Positions 1-64,000 of a stretch of 64,000 nucleotides of DNA are shown piece by piece. The position numbers and the translations under genes were made by a program. Source of the stretch: Dokdonia sp. (GTDB lineage: Bacteria; Bacteroidota; Bacteroidia; Flavobacteriales; Flavobacteriaceae); contig JAHDIF010000002.1 in the NCBI GenBank assembly GCA_020630915.1, positions 124,001 through 188,000 on the forward strand, written 5' to 3'. Below the pieces are notes generated by a model that was not told the origin of the DNA, did not search any database, and worked only from the letters and a program-made list of their open reading frames with translations. Each line of letters begins with the position of its first letter. Positions within the stretch are counted from its first letter, which is position 1.

Positions 1-1
1 C

Positions 2-514
2 TTTTTGTATCATCTGTTTTTTGAGACTTTTTGGGATGGTCGTTCTTTAGGTAAATCTGCTATGAAATTACGAGTAGTGAAGCTTGATGGGTCTAAGCCG
101 GGTTTTGGTAGTTATTTTGTAAGATGGATTATGCGCATTGTAGATATAAGTTTAATGAGCGGGGCGCTAGCAACGGTGACGATATTATTAAATGAAAAAG
201 GACAGCGTCTAGGAGATATGGCCGCAGGAACCACTGTAATAAGCGAAAAGAAGAAAGCACGTCTCAGCGATACACTCCTTGTAGATATTCCTGAGGATTA
301 CGTGCCATTATATCCTCAGGTAACAGTTTTTACTGATAAAGATATGCAACGAATTAAGACTGTATACTCAGATGCTAGGAGTCAAGCAAACCATAACGTT
401 ATTGTCAAGCTAGCAAATAAGATGCAAGAAATGATGAGTATTACTCCAGAAGAAAAACCCATAGAGTTTGTAGATCGCGTGATTTCTGACTATAACTACT
501 ACACCCAGCAATAA
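2..514 (+). CDS. RDD family membrane protein (5' partial)
   Basis: The reading frame is open to the first base of the window, so the true start lies upstream; only the C-terminal ~170 residues are present. The segment begins inside the RDD domain (the 'DGRSLGKSAMKLRVVK' region typical of the second RDD helix boundary) and continues to 'NEKGQRLGDMAAGT', the usual end of the domain. A soluble, charged C-terminal tail of ~90 residues follows. RDD proteins are small integral membrane proteins, mostly of unknown function, some linked to ion homeostasis. The stop codon overlaps the next start by one base (TAATG), so the two membrane-protein genes are translationally coupled. Confidence 0.85.
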   Translation, partial: FLYHLFFETFWDGRSLGKSAMKLRVVKLDGSKPGFGSYFVRWIMRIVDISLMSGALATVTILLNEKGQRLGDMAAGTTVISEKKKARLSDTLLVDIPEDYVPLYPQVTVFTDKDMQRIKTVYSDARSQANHNVIVKLANKMQEMMSITPEEKPIEFVDRVISDYNYYTQQ

Positions 515-1131
515 TGCAACTCTTTACAATTATAGATATTTTAGGCACCATAGCCTTTGCTATTTCTGGAGTGTTGACAGCGATGCATAAAAAAATGGAT
601 CCCTTTGGGATATTAATCATTGCCACTGTAACGTCTGTAGGAGGAGGTACCTTGAGGGATATACTTGTTGGGAAACTACCAGTCTCTTGGATGCTAGATA
701 TGACATTTATTTATGTCATTATAGCTACGACTATATTTGCGGTAGTATTTAGATCTAAACTTAAATACTTTAGGAGATCCTTGTTTTTATTTGATACTAT
801 CGGGATCGCTCTTTATACAACAACAGGAGCTCAGATAGGGCTCGCTGCAGATTTGCATCCTCTCGTGTGCATTGCTCTGGGCATGATGTCTGCGTGTTTT
901 GGTGGAGTACTTCGAGATATATTATGCAATGAGATTCCTATAATTTTTAGAAAAGAAATTTATGCAACGGCTTGTATGGTAGGAGCGGCATTTTTTTTGA
1001 CTCTTCAAAATTTTGATATAGATAACACTACGGCTGTAATACTGTCAGGAATGGTTATCATTGCAATACGAATATTAGCTGTAGTTTATAAACTGAAACT
1101 TCCATCGTTTTATAATAATGAAGATGTTTAA
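514..1131 (+). CDS. TRIC-type cation channel family protein (UPF0126, YicG-like)
   Basis: 205-aa polytopic membrane protein containing two copies of the UPF0126/TRIC repeat. Each copy carries the glycine-rich 'GGGTLRDIL' / 'GGVLRDIL' signature (about residues 44-52 and 129-136). Bacterial members are related to trimeric intracellular cation channels; their physiological role is poorly known. The ATG overlaps the stop of the upstream RDD gene, so they form a two-gene operon. The stop codon lies in the left arm of a long perfect hairpin that probably terminates the transcript. Confidence 0.9.
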   Translation: MQLFTIIDILGTIAFAISGVLTAMHKKMDPFGILIIATVTSVGGGTLRDILVGKLPVSWMLDMTFIYVIIATTIFAVVFRSKLKYFRRSLFLFDTIGIALYTTTGAQIGLAADLHPLVCIALGMMSACFGGVLRDILCNEIPIIFRKEIYATACMVGAAFFLTLQNFDIDNTTAVILSGMVIIAIRILAVVYKLKLPSFYNNEDV

Positions 1132-1173
1132 GACATACAAAGCCATTCAAATTGAATGGCTTTGTATGTCTTA
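1129..1173. terminator. Long perfect hairpin between convergent genes
   Basis: A 22-bp perfect inverted repeat (1129-1150 and 1152-1173) with a single central base. It begins at the stop codon of the TRIC-type gene and ends 17 bp before the 3' end of the convergent PUR gene. It lacks a strong T-run on either side, so it may act as a bidirectional terminator or RNA-stabilising hairpin. Confidence 0.6.
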
Positions 1174-1190
1174 AAGGAGTTTAGAAACGC

Positions 1191-1580
1191 CTATATGTCG
1201 TCAAAACTTACATCTGTAAAGTTATCCGTTGCAGGAGCTTCTTCTTTCGTCCCATCATTGTCTGCGTCAGAAAAGGCAGGTCTTTCGTAATCACTCTGGT
1301 GACGATCACTTATGACTTCTTCTCCCTTTTCTTCTAAGATATACTTAGTCATCTCGTTTAGAATTTCTGTAAATCCGTTAAAGTCTTCTTTGTACAGATA
1401 AATTTTATGCTTTTTGAAGTGGAAAGATCCATCATCATTGGTAAATTTCTTACTCTCAGTAATTGTTAAGTAGTAGTCTTCTGCCTTTGTAGCTCTTACA
1501 TCAAAAAAGTACGTTCTTCTTCCGGCTCTTAATACTTTAGAAAATATTTCTTCATTGTCTCGCGATCCATAATCACTCAT
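1191..1580 (-). CDS. PUR-alpha-like DNA/RNA-binding protein (DUF3276)
   Basis: 129-aa protein of the bacterial PUR family (DUF3276), common in Bacteroidetes and spirochaetes. The core at about residues 8-80 has the pattern 'IFSKVLRAGRRTYFFDVRAT...YYLTITESKK', the beta-beta-beta-alpha PUR repeat that binds single-stranded nucleic acid. The acidic tail (about residues 95-129) is presumably disordered. The gene is single, with a 75-bp gap from the upstream ABC transporter gene on the same strand. Confidence 0.85.
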   Translation of the reverse strand: MSDYGSRDNEEIFSKVLRAGRRTYFFDVRATKAEDYYLTITESKKFTNDDGSFHFKKHKIYLYKEDFNGFTEILNEMTKYILEEKGEEVISDRHQSDYERPAFSDADNDGTKEEAPATDNFTDVSFDDI

Positions 1581-1655
1581 AATCCAGTCTTTCTTTTAGT
1601 TTTAATTAATTGATAAACCAAAAATGGTAAAAAAAATGGCATCTCCCAATCTTTT

Positions 1656-3410
1656 TTACATTTCTTTTTCGTCCAGTTGTTCTTGATATAATTCTTTGTA
1701 ATATCCTTCTTGAGCAATAAGCTCACTATGAGTACCTTGTTGCACTATCCTACCTTCATCAAGAATGATCACACTATCTGCATTTTTTGCAGAAGAAATT
1801 CTGTGACTCACAATTATCGTCGTTGTTTTATTTTTTAGTTTGGCAAGATTTTCAAGAATTTGCTCCTCTGTTTCTGTATCTACAGCACTCAGAGAGTCAT
1901 CTAGAAGCAAGATTTTAGGGTCGCCTATTAAAGCTCTAGCAATAGATACACGTTGTTTTTGTCCTCCAGATAAAGTAATACCACGCTCGCCTAGAACGGT
2001 ATCATACCCTTCCTTGAACTCTATAATGTTATCGTGAACTACGGCCGCTTTCGCGAAAGCGGTAACTTCTTCATCTGTAGCTTTAGTCGAACCAAATTTT
2101 ATGTTCTCTTTGATTGAGTCAGAAAATAAAAAAGCATCCTGCGGAACGTATCCTATGCTCGACCTCAAATCATTGAGGTTAAGATCTCTTACTGGAGTTT
2201 TATCTATGGTAATGGCACCTTCTTGAACATCGTACAATCTCCCGATAAGTTCAAGAATGGTAGATTTCCCAGAGCCCGTGCGACCTATAATGGCGAGGGT
2301 TTTACCTTGTTCTAAGGTAAAACTTAAGTTCTTAAGTGCTGTAATATTTGTGTCTTCATAGGTAAAGGTCACGTTATTAAATGCAATACTACCTTGAATA
2401 GGAGTAGGAGTGTCAGTAAGATTTGCAATCGTAGGATCTATATCTAAAAACTCATTAATTCTCGTTTGAGAAGCTTCGGCGGCTTTTATAATAGATGTGA
2501 CCCACCCCACAGTGGCAACAGGCCAAGTAAGCATATTTACGAAAATGATAAACTCTACGAGGGTTCCAAACTCTGCAATCTCTCCATTGATATATTGATT
2601 ACCGCCTATATATATGACTAACAAATTACTGGCACCAATAAGACCTATCATAAGTGGGAAGAAAAAGGCTTGAACCTTAACAAGGTCTAGGTTTTTTTGC
2701 TTGCTATCATTGCTAAGGTCTGTGAATCCTTTTTGTGTTTGCGGTTCTAAGGTGTAGGCTTTAATCACTGAAATACCACTAAAAGATTCTTGTGTAAAAG
2801 TGGTAAGTTTTGAGAGATATTCTTGTACAATGGTACTTCGTTTGTGGATTTCTCTACTTAATCTATATATAGCTATCGATAATATAGGTAGCGGTATTAA
2901 AGTGTACAGAGTAAGGCTAGGCGCTGCATTATACATGTAAGGTATTACGGTTGCAAATAAAACGAGCGCGGTAAGTAAATACATAAAAGCAGGACCTACG
3001 TACATTCGTACTTTAGACACATCTTCACTTATGCGGTTCATAAGATCGCCCGTTCTGTTTTGTTTATAAAATCCAAGTGATAGTCGTTGATATTGTGCGT
3101 AGATGTCATCCTTAAGATCTGCTTCTATAAATCGTGATACCACGATGATCATTTGACGCATCAAAAAAGTAAATAACCCAGAAAGGGCAGTCGCCCCTAA
3201 GAGGAGTGATAGATTTTTAAACAAACCGGATTTTAGCAAATCCATAGGTATATCTTCATTTAAGTAGGATCTAACTACTTCTACAGATTGCCCTATAAAG
3301 TTAACATTTGCTACTGCAAACACTCGCGCAGCAATTACAATAAAAAAACCAAGAATAAGACGCCACTTATAACGTAAGAAATACGGATTGAGCTTTTTAA
3401 GGGCGTTCAT
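1656..3410 (-). CDS. ABC transporter, fused permease/ATPase (MsbA/YheI-like exporter)
   Basis: 584-aa half-transporter. The membrane domain has six helices (about residues 15-310). The nucleotide-binding domain has Walker A GRTGSGKS (376-383), Q-loop Gln ~424, signature LSGGQ (480-484), Walker B ending DD (504-505) and the H-loop 'SHR' near 540. Asp replaces the catalytic Glu after Walker B, as in some YheI/MdlA-type heterodimer subunits, so it may work with a partner encoded elsewhere. The substrate cannot be told from sequence (lipid or drug export is typical). An exact copy of the 14-bp palindrome lies in the coding sequence and reads as AFAKA in the helical part of the ATPase domain. Confidence 0.92.
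   Translation of the reverse strand: MNALKKLNPYFLRYKWRLILGFFIVIAARVFAVANVNFIGQSVEVVRSYLNEDIPMDLLKSGLFKNLSLLLGATALSGLFTFLMRQMIIVVSRFIEADLKDDIYAQYQRLSLGFYKQNRTGDLMNRISEDVSKVRMYVGPAFMYLLTALVLFATVIPYMYNAAPSLTLYTLIPLPILSIAIYRLSREIHKRSTIVQEYLSKLTTFTQESFSGISVIKAYTLEPQTQKGFTDLSNDSKQKNLDLVKVQAFFFPLMIGLIGASNLLVIYIGGNQYINGEIAEFGTLVEFIIFVNMLTWPVATVGWVTSIIKAAEASQTRINEFLDIDPTIANLTDTPTPIQGSIAFNNVTFTYEDTNITALKNLSFTLEQGKTLAIIGRTGSGKSTILELIGRLYDVQEGAITIDKTPVRDLNLNDLRSSIGYVPQDAFLFSDSIKENIKFGSTKATDEEVTAFAKAAVVHDNIIEFKEGYDTVLGERGITLSGGQKQRVSIARALIGDPKILLLDDSLSAVDTETEEQILENLAKLKNKTTTIIVSHRISSAKNADSVIILDEGRIVQQGTHSELIAQEGYYKELYQEQLDEKEM
2047..2060. repeat. Palindrome GCTTTCGCGAAAGC, exact copy 1
   Basis: Inside the ABC transporter gene, reading as Ala-Phe-Ala-Lys-Ala near residue 452. 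The symmetry extends to 18 bp here (2045-2062). Confidence 0.9.
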
Positions 3411-3537
3411 ATAAGTTAAAAATTAAGGTATTTTATTAACAAATTCTCATTTTAAGTATTATTAATCGACTTCAAAATGAATTATTCGTTATTTTTGATT
3501 GATTTTTTACGAATACAAAAATTTACTGTTTTAATCA

Positions 3538-4638
3538 ATGCCTATGACTACAGACGTTTTAACTGCGCAAGAACTAAAAAAAGCCGCTCCTGTTTTTGGA
3601 CAGCTTTCTTTTAATGATCACGAGCAAATTGTTTTTTGCAATGACAAAGATACAGGATTAAAAGCAATCATTGGGATACACAATACCGTGTTAGGACCTG
3701 CCTTAGGAGGCACCCGCATGTGGAACTATGCTACCGAGTGGGACGCTCTTAATGATGTATTACGTCTTTCACGTGGGATGACCTTTAAAAGTGCAATTAC
3801 AGGATTAAATTTAGGGGGTGGCAAAGCAGTAATTATAGGAGATGCAAAGACACAAAAGACACCAGAACTTATGAAGCGTTTTGGAGAATTTGTGCATTCT
3901 CTTAGTGGTAAATACATCACTGCAGAAGATGTAGGGATGGAAACTGCAGATATGGATCTTGTAAAAACTGTTACTCCTTATGTCACTGGAATATCAGAGA
4001 GTCTTGGTGGCGCAGGAAATCCTTCACCTATTACGGCTTATGGTGTGTTTATGGGGATGAAAGCCGCTGTGAAGGAAGTATTTGGTTCAGATAGTTTAGA
4101 AGGACGATCGGTATTAGTACAGGGTATTGGTCACGTAGGAGAGGTGCTGGTAGATTATATTACTAAAGAAGGAGGAAAGGTCTTTATTGCAGATATTAAC
4201 GAAGCGCGCCTTGAAGAAGTAAGTAAGAAGTACGGAGCTACTATTTTTGCAGGAGATGATGTATACAGTGCTCAAGTAGATGTGTATGCGCCTTGTGCTC
4301 TTGGGGCCACGATTAATAATGACACCATAGAAAAAATACAAGCCAAAGTAATTGCGGGCGCTGCAAACAATCAGCTTGCAGATGAGAATGTGCATGGCAA
4401 ACGACTACAAGAAAGAGGTATCTTATATGCTCCAGATTTTTTAATAAATGCAGGAGGAATTATTAATGTATATGCAGAGTTAGAAAATTATGGGAAGGAT
4501 GAAATCATCCGTAAGGCCGAAAATATATATGATACTACCTTAGAAATTTTTGCAAAAGCGGCAGCAGAAAATGTAACTACGCACCAAGCAGCGCTTAAAA
4601 TAGCACTACAAAGAATTGCAGATAGAAAAGCACAGTAA
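3538..4638 (+). CDS. Leu/Val/Phe-type amino-acid dehydrogenase
   Basis: 366-aa NAD-dependent Glu/Leu/Phe/Val dehydrogenase family enzyme, oxidatively deaminating branched-chain or aromatic amino acids to keto acids. The catalytic-domain glycine loop 'LNLGGGKAV' (Lys ~96) and an upstream Lys at ~84 are the expected active-site lysines. The Rossmann dinucleotide motif 'GIGHVGE' is at ~196-202. 'NAGGIINVYAEL' near the C-terminus is characteristic of the leucine/valine dehydrogenase branch. ATG 3538 was chosen; an alternative ATG lies two codons on. The gene is transcribed divergently from the ABC gene and followed by a hairpin with a T-run. Confidence 0.9.
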   Translation: MPMTTDVLTAQELKKAAPVFGQLSFNDHEQIVFCNDKDTGLKAIIGIHNTVLGPALGGTRMWNYATEWDALNDVLRLSRGMTFKSAITGLNLGGGKAVIIGDAKTQKTPELMKRFGEFVHSLSGKYITAEDVGMETADMDLVKTVTPYVTGISESLGGAGNPSPITAYGVFMGMKAAVKEVFGSDSLEGRSVLVQGIGHVGEVLVDYITKEGGKVFIADINEARLEEVSKKYGATIFAGDDVYSAQVDVYAPCALGATINNDTIEKIQAKVIAGAANNQLADENVHGKRLQERGILYAPDFLINAGGIINVYAELENYGKDEIIRKAENIYDTTLEIFAKAAAENVTTHQAALKIALQRIADRKAQ

Positions 4639-4666
4639 ATTCATCTAGTTTAGATAGAAAATAATG

Positions 4667-4765
4667 TATTTTTGCAGGGATTTTGTCTTAGGATAGAATC
4701 CCTTTTTATTGGCACCGCCCGAGGAAATAATACTCCAGGGCTTGTCTTAAGATTAAAATTGAGTT
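4667..4765 (+). other. Possible structured leader or small RNA upstream of nusB
   Basis: TATTTTTG (4667-4674) fits the Bacteroidetes -7 box, although no clear -33 TTG is seen. Downstream, ATTTTG-TCTTA (from 4680) can pair with TAAGA-T-TAAAAT (ending near 4760). Inside this, GCCC-GAG pairs with CTC-CA-GGGC. The result is a long, interrupted hairpin with a large internal loop, reminiscent of 6S-like RNAs. The structure competes with the short terminator hairpin at 4677. It could equally be an untranslated leader of nusB. Confidence 0.2.
4677..4708 (+). terminator. Hairpin with T-run after the dehydrogenase gene
   Basis: GGGATT (4677-4682) can pair with AATCCC (4697-4702), followed by five Ts. 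It lies 38 bp after the dehydrogenase stop. The stem is only 6 bp. Confidence 0.45.
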
Positions 4766-4827
4766 TCGTTCAAATACCTTGTGTGCTAGCGCCTAGGTAG
4801 TTACCTTAAAAAAAGTTCTTTGACGCT

Positions 4828-5772
4828 ATGTTAAATAGAAGACATATTAGAGTGAAAGTTATGCAAACCATATATGCCATGGGATGCAAGGAGCAAACAG
4901 ACCTTCAGAAAGAAGGGAAGTTTACAGCAGACAGTCTGGCTCAACTCTATAATCTATATCTTTTGATGTTAGATTTGCTGGTGGAGGTTCACGCTTTCGC
5001 GAAAGCAGAACAAGAAAAACACGCAAAGAAAATTCTCGCGACAGAAGAAGATAAAAATCCAAATACAAAATTCACGAACAATGAGTTACTCGTTAAACTT
5101 AGCAAAAATTCTTTGCTACAGGACGAATTAGATAAGCGCAAACTTAAAAACTGGCGTCTCGATGATGAATATGTGATCCTTTTATATAATGAAATAATGT
5201 CTAGTGAACTATATGAGAATTATATGGCCGCACCAGAGCAGTCATATAAAATGGATAGACAATTTATTCTTGATATATATAGAGAGATTGTAGCACCTAA
5301 TGATAAATTATACGATTATATAGAAGATACCCGTCTTACATGGTTAGACGACTTGCCTATGGTTAATATGGCAGTATTAAAGCGTCTTAAAAAGTTAAAA
5401 CCTACCTCTCCTGAGAGTACACTATTACCATCATTGTATAAAAATGATGAGGACATAGCATTTGCGGTAGACCTTTTAGAACGTACTATTTCTAATGACG
5501 ACTTTCTTACGAATGAAATTGTTGTAAATACGCCTAATTGGGATAAAGAACGTATTGCAGATGTAGATATGGTCTTGATTAAAATGGCACTTTGTGAGTT
5601 TTTGAAATTCCCACAAATTCCAGTGAAAGTCACCATTAATGAGTACTTAGAGATTGCAAAAGAGTACTCTACTCCTAAGAGTAGCATCTTTGTTAATGGT
5701 ATTTTAGACAAGCTTGTGAAAAAATATGAAGCAAATAATTCGTTAAAGAAAGAAGGACGCGGATTGATGTAA
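4828..5772 (+). CDS. nusB: Transcription antitermination factor NusB (long Bacteroidetes form)
   Basis: 314 aa, about twice the length of E. coli NusB, as is usual in Bacteroidetes. The N-terminus 'MLNRRHIRVKVMQTIYA' and the C-terminal helical core (about residues 225-305, 'DMVLIKMALCEFL...TINEYLEIAKEYSTPKSSIFVNGILDKL') are the conserved NusB parts that bind boxA RNA with NusE/S10. The middle holds lineage-specific sequence, including an AFAKA segment coded by an exact 14-bp palindrome (residues ~56-60). It is followed by a DUF1573 lipoprotein and yajC. Confidence 0.93.
   Translation: MLNRRHIRVKVMQTIYAMGCKEQTDLQKEGKFTADSLAQLYNLYLLMLDLLVEVHAFAKAEQEKHAKKILATEEDKNPNTKFTNNELLVKLSKNSLLQDELDKRKLKNWRLDDEYVILLYNEIMSSELYENYMAAPEQSYKMDRQFILDIYREIVAPNDKLYDYIEDTRLTWLDDLPMVNMAVLKRLKKLKPTSPESTLLPSLYKNDEDIAFAVDLLERTISNDDFLTNEIVVNTPNWDKERIADVDMVLIKMALCEFLKFPQIPVKVTINEYLEIAKEYSTPKSSIFVNGILDKLVKKYEANNSLKKEGRGLM
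4993..5006. repeat. Palindrome GCTTTCGCGAAAGC, exact copy 2
   Basis: Inside nusB, reading as Ala-Phe-Ala-Lys-Ala in the non-conserved middle region. Confidence 0.9.
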
Positions 5773-5791
5773 GGTATTTTTACTATTTTTG
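5764..5791 (+). promoter_or_regulatory. Candidate promoter, TTG-N17-TATTTTTG
   Basis: TTG at 5764-5766 and TATTTTTG at 5784-5791, spaced 17 bp, match the Bacteroidetes -33/-7 consensus. The predicted start is near 5798, about 25 bp before the DUF1573 lipoprotein ATG. The -33 element lies inside the end of nusB. Confidence 0.5.
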
Positions 5792-5822
5792 ACATTATTT
5801 TTAACTATAAAAAATTACAACA

Positions 5823-6287
5823 ATGAAAAAAGGTATTTTAGTATTAGGAGTACTAACTGCTATGATCTTTACTTCTTGTAAGGAAGACGCAGCAAGCAAA
5901 GTAAAAGAAGAAAACGTAGAGGTAGCTGCTGCTCGTGATGCACAAGCAACTGCGTTTCCTGTAATGGCTTTTGACGAAACAGAATTTGACTTTGGAACTA
6001 TAGACAAAGGAAATTCTGTAGAGCACAAATTTACATTTACAAACACAGGAAAAGCACCTTTAGTAATTGTAGATGCTAAGAGTTCTTGTGGATGTACGGT
6101 TCCAGAATACTCTAAAGATCCAGTACAGCCAGGTGAAACTGGTGAGTTATTGGTAAAGTACAACGGTAGTGGTACAAACCAAGTAACAAAAACGGTTACG
6201 ATTAAAGCAAATACTGAGAAAGGTACAGAAACTGTACGTATCAAAGCATTTGTAAATGCACCAGCTGGAGCTGCAGTTTCTAAATAA
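5823..6287 (+). CDS. DUF1573 lipoprotein
   Basis: 154 aa. Lipoprotein signal with lipobox 'IFTSC' (Cys19), then an ASPM/SPD-2-Hydin-like beta-sandwich DUF1573 domain (about residues 48-150) with the conserved 'SSCGCTV' motif (Cys89, Cys91). The family is abundant in Bacteroidetes and of unknown function. Its place between nusB and yajC suggests an envelope role tied to the Sec apparatus only by position. It probably has its own promoter at 5764-5791. Confidence 0.88.
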   Translation: MKKGILVLGVLTAMIFTSCKEDAASKVKEENVEVAAARDAQATAFPVMAFDETEFDFGTIDKGNSVEHKFTFTNTGKAPLVIVDAKSSCGCTVPEYSKDPVQPGETGELLVKYNGSGTNQVTKTVTIKANTEKGTETVRIKAFVNAPAGAAVSK

Positions 6288-6292
6288 ACTGT

Positions 6293-6586
6293 ATGAGTCC
6301 AGAAATGCAATCCCTTTTAGGTCCAATTTTATTGTTTACGGTATTTATTGTGTTTTTCATAGTATTACCGCAACGTAAAAAAATCAAGCAAGAAAAAGAG
6401 TTTGATACTGGCCTAAAAAAAGGAGATAAGATTATAACTAAAAGTGGTTTACACGGGAAGATACTAGAGCTTAATAGTGACGGTACGTGTATAATAGAGT
6501 CTGGCGCTGGGAAAATGAAGTTCGAAAGATCTGCATTATCCATAGAGATGAGTAAAAAGCTCAAAGAGTCTGTAATTAAGAAGTAA
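6293..6586 (+). CDS. yajC: Preprotein translocase subunit YajC
   Basis: 97-aa single-span membrane protein. Transmembrane helix at residues ~8-25 ('LLGPILLFTVFIVFFIVLP'), then 'QRKKIKQEKEFDTGLKKGDKIITKSGLHGKI', the conserved cytosolic YajC signature. YajC associates with SecDF in protein export. It starts 6 bp after the lipoprotein stop, so it is probably co-transcribed, and is followed by a good intrinsic terminator. Confidence 0.95.
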   Translation: MSPEMQSLLGPILLFTVFIVFFIVLPQRKKIKQEKEFDTGLKKGDKIITKSGLHGKILELNSDGTCIIESGAGKMKFERSALSIEMSKKLKESVIKK

Positions 6587-6612
6587 TTTTCTAATCACTA
6601 CAGTATACTTAA

Positions 6613-6648
6613 AATGCCTTGAGAAATTCTCTCAGGGCATTTTTTTAT
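6613..6648 (+). terminator. Intrinsic terminator after yajC
   Basis: 12-bp stem (6613-6624 / 6630-6641, one G:T pair), 5-base loop, then a run of seven Ts. Confidence 0.85.
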
Positions 6649-6770
6649 TGTAGTTTAGTTTCCTTTAAGAGAGCCGAGTCTGGTCTCCGCAGTAAAACTT
6701 AAACAGCTTGACAGCGCGATGTTTTTGAAAGCTATAGGAGCTTATTCTGAATATTTTTAATAAAGGTTAC

Positions 6771-6798
6771 ATCATTCTGAACTAGTTTCAGAATCTCA
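6771..6798. repeat. REP-like imperfect palindrome, copy A
   Basis: TCATTCTGAA, a 4-base centre, then TTTCAGAATC. A second copy in the opposite orientation lies at 18650-18675. Both are intergenic and downstream of genes. Confidence 0.6.
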
Positions 6799-6863
6799 TA
6801 TAGGTTTAGGTACAGCACATAGATAATCTAAATATGATTTAGATCTCATATAACTACAAATAG

Positions 6864-6896
6864 AAAAGACCTTCTTCAAAATGAAAAAGGTCTTTT
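6864..6896 (-). terminator. Hairpin terminator downstream of the SOD gene
   Basis: 10-bp perfect stem (AAAAGACCTT at 6864-6873, AAGGTCTTTT at 6887-6896). It lies 48 bp past the stop of the minus-strand SOD gene and is symmetrical enough to act in both directions. Confidence 0.6.
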
Positions 6897-6943
6897 AGCT
6901 AAGTTCTCTTTGCTCTAATCTGATAGTAAAAGCAATCTAACGT

Positions 6944-7516
6944 CTATTTGATAATCCCTCCACAGCTTATTCTTGCTCCGGCAGCACCGCTAGGTTGAGA
7001 TTTTAGGTCATCAGTACCTTGGTGCACAATAATCGCTTTTCCAGTGATGTCTTTTGTAGGATCATCACATCCTATGCACCACTCATCTGTGGAGAAGGTA
7101 ATCGTTCCATTACCATTTGCATCTGCTTCAAAGTTTCCTATATCTCCTTTGTGATATCCCTCTGCGGCACCCCAAGCACCGTGTGGTTGTGCGGTTGGGT
7201 TCCAGTGACCTCCAGTGCTTTTTCCATCGGGAGAAGAGCAGTCTGCCTTATCGTGAATATGGATAGCGTGCGTTCCTTCGCTAAGACCTCCTAAAACCGC
7301 AATCATTGTAACTTTACCGTCTGCCTCTTTAAAAACAACACTCCCTTCTGCCTTGCTATCGCTTTTTGCTTCGAGTTTCATAGTGAGTTTCTCATTGCGC
7401 ACTTCTTCTACAACTTCAATAACCTCTTCTACTACTTCTTCCGCCTTTTTGTCTTTTTTACAGCTGGTAAGTGCCATAGTAGCTGCCGCTGTGAGTGCGA
7501 TATACTTAAATTTCAT
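6944..7516 (-). CDS. Cu/Zn superoxide dismutase lipoprotein
   Basis: 190 aa. The start at 7516 gives a clean lipoprotein signal (lipobox 'ALTSC', Cys19); the frame extends upstream without a plausible start. After the signal comes a Glu/Val-rich linker (~residues 25-40), then the SodC fold. Ligands are visible: His86 and His88 ('HIHD'), His104 ('GGHWNP'), His112, His122, Asp125 and His165 ('VHQGTDD'), with the disulfide pair Cys93/Cys185. Extra cysteines at 147 and 150 ('WCIGC') are not in the classical enzyme. It detoxifies superoxide at the envelope. Confidence 0.93.
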   Translation of the reverse strand: MKFKYIALTAAATMALTSCKKDKKAEEVVEEVIEVVEEVRNEKLTMKLEAKSDSKAEGSVVFKEADGKVTMIAVLGGLSEGTHAIHIHDKADCSSPDGKSTGGHWNPTAQPHGAWGAAEGYHKGDIGNFEADANGNGTITFSTDEWCIGCDDPTKDITGKAIIVHQGTDDLKSQPSGAAGARISCGGIIK

Positions 7517-7694
7517 CTTTATTTTGGTTTTAGTTAAACGTATATAATTCCTATAAAGATAACACCGTTCTATTAGAAATACTAGTGCCTCCCCAAACCT
7601 TTGGATTTTTATACAAAAAATTGACCCCAATTTTCTACGACTATCTATTAAATTGGGGTCATTTATAAATCTCAAGAAACCTCTTAAACCTAGA

Positions 7695-8441
7695 TTAAAT
7701 ACTTATCTCACTTAAAGAGTTGGTATTTTCAATATTGCTAGCATCTAATAGGTATTGATACACGCCAGCTTCTCCCACAGCGATTAGTAAATTTCCTTGA
7801 ATAATCACATCAAAGGCCAGTCTGTCTATAGAATGTACTAATGTAGATTCTGCAGGATTAGACACATCAAATATTTTGATCTCATCATCGCAAAGAATAA
7901 GATAGTCACCATATAAACCTAGTCCTTTAGGGAAGGTAAGTTCTCTGGTATTTACTAAAATAGGATTTGTAACATCTGTGACATCATACGTCTCAAGTTG
8001 GTTTACAAATTGTCCGCAATTTACTTCACTCCATAAAGTTACGAAGGCGTACTGATCATTTGCAACCACTGGGTCACAAGCCGTAAAATGGGCTACAGAA
8101 GATAACTGTTCTGGAAACTCTGGATTTGTCGCATCATAAATAAACATTCCTGTGCGTGATCCTATGTATAGGTAATCTTTGTATCCAAAAAGGGTTTCGA
8201 TCCCAAAGCCTATGTTTATCGTATTTACGAGAACAGGATCTGTGGTGGTCGCAATGTTAAAGACTTTAAGGTCAAAATTATCAACGGTATAAAGATAATC
8301 TCCTTTTATGGCAAAGGTAGCAAGTGAGCCTCCTTGACCCACACTATCTGCGCTGTTCTCTACTGTACCGCTATCGCTGCTATCTGTGCTACATCCTATT
8401 ACGATTGTAATTGCCAGTAGTATGTATATGTACTTCTTCAT
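7695..8441 (-). CDS. LVIVD-repeat lipoprotein
   Basis: 248 aa. Lipobox 'IVIGC' (Cys17), then repeated strands of the form 'YLYIGSRTGMFIYDATNPEFPEQL' broken into LVIVD-type blades, implying a beta-propeller-like surface protein. Its function is unknown. It lies 6 bp downstream of a second, shorter lipoprotein of the same style (8448-8957), so the two are probably co-transcribed and may be pieces of one propeller. Confidence 0.75.
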   Translation of the reverse strand: MKKYIYILLAITIVIGCSTDSSDSGTVENSADSVGQGGSLATFAIKGDYLYTVDNFDLKVFNIATTTDPVLVNTINIGFGIETLFGYKDYLYIGSRTGMFIYDATNPEFPEQLSSVAHFTACDPVVANDQYAFVTLWSEVNCGQFVNQLETYDVTDVTNPILVNTRELTFPKGLGLYGDYLILCDDEIKIFDVSNPAESTLVHSIDRLAFDVIIQGNLLIAVGEAGVYQYLLDASNIENTNSLSEISI

Positions 8442-8447
8442 AATCTT

Positions 8448-8957
8448 CTAGTTTATTAATTGATAATCCACCACAACAGAGTCTGCCGTCGTATTAAAAA
8501 AGAAACCTTCTGGAGAAAGTTTAGGAGGGAAGACGTCTCGTATACGTTTGGTAACCACTAGGCTACTCGCATCCTTATTATAGACTACCGAAATTAGATC
8601 TACCGCTTGATTAATGTAGTACACTTCGTTTTTTATAGCGAGATCTGTTGCGCCAGGAGCATTTATAAAACCAAGAGGAATAGGGTTTGTGGGATCTGCA
8701 TTATCAAAAATATGAAACCCCTCATTTTTTTCTCCTACAAATAGGAGTCCCTCTAAGACATAAATTTTTCCAGAATCTGTAATCGCTTTAGGATCGTCTA
8801 ATGAAACGCTTGCCTCAAAAGTAGGCCTGTCTAAAATAATAGCTTCGTAGTTAGAAAAAGGCTCAACACCTGGATCGATAATGACATCATCGTCGTTACC
8901 ATAAATGCAGCTTTGTAAGGTTACCGCCGTCATGGCTAATAGAATTATTTTTTTCAT
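8448..8957 (-). CDS. Short lipoprotein with LVIVD-like repeats
   Basis: 169 aa. Signal peptide with lipobox 'LQSC' (Cys17), an acidic linker, then blades such as 'GEKNEGFHIFDNADPTNPIPLGFI' (broken here only to show the style), matching the neighbouring LVIVD lipoprotein. It is first in a two-gene operon. Its small size suggests it carries only two or three blades. Function not recognised. Confidence 0.65.
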   Translation of the reverse strand: MKKIILLAMTAVTLQSCIYGNDDDVIIDPGVEPFSNYEAIILDRPTFEASVSLDDPKAITDSGKIYVLEGLLFVGEKNEGFHIFDNADPTNPIPLGFINAPGATDLAIKNEVYYINQAVDLISVVYNKDASSLVVTKRIRDVFPPKLSPEGFFFNTTADSVVVDYQLIN

Positions 8958-9022
8958 ATGGATATAGTTTCCTATTAGATGATAGAAATGCCATATCGTT
9001 GCGTGTGAGGTGTGTTAAGAAA

Positions 9023-9526
9023 TTACAAAGACTTCACCAGCTCCCGATGGTCGCGGATTCCGCGCTTTAAGTTGTCAAAAATAATGAGGGCTTTGTCTAC
9101 TTGGGTTTGTTCGGTTTTAAATCTAGAAATATAATAAATGAGACTCCTTCTCTTACCAGGTGTAAGGGCGTCAAAAAGTTCAAAACCTTCTGGATCACTA
9201 TCCATAACAGCTTGCAACGCTTCAGGTACTTCTACGCCGTATTTAGATTGATCTTCAAATAGTTGCAATTCAAAATAGTCTGAGGGGAAAATGCCTAATT
9301 TCTTCTGGTAGCCCTTCCCAAAGCTTATAACGTACTGCCCTTTATAAAAATGTAACGCACCGTGAAAATCTAAGACCTTATCTTCAAAAAATGCCTTGAT
9401 AGCGATTCTTTTGTGTCCCGCTTTAGCGAAAGCGGAAGCAATCTCATCTGGAATTATGATACTATGTGATCCTGTACTTGAAATAGTACCTGCCAGAGTA
9501 ACTTCAAAACGAACCGATTGTAACAT
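9023..9526 (-). CDS. YdeI/OmpD-associated family protein with DUF1905 domain
   Basis: 167 aa. The N-terminal ~90 residues match DUF1905 ('IIIPDEIASAF...HKRIAIKAFF'). The C-terminal ~60 residues ('VMDSDPEGFELFDALTPGKRRSLIYYISRFKT') match the bacteriocin-protection YdeI/OmpD-associated family. The biochemical role is unknown. An AFAKA stretch is coded by a one-mismatch copy of the 14-bp palindrome (9420-9433). It is last in a three-gene operon with 2-bp gaps. Confidence 0.8.
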   Translation of the reverse strand: MLQSVRFEVTLAGTISSTGSHSIIIPDEIASAFAKAGHKRIAIKAFFEDKVLDFHGALHFYKGQYVISFGKGYQKKLGIFPSDYFELQLFEDQSKYGVEVPEALQAVMDSDPEGFELFDALTPGKRRSLIYYISRFKTEQTQVDKALIIFDNLKRGIRDHRELVKSL

Positions 9527-9528
9527 AC

Positions 9529-9738
9529 TTAAAAATTAGAATCACGCTCGAAGTAAAGATAAAAATACATTCCTATACCAAAATCTGTAGCGTCTGTAGA
9601 CACTAATCTCCAGCCCTCTTTAGCCATTTCATCTAGCTTTTTTTGAATGTCTTTTGAAGAGGTTTCAAGGATGTGTGTCTTACCAGCAAATGCTTTTGAA
9701 TAATAAATAAGGGATTCAAGTTTGTATTCTTTTTTCAT
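9529..9738 (-). CDS. DUF4177 small protein
   Basis: 69 aa with the DUF4177 pattern: 'KKLDEMAKEGWRLVSTDA...YFYLYFER', a two-strand/one-helix fold. Function unknown. It is spaced 2 bp from both neighbours, so it belongs to one transcript with the hydrolase-OsmC gene and the YdeI-like gene. Confidence 0.75.
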   Translation of the reverse strand: MKKEYKLESLIYYSKAFAGKTHILETSSKDIQKKLDEMAKEGWRLVSTDATDFGIGMYFYLYFERDSNF

Positions 9739-9740
9739 AA

Positions 9741-10961
9741 TTATTTGGTATACGTTGTGATTACTTGCGTCTCGCTATGTAGTGTTTTATGTACGGGGCA
9801 CTTGTCTGCAATCTGGAGGATGCGAGCTTTTTGTTTTTCGTTTAGGTCTGCTGTTAGTTTTATGATACGCGTAAAGGTGTCTATCTTATTAGAAGGATCG
9901 TCTTCACAGCTTTCGCAGTCCTGTGCATAGGTGCGACTGTAACTAGTATGTACCTCTACATTTTTTATAGGCCATCCTTTGCGTTTTGCATACATCTGTA
10001 TGGTCATTGCAGTACAAGCAGAGAGGCTTCCTGCAAGGAGCTCGTACGGAGTTGGGCCAAAATCATTACCGCCTACTCGTATTGGTTCATCTGCTCGATA
10101 ATAGTGATTTCCTAATTTCATTTCGGTGGTAAAACCATCGTCACCGTCAAGACTGGCTACTACTTGATGGGTAGTATTAATTTCTTCTTCTACGGGCGCT
10201 GGTAAATAGCGCGCTGCCCATCCCGCAATTACTTGTCCCACGTATGAGGCATTTTTTTTATCAATAAGCAAATGTTCTGATCCATCTAGGGTAACAAAAC
10301 TTTTAGGGTGATGGGCGGCTAGGTAGATTTCTTCTGCATTTTTTATTGATACCGTTGAATCTTGCGGAGAGTGGAAAATAAGCAAGGCTTCATCTCTTAA
10401 TTTATGAGCCGCATTTGCACAACTTAAAGATTCTAGATCGTCTATAAACTGTTTTTTGAACGTAAAGGGTCTTCCTGCAAGTGTTACGTCTGCCACACCT
10501 TCCTGTTTTATAACCTCTAAGGCACTGCCTAATTGTTTTTGTACGTGCGCAGGATTACTAGGAGCTCCTATGGTAGTCACCGCTTTTACACTTTCTATTT
10601 CTGATCCTGCAAATAGTACAGCTGCACCTCCCAGAGAATGTCCCGCAAGTAGGGTAGGAGCTTCGTATTCTTTTTCTAGAAATGCTGCGGCAGCGATAAT
10701 ATCTTGCACATTGGTACTAAAATTAGTATCTGCAAAATCGCCTTCACTTTTATTAAGCCCAGTAAAATCAAAGCGTAACACCCCAAAACCCTCAGATGCC
10801 AGCGCTCTACTAATATTACGGGCAGCAGAAAAATCCTTACTACACGTAAAACAATGCGCAAAAATCGCGTAGTTATGAGGATGTTGATCTGCAGGCAGAT
10901 CTAGTCTTGCCGATAATTGTTGACCTCTGCCGTTAGAAAAAACAAGTTTTTGTGAGCGCAT
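9741..10961 (-). CDS. Bifunctional alpha/beta hydrolase - OsmC family protein
   Basis: 406 aa, two fused enzymes. Residues ~1-255 are an alpha/beta hydrolase with nucleophile elbow GHSLGG (Ser109), an acid near 'SPQDST' and a histidine in 'GSEHLL'. Residues ~265-406 are an OsmC/Ohr peroxidase domain with 'LSACTAMTI' (first redox Cys) and 'KCPVHKTL' (second Cys), which reduces organic hydroperoxides. The fusion is known in bacteria; it may hydrolyse peroxidised esters and reduce the released peroxide (inference). First gene of a three-gene operon. Confidence 0.88.
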   Translation of the reverse strand: MRSQKLVFSNGRGQQLSARLDLPADQHPHNYAIFAHCFTCSKDFSAARNISRALASEGFGVLRFDFTGLNKSEGDFADTNFSTNVQDIIAAAAFLEKEYEAPTLLAGHSLGGAAVLFAGSEIESVKAVTTIGAPSNPAHVQKQLGSALEVIKQEGVADVTLAGRPFTFKKQFIDDLESLSCANAAHKLRDEALLIFHSPQDSTVSIKNAEEIYLAAHHPKSFVTLDGSEHLLIDKKNASYVGQVIAGWAARYLPAPVEEEINTTHQVVASLDGDDGFTTEMKLGNHYYRADEPIRVGGNDFGPTPYELLAGSLSACTAMTIQMYAKRKGWPIKNVEVHTSYSRTYAQDCESCEDDPSNKIDTFTRIIKLTADLNEKQKARILQIADKCPVHKTLHSETQVITTYTK

Positions 10962-11062
10962 TAATAATGGTTTTTAGTAAAGTTACAAATTGATTTAATG
11001 AATAGTCGCGTTGACTTCAGTAACTAATAAAAAAAAAGCCCTACAATTGCCGAGCTTTTTCA

Positions 11063-11746
11063 TTATTGGTCTTTCTTCCTAAAATCTGTATTTATAAAAA
11101 TAGCCACTTGCAATCTCTCAAAGTTTCTATTTCCTATATGGTTTTTGAGGAAACCAGTTTCGAAGCGTACATCGTCATTTATATGAATCCCTAAAGCTCC
11201 ATACAAACGATTCTGTCCAAATGTAGGTGCCTGTAGATTGATAAAAATCTCATCATAAGCCGTTAGGTAAAAACGCTTACTTAAAGGGTAGGTAAGGCGC
11301 AAGAAGTAACGTGCGCGATGTTCTGTATCATTACCAGAAATAGGTCTATTGATAAAGCGTTGCTCTAATCGATATCGATGGCTGAACTTAAGTTTACCAA
11401 TATTATTACGTAGTACCAGTTGCTGGTAGATACGGTTTTCTGTAACGTTTTCTTCGCCTTCTGGTTCTTCAAAAGTACCGTCTGTTGTGATATATCCATA
11501 CCCAAAGGAGGCCATCGCATTATCAGAAATGTCATAATTAAGTGCGGTACGAAGTAATAATTGATTAAAATTACTTCCAAACTCATAATTACGGTATTGA
11601 GCCTCTGCGTGGATACTCATTTTTTCTGATATCCTATTTTTGGTAAAAAGCATTGCCCAAGAGCCTAAGTCATCTTGACCGTCATTCTGAGCTTTTATGG
11701 AGTGTGCACCTGCTATCAAAACAAGCAATAAAACTAATTTTTTCAT
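11063..11746 (-). CDS. DUF2490 outer-membrane beta-barrel protein
   Basis: 227 aa with a cleavable signal peptide ending 'AHSIKAQ', then alternating amphipathic strands through to an aromatic-rich C-terminus. This is the DUF2490 pattern, for example 'DLGSWAMLFTKNRISEKMSI' at the start of the mature chain. The protein is expected in the outer membrane; its role is not known. Single gene, 43 bp downstream of the large Asp-box gene on the same strand. Confidence 0.75.
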   Translation of the reverse strand: MKKLVLLLVLIAGAHSIKAQNDGQDDLGSWAMLFTKNRISEKMSIHAEAQYRNYEFGSNFNQLLLRTALNYDISDNAMASFGYGYITTDGTFEEPEGEENVTENRIYQQLVLRNNIGKLKFSHRYRLEQRFINRPISGNDTEHRARYFLRLTYPLSKRFYLTAYDEIFINLQAPTFGQNRLYGALGIHINDDVRFETGFLKNHIGNRNFERLQVAIFINTDFRKKDQ

Positions 11747-11788
11747 ATAAAGAACTCCTCTATTTATGAGAGGGAAATAGGATTGAGG

Positions 11789-14700
11789 TTAATTTAATTT
11801 TATGGTTTTAATTTCTTTAAATGGTAGTACATCTAAAGCTTTCATCGTCGCCTCAAAAGAGGTCCACTTTTCAGAAAAGAAGTTATTTGTTTTTTCTATA
11901 GCTGCTTCTAGTTCTGTTTTTGCTTGAGCCAGCAATCTATCTTCAGTTGCTGTCATACCGTTGGGTCTACTTCCTGCGTACTGTCTTGCAACTCCTATGC
12001 GACGCATCACCGTAGGCGCTGGATTACGGGTGATTCCCTGACGCTTATCTTCTTTGCCTATATATAGTGCCATCACTTTGTCTATCTCTTTTGCCATATC
12101 CTTTGCTGCTTTGATATGATCCTTATGAGCTTCTTTATCTTTCTCCTTAAGATCTTTATGATAGGACTCTGCTATTTTTTTACTTTCTACTAACTGTTTC
12201 ACAGCACCTGCAGCCGTTTGAGTGTAGGCTTGGAGTAATTTTTCACGCTCGTATCTTTCGTCAATGGCTTTTTGCGGCACTTCTAATCTAGGGTCTGTAG
12301 CCACCGTAATCATTTGCTCACTCGACTGGTCACCATAACTCATTACTAATTTATAGGTCCCTGGTTTTACGGTAACACCTCCTGGCTCATTCTTGCGTTT
12401 TCTTATCGTACGAGAAGGTCTGTCTCCGCCCGCTTCATTAAGGAACCAAGTCATCTTATGTATCCCACTACTATCTGGAGTTTTTGTTTTAAGATGGCGT
12501 ATCTGGCGACTACCGTCATATATTTTTAGGTGAATAGAGTCCCATTTAGGAGTATTCTTTTCCATTTCTGCAGAGGCGGAAATCTCGTCATCATCTTCTT
12601 TGGCATCCGCGAAGGCGGATGTCTCGTTCTCTTTTTCCTTCTTTGTTATATAGTACTTAATCTGAGCCCCAAAGTCTCTATTCTCTCCGTTGTAGAGTGC
12701 ATCTCCTCCAAAACGGCTACCTGTAGGCTGTTGGTAGGCTGCATCATAGGCCGTAGGTGGTTGAAAGAGTTCAAGCTTTCGCGAAAGCGTACCCCTATCC
12801 TTAGCAATTGCTCTGAGTGGTCTAATATCATCCAGCACCCAAGCCGCCCGCCCAAAAGTCCCGATAACCAAATCGTGCTCTCTAGGATGAATCACTAAAT
12901 CTTTTACGGAAGTAGTTGGGAATCCTTTAGTATACTTGGTCCAATTGCTTCCTGCGTCTATAGAGATATATAAACCATCGTCTGTTCCTAAAAAGAGAAG
13001 GTTCTTTTCTTCTGGATCTTCTATAATACTTAGGGCATAACTCTGTACATCTTGTGCATCTACAATGCGCGTCCAAGTTTTTCCATAATTGGTGGTTCTG
13101 TAGGCGTAAGGTGTATAATTAAACCGTCTGTAATCATTTGCTACGAGTAGCGCTTCTCCTTTGTTCTTGTTACTAGCCTTGATCTGTACAATCCAGCTAC
13201 CTGTAGGCAATCCTTTTAAATTTTTGGTTACTTCAGTATAGCTCTGGCCACCATTTTGCGTGTAATGCACGCGACCATCATCGGACCCTACCCAAAACAT
13301 ATTTTTTTCCAGCGGGGAAGGCTCGATCACTAAAATTGTGGTGTGATTCTCGGCCCCAGTGGCGTCCATAGAAAGTCCGCCAGATTCGCTTTGTTTCTGT
13401 TTCTCAGGATCGTTGGTTGTTAAGTCTGGTGATATTACGTCCCAAGTAAGCCCCTTATCTGTACTCTTGTGCACAAACTGGCTTCCAAAATAAATAGTAT
13501 TACTATCAAACGGATCTATATTAATCGCACTATTCCAATTAAATCGTAATTGCACGTCTGGATCAGGATGTGTAGGTCTTACCGAATAGTTGTTACCCGT
13601 TTGCCAGTCGTAACGACTCACAAACCCTTGCTGACTCATACTATATCCATATCTACTGTCATCTGGATCTGGAACGACATCAAAACCATCTCCAAAGGAT
13701 ATCTCCTGCCAGTAATGATTTCTAATGCCTTGCGCTCTCCACACATAGGCAGGACCTCTCCAGCTACCATTATCTTGCATACCACCGTATACGTTGTAAG
13801 GAAATTCATTATCTACCGCAATGTGGTAAAACTGTGCCACAGGTAGATTCCCTATAAAACGCCACGTTTTTCCGCCGTCTTTGGTAATATTCATACCACC
13901 GTCATTTCCGTCTATCATAAACTTACCGTTTGTAGGATGTATCCACCAGGCGTGGTGATCTGGGTGTACACCATTGTCTACACCATAAGCACCCATAAGC
14001 TGCTTAAAGTTTTTACCACCATCTTCAGATACGTTTACGTACGTAAAAATCGAGAAGACTCTATTTTCATTTTGAGGATCTACATAAATCTCGCTATAAT
14101 AGAAAGGCCTGTTTCCTATATCGCTCTTGTCATTTACTTTTTTCCAGTTAAATCCACCGTCGTTAGAACGGTATAATGCGTTTTTCTTGGCTTCTACTAG
14201 GGCATATACCACATTTGGGTTATTGCGAGCAATAGCAATACCTATTCTTCCTAAATCTCCTTTGGGTAATCCATCTGTATCAGAAAGTTTTTTCCAAGTA
14301 TCGCCACCATCATGTGTCATATACATACCACTTCCAGAGCCTCCAGATTTAAAGAACCAAGGATCGCGCTTGTGTTCCCACATCGCGACAAAGAGCTTGT
14401 TAGGGTTGCTCGGGTCCATGACCATATCTGCGACACCGGTTTTATTATTATTAAAGAGTATTTTTTTCCACGTTTTACCACCATCTGTTGTTTTAAAAAC
14501 GCCGCGTTCTGGATGTTCACCCCAAGGGGAGCCTATGGCACCTACATACACCACATTAGGATTAGTAGGGTCGATAATCACACGATGGATGTGGCGTGTT
14601 TTTTCTAGTCCCATAGATTTCCACGTTTTACCCCCGTCTAGAGATTTATAAACTCCATACCCTCCATTAAGGGAGTTACGCGGGTTTCCTTCTCCTGTTC

Positions 14701-15010
14701 CTACCCAGATAACACTAGGGTTAGACTGTTGGATAGCAACAGCACCTATAGAGGCCGTGAGCTCATTATCAAAAATGGGATCCCATTTGATCCCGCCAGA
14801 AGTAGACTTCCAGAGACCGCCTGAAGCTGTACCTACGTACATGATATCTGGGTTAGAATTAACGACATCTATGGCTGTCACACGTCCAGACATTCCTGCT
14901 GGCCCTATATTTCTAGGCTGCATTTGCTGTAAGAGCGACATGTCTAATTTTTGAGAAACTCCTGTAAACGCTACGAGCAAAAGGAGTATGAGAGAAGTAA
15001 TTTTTTTCAT
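11789..15010 (-). CDS. Secreted Asp-box (BNR)/sortilin-like beta-propeller protein
   Basis: 1073 aa with signal peptide (residues 1-20). Many Asp-box motifs of the form S-x-DGG-x-TW recur from residue ~60 to ~720 ('STSGGIKW', 'SLDGGKTWKS', 'TTDGGKTWKK', 'THDGGDTWKK', 'SIDAGSNWTK'), giving one or two large propellers like VPS10/sortilin or BNR glycosidases. The C-terminal ~300 residues include a beta-rich segment and a Lys/Glu-rich helical region (~930-1060). It is often annotated as a glycosyl hydrolase, but no catalytic residues can be assigned. No type IX sorting tail is seen. Palindrome copy at 12775. Confidence 0.8.
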   Translation of the reverse strand: MKKITSLILLLLVAFTGVSQKLDMSLLQQMQPRNIGPAGMSGRVTAIDVVNSNPDIMYVGTASGGLWKSTSGGIKWDPIFDNELTASIGAVAIQQSNPSVIWVGTGEGNPRNSLNGGYGVYKSLDGGKTWKSMGLEKTRHIHRVIIDPTNPNVVYVGAIGSPWGEHPERGVFKTTDGGKTWKKILFNNNKTGVADMVMDPSNPNKLFVAMWEHKRDPWFFKSGGSGSGMYMTHDGGDTWKKLSDTDGLPKGDLGRIGIAIARNNPNVVYALVEAKKNALYRSNDGGFNWKKVNDKSDIGNRPFYYSEIYVDPQNENRVFSIFTYVNVSEDGGKNFKQLMGAYGVDNGVHPDHHAWWIHPTNGKFMIDGNDGGMNITKDGGKTWRFIGNLPVAQFYHIAVDNEFPYNVYGGMQDNGSWRGPAYVWRAQGIRNHYWQEISFGDGFDVVPDPDDSRYGYSMSQQGFVSRYDWQTGNNYSVRPTHPDPDVQLRFNWNSAINIDPFDSNTIYFGSQFVHKSTDKGLTWDVISPDLTTNDPEKQKQSESGGLSMDATGAENHTTILVIEPSPLEKNMFWVGSDDGRVHYTQNGGQSYTEVTKNLKGLPTGSWIVQIKASNKNKGEALLVANDYRRFNYTPYAYRTTNYGKTWTRIVDAQDVQSYALSIIEDPEEKNLLFLGTDDGLYISIDAGSNWTKYTKGFPTTSVKDLVIHPREHDLVIGTFGRAAWVLDDIRPLRAIAKDRGTLSRKLELFQPPTAYDAAYQQPTGSRFGGDALYNGENRDFGAQIKYYITKKEKENETSAFADAKEDDDEISASAEMEKNTPKWDSIHLKIYDGSRQIRHLKTKTPDSSGIHKMTWFLNEAGGDRPSRTIRKRKNEPGGVTVKPGTYKLVMSYGDQSSEQMITVATDPRLEVPQKAIDERYEREKLLQAYTQTAAGAVKQLVESKKIAESYHKDLKEKDKEAHKDHIKAAKDMAKEIDKVMALYIGKEDKRQGITRNPAPTVMRRIGVARQYAGSRPNGMTATEDRLLAQAKTELEAAIEKTNNFFSEKWTSFEATMKALDVLPFKEIKTIKLN
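12775..12788. repeat. Palindrome GCTTTCGCGAAAGC, exact copy 3
   Basis: Inside the Asp-box gene, read in a different frame as Leu-Ser-Arg-Lys. Confidence 0.9.
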
Positions 15011-15147
15011 TTTGGTTGGTGATTTTAACTTTCTAGTACAAGTAAACCTTAAAAATAAGCAAATGTGATGGGAGAATTCTTAAAGAGGTGTTAAGGTAGC
15101 TTTCGCCAAAGCATAATTAATACAAATACCGTATTTTTAATATTGCA

Positions 15148-16272
15148 ATGAAAAGAAACACTCATAACCGCTCTGGTTTTGTTTTTACCACTTATACTGC
15201 GCCATCGCAGTCCAAGTTTGAACAATTACTCGATATTTTTCAAGAATTAATCACCCATACTTCTGGAGATTTTGATGAAGCGATGGATTGGTTAAAGCAA
15301 TTAGATGAGGAGTATAAGCTTACCAATGAAGAGTATACGCTGGATGATTTTGTCCAAGAACTCAAAGATAAGGGCTATATACGGGAGGAGATAAAACCGG
15401 ATGGCACTCAAAGTGCTACAATTACAGAAAAGACCGAGCGTGCCATTAGACAGCGAGCGTTGGATCAGATATTTGGAAAACTTAAAAAAAGTGCCCAAGG
15501 AAATCACCGTTCTAAGCAATCGGGAAGAGGTGATGAGCATACGGGTGACTATCGAGATTACCGTTTTGGCGATCCGTTAGAGCGTATCTCCATGACCGAA
15601 AGCTTACGTAATGCACAGATTAATAATGGCGTGGGCGATTTTAGCTTACGCGAAAGCGATCTCATAGTAGAAGAAACCCATTTTAAAGCCCAGATGAGCA
15701 CTGTGCTTATGATTGATATCTCGCACAGTATGATTCTGTATGGAGAAGATCGCATCACACCCGCAAAGAAAGTCGCTATGGCACTGGCGCAATTAATTAC
15801 CACGCGTTATCCAAAGGATAGTCTAGATGTGATTGTTTTTGGTAATGACGCCTGGCCTATTAAAATAAAGGAGCTTCCTTATTTACAGGTAGGACCTTAT
15901 CATACAAATACCGTGGCTGGACTGGAGCTTGCGATGGATATCCTGCGCAGAAAGCGTAACACAAACAAACAAATCTTTATGATTACAGATGGCAAACCTA
16001 GCTGCCTAAAACTTAAAGACGGGCGATATTATAAAAATCCTAACGGTCTAGATGAGCATATTGTAAGTAAATGTTACAGTATGGCGCGTCAAGCGCGAAA
16101 GGTAAACATCCCCATCACCACCTTTATGATTGCAAATGATCCCTACTTACAACAGTTTGTAGATAATTTTACAGAAGCAAACCAAGGAAAAGCCTTTTAC
16201 ACAGGATTACAAGGCCTAGGCGAAATGATCTTTCAAGATTATGAAACCAATCGTAAGAAGAAAATAAGGTAA
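15148..16272 (+). CDS. VWA domain protein of a VWA/AAA-ATPase pair
   Basis: 374 aa. The N-terminal ~170 residues are helical and charged. A von Willebrand A domain (about residues 180-360) carries the MIDAS motif D-I-S-H-S ('VLMIDISHSMILYG') and 'MITDGKPS'. The AAA+ ATPase two genes downstream is the likely partner: such pairs resemble the ChlD/ChlI and MoxR/VWA chaperone systems that use ATP to load metal or remodel a target. The last 12 codons are duplicated 147 bp downstream. A palindrome-like copy (15644-15657) reads as LRES. Confidence 0.85.
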   Translation: MKRNTHNRSGFVFTTYTAPSQSKFEQLLDIFQELITHTSGDFDEAMDWLKQLDEEYKLTNEEYTLDDFVQELKDKGYIREEIKPDGTQSATITEKTERAIRQRALDQIFGKLKKSAQGNHRSKQSGRGDEHTGDYRDYRFGDPLERISMTESLRNAQINNGVGDFSLRESDLIVEETHFKAQMSTVLMIDISHSMILYGEDRITPAKKVAMALAQLITTRYPKDSLDVIVFGNDAWPIKIKELPYLQVGPYHTNTVAGLELAMDILRRKRNTNKQIFMITDGKPSCLKLKDGRYYKNPNGLDEHIVSKCYSMARQARKVNIPITTFMIANDPYLQQFVDNFTEANQGKAFYTGLQGLGEMIFQDYETNRKKKIR

Positions 16273-16275
16273 ATG
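16237..16275 (+). repeat. Tail repeat copy 1 (3' end of VWA gene)
   Basis: 39 bp covering the last 12 codons of the VWA gene, its TAA and the ATG that follows. It matches 16384-16422 with one mismatch (AAA/AAG, both Lys). Confidence 0.95.
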
Positions 16276-16419
16276 TGTATGTATCAGAATGCCATAGTTA
16301 CGCCTAGGATTAGGGTGGTTACTTTAGAAAATGACTACTTTTTTGAGTCATTTTCTAAATTTTTCCGTTTCCTTTTTGTGAAGGATTATGAAACCAATCG
16401 TAAGAAGAAGATAAGGTAA
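16273..16419 (+). CDS. 48-codon cassette ORF between VWA and DUF1835 genes
   Basis: Starts with the ATG directly abutting the VWA stop (TAA|ATG) and ends at a TAA directly abutting the DUF1835 ATG. It is in the same frame as the VWA gene. Residues 1-37 are new sequence, aromatic-rich ('YFFESFSKFFRFLFVK'). Residues 38-48 repeat the C-terminus of the VWA protein ('DYETNRKKKIR'). It could be a real small protein, a C-terminal extension if the VWA stop is read through, or only the trace of an inserted element. A 14-bp inverted repeat lies within it. No homologue is recognised. Confidence 0.3.
   Translation: MCMYQNAIVTPRIRVVTLENDYFFESFSKFFRFLFVKDYETNRKKKIR
16323..16359 (+). terminator. Hairpin inside the 147-bp cassette
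   Basis: Perfect 14-bp stem (16323-16336 / 16346-16359) with a 9-base loop, followed by TTTTT. As an attenuator it would lower expression of the two genes behind the VWA gene. Confidence 0.55.
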
Positions 16420-16422
16420 ATG
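16384..16422 (+). repeat. Tail repeat copy 2
   Basis: Second copy of the VWA gene tail, placed so that its TAA is followed at once by the DUF1835 start codon. Offset from copy 1 is exactly 147 bp. Confidence 0.95.
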
Positions 16423-17163
16423 CCAGAACATATCTATCATATCACAAATGGAGATGCTTTATCAGATCGCCTAGAAGAGCTTAAAATAGAAGGAGTGATC
16501 TTGACAATGCGAGAATGCTTGATTGATGGACCCAAAGATACTTCCAAAGGTTTCGAGGTTTTTTTAAAATTACGTGAAGGTTTTATATACGAGCAATTTG
16601 GTCGAGAACATTCATATGATGAGTATGTGGTTTCTGAATTTAAAAAGATGAAGAAGATTTCTGAAGATAGTGTCATTTACTTTTGGTTTGAAGATGATTT
16701 GTTTTGTCAAGCAAACTGGTGGTTTTTGCTCTATTATCTACGAGATAGCAAAGCAAAAAAGTACTTAGTACGCTCCGGAGATACATCGCCGTATAGTTTT
16801 GCGAGATTGAGTGATAAAGAGTTGTTGAACGCGTTTGAAGTAAGAGTAGAGTTGGTAGAACAGGAGTTGACGGCATTATGGGAATTGTATGCAAACGATG
16901 ATAGTCAAGGTATAGAAGCCTTATCAGAATCGTTTGTAAAGAAATACTATTTTGTAAAACCTGCTTTTAAGGCACATATGGATAGATTGCCTTCAAGCAA
17001 CTCTTTAGTTAAACCAAAAGAAACTGTAAAGGAAATAGGAGCAGAGTTGGGTTTTGAGAATTTTGGCAAGCTGTTTCAAGAATTTCAGAGAAGGTTGCCT
17101 ATGTATGGATACGGAGATTTGCAAGTGCAAAATATATTGAAAGAATTAAAAAAAGAAAATTAG
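16420..17163 (+). CDS. DUF1835 domain protein
   Basis: 247 aa. The N-terminal ~120 residues match DUF1835 ('HITNGDALSDRLEELKIEG...MRECLIDGP'), and the C-terminal helical part resembles DUF3658 ('ALWELYANDD...KKYYFVKPAFKAHMDRLPSS'). Function unknown. It lies between the VWA and AAA genes and its start codon abuts the stop in tail-repeat copy 2. That fits an ancestral operon in which VWA and DUF1835 were directly adjacent (TAAATG) before the 147-bp cassette appeared. 4 bp separate it from the ATPase gene. Confidence 0.8.
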   Translation: MPEHIYHITNGDALSDRLEELKIEGVILTMRECLIDGPKDTSKGFEVFLKLREGFIYEQFGREHSYDEYVVSEFKKMKKISEDSVIYFWFEDDLFCQANWWFLLYYLRDSKAKKYLVRSGDTSPYSFARLSDKELLNAFEVRVELVEQELTALWELYANDDSQGIEALSESFVKKYYFVKPAFKAHMDRLPSSNSLVKPKETVKEIGAELGFENFGKLFQEFQRRLPMYGYGDLQVQNILKELKKEN

Positions 17164-17167
17164 AAAT

Positions 17168-18634
17168 ATGAATATAGAAAAGATTCAAACGCTTGGAGCG
17201 CTTAAAAAAAGTGGCTGGCAATCGAGAAGTATTAAGGATGAGCTGCGCGCTAACCTTATACACAAGATTCAAAACCACGAGCCTACTTTTGAAGGTATAC
17301 ACGGCTATGAGCATACGGTTATTCCTGAGTTGGAGCGCGCCATACTTTCCAGACATAATATCAACTTATTAGGATTGCGTGGTCAAGCTAAGACAAGGCT
17401 TGCACGCCAAATGGTTAATTTATTGGATGAATATATTCCTGTGGTAGCAGGTTCTGAGATCAATGATGATCCGTTAAAGCCTTTATCACGCTATGCTAAG
17501 GAACTGATAAATGAAAAAGGAGACGATACCCCTATCGCTTGGTTACACCGCTCTGAGCGCTTTGCAGAGAAGTTAGCGACGCCAGACGTAACCGTGGCAG
17601 ATATAATAGGAGATGTAGATCCTATAAAAGCGGCAAACCTTAAACTGAGCTATGCAGATGACCGCGTAATACACTTTGGGATGATACCGCGTGCCAACCG
17701 ATGTATTTTCGTTATTAATGAATTACCCGATTTACAAGCACGTATTCAGGTTGCGCTGTTCAATATTCTTCAGGAAGGCGATATTCAAATACGTGGGTTT
17801 AAACTGCGTTTAGATCTAGATATGCAATTTGTATTTACGGCAAATCCAGAAGACTATACCAATAGAGGAAGTATTGTTACGCCACTTAAAGATAGAATAG
17901 GGTCGCAAATACTCACGCACTACCCAGAAGATATTGCTACGGCACGAACGATTACAGAACAGGAAGCTAAGATTGATGGAAGACAAAAGGAAAAAATACA
18001 CGTGCCTGATCTAGCAAAAGATTTATTAGAGCAGCTTAGTTTCTCTGCCAGAGACAGCGAGTTTATAGACGAAAAAAGCGGGGTAAGTGCGCGTATGAGT
18101 ATCACTGCTTTTGAAAATTTATTAAGTACGGCAGAGCGCAGAGCTTTAATGAATGGAGAAGAAGGCACTACAGTACGTTTTGGAGACCTCATAGGTATAG
18201 TTCCATCTATTACAGGGAAAGTTGAGCTCGTATATGAAGGAGAGCAGGAAGGAAGCGCAGAGGTCGCTAAAACACTCATAGGGGATGCTACAAAAGAATT
18301 GTTTGATCAATACTTTCCGAAAATTGAAAAATTAACGAAAGAAGAAGATCAAGATCCTTATGAGCAATTGCTGGCTTGGTTTTTTGAGCAGTCAGGTTTT
18401 GAGCTTGAAGATGGCTTGCATAATAAAGAGTATAAAGAAGAACTGGATAGTATTACACCTTTAGTAGATTTGGTAAAAAAATATCAGCCAGATACGCCAG
18501 AAGAAGATCGCTATTTTATGATGGAATTCTTATTATGGGGGTTGGTAGAAAATAGAAAGCTCAGTAAATATAGAATGACCACTGGAATGCGCTTTAACGA
18601 TTTGTATGGAAGTTATATTTCTGGATTAAGTTAA
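17168..18634 (+). CDS. AAA+ ATPase (Mg-chelatase ChlI/MoxR-like), partner of the VWA protein
   Basis: 488 aa. Walker A variant 'GLRGQAKTR' (near residue 65), Walker B 'CIFVINELPDL' (near 180) and sensor/arginine region 'FTANPEDYTNRGSIVTPLKDRIG', as in ChlI/MoxR-type AAA+ proteins with the helix-2 insert. The C-terminal ~180 residues form a lid and helical tail. With the VWA protein it should form an ATP-driven chaperone or chelatase-like complex. The target is not shown by the context. Last gene of the operon, with a terminator ~60 bp downstream. Confidence 0.85.
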   Translation: MNIEKIQTLGALKKSGWQSRSIKDELRANLIHKIQNHEPTFEGIHGYEHTVIPELERAILSRHNINLLGLRGQAKTRLARQMVNLLDEYIPVVAGSEINDDPLKPLSRYAKELINEKGDDTPIAWLHRSERFAEKLATPDVTVADIIGDVDPIKAANLKLSYADDRVIHFGMIPRANRCIFVINELPDLQARIQVALFNILQEGDIQIRGFKLRLDLDMQFVFTANPEDYTNRGSIVTPLKDRIGSQILTHYPEDIATARTITEQEAKIDGRQKEKIHVPDLAKDLLEQLSFSARDSEFIDEKSGVSARMSITAFENLLSTAERRALMNGEEGTTVRFGDLIGIVPSITGKVELVYEGEQEGSAEVAKTLIGDATKELFDQYFPKIEKLTKEEDQDPYEQLLAWFFEQSGFELEDGLHNKEYKEELDSITPLVDLVKKYQPDTPEEDRYFMMEFLLWGLVENRKLSKYRMTTGMRFNDLYGSYISGLS

Positions 18635-18649
18635 TAGTACTGCTGATGT

Positions 18650-18675
18650 GATTCTGAAAATAAATTCAGAATGAC
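18650..18675. repeat. REP-like imperfect palindrome, copy B
   Basis: Reverse complement reads TCATTCTGAA, 6 bases, TTTCAGAATC, the same ends as copy A at 6771-6798. Confidence 0.6.
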
Positions 18676-18694
18676 AAGAATTGGGGTGGTTATA

Positions 18695-18732
18695 AAAAAG
18701 AGTTTGTAGCTTTTTGCACAAACTCTTTTTTT
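18695..18732 (+). terminator. Intrinsic terminator after the AAA ATPase gene
   Basis: 13-bp perfect stem (18695-18707 / 18718-18730), 10-base loop, ending in a run of Ts. Confidence 0.85.
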
Positions 18733-18960
18733 GTACTTAAGTTGAATACTGTAAAAATAGGAGTGAGGAAGGTAGTCGTGAAGTTGGAATAGATGGATGA
18801 CGCTTGTAAATAGTTAGGCTTGTTCGATATACTTTTTGTATTAATAAAGAGGTGTTTTGAGTATTTTATGTAAAGTACAATTATATAAACCTATATTTTA
18901 TATAAGATCCTTAAACATCTGATTTAAAATAAATTATTTATTTTATTTAGTTTTGTCTAA

Positions 18961-18996
18961 AAATATAAAAGCTCCTAATTAGGAGCTTTTATATTT
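18961..18996. terminator. 36-bp perfect palindrome, bidirectional terminator
   Basis: 18-bp arms without spacer; GC core GCTCC/GGAGC flanked by A-rich and T-rich ends, so it has a U-tract in either direction. It lies 31 bp beyond the stop of the LysM gene. Confidence 0.8.
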
Positions 18997-19026
18997 ATAA
19001 TTTTAAGTCTCAACGACTCTTGAAAA

Positions 19027-19404
19027 TTAAGCATTCGGTATCGTTAGTTCTTGTCCAGGATGGATCACATCTGGGTTCTTTAGGATATCTGTATTTGCTT
19101 CAAAAATTGCTTTGTACTTCATAGGGTCTTTGTAATACTTCTTTGCGATTAAGCTTAAAGATTCACCACCTTGTACGGTGTGTTTTGCATAGTAAGAAGT
19201 ATCTGCAACTTTAATATCTGCCATAATATCTCCAGGATTCTCTCCTCCAGCAGCTTTAATTGCATCCCATAATTGATCTTTTTCAAACTGATTTGCAGCT
19301 GTTCCTGTTACATGTAACACGCCATTTTCTTCCTTTACATCACCACCTTGAATATTTAATTCTGCTCCTAAATCAAGTACATTTTGATATTTTGCTTTTA
19401 CCAT
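19027..19404 (-). CDS. BON-LysM protein (Kbp/YgaU-like)
   Basis: 125 aa. N-terminal BON-like domain (about residues 1-65: 'GGDVKEENGVLHVTGTA'), then a LysM domain (about 72-122: 'HTVQGGESLSLIAKKYY...NPDVIHPGQEL'). This is the architecture of E. coli Kbp/YgaU, a potassium-binding protein. No signal peptide is visible, as in Kbp. Single gene. Confidence 0.88.
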   Translation of the reverse strand: MVKAKYQNVLDLGAELNIQGGDVKEENGVLHVTGTAANQFEKDQLWDAIKAAGGENPGDIMADIKVADTSYYAKHTVQGGESLSLIAKKYYKDPMKYKAIFEANTDILKNPDVIHPGQELTIPNA

Positions 19405-19534
19405 TGTTTTGGGTTTTAAATTAGTAATTATCTAAATATACAAAGACTAGCGTATTTAACTTGGCTGCGGTTAGCAAAATTGCTAGGATAATGAAAAATT
19501 GCCTTTAGGCGAGAAATCTACCCGTTTAATCGAA

Positions 19535-20338
19535 CTAGTCTTCAAAAATTAATCTGCCTGTAAATAATTCTTCCACATTTATATTTTCTGCAGGTGGCTG
19601 GTTGCGGGCAATGACGTCGCCCGTTGCCCTAATCTGACCCGTGATGCTGTTTTGAGGATTCACAATCATAGGAGCCGCACCCGTATGTCTAAATATTAGG
19701 TCCCCTATTAACAGATTAGACGCTTCCAATAGCGGAAACTCATCTGAGAAATTAATATTTGCACTCGTTGTAGTACCCGTAATATAGAAGTCACTATTAC
19801 CATTTGCTACTACTCTAAAGTCTGCACAGTTGATATCTAAGAAAAAATCGCCTGTTTTATTGACGTCTTCTAGTCCTGGGGTTGTAATGCTTTCTAATAT
19901 TAACGTAGGAAAGGATAAAGTACCTTGACTGCGTACTTCACCGATACTATTATTTTTAATAAATTTAAGATTGGGGGTTGTAAGTTTCACTTTGGTTTGC
20001 AATGTTTCTCTAAAAAGATTGCATTTATTGTTATTTCGTGCGATAAAGGTATCCCCTTCTACAAAAAAAGCAAGGTCATTCCATAGGTTAGCACGTGTTT
20101 CAATAGTGATAGATTGACTATCACCTTGTGTGATTTCAATACTTACATCATTGTCTATTCGCACTCTGGTAAACTCGGGCAGTGTGATAGATCTTGAAAT
20201 TATTTCTCCGTCTGTTTGTAAACAATCTGTAGCGTCTTCTGAGTTGCAACTGGATAGTACAAGGGTTATGATGAATAGTGTGATTGATCGCTTTCGCGAA
20301 AGCGTACTTAAATTAAATTTCCCTAAAAATCGTATCAT
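19535..20338 (-). CDS. Head-GIN domain lipoprotein (DUF2807)
   Basis: 267 aa. Lipoprotein signal with lipobox 'LSSC' after an unusually long N-region that is coded by an exact palindrome copy ('LSRKRS'). The rest is a right-handed beta-solenoid DUF2807/head-GIN domain ('LPEFTRVRIDNDVSIEITQGD...'), proposed for Bacteroidetes surface adhesin-like proteins. The exact start is uncertain: an internal start would remove the palindrome-coded part. The gene overlaps the upstream deacylase gene by 4 bp, so they are co-transcribed. Confidence 0.8.
   Translation of the reverse strand: MIRFLGKFNLSTLSRKRSITLFIITLVLSSCNSEDATDCLQTDGEIISRSITLPEFTRVRIDNDVSIEITQGDSQSITIETRANLWNDLAFFVEGDTFIARNNNKCNLFRETLQTKVKLTTPNLKFIKNNSIGEVRSQGTLSFPTLILESITTPGLEDVNKTGDFFLDINCADFRVVANGNSDFYITGTTTSANINFSDEFPLLEASNLLIGDLIFRHTGAAPMIVNPQNSITGQIRATGDVIARNQPPAENINVEELFTGRLIFED
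20290..20303. repeat. Palindrome GCTTTCGCGAAAGC, exact copy 4
   Basis: At the 5' end of the head-GIN gene, read as Leu-Ser-Arg-Lys. Confidence 0.9.
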
Positions 20339-21432
20339 AATCTATATCCTATACCAAATTCAACAGCCTCTGCTTTTGCTCCGTGTGCTTTTACAGTTAC
20401 AGCGCCAAAAATGTGATTACCAAAATATCTTTTAAGCCCTACTCTAGCATACACACGGCCTTCAAAGTTATAGGGGTAATATATATAATACCCTAGTTGG
20501 GAAACAAAAGCTATATTTCCCAGTCTAAGTTCGTGACCTAGGAAGAGCCCTACTCGTTTCCAATCTTCATCACCACTTACACCAAAGCTTGGAAAGGCAA
20601 CGGCTTCAAAAGCAATTTGTTCCTTTAAAAATCTTGCAAAGAAGACATCTACTCCAGCCTGTAATGTGCTTTTTTTGTTAATTCGTTTATCTATGAAGGC
20701 AGATCCTATTATAAATGGATGTCTTCCTAGCCCTAATCGATCACTCTGGTTAATGCCTCCTCTTAGAACAAAGTTATAATGTAACGGCTCTGAGTAAGGT
20801 ATTTTTGTATCTGTAATAAATTCTGGTATTATCTGATCTTTAGGAGTGTAGATAAGGCCAAGATTAGCTGCTATTGTATTGGTGCTATTATTAGGTGCAC
20901 GCACATTCCCGTTTGAATAGTGTATAAGGCTAATTCCCGCTTGCAAAGAAATATTTTTATAAAGACGTTGATTAAAGTTAGCCATTGCATAGGTGGCGCT
21001 TAACAGATGACTGCCGTAGGCTGTATTCTTTTTATTTTCTAGAATGTCAAAAGGGTTTGAGGCATAAGCAACACCTTGCCCTAACCTTACCATAAGTTTT
21101 CTATTTAGAAAATAAAAGTTGTAATGGCCATAAAGTCCATATGCATTTCCTAAAAATTCATTGTCTCCATTTTGATATAGGAAAGAAAATCCCCAATCGG
21201 GATAGTTATACCTTCTTTCCCACTCATTAAAGCCATACGTTTTTCTATTGTAGCTGGCTATAAAACCTCTAGGATGCCCTGTTGCAAGAGGTGCAATATC
21301 TTTACTGTGCTTTGCTATATTGCCGTAAAAATAGTTGAGATCTAAGCTAAAAGGTTTGGGGTCAGTTTCTTGAGAGAGACTGAAAAATGGCACTAGGCCA
21401 AAAATAAGTAATAGGTGTATTATTCTTTTCAC
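20335..21432 (-). CDS. Acyloxyacyl hydrolase / lipid A deacylase (PagL-like)
   Basis: 365 aa with the chosen GTG start at 21432, which gives a normal signal peptide ('KRIIHLLLIFGLVPFFSLSQ'). A longer form from ATG 21489 adds 19 residues but places the signal inside. The mature protein is a beta-barrel; 'LIHYSNGNVRAPN' carries the PagL His-x-Ser-Asn catalytic motif. It would remove an acyl chain from lipid A in the outer membrane. The frame runs through a near-copy of the palindrome (21433-21444) just before the GTG. The stop overlaps the head-GIN start by 4 bp. Confidence 0.82.
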   Translation of the reverse strand: MKRIIHLLLIFGLVPFFSLSQETDPKPFSLDLNYFYGNIAKHSKDIAPLATGHPRGFIASYNRKTYGFNEWERRYNYPDWGFSFLYQNGDNEFLGNAYGLYGHYNFYFLNRKLMVRLGQGVAYASNPFDILENKKNTAYGSHLLSATYAMANFNQRLYKNISLQAGISLIHYSNGNVRAPNNSTNTIAANLGLIYTPKDQIIPEFITDTKIPYSEPLHYNFVLRGGINQSDRLGLGRHPFIIGSAFIDKRINKKSTLQAGVDVFFARFLKEQIAFEAVAFPSFGVSGDEDWKRVGLFLGHELRLGNIAFVSQLGYYIYYPYNFEGRVYARVGLKRYFGNHIFGAVTVKAHGAKAEAVEFGIGYRL

Positions 21433-21502
21433 GCTTTCGCGAAAATAGGGAATAACCCACAAAGAGTCATAGTCCAAAATAATTTGCAAAAAAGAGTTTT
21501 CT

Positions 21503-21586
21503 TTACGATTCTCCTTGCATCATGGCTATAATACCGAGAATTAGACAAATTGCTAGACTTCCAAAAAATATACCACCTACTCCCAT
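21503..21586 (-). CDS. Candidate 27-aa membrane microprotein
   Basis: ATG 21586 to TAA 21503. The peptide is almost wholly one hydrophobic helix (MGVGGIFFGSLAICLILGII, then AMMQGES). It lies 14 bp ahead of the long ATG, or 70 bp ahead of the GTG, of the PagL-like gene on the same strand. No Shine-Dalgarno sequence or clear promoter is visible, and no homologue is recognised, so it may be chance, but its codons and composition look like a real single-span microprotein. Confidence 0.35.
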   Translation of the reverse strand: MGVGGIFFGSLAICLILGIIAMMQGES

Positions 21587-21939
21587 AATTATTTTTTTAT
21601 AAGTTGTTGAAGGTTAATTTAAGAAAAAACTGATAAAATTTAAAAAGGAATTAGTTAATAATTTTGAGTTATACCGAGTGATTTTAGTCTTATACTGCCA
21701 TAGATATCTTGTTTAACCCCTAAACTCCTTAGATTATTACACCTATACCTCTCTTTAAGTTTAACCGTAGTTTAAATAGCTAGCCAGATCGCATTTGTTT
21801 GGTTTATGCTTTTGCGAAAGCATATCATTTATAACCAAGGTTTTACTAATGAACTATATAAAAGGGTTTCATTAAAAATTAGCAAAGTTTGAGATAGTTA
21901 CATAAAAGTGATTTAACTTGCACCATATTTATATACTTT
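21587..21939. other. 353-bp divergent intergenic region
   Basis: AT-rich region between the minus-strand deacylase side and the plus-strand Omp85 gene. It contains an 18-bp near-palindrome of the GCTTTCGCGAAAGC family (21806-21823) and a weak -7-like TAACTTG near 21915. Nothing else can be supported. Confidence 0.6.
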
Positions 21940-23106
21940 ATGAATCATACATATAAGCGTGTTGCTTTAGTATTAGGGCTCATTTGGATTTTTCTAGGAG
22001 TTCAAGATATACAGGCACAAAATTTAGAAAAGCTTGCAGAACTTATTACGTTTTACCCTAATAAAAAAGCGGTAGAAAAGGATTCAACCCTTTATTTGCA
22101 GAAGTTTATTGCTGCTCCCGTGGTTACCTTTAGTCCCGAAACAAGCCTGGCTTTTGGAACAGGAGCAAAGTATCTCTTTAAATTTAATGGGAGTGGAGAA
22201 GAAACGAGGGCTTCGAATATCCCAATGTCTATAAGATATACTTTAAATAATCAATTTATCTTTTATTCTGGATTTGAGGTTTTTACAAATCAAGAAAAAT
22301 GGGTGATAGAAGGTAATTTGTTATTTCAGAACTATCCAAGATTGTTTTATGGACTAGGGAGAAATAGCTCAAAAGAAACAGAATTAGAATATAATTACTA
22401 TCAATTTCTTGCCGAGCCTATATTTTTAAAACAGCTTTTCGCCCGTTACCTTTTTATAGGGGCTGGAATACGATACAACACAATTTTTGATGTAGAATAT
22501 CAAGAAGACATTCCAGTAGGAGGTGATCAAATTACAGGATTTAATGGCAGCACCTCAATGGGAGTTGAGGCGGCCGTTTTATACGACAGTCGTAACAATA
22601 TATTAAATGCAGAAAATGGTTGGTATGTAGAGGCTACATACGGCGTATATGGCAAAGCACTAGGAGGTACGAACCGTTTTCAACTCACTAGGTTTGATAT
22701 TAGACATTTTGTTGGACTTTCTGAAAAAGGGAAAGACATATTAGGATTTCAATTATTAAGTAGATTTTCTAGTGGTGATGTCCCTTTTAATGAGCTAGCG
22801 CTTTTAGGGGGTAATGAGATTATGCGAGGATATAGAGAAGGACGATATGTAGATAGACACTTAATTGCGGGTCAGATGGAATATCGTAAGACTTTTGGAG
22901 ATTCTAGATGGGGGGCAGTGGCATTTTTAGGAGGAGGAGACGTCTCCAATTCTGTTAGTGGGTTTAGTTTAAAGAATATCAGGCCTAACTATGGAGCAGG
23001 AATCCGTTTTAAACTTGATAAAACTGAGAATCTCAATCTGCGTTTTGACTATGGTATAGGTCAAGATTCTAATTATTTTTACTTTACAATAGCAGAGGCA
23101 TTTTAG
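21940..23106 (+). CDS. BamA/TamA (Omp85) family outer-membrane protein
   Basis: 388 aa with signal peptide (cleavage near 'QDIQAQ', residue ~27). The chain is mostly a C-terminal 16-strand-type surface-antigen (D15) barrel with few or no POTRA repeats. The conserved Omp85 loop-6 motif appears as 'IMRGYREGRY' near residue 295, and the C-terminus ends in an aromatic (AEAF), as outer-membrane signals do. Short Omp85 proteins of this type often act outside the main BAM complex. Substrate unknown. Confidence 0.85.
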   Translation: MNHTYKRVALVLGLIWIFLGVQDIQAQNLEKLAELITFYPNKKAVEKDSTLYLQKFIAAPVVTFSPETSLAFGTGAKYLFKFNGSGEETRASNIPMSIRYTLNNQFIFYSGFEVFTNQEKWVIEGNLLFQNYPRLFYGLGRNSSKETELEYNYYQFLAEPIFLKQLFARYLFIGAGIRYNTIFDVEYQEDIPVGGDQITGFNGSTSMGVEAAVLYDSRNNILNAENGWYVEATYGVYGKALGGTNRFQLTRFDIRHFVGLSEKGKDILGFQLLSRFSSGDVPFNELALLGGNEIMRGYREGRYVDRHLIAGQMEYRKTFGDSRWGAVAFLGGGDVSNSVSGFSLKNIRPNYGAGIRFKLDKTENLNLRFDYGIGQDSNYFYFTIAEAF

Positions 23107-23179
23107 CCTTGACATATCACTTTACTAATTAGAATTAGGATCATTTTTTTAATTGGTTATATGTAAACTTTAAACAATA

Positions 23180-23713
23180 ATGATGATTAAAAAGATACTT
23201 TTTCTCTTTGCTGCAGTATTATTTACTTCCTGCGGAAGCTATAATTCCATTGACTCGTTTTACAACGCTCATAAAAATGACGATCAGGTACAAGCCGTTA
23301 GAGTACCTCGTTTTATGTTTACGTTGCTAAGTAGTATTTCACCAGAAACAGACGCGCTCATAGGTAATACAAAAGACTTGCGATATATGCAGTTTCCAAG
23401 CACGACCACAGAACGCGCTACCTATCTTAATGAGCAAATGATGGGGATTACTGGTAGTGCCTTTATAGAAGTATATCGCAATAATGACAAGGAGGCGCGT
23501 AACGTGATTTCTATACGAGAGAGAGGAGATGTGGTTAAAGAAATTCTGGTCTACAAAAACAACTCAAATAAAGGATCTTTCCTTTATTTTAATGGAAATT
23601 TTGATCCAGTACAAGTACAGCAAATGGTAAAAAATAGAGATTTTGACAAGCTAGGAGATGGTTTGATTAATCAGTTTACTGGGAGCGTTGCACCTACGAT
23701 TATAAGTCAATAG
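23180..23713 (+). CDS. DUF4252 lipoprotein
   Basis: 177 aa. Lipobox 'LFTSC' (Cys19), then a DUF4252 domain ('RVPRFMFTLLSSI...FIEVYRNNDKEARNVISIRERG'), a Bacteroidetes family without known function. ATG 23180 is used, with a second ATG one codon on. It is probably an independent gene, 73 bp after the Omp85-type gene. Confidence 0.8.
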   Translation: MMIKKILFLFAAVLFTSCGSYNSIDSFYNAHKNDDQVQAVRVPRFMFTLLSSISPETDALIGNTKDLRYMQFPSTTTERATYLNEQMMGITGSAFIEVYRNNDKEARNVISIRERGDVVKEILVYKNNSNKGSFLYFNGNFDPVQVQQMVKNRDFDKLGDGLINQFTGSVAPTIISQ

Positions 23714-23815
23714 AATGCTTATTGTTTTAAACACAAACCGAAAACAAAAAGATTTAATAAGGTCCTTTTAGCACGGACTACAGTTGTTGCAGGATTACCT
23801 CGATGCTCTCGGTGA

Positions 23816-23840
23816 TCCTCAAAGCTCCGCTTTGAAAATA
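23816..23840. repeat. Direct repeat near tRNA, copy 1
   Basis: CTCAAAGCTCCGCTTTGAAA segment; the second copy at 23987-24011 differs by an extra C and a C/T change. Confidence 0.7.
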
Positions 23841-23848
23841 GCACAAAC

Positions 23849-23882
23849 AAAAAAACGCTCAAGCAAGCTTGGCGTTTTTTCT
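23849..23882 (+). terminator. Intrinsic terminator
   Basis: AAAAAACGC ... GCGTTTTTT stem with an inner CAAGC/GCTTG helix and one bulge, with a run of Ts on the plus strand. It lies ~140 bp after the DUF4252 gene and may end its transcript, or in reverse the tRNA transcript. Confidence 0.7.
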
Positions 23883-23986
23883 TATTGTACTATTTACTAT
23901 CGACCTCTAAAGGACAGTGGTCAAACTTATTATCTAAAGCATTAGCCTGATAGATATATACACGAACAGGATTCGCTAGCGCGCAT

Positions 23987-24011
23987 CCCTCAAAGCTCCG
24001 TTTTGAAAATA
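23987..24011. repeat. Direct repeat near tRNA, copy 2
   Basis: Second copy of the segment at 23816-23840. Confidence 0.7.
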
Positions 24012-24064
24012 AAAAAACCGAAAACAAAATTTTGAGTAAACTCAATTTCGTTTCCGGTTTTTTT
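24011..24064 (-). terminator. Terminator hairpin downstream of tRNA-Arg
   Basis: Outer stem AAAAAAACCG / CGGTTTTTTT (10 bp) with an imperfect inner helix centred near 24038. On the minus strand it begins 10 bp after the tRNA 3' end. Confidence 0.75.
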
Positions 24065-24073
24065 ATTTATTTG

Positions 24074-24147
24074 TGACCTCGACAGGATTCAAACCTGTAA
24101 CCTTCTGAGCCGTAATCAGATGCGCTATTCAGTTGCGCCACGAGGCC
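24074..24147 (-). tRNA. tRNA-Arg (anticodon ACG)
   Basis: 74-nt cloverleaf on the minus strand. Acceptor GGCCTCG pairs with CGAGGTC (one G:T), discriminator A, no encoded CCA. Anticodon loop TTACGGC between TCTGA and TCAGA gives ACG, normally deaminated to ICG to read CGU/CGC/CGA. T-arm GGTTTGAATCC is standard. A Bacteroidetes promoter lies ~30 bp upstream and a terminator 10 bp downstream. Confidence 0.95.
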
Positions 24148-24178
24148 GTTAGTGCTTTTGATTACTCAAATGCGGGTG

Positions 24179-24208
24179 CAAATATATTTCTTTTTATCTT
24201 GTGGCAAA
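24179..24208 (-). promoter_or_regulatory. Promoter of tRNA-Arg
   Basis: On the minus strand: TTTG at 24208-24205, 18-bp spacer, then TATATTTG at 24186-24179, a full match to the Bacteroidetes -33/-7 consensus. The transcript would start near 24172, 25 nt before the tRNA. Confidence 0.7.
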
Positions 24209-24226
24209 AGAAAAATCTCTAAAAAA

Positions 24227-24739
24227 ATGCAACTGAACGATTACATACGTGACATAGAGGACTTTCCAAAAGAGGGGATTACTTTTAAAGATATTACCCC
24301 TTTACTTGGGAATGCCACAGCTTTCGCGAGAGCGGCTTCACAATTAAAAGCACTCGTAGGTGATCAAACCATAGATGTAGTGGTAGGAGTGGAGTCTAGA
24401 GGTTTCTTTTTTGGAGGAGTGCTTGCAAAGGAATTCGGGGCTAGTTTTGTGCCGGTGCGCAAGCCTGGAAAACTACCTTATGAAACGGTCTCTCAAATGT
24501 ATGAACTGGAATATGGTACAGATACCTTAGAAATCCATAAAGATGCGATCAAGTTAGGAGATAGAGTGCTCTTGCACGACGATGTCTTAGCTACAGGTGG
24601 TACTGCCGCCGCTGTGGTAAGACTTATTGAAAGATTAGGAGGTGTAGTTGTACAGTGTAATTTTTTAATAGAATTGGACTTTTTAAAAGGACGAAACAAA
24701 CTACCCAAACAAAAAATTGCCGCTGTACTTAACTATTAG
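24227..24739 (+). CDS. apt: Adenine phosphoribosyltransferase
   Basis: 170 aa, the usual length. It converts adenine and PRPP to AMP (purine salvage). The PRPP-binding loop reads 'VLLHDDVLATGGTAAA' (near residues 117-132), and 'VGVESRGFFFGG' and 'RKPGKLPYET' are conserved. The ATG at 24227 was chosen because homologues begin 'MQLNDYIRDIEDFPKEG'; the frame also extends back toward the tRNA without support. A one-mismatch palindrome copy (24320) reads as AFARA. The 3' flank holds the displaced fahA tail copy. Confidence 0.95.
   Translation: MQLNDYIRDIEDFPKEGITFKDITPLLGNATAFARAASQLKALVGDQTIDVVVGVESRGFFFGGVLAKEFGASFVPVRKPGKLPYETVSQMYELEYGTDTLEIHKDAIKLGDRVLLHDDVLATGGTAAAVVRLIERLGGVVVQCNFLIELDFLKGRNKLPKQKIAAVLNY
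24320..24333. repeat. Palindrome family, near-copy
   Basis: GCTTTCGCGAGAGC, one mismatch, inside apt. Confidence 0.75.
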
Positions 24740-24772
24740 TCCAACGGCAATACTATATTTTTTGAGTAAAGG

Positions 24773-24808
24773 CTACTTCTTCTTTGGCTCAAACACAGGT
24801 AATAGTTT
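24773..24808 (-). repeat. Displaced copy of the fahA 3' end
   Basis: On the minus strand this codes 'KLLPVFEPKKK' and a stop, the same last 12 codons as fahA. The differences are AAG/AAA and GTC/GTG (both synonymous) and TAA/TAG. Its stop lies exactly 147 bp past the fahA stop. Confidence 0.95.
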
Positions 24809-24834
24809 TATGAGTAGTTGAAAACGCAAAGTTT

Positions 24835-24870
24835 CTCATTTTTTATGCTACGCATTTTATAAAAAATGAG
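24835..24870. other. Hairpin inside the 147-bp unit after fahA
   Basis: Perfect 12-bp stem (24835-24846 / 24859-24870) with a 12-base loop, at the same offset from the stop codon as the hairpin in the VWA cassette. There is no T-run, so it is a weak terminator candidate. Confidence 0.6.
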
Positions 24871-24919
24871 CAACAACCACCCATTGAGGTTTTAGGGCAA
24901 GCCTAGGCTTTGAAACTAA

Positions 24920-26212
24920 TTACTTCTTCTTTGGCTCAAAGACAGGTAATAGCTTGGTAGATACTTCACCAAAACCTATTCTTGGATGATCCTTTTTCTT
25001 AGAGTGACCTCGTATTATCACCGTGTCGTTATCTTCTATAAACTTGCGGTCGCCGCCTTCTTCCAGTTTAACAGGTTTTTCCCCACGCCAGGATAGTTCT
25101 AGCATAGAGCCAAAGGAATCTGGCGTTTTACCAGATAGCGTACCACTACCCATCATATCTCCAGCATTTACTGGGCACCCATTTACCGTGTGGTGCGCTA
25201 GTTGCTGGCTCATGTTCCAGTACATATATTTAAAGTTAGATCGTGCCACAACCGTTTCCTTCTTACCTTCAGGTTGTAGCGCTACTTCTAACTTAATATC
25301 AAAACTCTTTTTTCCTTCGTACTGCAAATAAGGGAGGAGTTCCTTTTGTGGTTTTGGGCTCTCTGTTCTAAAAGGTTCTAGAGCGTCTAGTGTTACAATC
25401 CAAGGAGATATGGAGGAAGCAAAGTTTTTTGCTAGAAATGGCCCTAAAGGCACATATTCCCACTTTTGTATATCACGCGCACTCCAATCGTTAAAAAGAA
25501 CGAGTCCAAAAATATTTTCCTCTGCTTTTTCTGTGGAGATTGACTCACCTAAATTATTTGCTGCGGTGGTAATAAATGCCATTTCGAGTTCAAAGTCTAC
25601 TAATCGTGAGGGGCCAAAAATAGGTTCTGTGGCGCCGTTGGGTAGTTTTTGCCCATTAGGTCGATGCACAGGAATTCCAGAAGGAATAATAGACGAGCTA
25701 CGCCCGTGATAGGCTACAGGAAGATGCAGCCAGTTAGGCATCAAGGCATTTTCCTTTCCACGGAACATTGTTCCTACATTGGTCGCGTGTTCTATACTAC
25801 TGTAAAAATCGGTATAATCTCCTATTTGCACTGGGAGTTGCATTTCTACCTCTTCCATCTTAAAAATGACAATGTCTCTGTCTTTTTTATTTTCGCGCAA
25901 AGCGGTATTGCTCTCTTCAAAAATTTCTGAAATACGGTTTCTTACCAGACGCCATGTCTTACGACCGTCTGCAATAAAATCGTTTAAAGTATCTTGAAGA
26001 AAAATATCATCTGTAAGTGGGATTCCTTCAAAATATCCCAATTGATGCAGTGCACCTAAGTCTATGGCATAGTCACCTATCCGGGTTCCTATAGTAATCA
26101 CATCATCTCTGGTTAAGAAAACACCAAAAGGAATATTCTGTATGGGGAAGTCTGTGTTCTTAGTAGTATCTAGCCAAGTTTTTTTTGTAGGGTCGTTTGC
26201 AGATAAGGGCAT
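24920..26212 (-). CDS. fahA: Fumarylacetoacetase
   Basis: 430 aa, full length. Hydrolyses fumarylacetoacetate to fumarate and acetoacetate, the last step of tyrosine and homogentisate breakdown. The FAH N-terminal domain (~1-120) is followed by the catalytic domain with 'DYTDFYSSIEHATNVG', 'LPVAYHGRSSS', 'DFELEMAFI' and 'NDWSARDIQKWEYVPLGPF', which hold the metal and catalytic residues of the family. The end of the gene ('LLPVFEPKKK', stop) is duplicated 147 bp downstream. It stands alone here and is convergent with apt. Confidence 0.96.
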   Translation of the reverse strand: MPLSANDPTKKTWLDTTKNTDFPIQNIPFGVFLTRDDVITIGTRIGDYAIDLGALHQLGYFEGIPLTDDIFLQDTLNDFIADGRKTWRLVRNRISEIFEESNTALRENKKDRDIVIFKMEEVEMQLPVQIGDYTDFYSSIEHATNVGTMFRGKENALMPNWLHLPVAYHGRSSSIIPSGIPVHRPNGQKLPNGATEPIFGPSRLVDFELEMAFITTAANNLGESISTEKAEENIFGLVLFNDWSARDIQKWEYVPLGPFLAKNFASSISPWIVTLDALEPFRTESPKPQKELLPYLQYEGKKSFDIKLEVALQPEGKKETVVARSNFKYMYWNMSQQLAHHTVNGCPVNAGDMMGSGTLSGKTPDSFGSMLELSWRGEKPVKLEEGGDRKFIEDNDTVIIRGHSKKKDHPRIGFGEVSTKLLPVFEPKKK

Positions 26213-26254
26213 ATTGAGTTAGTTTTTTGATAACGTGTTGGTAATTTTACAACT

Positions 26255-26262
26255 CAAATATA
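26255..26262 (-). promoter_or_regulatory. -7 box of fahA
   Basis: TATATTTG on the minus strand, ~43 bp before the ATG. A TTTG lies 15 bp further upstream, which is closer than usual for a -33 element. Confidence 0.4.
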
Positions 26263-26328
26263 GGATTTATAGCAATGCAAATATTGCTTTAACGTATTTT
26301 TACAATTCTATTAAAAAAAGAAATTACT

Positions 26329-27603
26329 ATGCTACGCGATACTGCAATTTTTGATCTCATTCAAGAAGAAAAAGAACGCCAATTAAATGGCCTAGAACTC
26401 ATTGCCTCAGAGAATTTCGTAAGTGACCAAGTGATGGAAGCTGCAGGTTCTGTATTAACCAATAAATATGCAGAGGGATATCCTGGAAAGCGTTATTATG
26501 GAGGCTGTGAAGTGGTGGATGAGGTTGAAACACTGGCTATAGAACGGGCAAAGGAGCTTTTTGGAGCTGAGTACGCAAACGTACAACCGCACTCAGGATC
26601 TCAAGCCAATACAGCGGTTTTTCACGCTTGTCTCAAACCAGGTGATACCTTTTTAGGTTTCGATCTTGCTCACGGCGGGCATCTTACACACGGGTCCCCC
26701 GTTAACTTCTCGGGGCGCTTGTATAATCCAGTATTTTATGGAGTAGAGAAAGAAACTGGGATGCTCAATTATGATACGATCGAGGAGATCGCTGTACGCG
26801 AAAAGCCTAAAATGATTATTGCTGGAGCCAGCGCATACTCACGTGAGATAGATTATAAACGCTTTCGCGAAATAGCAGACAAAGTAGGGGCGATTTTACT
26901 GGCAGACATAGCACATCCAGCTGGGTTAATCGCCAAAGGTATCATTGCAGATCCAATACCACATTGTCACGTGGTAACGACTACAACTCATAAAACACTA
27001 AGAGGCCCTCGTGGCGGAATGATTTTGATGGGTAAAGATTTTGAAAACCCATTTGGGATTACCTTAAAAAGTGGAAAACTTCGTAAGATGTCCTCGCTTT
27101 TAGATAGCGGGATTTTCCCTGGAAATCAAGGAGGCCCATTAGAGCATATAATCGGAGCAAAAGCTATTGCGTTTGGAGAAGCACTTACGGATGAGTTTTT
27201 ACATTATATGGTACAGGTAAAGAAAAATGCTTCAGTAATGGCAAAAGCTTTTGTAGCTAAGGGGTATGACATTATTTCTGGCGGTACAGATAATCATATG
27301 ATGCTTATAGATCTTCGCAATAAAGACGTGACAGGGAAAGCTGCAGAAGAAGCGCTCGGGGTTGCAGACATTACTGTTAATAAAAATATGGTTCCTTTTG
27401 ATGATAAGTCACCTTTTGTGACTTCTGGAATACGTATAGGTACCGCAGCAATCACCACTAGAGGTCTTAAAGAAGAGGATATGGCACCTATAGTAGACCT
27501 AATAGATGAGGCCATTTGCAATTATGAGAATCAGGAAGTTCTAGAAGGAGTTGCAGGTAAGGTAAATGCGATGATGAGCCACAGACCCTTGTTTGTGAAC
27601 TAA
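26329..27603 (+). CDS. glyA: Serine hydroxymethyltransferase
   Basis: 424 aa, full length. PLP enzyme interconverting serine and glycine with transfer of a one-carbon unit to tetrahydrofolate. The PLP lysine lies in '[16 protein letters not shown]' (about residue 227). '[20 protein letters not shown]' and '[13 protein letters not shown]' are conserved. A partial palindrome copy (26861-26872) codes 'RFRE'. Single gene. Confidence 0.97.
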
Positions 27604-27656
27604 CTATAAATCGTACTAGTCATTTTTTGAGTATCTTTCCTCTTTACACTTACATC

Positions 27657-29378
27657 ATGAGATTTTTAGTTATTTTTTGCTGCATATTTTTTTGTAGTAT
27701 TTGTCATAGTCAATTGCAGTTTCAAGAGATTTCCAGTAGTGTTGGATTAACCAATACTTCTTATGGAAATGGTACTTTAGGAGGAGGAGTTTCCTTTTTT
27801 GATTTTGATAATGATGGTTGGGATGATCTTACCCTTTCTTCACAAGAGGGAGACCCTATTCGTTTTTTTAAAAATAACAATGGGAGTTTTATAGAAATTT
27901 TCCCGGAAGGAATACAGAATAATTTTGAAACGAAAACTGTGCAATGGGTTGATATTGATAATGATGGGGATTATGACTTTTTTGCAACAAGTAATATAAG
28001 CTCAAGTAAGCTATATGAGAATCTAGGAAATTTAATTTTTCAAGACATCACTGAGATAGCAGGATTAGAGCTTCCTTCAGAATTTACCATATTTGGATCA
28101 AGCTGGGGTGATTATAACAATGATGGATTTTTGGATGTTTTTTTAAGTTCTAGAGTCGAAGGATCACTAGATACTCAAAGTCTCTTATTTGACAATAATG
28201 GCAATAATACATTTTCTAATGCTACTTCTCTCTCTGGTCTATCTCCAATTAACAACACTTCTTTTTGTGCTGCTTTTTTTGATTATAACAAGGATGGTTT
28301 CCAAGATATTTATGTAGCCAATGATCGATTGCCCAAAAATCAGTTGTATCTAAACAATGGTGATGAAACTTTTACTGAAGTGGGTGTTGATTCTGGGACT
28401 GGTGTGGTAATGGATGCTATGAGTACTGCAATTGACGATTACAATAATGATGGTTGGCTGGATATTTATGTGACCAATACGTTTGATGGGAATGCTTTTT
28501 TTGAAAATAATGGTGACGGAACATTTAACAACATAGCTAGTTCTAACGGTACTCTTATGGAATCTGTAGGTTGGGGCGCTGTATTTTTAGATGCAGATAA
28601 TAATGGAGATAAAGATCTATACGTAAGTGGCGAACTAACTTCTACATCAGATTTTTTGCCAGCAGCTTTTTATTATAATGATGGGTTGGGTAATTTTAGT
28701 ATTCCAGAAAATATTGGTTTAGAAGATGATGCTAGGAGTTTTGCAAATGCGATTGGTGATATTAATAATGATGGTTTTCCAGAAATAGCGGTTCTTAATT
28801 TTGAGCCCAATAATGCATATTTATGGTCTAATGAAACTTCAAATTCTAACAACTGGATAAAAGTAAAATTAGAAGGTACAGAAAGCAATCGTATGGGTAT
28901 AGGTTCTTGGATTGAGATAAGCGTAAATGGAGAAAAGCAATTTAATTATACGCTTTGCGGTGAAGGATATTTAGGACAAAATAGTGCGTATGAGTTTTTT
29001 GGAATTGGCCAAGAAGATACGATTGATTACATAAAGGTCACCTGGTTGAGTGGAGAGATTGATCTTATTGAAGAGAATATCCCTATAAATGAGGCTGTCA
29101 CTATTATAGAAGGAACTAATACTCTTGATATAAATGACACAACCTTGATGAGTTTTTCCTTGTACCCAAATCCGTCTCATAATTATATACAGTTACAAGG
29201 ACTTAGTAAAAGAGGAGGCGTCATAAGAATATATGATGTCACAGGGAAATTAATACGGAGTCAAGAAGTAAGAGGCTCAACAATACAGTTAAGTGTCTCT
29301 AATTTTAAGAACGGATTATATTTAGTTAATTATACTACAGATGAAGGACAGGTGAATAGAAAACTTTTAATTAATTAA
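27657..29378 (+). CDS. Secreted FG-GAP/ASPIC-UnbV protein with type IX sorting domain
   Basis: 573 aa. The ATG at 27657 starts a signal peptide ('FLVIFCCIFFCSICHSQ'); an upstream start would bury it. Seven FG-GAP/VCBS calcium-binding loops follow ('DFDNDGWDDL', 'DIDNDGDYDF', 'DYNNDGFLDV', 'DYNKDGFQDI', 'DYNNDGWLDI', 'DADNNGDKDL', 'DINNDGFPEI'). Next come an ASPIC/UnbV domain (~395-480) and a C-terminal type IX secretion sorting domain (~500-573, 'FSLYPNPSHNYIQL...NGLYLVNYTTD'). The protein is a CRTAC1-like integrin-type propeller anchored at or released from the surface. Confidence 0.9.
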   Translation: MRFLVIFCCIFFCSICHSQLQFQEISSSVGLTNTSYGNGTLGGGVSFFDFDNDGWDDLTLSSQEGDPIRFFKNNNGSFIEIFPEGIQNNFETKTVQWVDIDNDGDYDFFATSNISSSKLYENLGNLIFQDITEIAGLELPSEFTIFGSSWGDYNNDGFLDVFLSSRVEGSLDTQSLLFDNNGNNTFSNATSLSGLSPINNTSFCAAFFDYNKDGFQDIYVANDRLPKNQLYLNNGDETFTEVGVDSGTGVVMDAMSTAIDDYNNDGWLDIYVTNTFDGNAFFENNGDGTFNNIASSNGTLMESVGWGAVFLDADNNGDKDLYVSGELTSTSDFLPAAFYYNDGLGNFSIPENIGLEDDARSFANAIGDINNDGFPEIAVLNFEPNNAYLWSNETSNSNNWIKVKLEGTESNRMGIGSWIEISVNGEKQFNYTLCGEGYLGQNSAYEFFGIGQEDTIDYIKVTWLSGEIDLIEENIPINEAVTIIEGTNTLDINDTTLMSFSLYPNPSHNYIQLQGLSKRGGVIRIYDVTGKLIRSQEVRGSTIQLSVSNFKNGLYLVNYTTDEGQVNRKLLIN

Positions 29379-29648
29379 AGACGGCCTTATTTTAAGAGAG
29401 CTAATTGTGTAGTTTGTGAACCAGGAATTTTTAACGTCAAGAATTCAAAGGGACCTTAATCGTAGTAGCTTAAAAGGCTAGAGTTCTTCTAAGCTTAGTT
29501 GTGTCGATGAGCAAAATGAGACAAAACTATTTATCTATCAAAAAATAAGGGGTAGTATATTAACTTATAAAAATTATGGCTGATTTCTAGTGGAAGAGGT
29601 TGTTGACTTTTATAGAATTTTAGTCCAATTTAGACTTTGGTGTATTTT

Positions 29649-30833
29649 TTAACTCTGCCTATCAAAATTAATATGTAAAAGACCAGATTTTATAAGGGTT
29701 TTGCTGAATTCTATTTGGCTTTCATCTTCTAGTAGAGGAAGTTCTTTTACCTTAAAGAGAGGTGTCGCTCTAATAAATTGAATTATAGGTAAATAATCTT
29801 TTGGAAGCTCTATGTCTTTATTATAAAGAGAAATAACTATAGTATCTTCATTCTCTACATTTACTTTAAACAACCCGTTATTTTTTGAAAAGAGCAGCGT
29901 TTCCAAATTTATAGTAGAAACTCCTTCTGCCTGTTTTAGTGGGTTTTGAATGACTGTCCTGTGTCTATTAATAAATTTTAAATGTAGCTGGTTTAGTGCA
30001 TTAACTATGAAATCTGGTTTTTGTAATGATGCAATTATTTGATCTAATGTTTCTTGATAATCTTCAGAATTTTCCCAATACTTAGGTTGAAATCCTCTTC
30101 TGAGATTTTTATCATTTTGAGTAAGAATATTTAACTGATCTTGAAAAACATCTTGCCAGGTATAACCCATAAACCCAACAGTTATATGAATAGATTTTTC
30201 ATCTAAGGTTTGCGCAGCATGCATAAGACCTCTTGGGATGTAGAGAAGATCACCAGCATTTAATATAAACTCATCCTTGATGTCACCGTGTAGGTGTTCT
30301 CCCGGAATAAATGTCTGATCTTTAACTGCTAGTTCTATAGGTGACTCGTATATATGCCATTTTTTTTGTCCTTCTATTTGTAAAATAAATACATCATGTG
30401 TATCGTGGTGGATATTAAATCCTTGACTTGCATTGCCTGGTGTGCAATATATGTTGGTTTGAAATCGCTGTCCAAAATCACTTGATAAAGTGTCACACAG
30501 CTCCTTAAGTGAAGCTAATTTATCTTGTAATTGAGAAAGAATAAGCGTAGCCCCTTCTGCATAAAGCTCGATTACTTTTGAAACATCCATTACTTTCGTG
30601 TTTTCCAACACGAGATCTTTGGCTTCTATTTCACCATTTTTGTTAGCCATTCTTGCGTTAGGCAAGGTGAGTCTCTGGGAGGATAATACGTGGTCTATAT
30701 CTCTTTCTTTTAGTATGTTGTGAAATTTTGTTTTTGATCCTCCACGTACTAAAAGATGTTTTTTTTCAAAAAAGTCTTTAAAAAACCTCTCCCGATCGAC
30801 AGGAGAGATTAATTCTTCAAATTTTGTGCTCAT
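29649..30833 (-). CDS. JmjC/Cupin_4 family 2-oxoglutarate-type oxygenase
   Basis: 394 aa. Residues ~120-225 form the JmjC/Cupin_4 core with iron ligands in H-x-D ('NIHHDTHDVF', His142 and Asp144) and a distal His205 ('IPRGLMHAA'). This is the arrangement of ribosomal oxygenases such as YcfD and of peptide hydroxylases. The C-terminal part is a winged-helix-like dimer/substrate region. Start ATG 30833. The gene follows, by 13 bp, a 69-aa Cys/Asp-rich lipoprotein-like peptide, which may be its substrate (inference). Not closely YcfD-like; the substrate cannot be told from sequence. Confidence 0.8.
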   Translation of the reverse strand: MSTKFEELISPVDRERFFKDFFEKKHLLVRGGSKTKFHNILKERDIDHVLSSQRLTLPNARMANKNGEIEAKDLVLENTKVMDVSKVIELYAEGATLILSQLQDKLASLKELCDTLSSDFGQRFQTNIYCTPGNASQGFNIHHDTHDVFILQIEGQKKWHIYESPIELAVKDQTFIPGEHLHGDIKDEFILNAGDLLYIPRGLMHAAQTLDEKSIHITVGFMGYTWQDVFQDQLNILTQNDKNLRRGFQPKYWENSEDYQETLDQIIASLQKPDFIVNALNQLHLKFINRHRTVIQNPLKQAEGVSTINLETLLFSKNNGLFKVNVENEDTIVISLYNKDIELPKDYLPIIQFIRATPLFKVKELPLLEDESQIEFSKTLIKSGLLHINFDRQS

Positions 30834-30846
30834 AATTAATAAAATA

Positions 30847-31056
30847 TTAATCGCTATCGCAATTAGTATTTGGATCCTGTTGTTGACCTAAGTCTGGGTT
30901 GGAAATATCTGTAGTAGTAGTAGTACAGTCATCAGAAGGGGGCTCACACGCTGCTAATGAGGAAACTGCCAGAGTTCCTATAAGAGCTACTTTAAGAACC
31001 GTAGGTACACCGTGCTTTGTTTTGACGTGTTTTTTGTTAAATGAGATTTTTTTCAT
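30847..31056 (-). CDS. Short Cys/Asp/Asn-rich lipoprotein-like peptide
   Basis: 69 aa. Basic N-terminal part (residues 1-17, six Lys and two His), hydrophobic stretch 'VLKVALIGTLAVSSLAAC' with a lipobox (Cys37), then a 32-residue tail with Cys44 and Cys66, a Thr run, 'NPDLGQQQDPN' and three final acidic residues. The extended basic leader before the hydrophobic core is unusual for a lipoprotein. First gene of a two-gene operon with the JmjC-type oxygenase. No family recognised. Confidence 0.7.
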   Translation of the reverse strand: MKKISFNKKHVKTKHGVPTVLKVALIGTLAVSSLAACEPPSDDCTTTTTDISNPDLGQQQDPNTNCDSD

Positions 31057-31172
31057 TGTAGTTAATTTATTTGATTAGACTCAAAAATATTTTAAGGTGT
31101 GCTATCCTACAATACCCCTTAATGGGTAATTATATGTTAGTTAAGTAACTTTAAATGCGATGCGTCACATCG

Positions 31173-31721
31173 TTAAAGAATAAAGGATAAACCAAAATTG
31201 AATCCGAGAAGTTCATCATATCGCACATTCAGTCCAAATGATTTACTTAAAAAGTAGTCTAATGTTGCGCTATAGAAAATATCATTTGCACTAGATCCAG
31301 TGAGGCCAAAATAATATCCAGCGCCAGAACTGATCTTTAAATCATTAGTCAAAAAGTATCCATATTTGAGCGCTCCTGAAATGAAATAGGCGCTGGAGCT
31401 TTCTGATGCACCAGCAATATCAATAGAGGTAATTAATGTTGTTGTTCCAACTTCAAGCTCAAAATTTCCTTTCCCAGTTTTTGAAAAGGCAAAATCACCA
31501 AAGTATCCTACACCTATGGTACTCACACCTTCAAAATTACTGTTTCCAAAACCTATATTTAATCTAGATACAGAGTTGTAATAAAAGGTGTCGTCATTTT
31601 GAGTATTGTTACTACTGGTGTTATTGTTTTTGTCTTGAGAAGGAATATCACCACTACTTACTTGTGAGAATACAGTATGAATTGATACTATAAAAAGTGC
31701 TATAAAGATTATTTTATTCAT
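31173..31721 (-). CDS. Outer-membrane beta-barrel protein
   Basis: 182 aa from ATG 31721, which yields the signal peptide 'NKIIFIALFIVSIHTVFSQ'; the frame runs further upstream without a credible start. A Ser/Asn/Asp-rich linker (~20-45) precedes an eight-strand-type barrel ('VSRLNIGFGNSNFEGVSTIG', 'SAYFISGALKYGYFLTND') ending 'FGLSFIL'. A small OmpA/OmpX-like porin-family fold is likely. Function unknown. Confidence 0.7.
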   Translation of the reverse strand: MNKIIFIALFIVSIHTVFSQVSSGDIPSQDKNNNTSSNNTQNDDTFYYNSVSRLNIGFGNSNFEGVSTIGVGYFGDFAFSKTGKGNFELEVGTTTLITSIDIAGASESSSAYFISGALKYGYFLTNDLKISSGAGYYFGLTGSSANDIFYSATLDYFLSKSFGLNVRYDELLGFNFGLSFIL

Positions 31722-31954
31722 AATTAATGAGTTTAGTGAATGGTTATTAATTGATAATACATTGTTTTCTTCTTCATTTAACATCTAGCCAAACTCTATA
31801 GTCAGAGTAGCTTTGGTATATAGAAGTGGTTATATAGTAGTACTTCTTTATAAAGTTAGAAGATGTAAAAGCCAATAAATAACTATTTGATTCTTTTAAT
31901 AACCTGGCCAATCACCAGCGATTGGATATAGTTATCTATTGACTTTTGTATTAG

Positions 31955-32911
31955 TTAGTCTACCATTAACGGCTTGACTCTCCAAATATCTGAGTAGGCC
32001 AAGCTTGTTGGATCAATTTTCGTGTCCTCAGGGGTTTTAGCTCCAGCATTCGAAGAAAAATAGATATACCCGTCAACACCCCAAAATGGCTGAATTTCCG
32101 AAGAAGTCCCACTGGTTAATTGAGATACTCCTCTCGTTGCAGTATTCATCACAAACAAGTGCTTGTAATCATTATCTTTTGAAGAGATAAAAGCAATGTG
32201 TTTTCCATCAGGTGAGTATGAAGCATTAAAAGAGTCATACTCACCAATGGTGATTTGAGTACTCTGAAAACTGGAAAGATCTAATTCAAAGAGTTGAGTA
32301 TAATCTCCTGACTGTTTAGAATAAATAACTTTTTGCCCGCTAGGATGCCATTGAGGATTATCACCTGTTGATAATACAGTAAAATCACCGCCATCCTTGT
32401 TAACAAGACATATATTATTAGAATCTTGTAATTTAGTAGTCATCAAAACCTTTTCACCATTAGGCGATAATTTTGGCGTGTTATCATAATCTCCATAGGC
32501 ATTTTGACCTATGTATGTAATACCGAGTTTATTTATATTACTTGTTACAATAACAGGTTTGGAAGCCCAATAAGTGAATATAAAATCTTCAGAATTATTC
32601 ATCCAAGAGGCGCCATCTGCACCATCCCCGATAAGAGGAGTGAACCCAGGCGTTTTAAGGTTGTTTTTGAGTCGAATACTAAATTTTTTAGATCCCGATT
32701 TAGAGTCATCGCGTATGGCATAAAGTAACTTTGAACCATCTGGAGATAAATTAGGTTGATATTCTCCTACGACATCATTTGTTATTCTCACAAGTTCTTT
32801 TGCACTTGCAGTTACTTGAGGAGCTGATAATTGAACAGGTTTAATCGTTTCTTTTATAGATTTACAAGAGGTTAATAGTAGTATTGGCAATAAGAAGTAA
32901 AGCGTTTTCAT
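31955..32911 (-). CDS. TolB-like PD40 propeller lipoprotein
   Basis: 318 aa from ATG 32911 (signal with lipobox 'LLTSC'). Repeated PD40/WD40-like strands: 'YQPNLSPDGSKLLYAI', 'NTPKLSPNGEKVLMTT', 'DNPQWHPSGQKVIYSK', 'FNASYSPDGKHIAFIS', 'IQPFWGVDGYIYFSS'. This makes a six-bladed TolB-type propeller on the periplasmic face. It is likely co-transcribed with the two small lipoproteins before it (17- and 19-bp gaps). Confidence 0.82.
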   Translation of the reverse strand: MKTLYFLLPILLLTSCKSIKETIKPVQLSAPQVTASAKELVRITNDVVGEYQPNLSPDGSKLLYAIRDDSKSGSKKFSIRLKNNLKTPGFTPLIGDGADGASWMNNSEDFIFTYWASKPVIVTSNINKLGITYIGQNAYGDYDNTPKLSPNGEKVLMTTKLQDSNNICLVNKDGGDFTVLSTGDNPQWHPSGQKVIYSKQSGDYTQLFELDLSSFQSTQITIGEYDSFNASYSPDGKHIAFISSKDNDYKHLFVMNTATRGVSQLTSGTSSEIQPFWGVDGYIYFSSNAGAKTPEDTKIDPTSLAYSDIWRVKPLMVD

Positions 32912-32927
32912 TGGTTTTAATTTTGTA

Positions 32928-33203
32928 TTAGTACATTTTTTCATTTGTCTTGGTTTTTTCTGGTTTTTGAAACTCATTTTTTTGTGGTTTATAAATAGCA
33001 CCAGTTGCAAAATCAACAATAATACTAGGCCAAAATAAAATTACATCAGCCACTAAGGCAACCACTCTAATTTGCCTAGTAGGTTCCCCATTTGCGGGCT
33101 TAGTTTTTTGATAGTCGGAAACCGGACCACCGAAAAGAGTAGCACAGCTGGATAACATAATTGCGATAAAGCAGTAAGCAATAAAATTTCTAATTTTTTT
33201 CAT
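32928..33203 (-). CDS. Small YceK/YidQ-like lipoprotein
   Basis: 91 aa. Signal with lipobox 'MLSSC' (Cys20), then 'ATLFGGPVSDYQKTKPANG' and a hydrophobic segment 'VVALVADVILFWPSIIVDFATGAIY', the style of small YceK-like envelope lipoproteins. Function unknown. Lies in a run of lipoprotein genes. Confidence 0.65.
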   Translation of the reverse strand: MKKIRNFIAYCFIAIMLSSCATLFGGPVSDYQKTKPANGEPTRQIRVVALVADVILFWPSIIVDFATGAIYKPQKNEFQKPEKTKTNEKMY

Positions 33204-33222
33204 GAGTTATTGTGTGTTAATA

Positions 33223-33594
33223 TTAGTTTGCAAATAATAAGTAGTTTAAACAGGCTACGTCATTCTCTATTTCAAAATTCCCGCTCCAAGTTCTAAATGG
33301 GTCTGAGTTTTCTTGAGCAGAAAAGCTGTAGTTTCCTGGGTTGAGAGTGAGCGTTACATTTCCTGAAGAGCCACAGCCAGGGGCATCAGAACTGATAGCA
33401 GTAATACTTCCAACAACATTTCCGGAAACCGAAACTTCGATAGGAGGTCCTTGAAAATCAGACCAAAACACGATTTGATTTTCTATTTCTGGGATCATTT
33501 CCTCTTCTTCTTTCGGATCGTCTGTTTCACAACTAAAGAAAGAGATGAGAAGAACAGCAACAAATAGCCCTCTCAAAAAATTATTTAATTTCAT
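33223..33594 (-). CDS. Hypothetical lipoprotein
   Basis: 123 aa. Signal with lipobox 'FFSC' (Cys22), a Glu-rich linker (~24-38), then a small beta-sandwich-like domain with two or three Cys ('GCGSSGNVTLTLNPGNYSF', 'DVACLNYLL'). No family recognised. First in the lipoprotein/PD40 group. Confidence 0.6.
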   Translation of the reverse strand: MKLNNFLRGLFVAVLLISFFSCETDDPKEEEEMIPEIENQIVFWSDFQGPPIEVSVSGNVVGSITAISSDAPGCGSSGNVTLTLNPGNYSFSAQENSDPFRTWSGNFEIENDVACLNYLLFAN

Positions 33595-33667
33595 AATGAT
33601 TGGTTAATTAGTGAACTGCAATAAAGGATTTTAGTAAGAGCAATAACATACCCATTACTAGGTATTT

Positions 33668-34048
33668 CTAGTTAATTTCTTGTTGCGTTCTGAAGTATGC
33701 CATCTTTTGAAGTTGCCCAGCCCCCGATAGTTTTAGTTTTTTTATAATATTTTTTCGGTGTGTTGCTACTGTTTGTAGACTTATAGCTAGTAGATGAGCA
33801 ATTTCAGAAGATGAAAAACCTAAGCCTATGAGTTTGAAAATTTCATTTTCACGATTAGTCAATTCGGAAATAGCCTGTCCGTTATCATAAATGATTGAAA
33901 GATTTGCAATTAATTTTTCTACAATTATTTTTTGTTGAGTAATTTCTTTGAATGACTCTAAGACTTGTAAGGTTTCAAATGAGCTAAAGGATACTCCTTG
34001 CTGTTGTAACTGCTGTATGTGGTTAAAAAGACGTTGTAATGGATTCAT
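33668..34048 (-). CDS. LuxR/GerE-type DNA-binding regulator without receiver
   Basis: 126 aa. The C-terminal HTH (about residues 62-122, 'LTNRENEIFKLIGLGFSSSEIAHLLAIS' split over the helix-turn-helix, 'TVATHRKNIIKKL') is a GerE domain. The N-terminal ~55 residues are helical and contain no phospho-receiver, so it is a solo regulator. It lies just upstream of the small lipoprotein genes and downstream of a two-component system. Confidence 0.82.
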   Translation of the reverse strand: MNPLQRLFNHIQQLQQQGVSFSSFETLQVLESFKEITQQKIIVEKLIANLSIIYDNGQAISELTNRENEIFKLIGLGFSSSEIAHLLAISLQTVATHRKNIIKKLKLSGAGQLQKMAYFRTQQEIN

Positions 34049-34301
34049 ACCCCAAAACTGGGATATTTAGAATGGTAAAAAAATACCTAGTAAGAGGTAT
34101 TTTTTAAGATAAATGATCTGTATCTCGATGGTAGGTAGGTAATTGGAGCTTTATGGGTATTTTAATCTTTGTAAAAATAGTGCTCTTTAGGTGATTGTTC
34201 TAATGAGTTTAAGAACGTGCTTAGGTGATTTAAACATTTTCTATGTGTAACTTATAATAACTTTATACGGTTATTCCATTAAAGAGAGTTTTGAGTATAT
34301 C

Positions 34302-34931
34302 TTAGAAATCATACTTTTTTTCTACGGCATATTTAAGCAGTTCTCCTTTACCTTTTAGTCCTAGTTTGCGCATCATATTCTTGCGGTGCTTCTCTACAGT
34401 GGAGACCGCTGTAAATCTAAGAGCCGCAATTTCTGAACTTGTTTTGTTTTGAGCAATGAGCTTTAATATTGCCTGTTCACTCTTTGATAATGGGGAGTTA
34501 TTTTTTTTTGCTTTCGCGAAAGCGGGATTAGAATCCTCCATATTTAGGCTAGGATCGAAATACAGGTCTCCATCAACTACCGCCTTTATAGCGCTGTCTA
34601 AAATGCTTAAGGAACTATTTTTCAACACGTAGCCACTTGCTCCGGCCTCTCGCATTTCATTTATTGCTTGATCTTGATCGAACATAGAAAAAGCAATCAC
34701 TTTAATACTGGGAAACTCTTTTGCAATTAATCTTGTAGCCTCTATACCATTCATTATGGGCATACGTATATCCATTATTACTACGTTTGGGAGCTTCTGC
34801 CTGACGATATCTAATAGGGCCTTTCCATCATTGGCCATACCTACTATAGAGATGCGATTGTCATAGCGATATAGTAATTCTATACCGTCTATGAGGGCTT
34901 GGTGATCTTCTGCTATTGCAATGGTGATCAT
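34302..34931 (-). CDS. NarL/FixJ-family response regulator
   Basis: 209 aa. Receiver domain (1-120) with acidic pair 'EDH' (8-9), phospho-acceptor Asp54 ('VIMDIRMP') and Lys in 'VLKNSS'. GerE helix-turn-helix at ~145-205 ('LSKSEQAILKLIAQNKTSSEIA'). The linker holds an AFAKA coded by an exact palindrome copy. It overlaps the histidine kinase gene by 4 bp, so the pair is a two-component system. Confidence 0.92.
   Translation of the reverse strand: MITIAIAEDHQALIDGIELLYRYDNRISIVGMANDGKALLDIVRQKLPNVVIMDIRMPIMNGIEATRLIAKEFPSIKVIAFSMFDQDQAINEMREAGASGYVLKNSSLSILDSAIKAVVDGDLYFDPSLNMEDSNPAFAKAKKNNSPLSKSEQAILKLIAQNKTSSEIAALRFTAVSTVEKHRKNMMRKLGLKGKGELLKYAVEKKYDF
34510..34523. repeat. Palindrome GCTTTCGCGAAAGC, exact copy 5
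   Basis: In the inter-domain linker of the response regulator, reading as Ala-Phe-Ala-Lys-Ala. Confidence 0.9.
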
Positions 34932-36904
34932 ATGGGTATGTCTATTATAATGTTAGTTCCTTTACCTAAGCTGCTGTCTACTAGCATTGTACCTTCTAGA
35001 TGCTCTACACGGCGCTCTATACTTCCTAGTCCCATTCCTTCTTTTTCTTCTAGTTTACCGACAATAAAGCCTTTGCCATTATCTTCTACTACAATATTGA
35101 GTTCATACTCATGTTGTGTTAGGGATATCTGAACTTCTGTGGCTTGTGCATGTTTTATGACATTGGTAACCAGTTCTTGTACAATTCTAAAAATGGTTAT
35201 TTCTAAGTGATTGCTTAGCCTTTGTTCTAGTCCAAAGCCTTGGACTTCTATTGAAAGACCACCGCTCACAGCTACTTTATCTGCAAGTTTTTCTATGGCG
35301 GGTAGGAGACCCTCTTTTGCCATAACACCGCTATTGCGTTCGTGGGCAATAGCTCTTACGTTTTTATAAGCTTGCTCGATAAGCTCGTTTGCCTTGTCAA
35401 GTAATTCTTGAGGTTTATCTGTTTTATGCAGATTTTGTTGAAGATTGCCTATATGCATTTTTACAGCGGCCAGGGTACCACCTAAATTATCGTGTAGATC
35501 GCCTGCTAGGCGTATTCTTTCCTTTTCTTGTCCTTCTACCATGGCATTAATCGTATTAATTTCTTGCTCTTTAAGGATCGTAGTTGTTTTTTGAATTTCC
35601 AACTCTTTTTCTTGCTCTGCAATGCGCTGCCTGCGTTTTGCGTTGCGATAGGTGAGTGACCCAATTATAGTAAGTAATATGAGAGAACCTCCTAGTGCGA
35701 TGGCTATGTTTTGATTCCGTTTTTTTAGTGCTTGTTCTTCTAACAAATTATTTCTTTGCAAGAGAATTTCTTTGTCTTTTGCAGCAACACCTAATTTTTT
35801 ATCAAGATTTGCAATTTGAGCGTTTATAGTACCATAGCTTATTTCTCGATTGAGGTTAAAAGCTTTATTTAAATAAAAATAGGCGCTATCGTGCTTTTTC
35901 TGGGGTTTGAAAAAATAATGAGCTTTGAACTTATAAAATGTAATTAAATTTTTATCACGATCACTTTCATTTAAATTATCAAAGGCTTTGGCAATAGCAA
36001 GCTTGGCTTCGTCTATCTTACCTTTTTGAATTTTTATTCTACTTATATCCAGATAAGTATTGAATTTATGTTCCTTTAAATAGGGTAATTCCGGTAATTC
36101 AGATACGCTATTGAGAAAGGTGAGAGCTCTATCTTGTTTATTATGAATCCAATTATGTAAACCTATTAATTCTAGAAGTTGCGCTCTAAGGCCTATAGAA
36201 TAGTTAAGTTTATTCTTCTCAAGATATAAAGTGTTAATTTCTCCAAAAGCCTCCAGCAATTCACGATTAGATTCTGGACTTCTACCTTCTAGAAGATAGT
36301 TGTGTATAGAAATCCAGGTGGAATCTATATTGTTAATTGCAACATCTTCGTATTTTTTGATGTACCTTCTTGTTATTTCTTTATTTTGAACATTTTCGCG
36401 GTTATAAAACCTTAAACCAGCTAGTATACTCAGTTTTTTTAACAGATTATTATTTGCATCACTAGCATCTTGATAGGCGCTGTCTATATAGTTTGCTAGA
36501 TTACCATTCCTTCTGTTGTAGAAAAGGTTGTAATAGGCATCAACAATAGATCTTTCGGGATTATGATCACTCGAAACAAAACTTTGTAACTTTTTGTAAT
36601 TTATAGAATCTTCCTTTTTGTTATTGCCTGCATTATATAATAACGCGGTAAGTGTTTCATAACAAGACCTTCTTTCACCCGGTTCTACCTTACCTAATAA
36701 TGATTTATTCTTTTTAAAATCAAGTGCAATTAGATTCTCAAGAATTTTTTTATCGACCTCTTCATATTCCTGTGCCAAGGACTGCGCAGATAGGATTGTT
36801 AAAAGGAAAAAAACAAAGCACCTCAAAAGACTATTGAATAAATAACTGAGATAAGCGTTGCTTACAAAAAGGGTTTCCATCCTTAATATCGACAGGATCA
36901 TCAT
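34928..36904 (-). CDS. Sensor histidine kinase with TPR-like periplasmic domain (HisKA_3)
   Basis: Up to 658 aa. Signal/anchor near residues 26-45, a ~350-residue periplasmic TPR-like helical domain, a transmembrane helix near 400-420 ('IALGGSLILLTIIGSL'), coiled coil, HisKA_3 with 'RIRLAGDLHDNLGG' (phospho-His) and an HATPase_c domain ('NVIKHAQATEV', 'VEDNGKGF', 'GMGLGSIERRV'). The start is uncertain. ATG 36904 overlaps the upstream gene by 74 bp; ATG 36880 or TTG 36826 would reduce or remove the overlap. It pairs with the downstream NarL-type regulator. Confidence 0.88.
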   Translation of the reverse strand: MMILSILRMETLFVSNAYLSYLFNSLLRCFVFFLLTILSAQSLAQEYEEVDKKILENLIALDFKKNKSLLGKVEPGERRSCYETLTALLYNAGNNKKEDSINYKKLQSFVSSDHNPERSIVDAYYNLFYNRRNGNLANYIDSAYQDASDANNNLLKKLSILAGLRFYNRENVQNKEITRRYIKKYEDVAINNIDSTWISIHNYLLEGRSPESNRELLEAFGEINTLYLEKNKLNYSIGLRAQLLELIGLHNWIHNKQDRALTFLNSVSELPELPYLKEHKFNTYLDISRIKIQKGKIDEAKLAIAKAFDNLNESDRDKNLITFYKFKAHYFFKPQKKHDSAYFYLNKAFNLNREISYGTINAQIANLDKKLGVAAKDKEILLQRNNLLEEQALKKRNQNIAIALGGSLILLTIIGSLTYRNAKRRQRIAEQEKELEIQKTTTILKEQEINTINAMVEGQEKERIRLAGDLHDNLGGTLAAVKMHIGNLQQNLHKTDKPQELLDKANELIEQAYKNVRAIAHERNSGVMAKEGLLPAIEKLADKVAVSGGLSIEVQGFGLEQRLSNHLEITIFRIVQELVTNVIKHAQATEVQISLTQHEYELNIVVEDNGKGFIVGKLEEKEGMGLGSIERRVEHLEGTMLVDSSLGKGTNIIIDIPI

Positions 36905-37442
36905 CGCCTAGTTCATTAACAGAAAGTTTAAAATCTCCTACTTCTCTAAGAGAGATTTTAGAACCATTTCTATAGAAAAATTCGTGGTCAAACGTGCCAT
37001 TCATCAAAGGCCTTCTATGATTTGAGTCCATCTCACACAACTCCTTGTATGTATGCCCTGACATTGAAATTAGGGTTCTGTCTGCTAGGAAAAACTGTAC
37101 TTCAGAAAGATCTACTTCTTTTGCTTTTTTAGAAATGATTACTGGAGTGCCTGCTTCTGGAAAATTAATTATAGGCGCTTTAATTTTTACATCTAGTATA
37201 AGGTATTTATCACCTTTTAATGTAGTTTTCAAATCAAGACTTGCAGTCTCAATTTTTAAATTAAAATGCCCTTTATAATTTGTAAGAATAAGGTCTATTG
37301 ATTTTAATTTATTATCCGAATTTTTAATCAATTTACCGTGAATTCCAAAAAAAGTCCCATAAGCTTGAGAGGCATAGATATTTTGGTATACATCTTTTGT
37401 TTTGTCCGATATGAGAATTGTGCCGTAGTATTTATTTTTCAT
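36831..37442 (-). CDS. Unrecognised protein upstream of the histidine kinase
   Basis: 203 aa, no signal peptide or membrane helix, beta-rich by composition ('YYGTILISDKTKDVYQNIYA', 'LILDVKIKAPIINFPEAG'). A 'SGHTYKELCEMDSNHRRPLM' stretch sits near residues 128-147. No family recognised. It lies directly upstream of, and overlaps, the kinase gene, so it may be part of the same signalling unit. A solitary beta-sandwich cytosolic protein is the plainest reading. Confidence 0.6.
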   Translation of the reverse strand: MKNKYYGTILISDKTKDVYQNIYASQAYGTFFGIHGKLIKNSDNKLKSIDLILTNYKGHFNLKIETASLDLKTTLKGDKYLILDVKIKAPIINFPEAGTPVIISKKAKEVDLSEVQFFLADRTLISMSGHTYKELCEMDSNHRRPLMNGTFDHEFFYRNGSKISLREVGDFKLSVNELGDDDPVDIKDGNPFCKQRLSQLFIQ

Positions 37443-37590
37443 AATTTATTTTTAGGTTAAAAATCAAAAATATTTGATATTATATGTTTACAACATACCC
37501 ACTACTAGGTATTTTATCCCTAAAAACTAAGACCTTGAAGTATGCAAACAAAATAAAATCGATAAGAGAAGAAAAAACAGGGTCTAAAGG

Positions 37591-37779
37591 TTACCCTTTC
37601 AAAACATTTTTAATAACAAACAGCAATGCCACAAACGCAATAAATCCAAGTAAAACCCACTTAGCGCCCTTATACTCTCGTTTATGAAGACTTGCATCCT
37701 TTCGGTATGAAAAAATGATAAGGATAACAAAAGCAATCACAAAAAATAAAACAAAAGTTAATTGACCAGTACTAAACAT
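37591..37779 (-). CDS. Small two-span membrane protein
   Basis: 62 aa from ATG 37779; upstream extension would run through a palindrome copy. Two hydrophobic helices ('LTFVLFFVIAFVILIIFSY' and 'WVLLGFIAFVALLFVIKNVL') flank a basic loop ('RKDASLHKREYKGAK'). Unknown function. It is divergent from the MazG-like gene across 73 bp that include the palindrome. Confidence 0.65.
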   Translation of the reverse strand: MFSTGQLTFVLFFVIAFVILIIFSYRKDASLHKREYKGAKWVLLGFIAFVALLFVIKNVLKG

Positions 37780-37819
37780 TATAGGTATTTTTAAGCTATG
37801 TAAAAATACGTTTAAGACT

Positions 37820-37833
37820 GCTTTCGCGAAAGC
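37820..37833. repeat. Palindrome GCTTTCGCGAAAGC, exact copy 6
   Basis: Intergenic, between divergent genes, 20 bp before the MazG-like ATG. Confidence 0.9.
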
Positions 37834-37852
37834 AAAAAACACTTAAAATCTT

Positions 37853-38239
37853 ATGAAAGACAAAATAGCTGCAGTGACCCTTTTTCACGATACCTATGGA
37901 TTAGATAAAGAGGATGCCCCTACGGCAAATCTTCCAGAAACCAAGAATATGTTACGGTACAATCTTATGAAAGAAGAAAATGAGGAGTACTTAGAAGCTG
38001 CAAATAACGGAGACCTTGTTGAGGTGGCAGATGCACTAGGAGATATGCTTTACATTTTATGCGGTACCATTATTGAACATGGAATGCAACATAAAATAGA
38101 AGAAGTATTTAATGAAATACAGCGTAGTAATATGAGTAAGCTGGGAGAAGATGGAAAACCTATATACAGAGAGGATGGAAAGGTTTTAAAAGGGCCTAAT
38201 TATTTTAAACCTAATATAAAAGCCATACTTGAGAAATAA
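37853..38239 (+). CDS. MazG-like / PRA-PH family nucleotide pyrophosphohydrolase
   Basis: 128 aa. All-alpha NTP pyrophosphohydrolase fold with the metal-binding pattern E-E-x-x-E ('KEENEEYLEA', ~44-53) and E-x-x-D ('EVADALGDMLYIL', ~61-73). It likely hydrolyses a nucleoside triphosphate to the monophosphate; the substrate is unknown. A 'GKPIYREDGKVLKGPNYF' tail is typical of this subgroup. Followed by a strong terminator. Confidence 0.85.
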   Translation: MKDKIAAVTLFHDTYGLDKEDAPTANLPETKNMLRYNLMKEENEEYLEAANNGDLVEVADALGDMLYILCGTIIEHGMQHKIEEVFNEIQRSNMSKLGEDGKPIYREDGKVLKGPNYFKPNIKAILEK

Positions 38240-38250
38240 GACGCAAACAA

Positions 38251-38281
38251 AAAAAGCCACGATATCGTGGCTATTTTTTTA
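38251..38281 (+). terminator. Intrinsic terminator
   Basis: 9-bp perfect stem AGCCACGAT/ATCGTGGCT (38255-38272) between A- and T-runs. It serves the MazG-like gene and, in reverse, the convergent OmpH gene. Confidence 0.9.
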
Positions 38282-38301
38282 TTTTAAAAATTTCTAGAGA
38301 A

Positions 38302-38811
38302 TTACTCAATAGTTATTCCCATTTGACTTAAAACTGCTATCGTAATATCGTGCGCAGGATCTATGTAAGCAAGATTGTTATTGTTTCCTACGGTTAGTAT
38401 TTGTGTATAGCCCTGTGCTTTAGCATATTTAGCTACTTCTTCACCTATTTTTTTATATAAAGGTTGTACCACCTCGCTTTGCTTTAATTGCACTAGCTGC
38501 GTTCCGTTTGCTTGAAATTGTTTAATGTCGGTTTCCATTCCAGAAAGCTCTTCTTGCTTTTTTTGCTTGTCAACATCTGTCATAGCTTCAAAGGCCGTTT
38601 GTGCTGCAGCAAGCGTATTCTCATAGGTGTCAATCTTTGCTTTGAGTTGTTTTTCTAGGTCGAGGTTATAGTTTTTAAGCTCTTCGTTTGCTTGTGTAAG
38701 TTCTGGCATTTTAGAGAGAATAAAATCTGCATCTACAGTTCCAACTTTTGTTTGAGCAAATGTAACCATCGTACATAGTACTAAAAATGTACTTAAAATA
38801 ATTTTTTTCAT
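38302..38811 (-). CDS. OmpH/Skp-like periplasmic chaperone
   Basis: 169 aa with signal peptide (cleavage after 'VTFAQ', residue ~20). The mature part begins 'TKVGTVDADFILSKMPE' and contains a long coiled-coil arm (~35-115), then the small beta body, as in Skp. It would hold unfolded outer-membrane proteins in the periplasm. It stands alone here, preceded by a -7 box. Confidence 0.88.
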   Translation of the reverse strand: MKKIILSTFLVLCTMVTFAQTKVGTVDADFILSKMPELTQANEELKNYNLDLEKQLKAKIDTYENTLAAAQTAFEAMTDVDKQKKQEELSGMETDIKQFQANGTQLVQLKQSEVVQPLYKKIGEEVAKYAKAQGYTQILTVGNNNNLAYIDPAHDITIAVLSQMGITIE

Positions 38812-38845
38812 CTATCGTGATTTAGATTTGTTTTTTTTGCGTTTG

Positions 38846-38853
38846 CAAATATA
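38846..38853 (-). promoter_or_regulatory. -7 box of the OmpH gene
   Basis: TATATTTG on the minus strand, 34 bp before the ATG. A TTG lies only 12 bp upstream, so the -33 element is unclear. Confidence 0.45.
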
Positions 38854-38889
38854 TAGTATCATAACCAATATCTGTGCCATTCCATCCGG

Positions 38890-39126
38890 TTAGTCTTGAT
38901 AGAGCTGCCCTCTATGTGGTTTTAGAGCGTCTCTTATGGGTTTCATTTGATCTTCATTTACCACAAGATAAGCTATGTGGTGCATTTCACTTAAAGTAGA
39001 TACTCCAGTGAGTGGGTTTGATAACGCTTTCGCGAAAGCGTATTCTTTTAAATGTATTTCGTGATGTATTGCAGTTTTCTCTCCTGCAGGCCCTCTGAAA
39101 TCCCAAATAAGTTTTAATCTTCTCAT
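38890..39126 (-). CDS. Conserved-looking small protein
   Basis: 78 aa, soluble, rich in His ('AIHHEIHLKEY', 'LSEMHHIAYLVV'), with no signal peptide. No function recognised. An exact palindrome copy codes 'AFAKAL' at residues ~30-35. A -7 box lies 15 bp upstream of the ATG. Confidence 0.65.
   Translation of the reverse strand: MRRLKLIWDFRGPAGEKTAIHHEIHLKEYAFAKALSNPLTGVSTLSEMHHIAYLVVNEDQMKPIRDALKPHRGQLYQD
39026..39039. repeat. Palindrome GCTTTCGCGAAAGC, exact copy 7
   Basis: Inside the 78-aa gene, reading as Ala-Phe-Ala-Lys-Ala. Confidence 0.9.
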
Positions 39127-39140
39127 CCCATTTATTTTGT

Positions 39141-39148
39141 CAAATATA
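39141..39148 (-). promoter_or_regulatory. -7 box of the 78-aa gene
   Basis: TATATTTG on the minus strand, with no convincing -33 TTG. Implies a very short leader. Confidence 0.4.
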
Positions 39149-39198
39149 TCAACTACCTATATAAACTATCTTAAGGTTATGTTACAATTGATAGGACC

Positions 39199-39229
39199 TT
39201 TGTCTAAGACAGCAGATTTGTTATTTTTG
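39199..39229 (+). promoter_or_regulatory. Promoter of the PpiC-SurA operon, TTTG-N19-TATTTTTG
   Basis: TTTG at 39199-39202 and TATTTTTG at 39222-39229 with a 19-bp spacer, the best match to the Bacteroidetes consensus in this window. The start would fall near 39236, 13 bp before the ATG. Confidence 0.75.
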
Positions 39230-39248
39230 CACACCTTAGATATTAAAA

Positions 39249-41183
39249 ATGAAATCCTACTTTTTATACGTAATTGCATTTTTGTTCGTACTTACCATAA
39301 GTGCTCAAGAAGACAAAGATATTTTACTTACCATAAACGATGAGCCTATATCTGTGGGTGAATATAAAAGTGTATATCTGAAAAATATTGATATTTTGAA
39401 GGATAAGACTTTTAGTAATCCTGAAAAATACTTAGATCTTTTTATTCCGTATAAGTTAAAGGTGCAAGAGGCCTACAGATTAGGGCTGGATAAAAAAGAT
39501 ACTTATAAAACGGAGCTCTCAGGTTATAAAAAGCAATTAGCAAAGACTTTTTTGACAGATGTTTCTATTTCAGATCAATTGGTAAAAGAGGCTTATGATA
39601 GACTTGTTACAGAAGTAAGTACACGCCATATATTAGTTAAAGTCACTCCCAATGCGGCTCCTGAAGATACCCTAGTGGCTTACAATAGAATTCTCGAAGC
39701 ACGATCAAAGATACTTGAGGGAGAAGATTTTGTGAAAGTAGCAAAGACGTATAGTGCAGATCCTTCGGTTAAGGTTAACGGTGGAGATCTAGGATGGTTT
39801 AAGGCATTTAAAATGGTTTATCCTTTTGAAAATGCTGCCTATACTACTCCCGTAGGAGAGATTTCTATGCCTTTTAAAACAAGATTTGGGTATCATATAG
39901 TTCAAACTACAGGATCGAGACCAGCGAAAGGGGCTGTAAAAGTTTCTCACATTATGATTACCCATAAGCAAGAAGATACAACTGTAAATCCTCAAATGCG
40001 CATTGCAAAAATTTATGATCTGTTACAGCAAGGAAAGAACTTTGAAAGTCTTGCAAAAACATATAGTAATGATACACAAACAGCATCAAAAGGAGGAGAG
40101 CTAAGAAAGTTTGAATCAGGTCAGTTAAGTAGTCCTGAGTTTGAAAAAGTGGCGTTTCAGCTTAGAAACTCAGGTGAATATTCTAAACCATTTGCGTCTA
40201 AATTTGGTTGGCATATAGTAAAGCTTATTGAAAAATTTCCAGTACCATCTTTTGAAGATCATAAAACTGCTTTAGAAGATAAAGTAAGAAAGGATAAAAG
40301 ATCTCAGGTCATCTCACAATCGCTCATAAATAAATTGAGAAAACAATACAAGGCAGAGGATATTTCATCCATTATAGCTATGGTAAGCGACACAACTGTG
40401 GGTACTTTTAAAGATAATAAATATGTTTACACTTCAAATGAATTAAATGACGTTAAAGAAGTTTTTAAGATAAAGGAAACCACCTATTATCTGCCATCTT
40501 TAGGAAAGTATCTAGAAAGATCTTTTGACCCCAGGCAGTTTGGTTCATACGAGCAGTTTTTTAAAGAAACAGTTAGAAAATATATAGACATTAAGGTAAG
40601 AAGTTATCACGAAGAGCATCTAGAAGAAATTGAACCTGAGTTTGCAAATATTCTAAGAGAATACAAAGAGGGCTTATTAATCTTTGATTTAATGGAGCAA
40701 GAAATTTGGAATAAGGCAAAAAACGATAGCTTAGGCCTCAGTAAATTTTATGATAAAAACACGCATCTTTACAAAGAAGCAGCCAGTGCCTCAACAGCGG
40801 TATATACCTCTCAAAATAAAGTGGTTTTAGAAACATTTAAAAATGTTTTAGAAAATCGCACTGACGGTGAGAGTATATCTTTGCCTAAAGAGATTATTAA
40901 AACTAAAAAGCAACTAGTCATTGACAATAAAGACTCCTATGCTTTAAATTTTAAACCCGTCGTGGGTATTAGTAAAGTGTTCACCCATAACGATGGATAT
41001 GTGTTATACGATATTTCAAAACTAAATCTTGCGCGCACAAAAACACTAGAAGAAGCTAGAGGGATGGTGATAAGTGATTATCAAAAGCAGTTAGAAGATA
41101 CTTGGACGAAGGGACTAGGTGCACAAGCAAACGTAGTAATAGAAAAAAAAGCCCTCAAGAAATTAATAAAACAACTTCAATAA
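39249..41183 (+). CDS. Periplasmic peptidyl-prolyl isomerase with two parvulin domains
   Basis: 644 aa with signal peptide (about 1-20). SurA-like N-terminal helices, then two PpiC/rotamase domains at ~120-215 ('STRHILVKVTPNA...GGDLGWFKAFKMVYPFENAA') and ~227-320 ('VSHIMITHKQ...GGELRKFESGQLSSPEFEKVAF'), and a long C-terminal helical/beta region. Probably a folding catalyst for outer-membrane or secreted proteins. First of three related genes with 1-bp spacing and overlap, then a MoxR ATPase gene. Confidence 0.9.
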   Translation: MKSYFLYVIAFLFVLTISAQEDKDILLTINDEPISVGEYKSVYLKNIDILKDKTFSNPEKYLDLFIPYKLKVQEAYRLGLDKKDTYKTELSGYKKQLAKTFLTDVSISDQLVKEAYDRLVTEVSTRHILVKVTPNAAPEDTLVAYNRILEARSKILEGEDFVKVAKTYSADPSVKVNGGDLGWFKAFKMVYPFENAAYTTPVGEISMPFKTRFGYHIVQTTGSRPAKGAVKVSHIMITHKQEDTTVNPQMRIAKIYDLLQQGKNFESLAKTYSNDTQTASKGGELRKFESGQLSSPEFEKVAFQLRNSGEYSKPFASKFGWHIVKLIEKFPVPSFEDHKTALEDKVRKDKRSQVISQSLINKLRKQYKAEDISSIIAMVSDTTVGTFKDNKYVYTSNELNDVKEVFKIKETTYYLPSLGKYLERSFDPRQFGSYEQFFKETVRKYIDIKVRSYHEEHLEEIEPEFANILREYKEGLLIFDLMEQEIWNKAKNDSLGLSKFYDKNTHLYKEAASASTAVYTSQNKVVLETFKNVLENRTDGESISLPKEIIKTKKQLVIDNKDSYALNFKPVVGISKVFTHNDGYVLYDISKLNLARTKTLEEARGMVISDYQKQLEDTWTKGLGAQANVVIEKKALKKLIKQLQ

Positions 41184-41184
41184 T

Positions 41185-42039
41185 TTGATTAAGAACGGGC
41201 TTACAATATTGTTAGGTTGTCTCCTATTATGTTCTTGTGATTTACTAAATCATAAGGATGAAGGTATTGTAGTGGCCCGTGTGAATGATACCTACCTTTA
41301 CAAACAGGATGTTGTAGACTATTTGCAAGACTTTACAAATGATCAGGATAGTATGGTGTTGGTTACAAATTTTATAAACCAATGGGCGACTAAACAATTA
41401 CTCTTAGAAGGCTCTAAGCGCAATATCTTAAGGGAAGATCAAAGAACATTTGACGAGCTGGCAGAAGATTATAAGATCAATCTTTATACAAGTTCTTACA
41501 AAGAGGCCTTAGTTTCAAAAAGATTGGATACCGTAATTACAGATCAAGAAGCACAAGAATTTTATAATGCAAATAAGCAAAACTTTAATCTTAATGAAGG
41601 TTTGCTCAAACTCAGGTATATTCAAATTGCAGATGATTATAATAATAAGAAGCAATTGCAGGAGTATTTTATACGTTTCAACGAAGAAGACAAGTATATT
41701 CTAGACTCGTTAAAATTTCAATTTAAAAAGTACTTTCTTAACGACTCTGTTTGGGTTAAAAAAAGTGTTGTGGTAAACAGTGTTCATCCCATAAATCCCG
41801 CTAATGCTGATAATTTGTTAAAAAAAACAAATTTTATACAACTGCGAGATTCATTAGGATTATATTTGATTTCTGTGCGAGAAACGCTTTCGCGAAAGCA
41901 AACAGCTCCCATAGAATATGTTAGACCTACCATTAATCAAATAATTAAAAATAAAAGAAAGCTCGAGCTTGTGAAACAGCTTGAAAAGGAGATTAAAGAT
42001 GATGCAATTAAAAATAACAAATTTGAGATTTACGATTAA
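41185..42039 (+). CDS. SurA-like lipoprotein without a recognisable rotamase domain
   Basis: 284 aa. The start is TTG (41185), one base after the previous stop; no ATG precedes the lipoprotein signal ('LTILLGCLLLCSC', lipobox Cys). Homology to the N-terminal domain of SurA/PpiC proteins is clear from 'VVARVNDTYLYKQDVVDYL', but the rotamase signature (GG-x-L/HI) is absent, so it is probably a chaperone-only relative. An exact palindrome copy codes 'TLSRKQ'. Its end overlaps the next gene by 41 bp. Confidence 0.8.
   Translation: MIKNGLTILLGCLLLCSCDLLNHKDEGIVVARVNDTYLYKQDVVDYLQDFTNDQDSMVLVTNFINQWATKQLLLEGSKRNILREDQRTFDELAEDYKINLYTSSYKEALVSKRLDTVITDQEAQEFYNANKQNFNLNEGLLKLRYIQIADDYNNKKQLQEYFIRFNEEDKYILDSLKFQFKKYFLNDSVWVKKSVVVNSVHPINPANADNLLKKTNFIQLRDSLGLYLISVRETLSRKQTAPIEYVRPTINQIIKNKRKLELVKQLEKEIKDDAIKNNKFEIYD
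41886..41899. repeat. Palindrome GCTTTCGCGAAAGC, exact copy 8
   Basis: Inside the SurA-like lipoprotein gene, read as Leu-Ser-Arg-Lys. Confidence 0.9.
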
Positions 42040-43429
42040 TACATTAGTATTTGGACTGCTTTTAGGTGGTGCAATTCAAGCACAAGAGGTAAATAGCGAG
42101 CCTAACTCCTCTATAGAAAAAGATTCTATAGACACACCTTTTACAACTTTTAAAGTAGATGGTGTAGCCGGAGTAGTAGGAGACTATCTTATTTTAGAAA
42201 GTGATATAGATAAGTTCTTGATTGATATTAAAAGTCAAGGACAATCGGTAGCAGAGATCACACCTTGCCAAGTGATGGGTAAACTTCTAGAAGATAAATT
42301 ACTTGCGCACCAGGCCATCCAAGATAGTATTGTAGTAAATACAGCAAGAGTTACTTCAGAAGTAGAGCAGATTATAGGGCGATTTGCACAACAACTTGGT
42401 TCTGAGCAAAAGGTAATCGAGTATTACAAAAAAGATAATATGGCAGAGTTACGTGCCGAGTTATTTGATATACGTAAAGACATTATCCTCTCTGAGCAAA
42501 TGAATGAAAAAATAATCTCTTCTGTAGATGTAACTCCCGATGAGATTAAATCATATTTTGAGAGTATTCCCGAAGATGAGTTGCCCACTATAGGTGTAGA
42601 ACTTGAAATAGCGCAAATTGTGGTGGAGCCTAAAGCTACGGAAGAAGAAAGACAGAGCGTAATTAATAGGCTCAATGGTTTTAGAAGAGATATTCTAGAA
42701 AACGGAAGTAGTTTTGCAACAAAGGCAGTATTATATACAGATGATAAAGCTTCTGCTGGAGAGGGCGGTCTTATGACGATTAACAGAAAGACTCCACTTG
42801 TAAAAGAGTTTAGAGATGTGGTGTTTAATCTGCAAGAAGGAGAAGTAAGTGAACCTTTTGAAACTGAATACGGTTTTCATATTGCCACATTGGAGAAGAC
42901 TAAAGGAGATAATCTAGATGTAAGACATATACTTCTAATTCCTAAAATTGGTCGTGCTCAAGAGGAAGAAGCAAAGGATAAAATTACCAGAATAAGAGAG
43001 AGAATACTCTCTGGAGACCTGAGCTTTGATGAAGCGGCAAGGGAGTTTTCAGACCAGAAAGAAACTAAGTTCGATGGAGGGGTACTCATTAATCCAGAAA
43101 ATTTGAGCCCTAGATTTGAGTTGACTAGACTTGACACGTCTATTTATACTAAAGTAAGTGGATTAGAAGAAGGAGAGGTTTCTTTAGTATTTAATGATCC
43201 TGATAGAACTAATAAATCTATGTTTAAGATTCTTAAAATTAACAAGAAGATTGGAGAACATAAAGCAGATTATACAAAAGACTACATAAAAATTAAAGAA
43301 TTAGCATTACGTCAAAAACAAATTAAGGCGATCGCAAAATGGCAAAAAGAAAAAATTGCCGAAACCTATATTAAGGTCAATGGTGATAATAGAGATTGTG
43401 AGTTTGCAAGTAACTGGTTAAAAAAATAA
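41999..43429 (+). CDS. SurA-like peptidyl-prolyl isomerase
   Basis: 476 aa from ATG 41999, preceded by AAGGAG (41986-41991), a rare good Shine-Dalgarno here; ATG 42002 is equally spaced. Signal peptide to 'GGAIQAQ'. SurA N-domain ('VDGVAGVVGDYLILESDID'), then two parvulin domains (~190-285 and ~290-390, 'GEGGLMTINRKTPLVKEFRD', 'VRHILLIPKI'). Chaperone/isomerase for outer-membrane protein biogenesis. Third in the operon. Confidence 0.9.
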   Translation: MMQLKITNLRFTINTLVFGLLLGGAIQAQEVNSEPNSSIEKDSIDTPFTTFKVDGVAGVVGDYLILESDIDKFLIDIKSQGQSVAEITPCQVMGKLLEDKLLAHQAIQDSIVVNTARVTSEVEQIIGRFAQQLGSEQKVIEYYKKDNMAELRAELFDIRKDIILSEQMNEKIISSVDVTPDEIKSYFESIPEDELPTIGVELEIAQIVVEPKATEEERQSVINRLNGFRRDILENGSSFATKAVLYTDDKASAGEGGLMTINRKTPLVKEFRDVVFNLQEGEVSEPFETEYGFHIATLEKTKGDNLDVRHILLIPKIGRAQEEEAKDKITRIRERILSGDLSFDEAAREFSDQKETKFDGGVLINPENLSPRFELTRLDTSIYTKVSGLEEGEVSLVFNDPDRTNKSMFKILKINKKIGEHKADYTKDYIKIKELALRQKQIKAIAKWQKEKIAETYIKVNGDNRDCEFASNWLKK

Positions 43430-43433
43430 GTGT

Positions 43434-44387
43434 ATGTCTGATGTTGCCGCTATAGATAAGCTAGTTGAAAAGCATAAATCTCTAAAAGCTGAAATTGCCA
43501 AAATAATAATAGGTCAAGACCAAGTAATAAATGAGATATTAATCTCTGTTTTTTCTGGAGGACACGCTTTATTAGTAGGTGTTCCTGGACTCGCCAAAAC
43601 ACTTATGGTAAATACCATAGCCCAAACCTTAGGTTTGGATTTCAAACGTATCCAGTTTACTCCCGATCTTATGCCTAGTGATATACTAGGTTCTGAGATT
43701 TTAGACGAAAACAGGAAGTTTAAGTTCATTAAAGGACCAGTATTTGGTAATATCATTCTTGCAGATGAGATTAATAGAACTCCACCTAAAACCCAAGCTG
43801 CATTGCTGGAAGCGATGCAAGAGAGAGTTGTTACTGTTGCAGGACAACGCTATCCGTTATCTCTGCCGTATTTTGTACTAGCCACCCAAAATCCTATAGA
43901 GCAGGAGGGAACCTACCCACTGCCAGAGGCCCAACTAGATAGATTTATGTTTGCGATTAATCTAGAATACCCAACATATCAAGAAGAGGTAAGTGTAGTA
44001 AAAGCCACTACTTCTAACCACAACCCATCTGTTTCTGCATTATTTAATGCTCAAGAAATTATAGATTTTCAACAACTTATACGACGAATTCCAGTTGCAG
44101 ATAACGTAATTGAATATGCAGTAACCCTTGTAGGTAAAACACGTCCTAAATCTTCAGAAGCAGCACAAATTGTTAAAGATTATATAGATTGGGGCGCAGG
44201 CCCTAGAGCTTCTCAAAATTTAATATTAGGAGCAAAGACACATGCCGCGGTTAATGGAAAATATTCTCCGGATATTGAAGATGTTCAGGCTGTAGCAATT
44301 GGTATACTGAGACATAGGCTTATAAAGAATTACAAAGCAGAGGCAGAAGGTTTAAGTATTGAAGAAATTATCCGATCACTTTTTTAG
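43434..44387 (+). CDS. MoxR family AAA+ ATPase
   Basis: 317 aa. Walker A 'GVPGLAKT' (near residue 45), Walker B 'IILADEINRTPPKTQAALLEAMQE' region (broken at the DE), sensor 'LATQNPIEQEGTYPLPEAQLDRF', the MoxR hallmark. MoxR ATPases act with VWA proteins as metal- or complex-maturation chaperones; here the usual DUF58/VWA partners are not adjacent, and the gene instead follows the SurA-like genes by 4 bp, so it may serve envelope biogenesis (inference). Confidence 0.92.
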   Translation: MSDVAAIDKLVEKHKSLKAEIAKIIIGQDQVINEILISVFSGGHALLVGVPGLAKTLMVNTIAQTLGLDFKRIQFTPDLMPSDILGSEILDENRKFKFIKGPVFGNIILADEINRTPPKTQAALLEAMQERVVTVAGQRYPLSLPYFVLATQNPIEQEGTYPLPEAQLDRFMFAINLEYPTYQEEVSVVKATTSNHNPSVSALFNAQEIIDFQQLIRRIPVADNVIEYAVTLVGKTRPKSSEAAQIVKDYIDWGAGPRASQNLILGAKTHAAVNGKYSPDIEDVQAVAIGILRHRLIKNYKAEAEGLSIEEIIRSLF

Positions 44388-44396
44388 GAATAGGTA

Positions 44397-44410
44397 GCTT
44401 TCGCGAAAGC
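44397..44410. repeat. Palindrome GCTTTCGCGAAAGC, exact copy 9
   Basis: Intergenic, 9 bp after the MoxR stop. Confidence 0.9.
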
Positions 44411-44464
44411 GTGATATCTTACAAAAATTGCATATCTCAGAAAAATAAACCATGACATTGCCTA

Positions 44465-44495
44465 TTGCTATTGTCAGGCCTGTTTTGTAATTTCG
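44465..44495 (+). promoter_or_regulatory. Candidate promoter of the aconitase gene
   Basis: TTG at 44465-44467, 20-bp spacer, TAATTTCG at 44488-44495 (7 of 8 with TAnnTTTG). About 55 bp before the aconitase ATG. Confidence 0.35.
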
Positions 44496-44550
44496 CAAGG
44501 CTTTGAAAGCAACAGAACTCAACCAATAAATTTCAATAAAATATTAGACT

Positions 44551-46818
44551 ATGGCATTTGACATTGACATGATTAAAAAGGTCTATTCAAGAATGGGAGA
44601 TCGTGTAGATGCTGCCCGTAAACTTGTAGGGCGCCCGCTTACATTATCTGAGAAAATATTATACAGCCACTTATGGGAAGGAACACCTAGTAAGGCATTT
44701 ACAAGAGGTAAAGATTATGTAGATTTTGCGCCAGATCGTGTAGCGTGTCAGGATGCCACGGCTCAAATGGCTTTGTTACAGTTTATGCAAGCTGGAAAAT
44801 CTAAAGTTGCTGTACCTACTACAGTACACTGTGATCACTTGATTCAGGCCAAAGAAGGAGCCAGCAAAGATTTAAAAAGAGCTAATGAAACAAGTAATGA
44901 GGTTTTTGACTTTTTAGGTTCTGTTTCTAATAAATATGGCATTGGTTTCTGGAAACCAGGTGCCGGTATTATTCACCAAGTGGTGTTAGAAAACTATGCG
45001 TTTCCTGGAGGAATGATGATTGGTACAGATTCACATACAGTAAATGCTGGAGGTTTAGGAATGATCGCGATAGGTGTAGGAGGAGCAGATGCTGTAGATG
45101 TTATGGCGGGAATGGCTTGGGAGCTGAAGTTTCCAAAATTAATAGGAGTAAGACTTACAGGAAAGCTTTCTGGTTGGACGGCACCTAAAGATGTTATTCT
45201 TAAAGTAGCAGAAATTCTTACTGTAAAAGGAGGAACAGGAGCTGTTGTAGAATACTTTGGGCCTGGAGCTACAGCAATGTCTTGTACTGGTAAAGGAACT
45301 ATTTGTAACATGGGAGCAGAGATTGGTGCAACTACTTCTACTTTTGGGTATGACGAGTCTATGGAGCGTTATTTAAGGGCTACAGATAGAGAAGATGTTG
45401 CCGAGGCTGCAAATAAAGTAAAAGAGCATCTTACTGCAGATGCCGAAGTGTATGCAAATCCAGAAGATTATTTTGATCAGGTAATAGATATAAATCTATC
45501 AGAATTAGGCCCCTTACTTAATGGTCCTTTTACACCTGATTTATCTACGAGTGTAGGATCTGACATGACAGCAAAGGCCAATGAGAATGAATGGCCATTA
45601 GCGGTAGAGTGGGGTCTTATAGGATCTTGTACAAACTCATCGTACGAAGATCTTTCGCGAGCTTCTTCTATTGCGCAGCAGGCTTTGGATAAAGGGTTAA
45701 AAATGAAAGCAGAGTTGGGTATTAATCCAGGCTCTGAACAAGTTCGATATACAGCTGAGCGTGATGGTATCCTGCAAGTGTTTGAAAAACTAGATGCAAA
45801 AATTTTCACAAATGCTTGTGGACCTTGTATTGGTCAATGGGCACGTTATAGTGATCCTAAAAATGCGCCTAAAAATAGTATTGTTCACTCTTTTAATAGA
45901 AACTTTGCAAAGCGCGCAGATGGGAACCCGAATACACACGCTTTTGTAGCATCACCAGAGTTAACCGCAGCAATAGCCATTGCTGGTAGATTAGATTTCA
46001 ATCCTCTTAAGGATAGTCTTATAAATGAAGAGGGTCAAGAAGTAATGTTCGACGAGCCTACAGGATGGGAATTGCCTCCTAAAGGATTTGACGTTAAAGA
46101 TAATGGTTATGTAGAGCCAGTGGAGGATGGAAGTAGTGTTGACATAAAGGTAAGCCCTACAAGTGAGCGTTTAGAACTCTTAACGCCTTTTACACCTATA
46201 GGAAACACTATAAATGGAGCTAAGTTGTTAATCAAAGCATTTGGGAAGTGTACTACAGACCACATCTCTATGGCAGGGCCTTGGTTGCGTTATAGAGGTC
46301 ACTTAGATAATATATCCAATAACTGTTTGATAGGAGCTGTAAATGCCTTTGGAAAGAAGACTAACTTTGTTAAAAACCAACTTACTGGAGAGTATGGAGG
46401 AGTGCCAGATACACAGCGTGAATACAAGGCTGCTGGAATCCCAACAATAGTAGTTGGAGATCATAATTATGGCGAGGGCTCATCAAGAGAGCACGCAGCT
46501 ATGGAGCCTAGACATTTAGGTGTTGTGGCGGTAATTGTGAAGTCTTTTGCTCGTATACACGAAACAAATCTTAAGAAGCAGGGAATGCTCGGCCTTACCT
46601 TTGCAAATGAAGCAGATTATGATCTTATTCAAGAAGATGATACATTTAACTTTGTAGATCTTAATGAATTTGCACCAGATAAGCCACTTACTTTAGAAGT
46701 AGTACATGCAGATGGTAGTAAGGATACAATTATACTTAATCATACTTACAATCAAGCTCAAATCGAATGGTATAATGAGGGAAGTGCTCTTAACTTAATT
46801 AAAAAAGAAAATGCTTAA
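44551..46818 (+). CDS. Aconitate hydratase (mitochondrial-type)
   Basis: 755 aa. [4Fe-4S] enzyme of the TCA cycle converting citrate to isocitrate. Cluster ligands: Cys in '[10 protein letters not shown]' and the pair in '[10 protein letters not shown]'. Active-site patterns '[11 protein letters not shown]', 'SFNRNF' and '[15 protein letters not shown]' are present. The domain order (large cluster domain, then swivel domain from ~590) and length match the eukaryote-mitochondrial-like type rather than E. coli AcnA or AcnB. Single gene with its own terminator. Confidence 0.97.
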
Positions 46819-46867
46819 ATAAATTGATGCTTTTGCTTTCGCGAAAAATCGAAGTATAATAATTTAA

Positions 46868-46895
46868 AACCTCTCCTAGTTGAGAGGTTTTTTTA
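46868..46895 (+). terminator. Intrinsic terminator after the aconitase gene
   Basis: 8-bp stem AACCTCTC/GAGAGGTT (46868-46889), 6-base loop, seven-T run. A partial palindrome copy (46835-46846) lies just before it. Confidence 0.9.
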
Positions 46896-47107
46896 TGGCT
46901 CCTTTTAGTAAGGAAGTCTTCGTTTCTATGACTGTATGATAAATATTATTGAATGAATGCGTCATCGATTTGTGAAGACGCAAATGTTTTTGGAATACTA
47001 TATCCTTATAGGTTTCGAATAATGAAATAATTGTAATCGGGGCAATAAATCAGTAAATAGGATAAGTTAATTTATCTTTAAAATATATTACTTTTTTTAA
47101 TGATCGT

Positions 47108-47677
47108 ATGAAACTAAAAAAAATCAAGATTTCTAATCTCTTGTTCATAGCATTGATTGCATTACTATTGATACCTCAATCGCGAAATCTTATTCAGGTA
47201 AATTTACAAAAGCTCATTGTAAAATTTAATCCTTTTGGACCAAAAGAAATAGAAAAAGAGAATCAGGTCATACTAGCTCCTTTTGATTATAAGGTAAGTA
47301 CCTTGGATGGTATTACTATACACAGCTCTATTGGAAAAGGAAAAGTCACTTTTATTAGTTATTGGGCTACCTGGTGCCCTCCTTGTATAGCTGAGCTACC
47401 CAGTCTTGAAAAGTTATATGGTGATTATGGGAACAGAATTAATTTTTTATTTATCACAAACGAAGAGCCTAGTGCGGTTCAAAAATTTCTTGAAAGAAGA
47501 GAATTAAATGTACCCGCTGTCCGGCCTCTTATGGATATTCCAGATCAGTTATTTGAGCGAAGTATTCCTACTAATTATATTATAGACAAGAAGGGGAGAA
47601 TCGTTCTCAAAGAGCAGGGCGCAGTAAATTGGGACAGTGAGGAAGTTAGAGTTTTACTAGATAAATTACTTCACTAA
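47108..47677 (+). CDS. TlpA-like membrane-anchored thiol:disulfide oxidoreductase
   Basis: 189 aa. N-terminal membrane anchor (~9-25), then a thioredoxin fold with active site 'WATWCPPC' (Cys90, Cys93) and cis-Pro near 'SIPTNYIID'. It likely reduces disulfides in the periplasm, for example in cytochrome c maturation. Convergent with the TonB-receptor gene, 17 bp apart. Confidence 0.88.
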   Translation: MKLKKIKISNLLFIALIALLLIPQSRNLIQVNLQKLIVKFNPFGPKEIEKENQVILAPFDYKVSTLDGITIHSSIGKGKVTFISYWATWCPPCIAELPSLEKLYGDYGNRINFLFITNEEPSAVQKFLERRELNVPAVRPLMDIPDQLFERSIPTNYIIDKKGRIVLKEQGAVNWDSEEVRVLLDKLLH

Positions 47678-47694
47678 CAGGTGGTTAAGATTTA

Positions 47695-50217
47695 TTAAAA
47701 AGTAATCTTTAACGAAAGGTTAGGTGTTCTTTCGAGGGCTCTTCTGTTAACGTTAGTAGCGGTGTCGTCCATATTAATAAAAGTTCTTTCTAACTCATTC
47801 TCTTCATTGGTTATATTCCAAAGAGATAAACCAACAAAACCTTCGTAATCCTCATTAAATTTGAAGTTATAGGTGGCAGATAAATCTATTCGTAGGTAAT
47901 CATTAATGTTGCTAGAGTTAGGTTGATTAAAGTTTAATTCATTTTCAATAATTGGGTTTTCAGGATTGAGAGGGGTAAAAGGTTTTCCTCTTCTCCAGTT
48001 TATACCAGCTGCTATTTTAAAGGTTTTAAAAGTGTAATCAACAATACTATTGATGCTGTGTCTAACATCGTTATTGTTAGGAAATTCTAAGTTTGTATTC
48101 AAGGGTAGGCTATCCCAGTTATAGTCGTTAACGGAGTAGGAGTAACTTAGAGAGGTATTAAAATCTCCTAAATTTTTTGAGACAAGAAGATCAAAACCAT
48201 TTATATCATAAGATCCAATAGCATTTACAAATTGTAATTGATTAAGGAATCCTTGACTCTGTGTTGTAACTCCGCTCACTCTTTTTATATAGTATTCTGC
48301 ACTTATTAAGAGATCTCTTTCTGAATAATGTAAGCCTATTGAGGCTTGTTTTCCTCTTAATATAGGAATATCGTTATTGTTTGAAAGGATCCACCTTCTG
48401 TTATCAACACCGATAAAGTCATTCTGTAAATTAATGATTTGAGATGTTATTTGGCTCTTGTACTCACCTTTAATTTCTGCCGTAAAACCTTTGAAAATTT
48501 TGTAATTAAACACCGCTCTAGGTTCTACAAAGATGGTATCTAGTTTACCAAAATGGCTAGCTCTTACACCCAAAATGGCTCTTCCTCTTCCATCTAAAAA
48601 ACGTTGATCTCCTTCTGTATACACTGCATTTGTAATTACTACTTCTTTTTGATCACTTCTAAATATAGGGTTTGTGACATCTGCAACATTTCTTATACCC
48701 GTTTCTGTTAGTTGGTAGCCACCTTTTATAAAAAGACTATTGTCAACTTTGAAAGATGATTCCACTCGTGCAGAAACCTCCAAGACGTCATTCTCTTGGA
48801 TAAGCACCTGATTACTCGTGAAGTTGGTGTTCTCAGATTGAAGACTGTAGTTTGTAACATACGTTTGTAACTCAGATGAGTGTTTATCATTCCATTTATG
48901 TCCTAAGACAATTCCTCCAGCTAGGTTACGCTGGCTCACGCCGCTTAAAGTCACAAAAACCTTATCATCAATATTTCCATTTTCTGTAAATTCTAATTCA
49001 TTACTAATGAAAATAGAATTTGCCTTAATAAATGTTTTGTCAGATAGATTCGAAAAATAACGAACACTTGTATCAAAAAAATTAAATGTTCGATTTGATA
49101 TGATACTACTGTCAAAATTACCAATAACTTCAGTGTCCCTAAATGCCTGATCAAAGTAGGAATCATAGGTGGGAGTTTCATAAATACCATTTAAAGAGTG
49201 CCTACCAGCAACTTGTAATGACGATCTTTTTGAAATAGGAACTTCTATATTCAGGTTAGCATTGAGTAAGTTAAGCCCCGCAGAACCTTCTATATGATTT
49301 ACAATCTCATTATTGGTTTCCATCACAATTGTTCCAGAAACGCCGTCTGCATATTTCGCATTGGTTCCGTTAGTATATATAGAAGCTTTTTTTGTTGTTT
49401 CTGGGTTAAAGGCAGAGATGAGTCCAAAAAAGTGACCACTTTGATACATCTTTATGCCATCCCATAATAATAAGTTTTGATCATTTGTACCCCCCCGTAT
49501 GTTCAGGTTACTCACCCTTTCATTCACACTAATCACACCCGGTAACGATTGAGCAGATAGTAATACGTCAGATTCTATTAGTCCAGGTAAAATCCCAAAA
49601 TCCTCATAATTTATTTCGACATATCCCTTTCTATTTTTTGAAATTCCTGCAGTGATATAATTCTTAAGCAGCACTTCTTCAAGCTCTACAGGATAGATGT
49701 TTTTTGTTATTAATCGTATTTCTAAACATTCTTGATCTAAAATATCCTTAACATTTAGATTAATAGTTTCATAACCTGATTGCGAGATGTTTACTTGCTC
49801 ATTTTTTGTAGTTGCGAGTATATAGAATAAACCATCTTCATTAGATTTTGTTGCTACTTTCCCAAGTCTAACAATAACATTAGGTATGGGGCTTCCTTCT
49901 AGATCTTTTATAGAACCACAAATTGTGTAGGACTCTTGATTTTTTACAATGGCAAAGGTCTGCTCATTTATTTTTTCAAAAGTGAGAGAGAAATAGTTTG
50001 CAAGTATTTTTAAACTGCGGCTTAGACTTAAATTATTATCCCACTTTGTTATGTACAGATCATTAATATCTTGATCTGCATAAGAAAATTGTATAGAATG
50101 TTTACTGGATAGGTCTAGAATTATCTTAGTTAAAGGCAATACTTCGCCATCACCTTGACCATAAGTAGAAATGGTGAAAATAATTAATGTAAAAAGTAAA
50201 CTTAATTTATTCTTCAA
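47695..50217 (-). CDS. TonB-dependent receptor with STN signalling domain
   Basis: 840 aa. Signal peptide to ~20; an STN/secretin-TonB short N-domain (~25-100, 'SIQFSYADQDINDLYI...ILANYFSLTFE') as in FecA-type transducers; carboxypeptidase-regulatory-like domain (~115-185, 'GSIKDLEGSPIPNVIVRLG'); plug (~200-310, 'GVISVNERVSNLNIRGG'); 22-strand barrel to an aromatic C-terminus ('LSLKITF'). With FecR and the ECF sigma factor upstream it forms a trans-envelope signalling relay. The ligand is unknown; SusD is absent, so glycan import is less likely. Confidence 0.92.
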   Translation of the reverse strand: MKNKLSLLFTLIIFTISTYGQGDGEVLPLTKIILDLSSKHSIQFSYADQDINDLYITKWDNNLSLSRSLKILANYFSLTFEKINEQTFAIVKNQESYTICGSIKDLEGSPIPNVIVRLGKVATKSNEDGLFYILATTKNEQVNISQSGYETINLNVKDILDQECLEIRLITKNIYPVELEEVLLKNYITAGISKNRKGYVEINYEDFGILPGLIESDVLLSAQSLPGVISVNERVSNLNIRGGTNDQNLLLWDGIKMYQSGHFFGLISAFNPETTKKASIYTNGTNAKYADGVSGTIVMETNNEIVNHIEGSAGLNLLNANLNIEVPISKRSSLQVAGRHSLNGIYETPTYDSYFDQAFRDTEVIGNFDSSIISNRTFNFFDTSVRYFSNLSDKTFIKANSIFISNELEFTENGNIDDKVFVTLSGVSQRNLAGGIVLGHKWNDKHSSELQTYVTNYSLQSENTNFTSNQVLIQENDVLEVSARVESSFKVDNSLFIKGGYQLTETGIRNVADVTNPIFRSDQKEVVITNAVYTEGDQRFLDGRGRAILGVRASHFGKLDTIFVEPRAVFNYKIFKGFTAEIKGEYKSQITSQIINLQNDFIGVDNRRWILSNNNDIPILRGKQASIGLHYSERDLLISAEYYIKRVSGVTTQSQGFLNQLQFVNAIGSYDINGFDLLVSKNLGDFNTSLSYSYSVNDYNWDSLPLNTNLEFPNNNDVRHSINSIVDYTFKTFKIAAGINWRRGKPFTPLNPENPIIENELNFNQPNSSNINDYLRIDLSATYNFKFNEDYEGFVGLSLWNITNEENELERTFINMDDTATNVNRRALERTPNLSLKITF

Positions 50218-51112
50218 TATACCCCAAACTTACTTCTTTTTCACTACTTATGGAATAGTTAAGCTTCATTGGGATTGAAATAGATTGCAGGGCATCTTCA
50301 AGATTGTCATGAGGAAAACTTCCCGTAAATAATTTGTTTTCTGGCAGGTTACTTTTTTCTATACTAATGTTGTATTGTAATTGTAATTCTTCAAGCACTT
50401 CTTTAAGAGGGCTACTTGTAAAAGAACTAGTGCCTTGTGTCCAATCTGGAGTAGACTTAGTAAGAAGACTATTTGTAAATCTACCATTCATTAATTTCAC
50501 AGCAGTTCCTCTTCCTACCTGCAATAATGTATCTTTTGTTTTTACTTGAACAAGCCCTTCAAAAGTTTTTATTTCAAAATGGCCTTTTCTATCTTTTACT
50601 ACAAACTGTGTTCCTAGAACTGACACCATACCTTGTTTTGTAATTACGTCAAATTTTTTGCCCTTTGCCACTTTAAAGTATGCCTCACCCTCTAGGTGCA
50701 CACTTCTATTTTCTTGCCATTCGCTTTCGCGAAAGCGAATTTCAGATCCAGCATTTAATAGAACAACAGAGTTGTCAGGAAGGATAACCTCTTCTTTTTG
50801 AGCAATGTCTGTACGAATACTTTCTCCTCTTGGGATAGTATTTAACAATACAATACTTACTAATAGCAATAAAGAAGCTGCAATACCATACTTCCAATAA
50901 TTGTGGGAAGATTTTTTATAATGGGCCTCTCTCACTTTTTGAAACACCTCCACTTCATTAAAAAGAGGGGCTTGAAATAACGGAGCACTTTCCGAAAGCT
51001 TTTCATAATCCTCAAATTCGGGGTATTGACGCAAAATTGCCAATTCCTCGTCGGTTATGTTATGGTCAAGCCATTTTAATATTAGGGATTCTTTGTTCAT
51101 TTCTTTTAACAT
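50207..51112 (-). CDS. FecR-type anti-sigma/transducer protein
   Basis: 301 aa. N-terminal cytosolic helices (1-~85), one membrane helix (~90-105, 'YGIAASLLLLVSIVLLNTI'), periplasmic FecR domain ('ILPDNSVVLLNAGSEIRF', 'VHLEGEAYFKVAKGKKFDVIT') and a DUF4974 domain at the C-terminus. It senses the STN domain of the receptor and controls the ECF sigma factor. Its 3' end overlaps the receptor gene by 11 bp. An exact palindrome copy codes 'RFRES' just after 'GSEI'. Confidence 0.92.
   Translation of the reverse strand: MLKEMNKESLILKWLDHNITDEELAILRQYPEFEDYEKLSESAPLFQAPLFNEVEVFQKVREAHYKKSSHNYWKYGIAASLLLLVSIVLLNTIPRGESIRTDIAQKEEVILPDNSVVLLNAGSEIRFRESEWQENRSVHLEGEAYFKVAKGKKFDVITKQGMVSVLGTQFVVKDRKGHFEIKTFEGLVQVKTKDTLLQVGRGTAVKLMNGRFTNSLLTKSTPDWTQGTSSFTSSPLKEVLEELQLQYNISIEKSNLPENKLFTGSFPHDNLEDALQSISIPMKLNYSISSEKEVSLGYIEE
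50723..50736. repeat. Palindrome GCTTTCGCGAAAGC, exact copy 10
   Basis: Inside the FecR gene, read as Arg-Phe-Arg-Glu-Ser. Symmetry extends to at least 20 bp (50720-50739). Confidence 0.9.
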
Positions 51113-51148
51113 TCAATAGTAAAACAATCTTACAATCGATTTTCCTAC

Positions 51149-51667
51149 CTAGGGGATATTTTTTATTTCTTTTCTAAGTTTAGTAAGTGCTGTATACAGT
51201 CTTTTTTCTACGGCCTTTTTAGAAATACCCAGTAAGTCTGCAATTTCTTGATGGCGTTTTCTTTCAATCCTATTTAATAGAAACACCTCGCGTTGCGCTT
51301 GGGTTAAGTTGGACAGTGCTTGCTGATATTTGTCTAGGTATTGTTTTTCTTCAAGAATAAATTCAGGATCTTCATTTGTAGAAGAAACAAAAGGTTTCTG
51401 CGAGTATTTTAATTTTACCTTCTCGTGCTTTATAGCATTAAGCATAGTATTATTTGCAATAGTAAATAAAAAGCTTTTTGCTTTTTGAGGGGTGGTGTCT
51501 GCACATTTGTCCCACAACTTTACAAAGGCCTCTTGTACTTTGTCTTGCGGGTCAAGGGCACTACCATATTTATAATAAAGAAAGTTGTGGAGATCTTTAG
51601 AGTGATTTTTGAAAATATTCTCAAAAACGTGCTCGTCGCATATATTAGTATGTAAGTCTTTTTCCAT
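51149..51667 (-). CDS. ECF-type RNA polymerase sigma factor
   Basis: 172 aa. Sigma region 2 (~20-85, 'YYKYGSALDPQDKVQEAFVKLW') and region 4 (~110-170, 'LTQAQREVFLLNRIERKRHQEIADLLGIS' split by the HTH turn, 'KAVEKRLYTAL'), the Bacteroidetes ECF10-like set that pairs with FecR. First gene of the sigma-FecR-receptor operon. TACTTTTG lies only ~11 bp before its ATG (minus strand, 51678-51685), suggesting a near-leaderless mRNA. Confidence 0.93.
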   Translation of the reverse strand: MEKDLHTNICDEHVFENIFKNHSKDLHNFLYYKYGSALDPQDKVQEAFVKLWDKCADTTPQKAKSFLFTIANNTMLNAIKHEKVKLKYSQKPFVSSTNEDPEFILEEKQYLDKYQQALSNLTQAQREVFLLNRIERKRHQEIADLLGISKKAVEKRLYTALTKLRKEIKNIP

Positions 51668-51732
51668 TATTTAGACGCAAAAGTAACAAAATTACGTCTT
51701 TTAAACGGGGATTATACTGAGCTTAGTTGTTA

Positions 51733-51740
51733 TATATTTG
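51733..51740 (+). promoter_or_regulatory. -7 box of the divergent lipoprotein gene
   Basis: TATATTTG, 26 bp before the first ATG. No TTG at the expected distance upstream, which could mean use of an alternative sigma factor. Confidence 0.45.
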
Positions 51741-51765
51741 TATCTAAGAAAATTACCTTTTTTAT

Positions 51766-53508
51766 ATGTTAATGAAAAAATATTTTTTACTTCTCTTACT
51801 GCCATTAATCTTTGTTTTTGCCTGTCAAGAAGAAAGCAGCTCAATTACGGATGAAGAGGAGGTTGAAAATATTTCTGGATCTATGGTAAATCTTCTTGCA
51901 AATATGTCATCAAATGATGGCTCTATAGATAATATTCTAGATTCTGCTAGTTGTTTGGAGATAGCGCTACCTATAACTGTAATTGTAAATGGTATAGAGA
52001 TAAATGTTACAACACACAACGATTTGCAAATTGTTGAAGCTATTATTGATGATTCCGTAGGAGATATAGATACAATTGAGCTTGTTTTCCCTATCACATT
52101 GATACTTGCAGATTTTACAACAATTGATATTAATAATGAGCAGGAACTATTATCGTATAGTATGAGTTGCGATGAGGATAATGTTCAAGATCAAGACATA
52201 GAGTGCCTAGATTTTGTGTATCCTATAACCTTTTCAATATTTAATATAAATGCTACTACTGTAGATACTGTAAATATCGTTAATGATGAGCAGCTCTATG
52301 AATTTATTACTTCAATTTCAGATGCTACGGTAGTTAGCTTAAATTATCCTTTACAAGTGATTTTATGGGATGATTCGATCTTAACAATTAATAGTCAGAA
52401 CGAATTAGAAATCGCTTTAGAAGTAGCGCAAGATGCATGTGATGAAGATGATGATACCGATTTTGATGATGATGATAATATCAATATAGATCAAGATCAA
52501 TTTGTCTTTAGATTAACAGACTGTCTTTGGGAAATAGAAACATTAGTGCTAGATAATATTAATTATACAAGTGACCTTGTAGACTCTTATCTAGACTTTA
52601 ATGAAAATTTTACTGTATCTGTTGTTACAGATGGTAGTAACCAGACAGGGACTTGGAGTATAGAGCCCGAAGGAGAATCTTTTAGGGTTACTATAGACTC
52701 CATAGGAGTACCAGGGTTTGAAAATGATTGGTTGTTACATACCATAGAAGAGGACGACGGTTATCTTTTAGATTTACGCAACACCATTGACATTTTACGC
52801 ATACAAGAGAATTGTAACATAGAAGACACAGATGCCGGTATTACCTATACTTCAGAAGAGGTTGTTGAAGCTTTAGAAACCTGCGAATGGGTACTAGACT
52901 TAGACCAAAACGGAGATTATTTCTTTTATGACTTTACATTTAATACTAATGAAACTATACTAGTAGCAAATTTACTCACAGGTCAGAACACTAGTGGCAA
53001 TTGGAATCTTTCTCAAGATCCTACGGGAGCTTTTATGATTTCTTTATCTAATTTAAGTGCAGAGTTAAGTGCTCTTAATCAGGTTTGGACTATTCAAGAT
53101 TTTGCGAGTGACTTTATAACATTAGAAAATGAACAAGGTAATATACTTACCATGTCTCAAACGTGCCCTAATGATTTAGACCTCACAGAGGTTTTGTTAG
53201 ATAGTAACTGGCGTATTACCTACTTTGACCTTAATGGAGAAAATCAAACAGCACTTTTTACTTCCTTCATTTTTGATTTTGATGCAGCAGATCAAGTAAT
53301 AGCAATTGAAGATGGTGTAGATGGTTTTCTTGGAAGTTGGCAGGCTTTAAATAATGATTTGGGTTTAAGTTTAGATTTTGGCCCTATTTACCCTTTGTTT
53401 AACTTGAATAGTGATTATTGGATTGTACTCGATTTACAGTCTACAAAGGTAGAACTCGTTTATCAAAATGGGCAAGATCTCTTTGTAGCCGTCTTCCAGT
53501 CTAACTAA
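51766..53508 (+). CDS. Multi-repeat acidic lipoprotein divergent from the sigma/FecR/TonB genes
   Basis: 580 aa. Signal with lipobox 'FVFAC' (Cys20 from the first ATG; a second ATG is two codons on). Two repeats of a ~90-residue beta unit (~50-135 and ~145-230, each beginning 'C-L-x-x-x-x-P-I-T' and ending in acidic residues), an Asp-rich linker ('DEDDDTDFDDDDNINID'), then three lipocalin-like repeats (~245-345, ~355-455, ~460-575; 'CLWEIETLVLD', 'CEWVLDLDQNGD', 'SNWRITYFDLNG'). Surface or periplasmic ligand-binding protein by inference; possibly the target of the adjacent signalling system. Confidence 0.7.
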   Translation: MLMKKYFLLLLLPLIFVFACQEESSSITDEEEVENISGSMVNLLANMSSNDGSIDNILDSASCLEIALPITVIVNGIEINVTTHNDLQIVEAIIDDSVGDIDTIELVFPITLILADFTTIDINNEQELLSYSMSCDEDNVQDQDIECLDFVYPITFSIFNINATTVDTVNIVNDEQLYEFITSISDATVVSLNYPLQVILWDDSILTINSQNELEIALEVAQDACDEDDDTDFDDDDNINIDQDQFVFRLTDCLWEIETLVLDNINYTSDLVDSYLDFNENFTVSVVTDGSNQTGTWSIEPEGESFRVTIDSIGVPGFENDWLLHTIEEDDGYLLDLRNTIDILRIQENCNIEDTDAGITYTSEEVVEALETCEWVLDLDQNGDYFFYDFTFNTNETILVANLLTGQNTSGNWNLSQDPTGAFMISLSNLSAELSALNQVWTIQDFASDFITLENEQGNILTMSQTCPNDLDLTEVLLDSNWRITYFDLNGENQTALFTSFIFDFDAADQVIAIEDGVDGFLGSWQALNNDLGLSLDFGPIYPLFNLNSDYWIVLDLQSTKVELVYQNGQDLFVAVFQSN

Positions 53509-53533
53509 AGTTTATATATACATTATCTACTCT

Positions 53534-55225
53534 CTATTCTAATTTGTAAATAATGGATTGCCACGGAGCTAGCATAAATTCTTTGTAGGTCTTATCATCT
53601 AAGATTTTTTGATTAGAAAGGAGCTTCACTTTTCTATTGTAATTTATATCTGGAGGTAAGCAATAGGTTTCTATAGTATCACTAAAGTTAAGTAATATTA
53701 AAAAATGTTGATCATGATATGCTCTAGAATAGGCATATATACGCTCGTGATCTGGATGGAAACAAGTATATGTGCCGTATACTAGCGCCTTATGATTCTT
53801 TCGTAGGGCTACAATTTTTTTAAAGTAAGATAATATAGAGTGCTCTTCCTTTTCTTGACCAGAGACGTTAATATTCTCTGCATAATTTGGATTAATACCT
53901 ATCCAAGGCTCTCCAGAAGTAAAACCAGCATTCTCAGAAGTATCCCAATGCATAGGAGTACGTGCATTTTCACGAGCAGCATGTTGCTCATTATCCATAA
54001 AAGTCTTTAGATCTCCCTTGTTATTCTTTACGTATTCATAACGATTAATAGTATTGATATCACGATAATCATTGATATCTGTAAAACGCACATTGGTCAT
54101 ACCTATTTCATCACCCTGATAAAAATAAGGAGTTCCTCGCATCGTAAGTAAGAAGGTGTGGAGTAAAGTAGCACTGTTTTTCCAATGCTCTGGACTGTCA
54201 TTACCCCAGCGGCTAACGGCTCTTGGAAAATCATGATTTGCAAGAAATAAACTTCCCCATCCCGCTTTTGCAAAAGCGCTATCCCAATCATTAAAAACCT
54301 TCTTAAATTCAGATAATTTCCATCGATCTTCTCTCATTGTAAAAACCTCTCCAGGCTTTCGGTCAAGGGACATCAAGTCAAAGTGAAAAAACATATCCAT
54401 CTCTTTTCGATCTTCGTGCACAAAATCTAATGCTTGATCTATATGAATTCCGGGGCCTTCACCTACCGTAAAAGCATCGTATTTAGAGATAACTTCTTGG
54501 TTCAGTTCATTGAGGTATTCATGTACTTTGGGACCATTTGCATAATAGGCTATAAACTCGTGCGGTGCAGTTGCATCTATTTCTGGATAAGAGGTGTCTT
54601 TACTTATAAATGGGATGACATCCATCCTAAAACCATCTACCCCTTTTTTAAACCAGAAGTGCATCATCTCATAAATTTCCTGTCGCACTTTGGGATTTTC
54701 CCATTTTAGATCTGGTTGTTTTACCGCAAAGTAGTGCAAGTAGTATGCATCTGTATTTTTATCATATTGCCAGGCATTTTCTTCTATGTCAAAATAGCTC
54801 CAGCGTTTAGGAGGCGTGCCTTTCTCTGCAGGCCACCAGTGAAAATAATCACGATACCGGTTATCTCGCGAGCTACGCGATTCTTTAAACCATTCATGCT
54901 CATCACTACAATGGTTGACTACAAGGTCCATAACAAGACGTAGATTTCTAGATTTCATACCGGCCAGCAGTTCGTCAAAATCCTCCATTGTACCAAATTC
55001 CTGCATGATGGTGCGATAGTCTCTTATGTCATACCCGTTATCATCATTAGGCGAGTCATAAATAGGATTGAGCCAGATAATATCTATGCCTAGACTCGCT
55101 ATGTAATCAAGTCTTTCTATAATACCTCGCAGGTCCCCAATGCCGTTCCCAGTAGTATCATTAAAACTCCTTGGGTATATCTGATATACGATTCCCTCTT
55201 TCCACCAAGTGTGTGTATTGCTCAT
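53534..55225 (-). CDS. GH13 alpha-glucosidase (oligo-1,6-glucosidase type)
   Basis: 563 aa from ATG 55225, because family members begin 'WWKEGIVYQIYPRSF'; the frame extends upstream through a palindrome copy. (beta/alpha)8 barrel with nucleophile Asp202 ('GFRMDVIPF'), acid/base Glu256 ('FTVGEGPGI') and 'ANHDFPRAV' (transition-state Asp). No signal peptide is visible, so it is cytosolic and would split alpha-glucosides. A near-palindrome (54264) codes 'AFAKAGW'. Single gene here. Confidence 0.92.
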   Translation of the reverse strand: MSNTHTWWKEGIVYQIYPRSFNDTTGNGIGDLRGIIERLDYIASLGIDIIWLNPIYDSPNDDNGYDIRDYRTIMQEFGTMEDFDELLAGMKSRNLRLVMDLVVNHCSDEHEWFKESRSSRDNRYRDYFHWWPAEKGTPPKRWSYFDIEENAWQYDKNTDAYYLHYFAVKQPDLKWENPKVRQEIYEMMHFWFKKGVDGFRMDVIPFISKDTSYPEIDATAPHEFIAYYANGPKVHEYLNELNQEVISKYDAFTVGEGPGIHIDQALDFVHEDRKEMDMFFHFDLMSLDRKPGEVFTMREDRWKLSEFKKVFNDWDSAFAKAGWGSLFLANHDFPRAVSRWGNDSPEHWKNSATLLHTFLLTMRGTPYFYQGDEIGMTNVRFTDINDYRDINTINRYEYVKNNKGDLKTFMDNEQHAARENARTPMHWDTSENAGFTSGEPWIGINPNYAENINVSGQEKEEHSILSYFKKIVALRKNHKALVYGTYTCFHPDHERIYAYSRAYHDQHFLILLNFSDTIETYCLPPDINYNRKVKLLSNQKILDDKTYKEFMLAPWQSIIYKLE

Positions 55226-55260
55226 AACAAGAATTGTAAAACTAAGGTAGGAATTCGTAC

Positions 55261-55274
55261 GCTTTCGCGAAAGC
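55261..55274. repeat. Palindrome GCTTTCGCGAAAGC, exact copy 11
   Basis: Intergenic, between the divergent glucosidase and pyrR genes, just upstream of the pyrR -7 box. Confidence 0.9.
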
Positions 55275-55296
55275 GTAACAGTCCACAAAAAATGAT

Positions 55297-55304
55297 TACT
55301 TTTG
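55297..55304 (+). promoter_or_regulatory. -7 box upstream of pyrR
   Basis: TACTTTTG, 28 bp before the ATG. The expected -33 position falls just beside the palindrome and lacks TTG. Confidence 0.4.
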
Positions 55305-55332
55305 TATCCCGAACATTGTTTGGAAACACCCT

Positions 55333-55872
55333 ATGAGTCAAAAAGTATTACTTAATGCTACAGAGGTAGATATCATCCTCAACAGGCTTGCTTGCCAACT
55401 CATTGAAAATCACGAAGATTTTACAGAAACTGTACTCATTGGTATTCAGCCAAGAGGGGTGTTTCTTGCAGAGCGTATCAAGCGTTTATTAGAAGAATCT
55501 TACGATATCTCAAATATACGTTTGGGGCATCTAGATATTACCTTTTATCGAGATGACTTTAGAAGAACAGCAAAAACTCTAGAGGCAAATAAAACTCATA
55601 TAGATTTTGTTGTAGAGAATAAAAAAGTAGTATTTATAGATGATGTCCTATATACTGGAAGAAGCATTAATGCAGCGCTTACTGCAATACAAAGTTTTGG
55701 GAGACCTCAAGAAGTAGAGCTTTTGTGCCTTATAGACAGACGATTTAGTCGTCATTTGCCTATACAGCCAGATTATAGAGGTAGACAAGTTGATGCAATT
55801 AATAATGAAAGGGTAAAAGTAAGTTGGGTAGAAAATGAAGGAGAAGACAGCGTGTATGTTGTTAACAAGTAA
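55333..55872 (+). CDS. pyrR: PyrR: pyrimidine regulator / uracil phosphoribosyltransferase
   Basis: 179 aa, full length. PRT fold with PRPP loop 'VVFIDDVLYTGRSINAAL' (~98-115) and 'GIQPRGVFLAERI'. In Gram-positives PyrR binds pyr mRNA; in Bacteroidetes it may act mostly as a UPRTase. No PyrR-type attenuator is evident in the short leader. It is 6 bp upstream of pyrB. Confidence 0.93.
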   Translation: MSQKVLLNATEVDIILNRLACQLIENHEDFTETVLIGIQPRGVFLAERIKRLLEESYDISNIRLGHLDITFYRDDFRRTAKTLEANKTHIDFVVENKKVVFIDDVLYTGRSINAALTAIQSFGRPQEVELLCLIDRRFSRHLPIQPDYRGRQVDAINNERVKVSWVENEGEDSVYVVNK

Positions 55873-55878
55873 CATAGA

Positions 55879-56808
55879 ATGAGCGAATTAAGTGTAAATC
55901 ATTTATTAGGAATAAAGTATATCACAAAAAGTGATATAGACCTCATTTTTGAAACAGCAGACCATTTTAAAGAGGTTATTAATAGGCCTATTAAAAAAGT
56001 TCCTTCTCTTAGGGATATTACAATAGCAAATCTATTTTTTGAAAACAGTACTCGTACAAAGCTTTCTTTTGAGCTTGCAGAAAAACGATTAAGTGCAGAT
56101 GTGATAAACTTTTCTGCGGCGGCTTCCTCTGTTAAGAAGGGAGAAACACTTATCGACACCGTAAACAATATCTTGTCTATGAAGGTAGATATGGTAGTGA
56201 TGCGACATCCCAATCCTGGAGCAGGAGTATTTCTTTCTAAACATATCAATGCAAGTATTATAAATGCTGGTGATGGTGCTCACGAGCATCCCACTCAGGC
56301 ATTATTGGATAGTTATTCTATACGTGAAAGACTAGGAGATGTAGCAGGTAAAAACGTAGTAATTGTAGGAGATATTCTCCATAGTAGAGTGGCATTATCT
56401 AATATTTATGCTCTAAAGTTACAAGGGGCTAACGTAAAAGTATGTGGTCCAAAAACTTTGATACCTAAATATATCGAAAGCTTAGGAGTAGAAGTAGAGC
56501 TTGACCTAAGGAAAGCACTGCAATGGTGTGACGTGGCTAACATGCTTAGAGTACAAAATGAGAGAATGGATATAAGCTACTTTCCAAGTACGAGAGAATA
56601 TACCCAACAATATGGTGTGAATAAAAAACTATTAGAGTCACTGGACAAAGAGATTGTAATTATGCATCCAGGTCCTATAAATAGAGGTGTTGAAATCACG
56701 AGTGATGTTGCAGACTCAGGACAAGCTATTATCTTAGATCAAGTTCAGAACGGAGTAGCGGTAAGAATGGCAGTCATCTATTTACTGGCATCAAAGATCA
56801 AGCAATAA
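55879..56808 (+). CDS. pyrB: Aspartate carbamoyltransferase, catalytic subunit
   Basis: 309 aa, full length. Makes carbamoyl-aspartate in pyrimidine synthesis. Carbamoyl-phosphate site 'FFENSTRTKLSFELA' (S-T-R-T), 'HPTQALLD' and 'HPGPINRGVE' are all present. The last base of its TAA overlaps the next start (TAATG). The neighbours on both sides form one compact operon (pyrR-pyrB-111 aa-rnz). Confidence 0.97.
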   Translation: MSELSVNHLLGIKYITKSDIDLIFETADHFKEVINRPIKKVPSLRDITIANLFFENSTRTKLSFELAEKRLSADVINFSAAASSVKKGETLIDTVNNILSMKVDMVVMRHPNPGAGVFLSKHINASIINAGDGAHEHPTQALLDSYSIRERLGDVAGKNVVIVGDILHSRVALSNIYALKLQGANVKVCGPKTLIPKYIESLGVEVELDLRKALQWCDVANMLRVQNERMDISYFPSTREYTQQYGVNKKLLESLDKEIVIMHPGPINRGVEITSDVADSGQAIILDQVQNGVAVRMAVIYLLASKIKQ

Positions 56809-57143
56809 TGAAAGTTACCAAATACGATGCGTATACAGTATTAGAAGACGAAAGGGATCGTGTACTAGACTTTGCAGCATATCTAGAGCGTATTGTTCCA
56901 GAAAAATATGAGGATGGTAATTTAATCATAAACCTACTCAAGTACGAAAACCTCACTCTGGAAGAGCTAGTACAATTTATTAAGCTATCTAATTACCAGA
57001 GAGGTGGTAAAAAGTCTTTTGTATTTGTAAATACGGGTATTGACTATGATCTTGTTCCAGATGAAATGCTAGTGGTACCCACCCTACGAGAAGCCGCAGA
57101 TATTATTGAAATGGAAGAGATAGAGAGAGATCTAGGTTTTTAA
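56808..57143 (+). CDS. Small conserved protein upstream of ribonuclease Z
   Basis: 111 aa, acidic, alpha/beta ('YTVLEDERDRVLDFAAYL', 'SFVFVNTGIDYDLVPDEMLV', 'EAADIIEMEEIERDLGF'), a STAS/anti-anti-sigma-like outline without the phospho-serine motif. Translationally coupled to pyrB (1-bp overlap) and 1 bp before rnz. Databases may carry a transferred 'ribonuclease Z' name; no nuclease motif is present. Confidence 0.7.
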   Translation: MKVTKYDAYTVLEDERDRVLDFAAYLERIVPEKYEDGNLIINLLKYENLTLEELVQFIKLSNYQRGGKKSFVFVNTGIDYDLVPDEMLVVPTLREAADIIEMEEIERDLGF

Positions 57144-57144
57144 G

Positions 57145-58062
57145 ATGAGTCCTCAATTGTCCATCACAATTTTAGGCTGTTATGCGGCTGCACCTGGGAC
57201 TTTTAAAAACCCCACTTCACAAGTTTTAGGCATTCGTAACCATATGTTTCTCATAGACTGTGGAGAAGGAACCCAGGTGTCCCTGCGGCTGAATAAAGTA
57301 AAATTCTCACGTATTAAACACATTTTCATCTCTCATTTACATGGAGATCATTTTTTTGGGCTCATGGGAGTGATTACTACCTTTAGTTTATTGAAAAGAA
57401 CTGCGCCACTTACGATTTATGGACCTAAAGGAATAAAGGAAATCATTTTACTTCAATTAAAATTATCACAAGGCTTCACAAGTTATCCATTACACTTTAA
57501 GGAACTAGAAAGTAAGAGTCCAGAAGTAATCTATGAAGATGAGGTAGTAACCGTGACAACCATACCACTCAAACACCGTGTTTATGCAAACGGATACTTC
57601 TTTCAAGAAAAAGAAGGTGATCGTAAGCTCGATATAAATAAGGCGCTTAATCTAAATATTGATAATGCTTATTTTAATAAAATAAAGCAAGGAGGAGACA
57701 TTACCTTAGAAGATGGCACGGTAATAGACAATAAAGACATTACCTTTGACCCATTACCTCCTAAGAGTTATGCCTATTGTAGTGATACGGCTTACAAGCC
57801 TGAAATTGCTACCCAAATACAAGGAGCAACGGCGCTATATCATGAAGCAACTTTTTTAGAGAGTCATGAGCATTTGTGTAAACCTACGGGGCATAGTACT
57901 GCTAAGCAAGCGGCTCAAATAGCCTTAGATGCAAAAGTTGGTAATCTAATTTTGGGGCATTACTCTACTAGATATAGAAATCTAGAATTATTTAAGGAGG
58001 AAGCACGAACGATTTTTGAAATAGTCCATCTTGCAGATGATGGTACTGTTTTTACATTTTAG
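57145..58062 (+). CDS. rnz: Ribonuclease Z
   Basis: 305 aa, the short-form tRNase Z. Metallo-beta-lactamase motif 'SHLHGDHFFGL' (~64-74), 'CSDTAY' (Asp ligand) and 'GHYSTRY' (last His). It cleaves the 3' trailer of tRNA precursors. The tRNA-Arg in this window lacks an encoded CCA, so such trimming is needed. It has 1-bp and 5-bp gaps to neighbours. Confidence 0.94.
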   Translation: MSPQLSITILGCYAAAPGTFKNPTSQVLGIRNHMFLIDCGEGTQVSLRLNKVKFSRIKHIFISHLHGDHFFGLMGVITTFSLLKRTAPLTIYGPKGIKEIILLQLKLSQGFTSYPLHFKELESKSPEVIYEDEVVTVTTIPLKHRVYANGYFFQEKEGDRKLDINKALNLNIDNAYFNKIKQGGDITLEDGTVIDNKDITFDPLPPKSYAYCSDTAYKPEIATQIQGATALYHEATFLESHEHLCKPTGHSTAKQAAQIALDAKVGNLILGHYSTRYRNLELFKEEARTIFEIVHLADDGTVFTF

Positions 58063-58067
58063 TACCT

Positions 58068-58460
58068 ATGGAAGAACCAAAACGAATACCAAAAAATCTA
58101 CTGGCTAGATTGCAAGAACATTTTGACCAACTTATTCCTAGGTGTCTATTTCTAGTAAAACAAGACACGTATCCTAATCGGGTTTACAAGAGTCCTGGTT
58201 CTACTGCTGTGAAGAATAACATTTTTGTGGCCTTTAAGATTGTAGAAGATCAAGAGTATATTTGCGAGTACTTTTTACAAGCTGCAGGACATACAGAGCA
58301 TCGTCGTTATTTCTTCGCTACAGATGAAGTAGAGTTATTAGAGAATTTTGAAGGTCAATATGAGGGCGATGATCTCCCGTATGAAGAGCATATGCGATTG
58401 GTAAAGCACAATACTTCTGTGCGTAAGCTGCTTATTAAGAAAGGATTTTTAAAGAAGTAA
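58068..58460 (+). CDS. Conserved protein of unknown function
   Basis: 130 aa, soluble, charged ('EDQEYICEYFLQAAGHTEHR', 'LPYEEHMRLVKHNTSVRKLL'). No known domain recognised. Starts 5 bp after rnz and is probably the last gene of the pyrR-pyrB-rnz operon. Confidence 0.65.
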   Translation: MEEPKRIPKNLLARLQEHFDQLIPRCLFLVKQDTYPNRVYKSPGSTAVKNNIFVAFKIVEDQEYICEYFLQAAGHTEHRRYFFATDEVELLENFEGQYEGDDLPYEEHMRLVKHNTSVRKLLIKKGFLKK

Positions 58461-58466
58461 TAGTAC

Positions 58467-58480
58467 GCTTTCGCGAAAGT
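58467..58480. repeat. Palindrome family, near-copy
   Basis: GCTTTCGCGAAAGT, one mismatch, 6 bp after the preceding stop codon; intergenic. Confidence 0.75.
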
Positions 58481-58580
58481 GGAAACCCGTATATTTCAAT
58501 TCGTTATAAAAATATTAAATCTTGTTGTTCTAGGTCGTTGGAACTTTTAACTTCTTTGCTATTCTCGTACCTTAGCAGGC

Positions 58581-59222
58581 ATGAATAGAGACTTACATAA
58601 TTTAAGGGATTCTTATCAAAAAGATCAACTGTTCATTGAGAATACGGCAGATACTCCTTTTGAGCAGTTTTCTATCTGGTTTGAAGAAGCTGAAGAAGAG
58701 AAAAGCATAAAAGAGCCTAACGCAATGACCTTAGCGACCTTAGGAGAAGATAATTTTCCTAAGGCCCGGATTGTTCTCTTAAAGGCATTTTCTAAAGAAG
58801 GGTTTATATTTTACACAAATTATAAAAGTGAGAAGGGCAGGAGCATACTATTGCATCCTCAAGTAGGTCTTTCGTTTTTCTGGCCAGGTTTAGAAAGACA
58901 AGTAGTGATTAAAGGCACGGTCACTAAATTAGAAGAAAGTCTTTCTGATGCTTACTTTAAATCAAGGCCTAAGGATAGTCAGTTAGGAGCCTTAGTCTCT
59001 AACCAGAGTAGTGTTACAACACGCCAGGTTCTTGAGGAAAATATGCTAGATTTACGAGAAAAATTTAAGGATAAGGAGATAGCAAGACCAGAACATTGGG
59101 GAGGTTTTGTCGTACGCCCAGTTTCTATGGAGTTCTGGCAAGGACGTCCAAGTAGATTACACGATAGGATATTGTATACGCTAGAAAAGAGCGGTTGGGT
59201 AAAAAATAGACTAGCGCCTTGA
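58581..59222 (+). CDS. pdxH: Pyridoxamine 5'-phosphate oxidase
   Basis: 213 aa, full length. FMN enzyme making pyridoxal phosphate. 'EPNAMTLATLGEDNFPKARIVLL' region (N-domain), 'FYTNYKSEKGRSI', 'VSNQSSVT' and the C-terminal 'FWQGRPSRLHDRI' are hallmarks of PdxH. First gene of a tight operon with a phosphatase and the polyphosphate genes (1-2-bp gaps). Confidence 0.96.
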   Translation: MNRDLHNLRDSYQKDQLFIENTADTPFEQFSIWFEEAEEEKSIKEPNAMTLATLGEDNFPKARIVLLKAFSKEGFIFYTNYKSEKGRSILLHPQVGLSFFWPGLERQVVIKGTVTKLEESLSDAYFKSRPKDSQLGALVSNQSSVTTRQVLEENMLDLREKFKDKEIARPEHWGGFVVRPVSMEFWQGRPSRLHDRILYTLEKSGWVKNRLAP

Positions 59223-59223
59223 T

Positions 59224-59706
59224 ATGAAAACAGTATACCTCGTACGACATGCAAAGTCTAGCTGGCAGTTTGACTTAGAAGATCACAAGAGACCTCTTAA
59301 TGAGAGAGGCTTACGAGATGCTCCCAGAGTGGCGCAAAAGGTGATAAGTAGCCTTCCTAAACCAGATCTTGTAATGAGTAGTGATGCTTTGCGCGCAAAG
59401 ACTACTGCCTTATTTTTTATAAAAGAATTCGGAATTCCAGAGAATGAGCTAGTTTTAGAACATAAGTTGTATGATTTTTCTGGAAATGACTTATTACAAG
59501 TAATACGTACTTGTCCAGATACGGTAGATTGCTTGATGTTGTTTGGTCATAATAATGCGATGACTAATGTAGTAAATGTATATGGAGATAAGCATATAGA
59601 TAATGTACCCACTTGCGGGGTTACGGCGATAAAATTTAATATAGACAGTTGGAAAGCGTTAGAGCAAGGAGAAACATTTTTTACTTGTATACCTAAAGAA
59701 TTATAA
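59224..59706 (+). CDS. SixA-like histidine phosphatase
   Basis: 160 aa. Phosphohistidine core 'LVRHAKSSW' (His9) at the N-terminus and 'FGHNNAMT' (second His), as in the SixA/phosphoglycerate-mutase-like family. E. coli SixA dephosphorylates phospho-His in HPt proteins. Here it is 1 bp after pdxH and 2 bp before ppk1, so a link to polyphosphate or phosphohistidine turnover is possible (inference). Confidence 0.88.
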   Translation: MKTVYLVRHAKSSWQFDLEDHKRPLNERGLRDAPRVAQKVISSLPKPDLVMSSDALRAKTTALFFIKEFGIPENELVLEHKLYDFSGNDLLQVIRTCPDTVDCLMLFGHNNAMTNVVNVYGDKHIDNVPTCGVTAIKFNIDSWKALEQGETFFTCIPKEL

Positions 59707-59708
59707 GA

Positions 59709-61772
59709 ATGACTAATACACAAGAAACTAAATTTATAAATAGAGAATTAAGTTGGCTTCAATTTAATGGACGGGTTCTTCAGGAGGCTGCAGATGAGAG
59801 CGTACCTCTTATTGAACGACTTCGGTTTCTTGGAATTTTCTCAAATAATTTAGATGAATTTTTTAGGGTACGGTATGCTACCGTAAGGCGCATAGTTGAG
59901 GCTGGGAAAAAGGGTAGAAAAGCACTAGGAGTATTTACTGCTCAAGAATTGTTAGAAAAAATCACATCTATTGTAATTAACCAGCAGGCCGAGAGTTTAG
60001 ACATACTAAAAGATATCTACAAGAAACTAGAGGAAAAGAATATACACGTAATTAATGAATCTGAAATAACGCATGAGGCTCACGATAAATTTATAAAAGA
60101 CTTTTTTACAGAAAAAGTAAGTCCTGCTCTCGAAACTATTATACTTCGTGATGATTTAGAACTGCCTAGAATTCAAGATTTAGATGCATATCTAATGGTA
60201 AAGATGGATCTTCTAGATCAAGAAGCCCCATTATATGCATTACTAGAAATCCCAAGTACCATAGAACGCTTTGTAGTATTACCTAAGGTAGGAGATAGTG
60301 ACTATATTATGATTTTGGATGATATTATACGTTATCATCTAGATACTATCTTCAATATATTTAACTACAGTACTATTTCTGCACATATGATTAAAATTAC
60401 AAGAGATGCAGAGTTAGACATAGAGTCTGATTTAGGAAAGAGTTTTATAGAAAAGCTATCAAAATCGGTAAAAGGGCGTGAAGACGGAGAGCCGGTTCGT
60501 TTTGTTTTTGACAAGAGCATAGAGCAAAACACGCTAGATTTTCTACTCAACAAATTAGGGGTTGAAAATACCGATAGTATTATTCCGGGAGGGAGATATC
60601 ACAACAGAAAGGACTATATGGGGTTCCCAAGTTTAGGGAGAAATAATTTGTTATATGATAAAGTAAAACCTTTACCTATTCACGGCATTACCTTAGAATG
60701 TAGTATGTTTGAAAAAGTAGCAAAAAAAGACTATTTACAGTATACTCCATATCATACCTTTGCATACACAATAAAATTTTTAAGAGAAGCAGCCTTGGAT
60801 CCGAAGGTTCAATCTATTAAAATTACAATTTACAGACTAGCGAGTACATCGCATATTGCAAGTGCGCTTATCAATGCAGCTCAAAACGGTAAAGAAGTAA
60901 CAGTACAAATAGAGTTGAGAGCACGTTTTGACGAAGCGTCTAATATGAGCTACGCAAAGAAAATGGAAGATCAAGGAGTTAAACTTATTTTTGGCGTTCC
61001 AGGTCTTAAAGTGCATAGTAAAGTATGTGTTATAGAACGTCTTGAAAATGATAAAATTAAACGTTACGGGTTTATAAGTACAGGTAATTTTAACCACAAG
61101 ACGGCAAATATCTACACTGATTACACCCTTTTTACTGCTAATCAGAAGATTTTAAAAGATTTGTCTAAACTCTTTAATTTTTTTGACACTAATTATATAG
61201 TAAATAAATATAGACATCTTATTATATCACCTCATTATGCTAGAGATACCTTTTACAACCTAATTAACGAACAAATCGAGAGTGTAAAAGCAGGAGGTAT
61301 AGGTTATATACGGCTCAAGCTTAACAGTATTTCAAACTATGCAATAATAGAAAAGTTATACGAGGCAAGTCAGGCAGGAGTGAAGGTAGATATGATCGTA
61401 CGAGGTATTTGTTGTCTTATACCAGGAGTCCCTGGTTTGAGTGAAAATATTAGAGTCATTAGTATCATAGACAAGTATCTAGAGCACCCTAGAGTATTGG
61501 TATTCGGTAAAGGAAGCGAGAGCAAAGTATTTATTTCGTCTTCAGACTGGATGTCTCGTAACCTAGACAATCGAGTTGAGGTCACCTGCCCTATTTATGA
61601 TCAAGATGTAAAGAATGAAATATTAGAAACACTAGAGATTTGCTGGAAGGATAATGTAAAGGCGCGCTTGTTAAATCAATTACAAGACAATGCTTATGTT
61701 TCTAATATTGAAAAACCACTAAGGTCTCAGTTTGCCACATACGACTATTACCTCGCCAAAAAAGATAATTAA
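59709..61772 (+). CDS. ppk1: Polyphosphate kinase 1
   Basis: 687 aa, full length. Polymerises ATP gamma-phosphate into polyphosphate. 'INRELSWLQFNGRVLQEA' opens the N-domain. The two catalytic histidines fit 'GLKVHSKVCVIER' and 'GIGYIRLKLNSI'-type downstream regions; 'STGNFNHKTANIYTD' and 'SSDWMSRNLDNRVEV' are conserved PPK1 signatures. It abuts ppx with no gap (TAA|ATG). Confidence 0.97.
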   Translation: MTNTQETKFINRELSWLQFNGRVLQEAADESVPLIERLRFLGIFSNNLDEFFRVRYATVRRIVEAGKKGRKALGVFTAQELLEKITSIVINQQAESLDILKDIYKKLEEKNIHVINESEITHEAHDKFIKDFFTEKVSPALETIILRDDLELPRIQDLDAYLMVKMDLLDQEAPLYALLEIPSTIERFVVLPKVGDSDYIMILDDIIRYHLDTIFNIFNYSTISAHMIKITRDAELDIESDLGKSFIEKLSKSVKGREDGEPVRFVFDKSIEQNTLDFLLNKLGVENTDSIIPGGRYHNRKDYMGFPSLGRNNLLYDKVKPLPIHGITLECSMFEKVAKKDYLQYTPYHTFAYTIKFLREAALDPKVQSIKITIYRLASTSHIASALINAAQNGKEVTVQIELRARFDEASNMSYAKKMEDQGVKLIFGVPGLKVHSKVCVIERLENDKIKRYGFISTGNFNHKTANIYTDYTLFTANQKILKDLSKLFNFFDTNYIVNKYRHLIISPHYARDTFYNLINEQIESVKAGGIGYIRLKLNSISNYAIIEKLYEASQAGVKVDMIVRGICCLIPGVPGLSENIRVISIIDKYLEHPRVLVFGKGSESKVFISSSDWMSRNLDNRVEVTCPIYDQDVKNEILETLEICWKDNVKARLLNQLQDNAYVSNIEKPLRSQFATYDYYLAKKDN

Positions 61773-62675
61773 ATGTTATCTATAGAAAAATATGCGGCAA
61801 TAGATATTGGATCTAATGCTATTAGGCTGTTAATTTCTAATGTTATAGAACAAAAAGATACGCCTACGTTATTTCGTAAAAATGCGCTCATAAGAGTTCC
61901 CATACGCTTAGGAGAGGATGTCTTTACAACAGGACAGATTTCTCAAAATAATCAACGCAGGATGTTGGATGCGATGAAGTCTTTCAATTTATTAATGCAT
62001 ATACATAATGTAAAACACTATAGGGCTTGTGCCACGAGCGCTATGAGAGAAGCGGGTAATGGGTATGCTTTCGCGAAAGCGATACAAGAACAAACCACTA
62101 TCAATATTGACATAATCAATGGAGAAGAAGAAGCTGCCATTATTGCAGCGACAGATTTATATAGTTTCATTAAAAAAGATAAAACCTATTTGTACATAGA
62201 CGTAGGAGGAGGGAGTACAGAATTTACTGTGTATAATGAAGGAAAACCAGTGACTTCAAAGTCATTTAAAATTGGTACCGTACGTCTAATTAATGAGAAT
62301 GTAGCAGATACCGTATGGGAAAGTGCACAACAATGGATTGAAAAGAATACGCAAGAGTATAGAAGTATTCGTGTGCTCGGTACGGGTGGAAATATTAATA
62401 AGATATTTAAGCTCAGCGGTTTTAAAACAGGTAGACCTTTAACCTATCTGTATCTAGTGGGTTACTACAAGAAGCTTGCTAAAATGACTTATTCACAACG
62501 CATTACAGAACTATCACTCAATCCCGATAGAGCCGATGTAATTATTCCAGCTATGGAAATTTATCTTAAATCTATGCAATGGTCTAAAGCAGAGCATATT
62601 TATGTTCCTAAAGTAGGGCTGGCAGATGGGATTATTAAGTCTCTTTATTTGGCTAACCTAGAAATAGAAGGATAG
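61773..62675 (+). CDS. ppx: Exopolyphosphatase (Ppx/GppA family)
   Basis: 300 aa, the short form (no C-terminal HD domain). Actin-like fold with phosphate loops 'AAIDIGSNAIRLLI' and 'YIDVGGGSTEFTVY'. It degrades polyphosphate and perhaps pppGpp. Immediately downstream of ppk1, so synthesis and breakdown are co-expressed. An exact palindrome copy codes 'YAFAKAIQ' (~101-107) in place of less conserved sequence. Confidence 0.94.
   Translation: MLSIEKYAAIDIGSNAIRLLISNVIEQKDTPTLFRKNALIRVPIRLGEDVFTTGQISQNNQRRMLDAMKSFNLLMHIHNVKHYRACATSAMREAGNGYAFAKAIQEQTTINIDIINGEEEAAIIAATDLYSFIKKDKTYLYIDVGGGSTEFTVYNEGKPVTSKSFKIGTVRLINENVADTVWESAQQWIEKNTQEYRSIRVLGTGGNINKIFKLSGFKTGRPLTYLYLVGYYKKLAKMTYSQRITELSLNPDRADVIIPAMEIYLKSMQWSKAEHIYVPKVGLADGIIKSLYLANLEIEG
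62067..62080. repeat. Palindrome GCTTTCGCGAAAGC, exact copy 12
   Basis: Inside ppx, reading as Ala-Phe-Ala-Lys-Ala. Confidence 0.9.
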
Positions 62676-62811
62676 GGTACTTCAATTGTTTAAATAGATA
62701 GAATTATTGACAATTCAAGTGATAATTGACCACTTTATCGATAAAAAGTGTTCCTTGAAAGATGTACACTTCTTAATTTATTTTTTTATGATAAGGTCTT
62801 TTAGAAGACTA

Positions 62812-62819
62812 TATATTTG
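62812..62819 (+). promoter_or_regulatory. -7 box of the porin-family gene
   Basis: TATATTTG, 42 bp before the ATG; no clear TTG at the expected distance. Confidence 0.45.
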
Positions 62820-62860
62820 TGCTAAATATTTCAATATTCGGAGTATAAAATTTAATATTT

Positions 62861-63448
62861 ATGAAAAAATTACTTTTAGGCGTTGTTGCTATTATATTTT
62901 CGGTAGCAGTAAGTGGTCAAATTACTTCTGGAGCTAAAGGCGGACTTGTATTTAGTAAACTAGCTAGTTTTGAAGCTGATGGGTCGGGACTCATTGATAA
63001 TGTTACTGCTACTATAGAAGGTGGTCGTACTGGATATTTTGCAGGATTTTTTGTTGGAATTCCAATCAAAGAAAACTTAAGTTTTCAACCAGAATTTCAA
63101 TACGTACAACAGGGAAGTAATGCAGATGCTTTGCGTATAGATTACTTACAATTACCACTAGCGATTAACTACGATATAGGTCAGAAGCTTTTTATAAATG
63201 TAGGGCCTCAACTAGGAATGAGGGTTTGGACGCCTGGAGATTCAGGACTTATTGATTCCTTTGATTATTCTGTATTTGGTTCTTTAGGATACCATATCAC
63301 AGAGAGTATATTTATAGAAGGCCGATATTCTCTTGGATTAAATGATATAGCAAAAGGTGGTAATATAGACTTAAGTCTTAATGATGAATTAACAAACCCA
63401 TCGTTTAAGAACTCTTACTTTTATTTTGGACTAGGTTATAAGCTTTAG
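62861..63448 (+). CDS. Porin-family outer-membrane beta-barrel protein
   Basis: 195 aa with signal peptide (cleavage near 'VAVSGQ', residue ~20). Mature part of the OMP_b-brl_2 type: 'TSGAKGGLVFSKL', 'NLSFQPEFQYVQQGSN', 'RIDYLQLPLAINYDIGQKLF', 'NVGPQLGMRVW', ending 'FYFGLGYKL'. Expected as an eight-strand barrel in the outer membrane. Function unknown. Confidence 0.85.
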   Translation: MKKLLLGVVAIIFSVAVSGQITSGAKGGLVFSKLASFEADGSGLIDNVTATIEGGRTGYFAGFFVGIPIKENLSFQPEFQYVQQGSNADALRIDYLQLPLAINYDIGQKLFINVGPQLGMRVWTPGDSGLIDSFDYSVFGSLGYHITESIFIEGRYSLGLNDIAKGGNIDLSLNDELTNPSFKNSYFYFGLGYKL

Positions 63449-63474
63449 AAGAAAGTATAGTATATAATAAAAAC

Positions 63475-63500
63475 GCCTCTGCAACTGTAGGGGCATTTTT
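63475..63500. terminator. Terminator between convergent genes
   Basis: 6-bp stem GCCTCT/AGGGGC (63475-63480 / 63489-63494), 8-base loop, then ATTTTT. Weak but well placed. Confidence 0.55.
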
Positions 63501-63503
63501 CTT

Positions 63504-64000
63504 TTATCCGTGCATCGTTTCTGATACACTAAGTTCTTTTATCACACTTGCTTCGTAATCAAGAAGTTCGTGCCATTTTTTATCTACAAGCTCACGATCT
63601 CCATATTGTCTAGCAAACTTGAGGAACATTGTATAGTGACCAGCTTCACTTATCATTAATTTTCTATAAAATTTTGCAAGTTTCTTATCTTCTAACTCTT
63701 CTGATAGCAATCTAAAACGCTCACAGCTTCGGGCTTCTACTAATGCTGCCACGAGTAACCTATTAATCAAACTTTCAAGCCTACTACCTCCTTTAGGAAA
63801 ATAGAAACGCAATTTATTTACATACACATCTTTGCGCTCTCGTCCTAGAGTTAGTCCCCTTTCTTTCATAAGATCATGAACCATTGTAAAATGACTCATT
63901 TCTTCTTGCGCAAGATCACTCATTTCTGACACTAGTTCTGTATAATCTGGAAAGCCTACTATAAACGATATTGCAGCACTGGCAGCTTTTTGCTCGCAGT
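63504..64000 (-). CDS. miaE: tRNA-(ms2io6A37)-hydroxylase, MiaE (5' partial)
   Basis: The 3' ~165 codons are present; the frame is open to the window end, so the start lies beyond it. Ferritin-like di-iron carboxylate fold with 'CEQKAAS' at the window edge, 'LAQEEMSHFTMVHDLM' (E-x-x-H), 'VEARSCERFRLLSEEL' and 'SEAGHYTMFLKFA' (E-x-x-H), the ligands of MiaE. It hydroxylates the isopentenyl group of the modified A37 in certain tRNAs. Confidence 0.93.
   Translation of the reverse strand, partial: CEQKAASAAISFIVGFPDYTELVSEMSDLAQEEMSHFTMVHDLMKERGLTLGRERKDVYVNKLRFYFPKGGSRLESLINRLLVAALVEARSCERFRLLSEELEDKKLAKFYRKLMISEAGHYTMFLKFARQYGDRELVDKKWHELLDYEASVIKELSVSETMHG

Follow-up and report, generated by a model that had tools for sequence, protein, structure and literature searches.

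Two protein genes in the window, the whole stretch of 64 kb of Dokdonia DNA that was analysed, end in units in which a hairpin lies between two copies of the gene's own tail, and both units belong to one family, beyond chance. The hairpin of this family is preserved by covariation and is placed past stop codons of the same strand, the tail of each gene is duplicated locally, and one insertion can be recognized against an empty site. The explanation that we favour, with moderate confidence, is that the units are insertions of a non-autonomous mobile hairpin at gene 3' ends, accompanied by long target duplications and brought about by an unknown mover.

The first unit is found at the 3' end of a gene for a VWA-domain protein (PF13519; 15148..16272, + strand), and all its parts lie on the same strand. 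The first copy of the target segment (16237..16313) comprises the gene tail, the stop codon and 41 nt beyond, with no match to the second copy remaining in its final 38 nt. It is followed by a 55-nt hairpin, GGTGG...CCGT (16314..16368; model R2, 63.5 bits), by the 15-nt right tail of the element (16369..16383) and by the clear part of the second copy (16384..16422), whose end takes in the start codon (16420) of the following gene. Positions 16237-16275 are repeated at 16384-16422 (38/39 identical, spacing 147), and the second copy preserves the TAA-ATG junction between the gene tail and the downstream open reading frame, which encodes 247 aa (16420..17163, + strand) and matches nothing in Pfam at E 0.001. 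The following gene, for an AAA-domain ATPase (17168..18634, + strand), bears a third, decayed family hairpin (18685..18735, + strand; 27.3 bits, E 4e-4) without CCGTT; a T run is present in this copy. Genes that share the C-terminus of the ATPase in the relatives G002, G013 and G015 also bear family units. Concerted evolution of the VWA tails is only partial (35, 35, 31, 30 and 21 of 36 positions within genomes, 26-32 of 36 for first tails between genomes), and it is therefore not claimed.

The second unit is located on the minus strand at the end of the fumarylacetoacetase gene fahA (24920..26212). Here, the first copy of the target segment (24882..24955), diverged in its hairpin-side part, is followed by a 58-nt hairpin, GGTGG...GCGT (24824..24881; model R2, 62.1 bits), by a 15-nt right tail (24809..24823) and by the clear part of the second copy (24774..24808), which ends with TAG instead of TAA. 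Positions 24921-24955 are repeated at 24774-24808, again with a spacing of 147 (33/35 identical). Only three ungapped direct repeats (at least 26/30, spacing 40-799) occur in the 64 kb, and the two units account for two of them; they are also the sole tail copies among the 79 ends of open frames of at least 100 codons in the window (26/30, spacing 90-260).

Both units had been proposed in a first-pass annotation made from sequence alone, and several of its claims could be evaluated. The units as described, with a spacing of 147, are confirmed by the repeat coordinates and identities, and the differences between tail copies are indeed synonymous or stop-for-stop, as read from the sequences. Among the motifs listed as shared, GGTGGTT and CGTTT held, both being part of the family core; GCCTAGG and a Lys-Lys-Lys tail failed as family features, as they are absent from other members. 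The fixed lengths proposed for core, tail copy and whole unit (111/36/147) also failed, since spacings of 102-229 were found and the copied segment exceeds 36 bp in most measurable units. A spacing of 147 is common rather than fixed and is made up of a hairpin of about 58, a right tail of about 13 and a repeated segment of about 75.

The family core consists of a hairpin of about 58 nt, with GGTGGTT preceding the stem and a 3' side that reads TTTCCGTT, followed by a right tail mostly of 8-16 nt. Stem sequences vary among copies while pairing is preserved. In particular, in 43 copies 94.6% of stem cells pair vs 66.7% in shuffles, double changes number 229 vs 69.5 in shuffles, and 16/16 stem pairs covary. 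These 43 copies had been chosen using the stem test; in 11 distinct strict-pattern matches chosen without it, 133/143 positions between the fixed ends pair vs a fraction of 0.41 in shuffles. Foot pairs covary as well, with A-T for G-C in 3/70 copies and C-G for G-C in another 3/70, and the foot helix holds two invariant G-U pairs. Stem mismatches are more often G-U (28) than A-C (14; p 0.04). Of 114 copies, most have GTGG next to the stem and 7 have GTAG.

A covariance model of the hairpin gave 180 matches in 8/18 genomes of the genus (G000, G002, G003, G010, G012, G013, G015 and G017) and no match in the remaining 10, with 6, 38, 14 and 60 matches in G000, G002, G010 and G015, respectively. 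Genomes that were assembled separately have units at the same genes, and hairpins are more similar between orthologous loci than between genes, so that much of the distribution is inherited; similar hairpins are also present at different genes of a single genome (up to 0.93, L211 and L220). Outside the genus, the units in G095, G382 and G079 lack a significant tail copy, and in G095 and G382 they sit within open frames. A search against Rfam 15 returned only a tRNA in the window and no match near the gathering score for the array L153, and no description of the family was found in a partial search of the open-licence literature. Phage carriage was considered and rejected, as the strict pattern had 0 exact matches in viral_contigs; looser copies would escape this search.

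The position of the units relative to genes is strict. Indeed, 66/69 first units are preceded by a same-strand stop at a distance of 3-230 nt (median 29.5), compared with 525/1000 random intergenic positions and with 16/69 when the same units are tested for the opposite strand. In 79/110 measured units the local gene tail repeats past the hairpin with a score exceeding the null's 99th percentile, and the other 31/110 stay under threshold; at 12 additional places found by R2, tail copies score >44 in 7 and 20-37 in 5. The tails are specific to each gene, and one hairpin family is found at many genes. In 42/53 first units with a scoring copy, the copy begins 8-16 nt past CCGT. Measured up to GGTGG over 45 first units, the repeated segment has a median of 79 bp (range 29-263) and falls within 65-85 bp in 21/45; by alignment, the first copy extends to 4 nt or less from GGTGG in only 21/43 listed units. 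The right tail showed no microhomology to the sequence preceding the target (1.23/6 matches vs 1.69 in shuffles), with the caveat that matches are already absorbed by the alignment. Half a hairpin follows the second tail in several last units. In L138, L143, L153 and L147, as read by eye, units are nested, the repeated segment starting within an older hairpin that has another stem.

The first-pass annotation had further proposed that the family enters protein genes at their 3' ends and rebuilds these ends, and this is supported by a scan that made no use of the core and by one empty site. The scan, which the annotation itself had named as a test able to refute its proposal, covered 400 kb of the 2.97-Mb genome and 400 kb of the relative G015, and found tail copies at 4/887 ORF ends, all four enclosing a hairpin; at hairpin-free loci of relatives the control gave 1/1790. 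The empty site is retained by two relatives, G002 and G012, at one G015 locus. Of the two arms of the G015 locus, the left matches positions 0-139 of the G002 stretch and the right matches 59-307; this overlap means that 80 bp are doubled around the hairpin, and the comparison with G012 gives 73 bp. Behind the second tail, the ancestral downstream sequence follows directly. One locus thus shows an insertion that duplicated 73-80 bp of target, and the empty-site evidence rests on that locus alone.

In the mechanism that we propose, the element would be a non-coding sequence of about 70 nt, composed of GGTGG, the hairpin, CCGTT and about a dozen G-poor nucleotides, with a 16-bp stem whose sequence is free and whose pairing is fixed. 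A trans-acting enzyme working on a folded single strand, either RNA or DNA, is inferred to move it, and no such enzyme has been found. The element would enter just past stop codons, oriented like the gene, and a connection with transcription, also inferred, may explain the single orientation. Staggered opening of the target over the length of the repeated segment, and filling in, would leave this segment on both sides. With the stop codon inside the segment, the end of the gene would be kept on the left and the following sequence on the right. New copies landing in old ones may then generate arrays of tail-hairpin-tail-hairpin-tail, and recombination between direct repeats may change the copy number. 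As counterpoints to mobility, half hairpins behind the last tails are also expected from tandem duplication and decay, and selection for a role in the host could account for the strict placement. A bolder reading, to which we give rather less than even credence, is that these hairpins of about 70 nt form a new class of bacterial mobile element, recognized by shape and two short flanks and not by sequence, with transcription- or RNA-coupled insertion at gene 3' ends, duplications of about 75 bp and a type of enzyme not yet known for this activity.

Within the limits of the small mobile repeats that were compared, the family fits none. REPs are short palindromes with a GTAG/GTGG-like tag, found as single copies and in tandem groups, with stems mostly of 6-9 bp (PMC3733652). 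The family shares with REP/RAYT systems the short palindrome, the tag at one flank of the hairpin and the single and tandem occurrence, but differs in its 16 covarying stem pairs of free sequence, its fixed CCGTT side, its long local target duplication and its sense placement past stop codons, as well as in the lack of a detected Y1 enzyme in five of eight carriers. YPAL and RU-2 of Yersinia and MITE-like repeats are likewise small, non-coding and without an enzyme of their own, and the target duplications of YPAL vary in size (3-26 bp; PMC2229807); here, however, the duplication has the much longer median and range given above, so that the short target duplication of MITEs agrees neither with this median nor with the empty site, and the relation to genes is fixed in both place and orientation. 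Integron attC sites are also hairpins of variable sequence and constant geometry past gene ends, in arrays, with core boxes of the form RYYYAAC ... GTTRRRY. The boxes of the present family do not have this form (by eye, the order on the sense strand is GTT...AAC), and its spacers are copies of host gene tails rather than cassettes. LINE/SINE-type retroposons have a defined end and a long, variable target duplication; the element here is only about 70 nt, and no RVT_1 enzyme was found in four carriers.

Among the alternatives, the one that survives best, though it is unlikely, is that the hairpin is a host 3'-UTR element (a terminator, stabilizer or processing site) under selection, with tails arising by local tandem duplication, a last hairpin that decays and nothing mobile. 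This would be consistent with the sense placement past stops in 66/69 units, with the similarity of hairpins at orthologous loci and with the half hairpins past last tails. Moreover, direct repeats around a hairpin should vanish quickly unless the hairpin is useful. On the other hand, the narrow start of the copy past CCGT at many unrelated genes is unexpected of free breakpoints, the second tail of the empty-site locus joins ancestral downstream sequence directly, and hairpins with other stems were seen, by eye, inside old ones. Intrinsic terminators combine a G+C-rich hairpin with a T run behind it; a terminator scan called neither window hairpin, but its rule (3 G-C pairs, short loop) would miss A+T-rich stems. 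Pure tandem duplication with free breakpoints, as a candidate in itself, is disfavoured by the right boundary and the empty site.

A route through RNA is very unlikely. Here, the hairpin would be attached to the 3' ends of mRNAs, and a reverse transcriptase starting from a nick within the gene would write the joined sequence back into the gene end. Such a route would yield sense orientation, a defined hairpin end and a variable tail length, and it agrees with placement past same-strand stops, with the G-U excess among mismatches and with the invariant G-U foot pairs, which are uninformative by themselves. However, the junction lacks microhomology, and RVT_1 (PF00078), present in carriers G003, G012, G013 and G017, was not found in G000, G002, G010 and G015 despite their hairpin matches. 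An RVT_1 enzyme was thus rejected as the mover as far as the Pfam model sees, and divergent enzymes might escape it.

That the family is REP-like and moved by a Y1 (RAYT) transposase is all but excluded. The GTGG at the hairpin foot resembles the GTAG/GTGG tag of REPs (PMC3733652), but the stems are longer and free in sequence, long tail duplication is absent among the REP features in the relevant sections of that paper, and Y1_Tnp (PF01797), found in 4/18 genomes including carriers G003, G012 and G013, was not found by its Pfam model in G000, G002, G010, G015 and G017, which include the two genomes with the highest match numbers; a Y1 transposase was rejected as the mover within that limit. 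As neither model gave a match in four of eight carriers and no enzyme was found, the mobilization in trans suggested by the first-pass annotation is not established. Finally, chance repeats, assembly artefacts or remnants of site-specific integration at gene-specific attachment sites, for which it can be said that contig ends hold some hairpins (L144, L145, L221, L222), are practically ruled out by the same-gene units of separately assembled genomes, by the combination of gene-specific tails with a single hairpin family at many genes, and by the background of the control.

Bacteria commonly carry small palindromic repeats, many of which have no known mover. The present family makes this question testable, as it combines an insertion seen against an empty site, long duplications, a tight link to 3' ends, sense orientation and conservation of shape only. 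The long duplications would record where both target strands opened, and since 8 genomes of the genus carry the family and 10 have no copy found, the enzyme may emerge from a comparison of gene content. For these marine hosts, the usual duplication of the tail keeps the gene intact despite an element placed directly past its stop codon.

In the window, both gene tails lie next to copies of themselves at the places the first-pass annotation had indicated: the end of the VWA gene (16237-16275, plus strand) is repeated at 16384-16422, and that of fahA (24921-24955, minus strand), a gene whose 93% identity to fahA of an uncultured Dokdonia contig puts the organism close to Dokdonia, is repeated at 24774-24808, each with a spacing of 147. 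These units represent two of the three ungapped direct repeats (at least 26/30, spacing 40-799) in the 64 kb, and they alone among 79 ends of open frames of at least 100 codons bear a tail copy (26/30, spacing 90-260), a test positive at 1/1790 open-frame ends in 80 hairpin-free Flavobacteriaceae loci. A covariance model of the enclosed hairpin, R2, recovers both (63.5 and 62.1 bits), together with a third, decayed hairpin at 18685-18735, 3' of an AAA-domain gene (27.3 bits); family hairpins are also found in three congeneric genomes (G002, G013, G015) at genes whose C-terminus matches that of this AAA-domain gene. Separately, a 37-nt direct repeat (23817-23853 and 23988-24024, spacing 171, 84% identical) is flanked by the end of a gene on one side and by a tRNA gene (24074-24147, minus strand) on the other; it is not covered by any R2 match at E 5 or better.

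The annotation had also claimed that the two units share one tail-duplicating element. When tail copies (26/30, 90-260 bp) were sought without any hairpin criterion in 800 kb, 400 kb from the window's genome and 400 kb from congener G015, they were found at 4/887 open-frame ends (1/463 and 3/424, respectively), all four enclosing the family hairpin. The four strong R2 loci of these stretches are the same four ends; one additional weak match (L334, 28.6 bits) has no tail copy under the 26/30 test.

Insertion is shown at one gene, whose protein end is GSAIFGARNY-like, where the hairpin inserted and the tail was duplicated around it. The unit is present in G015 and G013, and no such hairpin is seen within 420 nt behind the stop of the same gene in G002, G012, G000, G003, G010 or G017. 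Set against the G002 stretch, the G015 locus matches bases 0-139 with its left arm and bases 59-307 with its right, so that 80 bp are doubled around the hairpin (73 bp with G012 as the empty site), and the right copy continues directly into ancestral downstream sequence. In the VWA unit, the second copy retains the TAA-ATG stop-start junction with the next gene, which points to a similar history.

When 18 genomes of the genus were searched at the DNA level, the arrangement recurred behind the same VWA gene in G002, G013, G017 and, with two units in succession, G010; G003 carries a unit at another gene. Further copies were found with a first covariance model and a sequence pattern; in all, 114 hairpins were collected by motif and stem test, with at least one in 71 of the 85 fetched sources, and the length from GGTGG to CCGT is 55-60 nt in 108 of them. 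At E up to 0.01, R2 matches number six in G000, 38 in G002, 8 in G003, 14 in G010, 19 in G012, 30 in G013, 60 in G015 and 5 in G017; the remaining ten genomes of the genus gave no match, and two of these ten are less than 80% complete. Since at most 150 candidates were scored per genome, these counts may be lower bounds; some weak matches are possibly reverse-strand echoes of a hairpin (1/11 in one set). The strict pattern GGTGGTTGTT-N20-50-AACTTTCCGT occurs at 12 places in 9/397 genomes and 7/237 genera of the taxonomic family (its backward control at one place), solely in the window's own genome among 395 sampled from the phylum, and without exact match in viral contigs. R2 likewise gave no match in 1.58 Mb surrounding fahA in 80 named Flavobacteriaceae contigs.

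The stem is supported by covariation. The share of paired cells, 94.6% of 902 over 43 non-redundant hairpins, drops to 66.7% in shuffles and to 49.7-56.0% in slid controls; double changes number 229 against 69.5 in shuffles, and covariation is seen at all 16 stem pairs. These hairpins were preselected by the stem test, which is a bias; a check free of it is offered by 11 distinct strict-pattern matches picked by motif alone, in which 133/143 positions pair between the fixed ends (0.41 with the middle shuffled). RNAalifold also recovers the stem unaided. The foot helix GGTGG/CCGTT is supported as well, by compensated changes at columns 4-58 (A-T for G-C in 3/70 non-redundant copies; one copy A/C) and 5-57 (C-G for G-C in 3/70; five more copies G/G, one G/T); its two G-U pairs are invariant and thus uninformative on their own. 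Stem mismatches are more often G-U than A-C (28 vs 14, p 0.04), which points weakly to folding of the sense strand. In a G010 subfamily (loci L304, L305), GGTGC...GCGTT replaces GGTGG...CCGTT, a compensated foot change, with GTGTT in 1/5 copies.

To measure the copied segment, the stretches preceding GGTGG and following CCGT were locally aligned to each other; the 99th percentile of a null built from other loci was exceeded in 79/110 measured units. Beyond the genus, genomes G318, G259, G029 and G301 show a clear copy by this measure, and G095, G382 and G079 do not. In 42/53 first units with a copy scoring at least 44, the copy starts 8-16 nt behind CCGT, and in 21/43 listed units the alignment extends to within 4 nt of GGTGG; the right tail is G-poor (41/572 bases). 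From first-copy start to GGTGG the segment measures 29-263 bp (median 79; 65-85 in 21/45), sizes that make periods near 147 common and so account for the spacing shared by the window's units, which the first-pass annotation had read as a family trait.

After 6 of 75 first units with too short a flank were dropped, 66/69 lie 3-230 nt (median 29.5) 3' of the stop of a same-strand open frame 80 codons long or longer; two of the exceptions are inside an open frame (G095, G382) and one is without any frame. The same-strand-stop test is passed by 525/1000 random intergenic positions of random strand and by 16/69 of the same units on the opposite strand; the 69 are not independent, as orthologous loci are included. 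Twelve further R2 places, several at genes seen before, have such a stop within 300 nt in 10 cases and tail-copy scores above 44 in seven and of 20-37 in five. A gene end encoding GGASGGW followed by the stop, which we take to belong to a TPM-like gene, bears units with differing stems in genomes of three genera (L157, L206, L231, L232, L308) and might be a preferred target.

Units also form arrays and apparently nest. Locus L138 has five in succession, and contig G015:C5 has six matches within 0.95 kb; adjacent hairpins may have unrelated stems. By eye, the start of the repeated segment falls within an older hairpin (in its 5' arm or its loop) at L138, L143, L153 and L147, as expected if new insertions hit old units. 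Within one genome, hairpins at different genes are up to 0.93 identical (one pair, a single place met at two contig ends, is excluded); median likeness is 0.74 between orthologous loci and 0.66 between different genes. A second dispersed repeat, TTCCCGTGAAGACGGGAATCT-like, lies in a family hairpin loop of the second unit at L173 (G002) and L289 (G015), and a related piece, TTTCCGCGAAGGCGGAAAT, stands behind a half hairpin at L224. Another repeat, the short palindrome GCTTTCGCGAAAGC, is very abundant and in this resembles cyanobacterial HIP1: the window has 12 copies, including within a gene (near 12770), against a base-composition expectation of about 0.0001, and 400-kb samples of G000 and G015 (L315-L354) have 85 and 70, respectively.

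No description of the hairpin family was found in the open-access literature searched, judged mostly from abstract openings. Bacterial MITE-like elements make short duplications, the widest noted being 3-26 bp, for YPAL (PMC2229807). Among alternative explanations, it remains possible that local amplification acted on a host 3'-end element, namely the hairpin; half hairpins that follow the last tail of several units speak for this, as do the locus-specific stems. REP/RAYT-type and ordinary reverse-transcriptase routes fare worse: REPs share a GTGG-like tag with the family hairpin but, unlike it, have shorter stems and RAYTs (PMC3733652), and evidence against both routes is that searches recovered no Y1_Tnp from carriers G000, G002, G010, G015 and G017 and no RVT_1 from G000, G002, G010 and G015 (G010 being 85% complete). 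With the mover unknown, the favoured reading is a non-autonomous mobile hairpin, upon whose insertion the target would be opened with a wide stagger. The single orientation of the hairpin at gene 3' ends could reflect, in ways not separable here, either a coupling to transcription or selection on the hairpin in the mRNA end.
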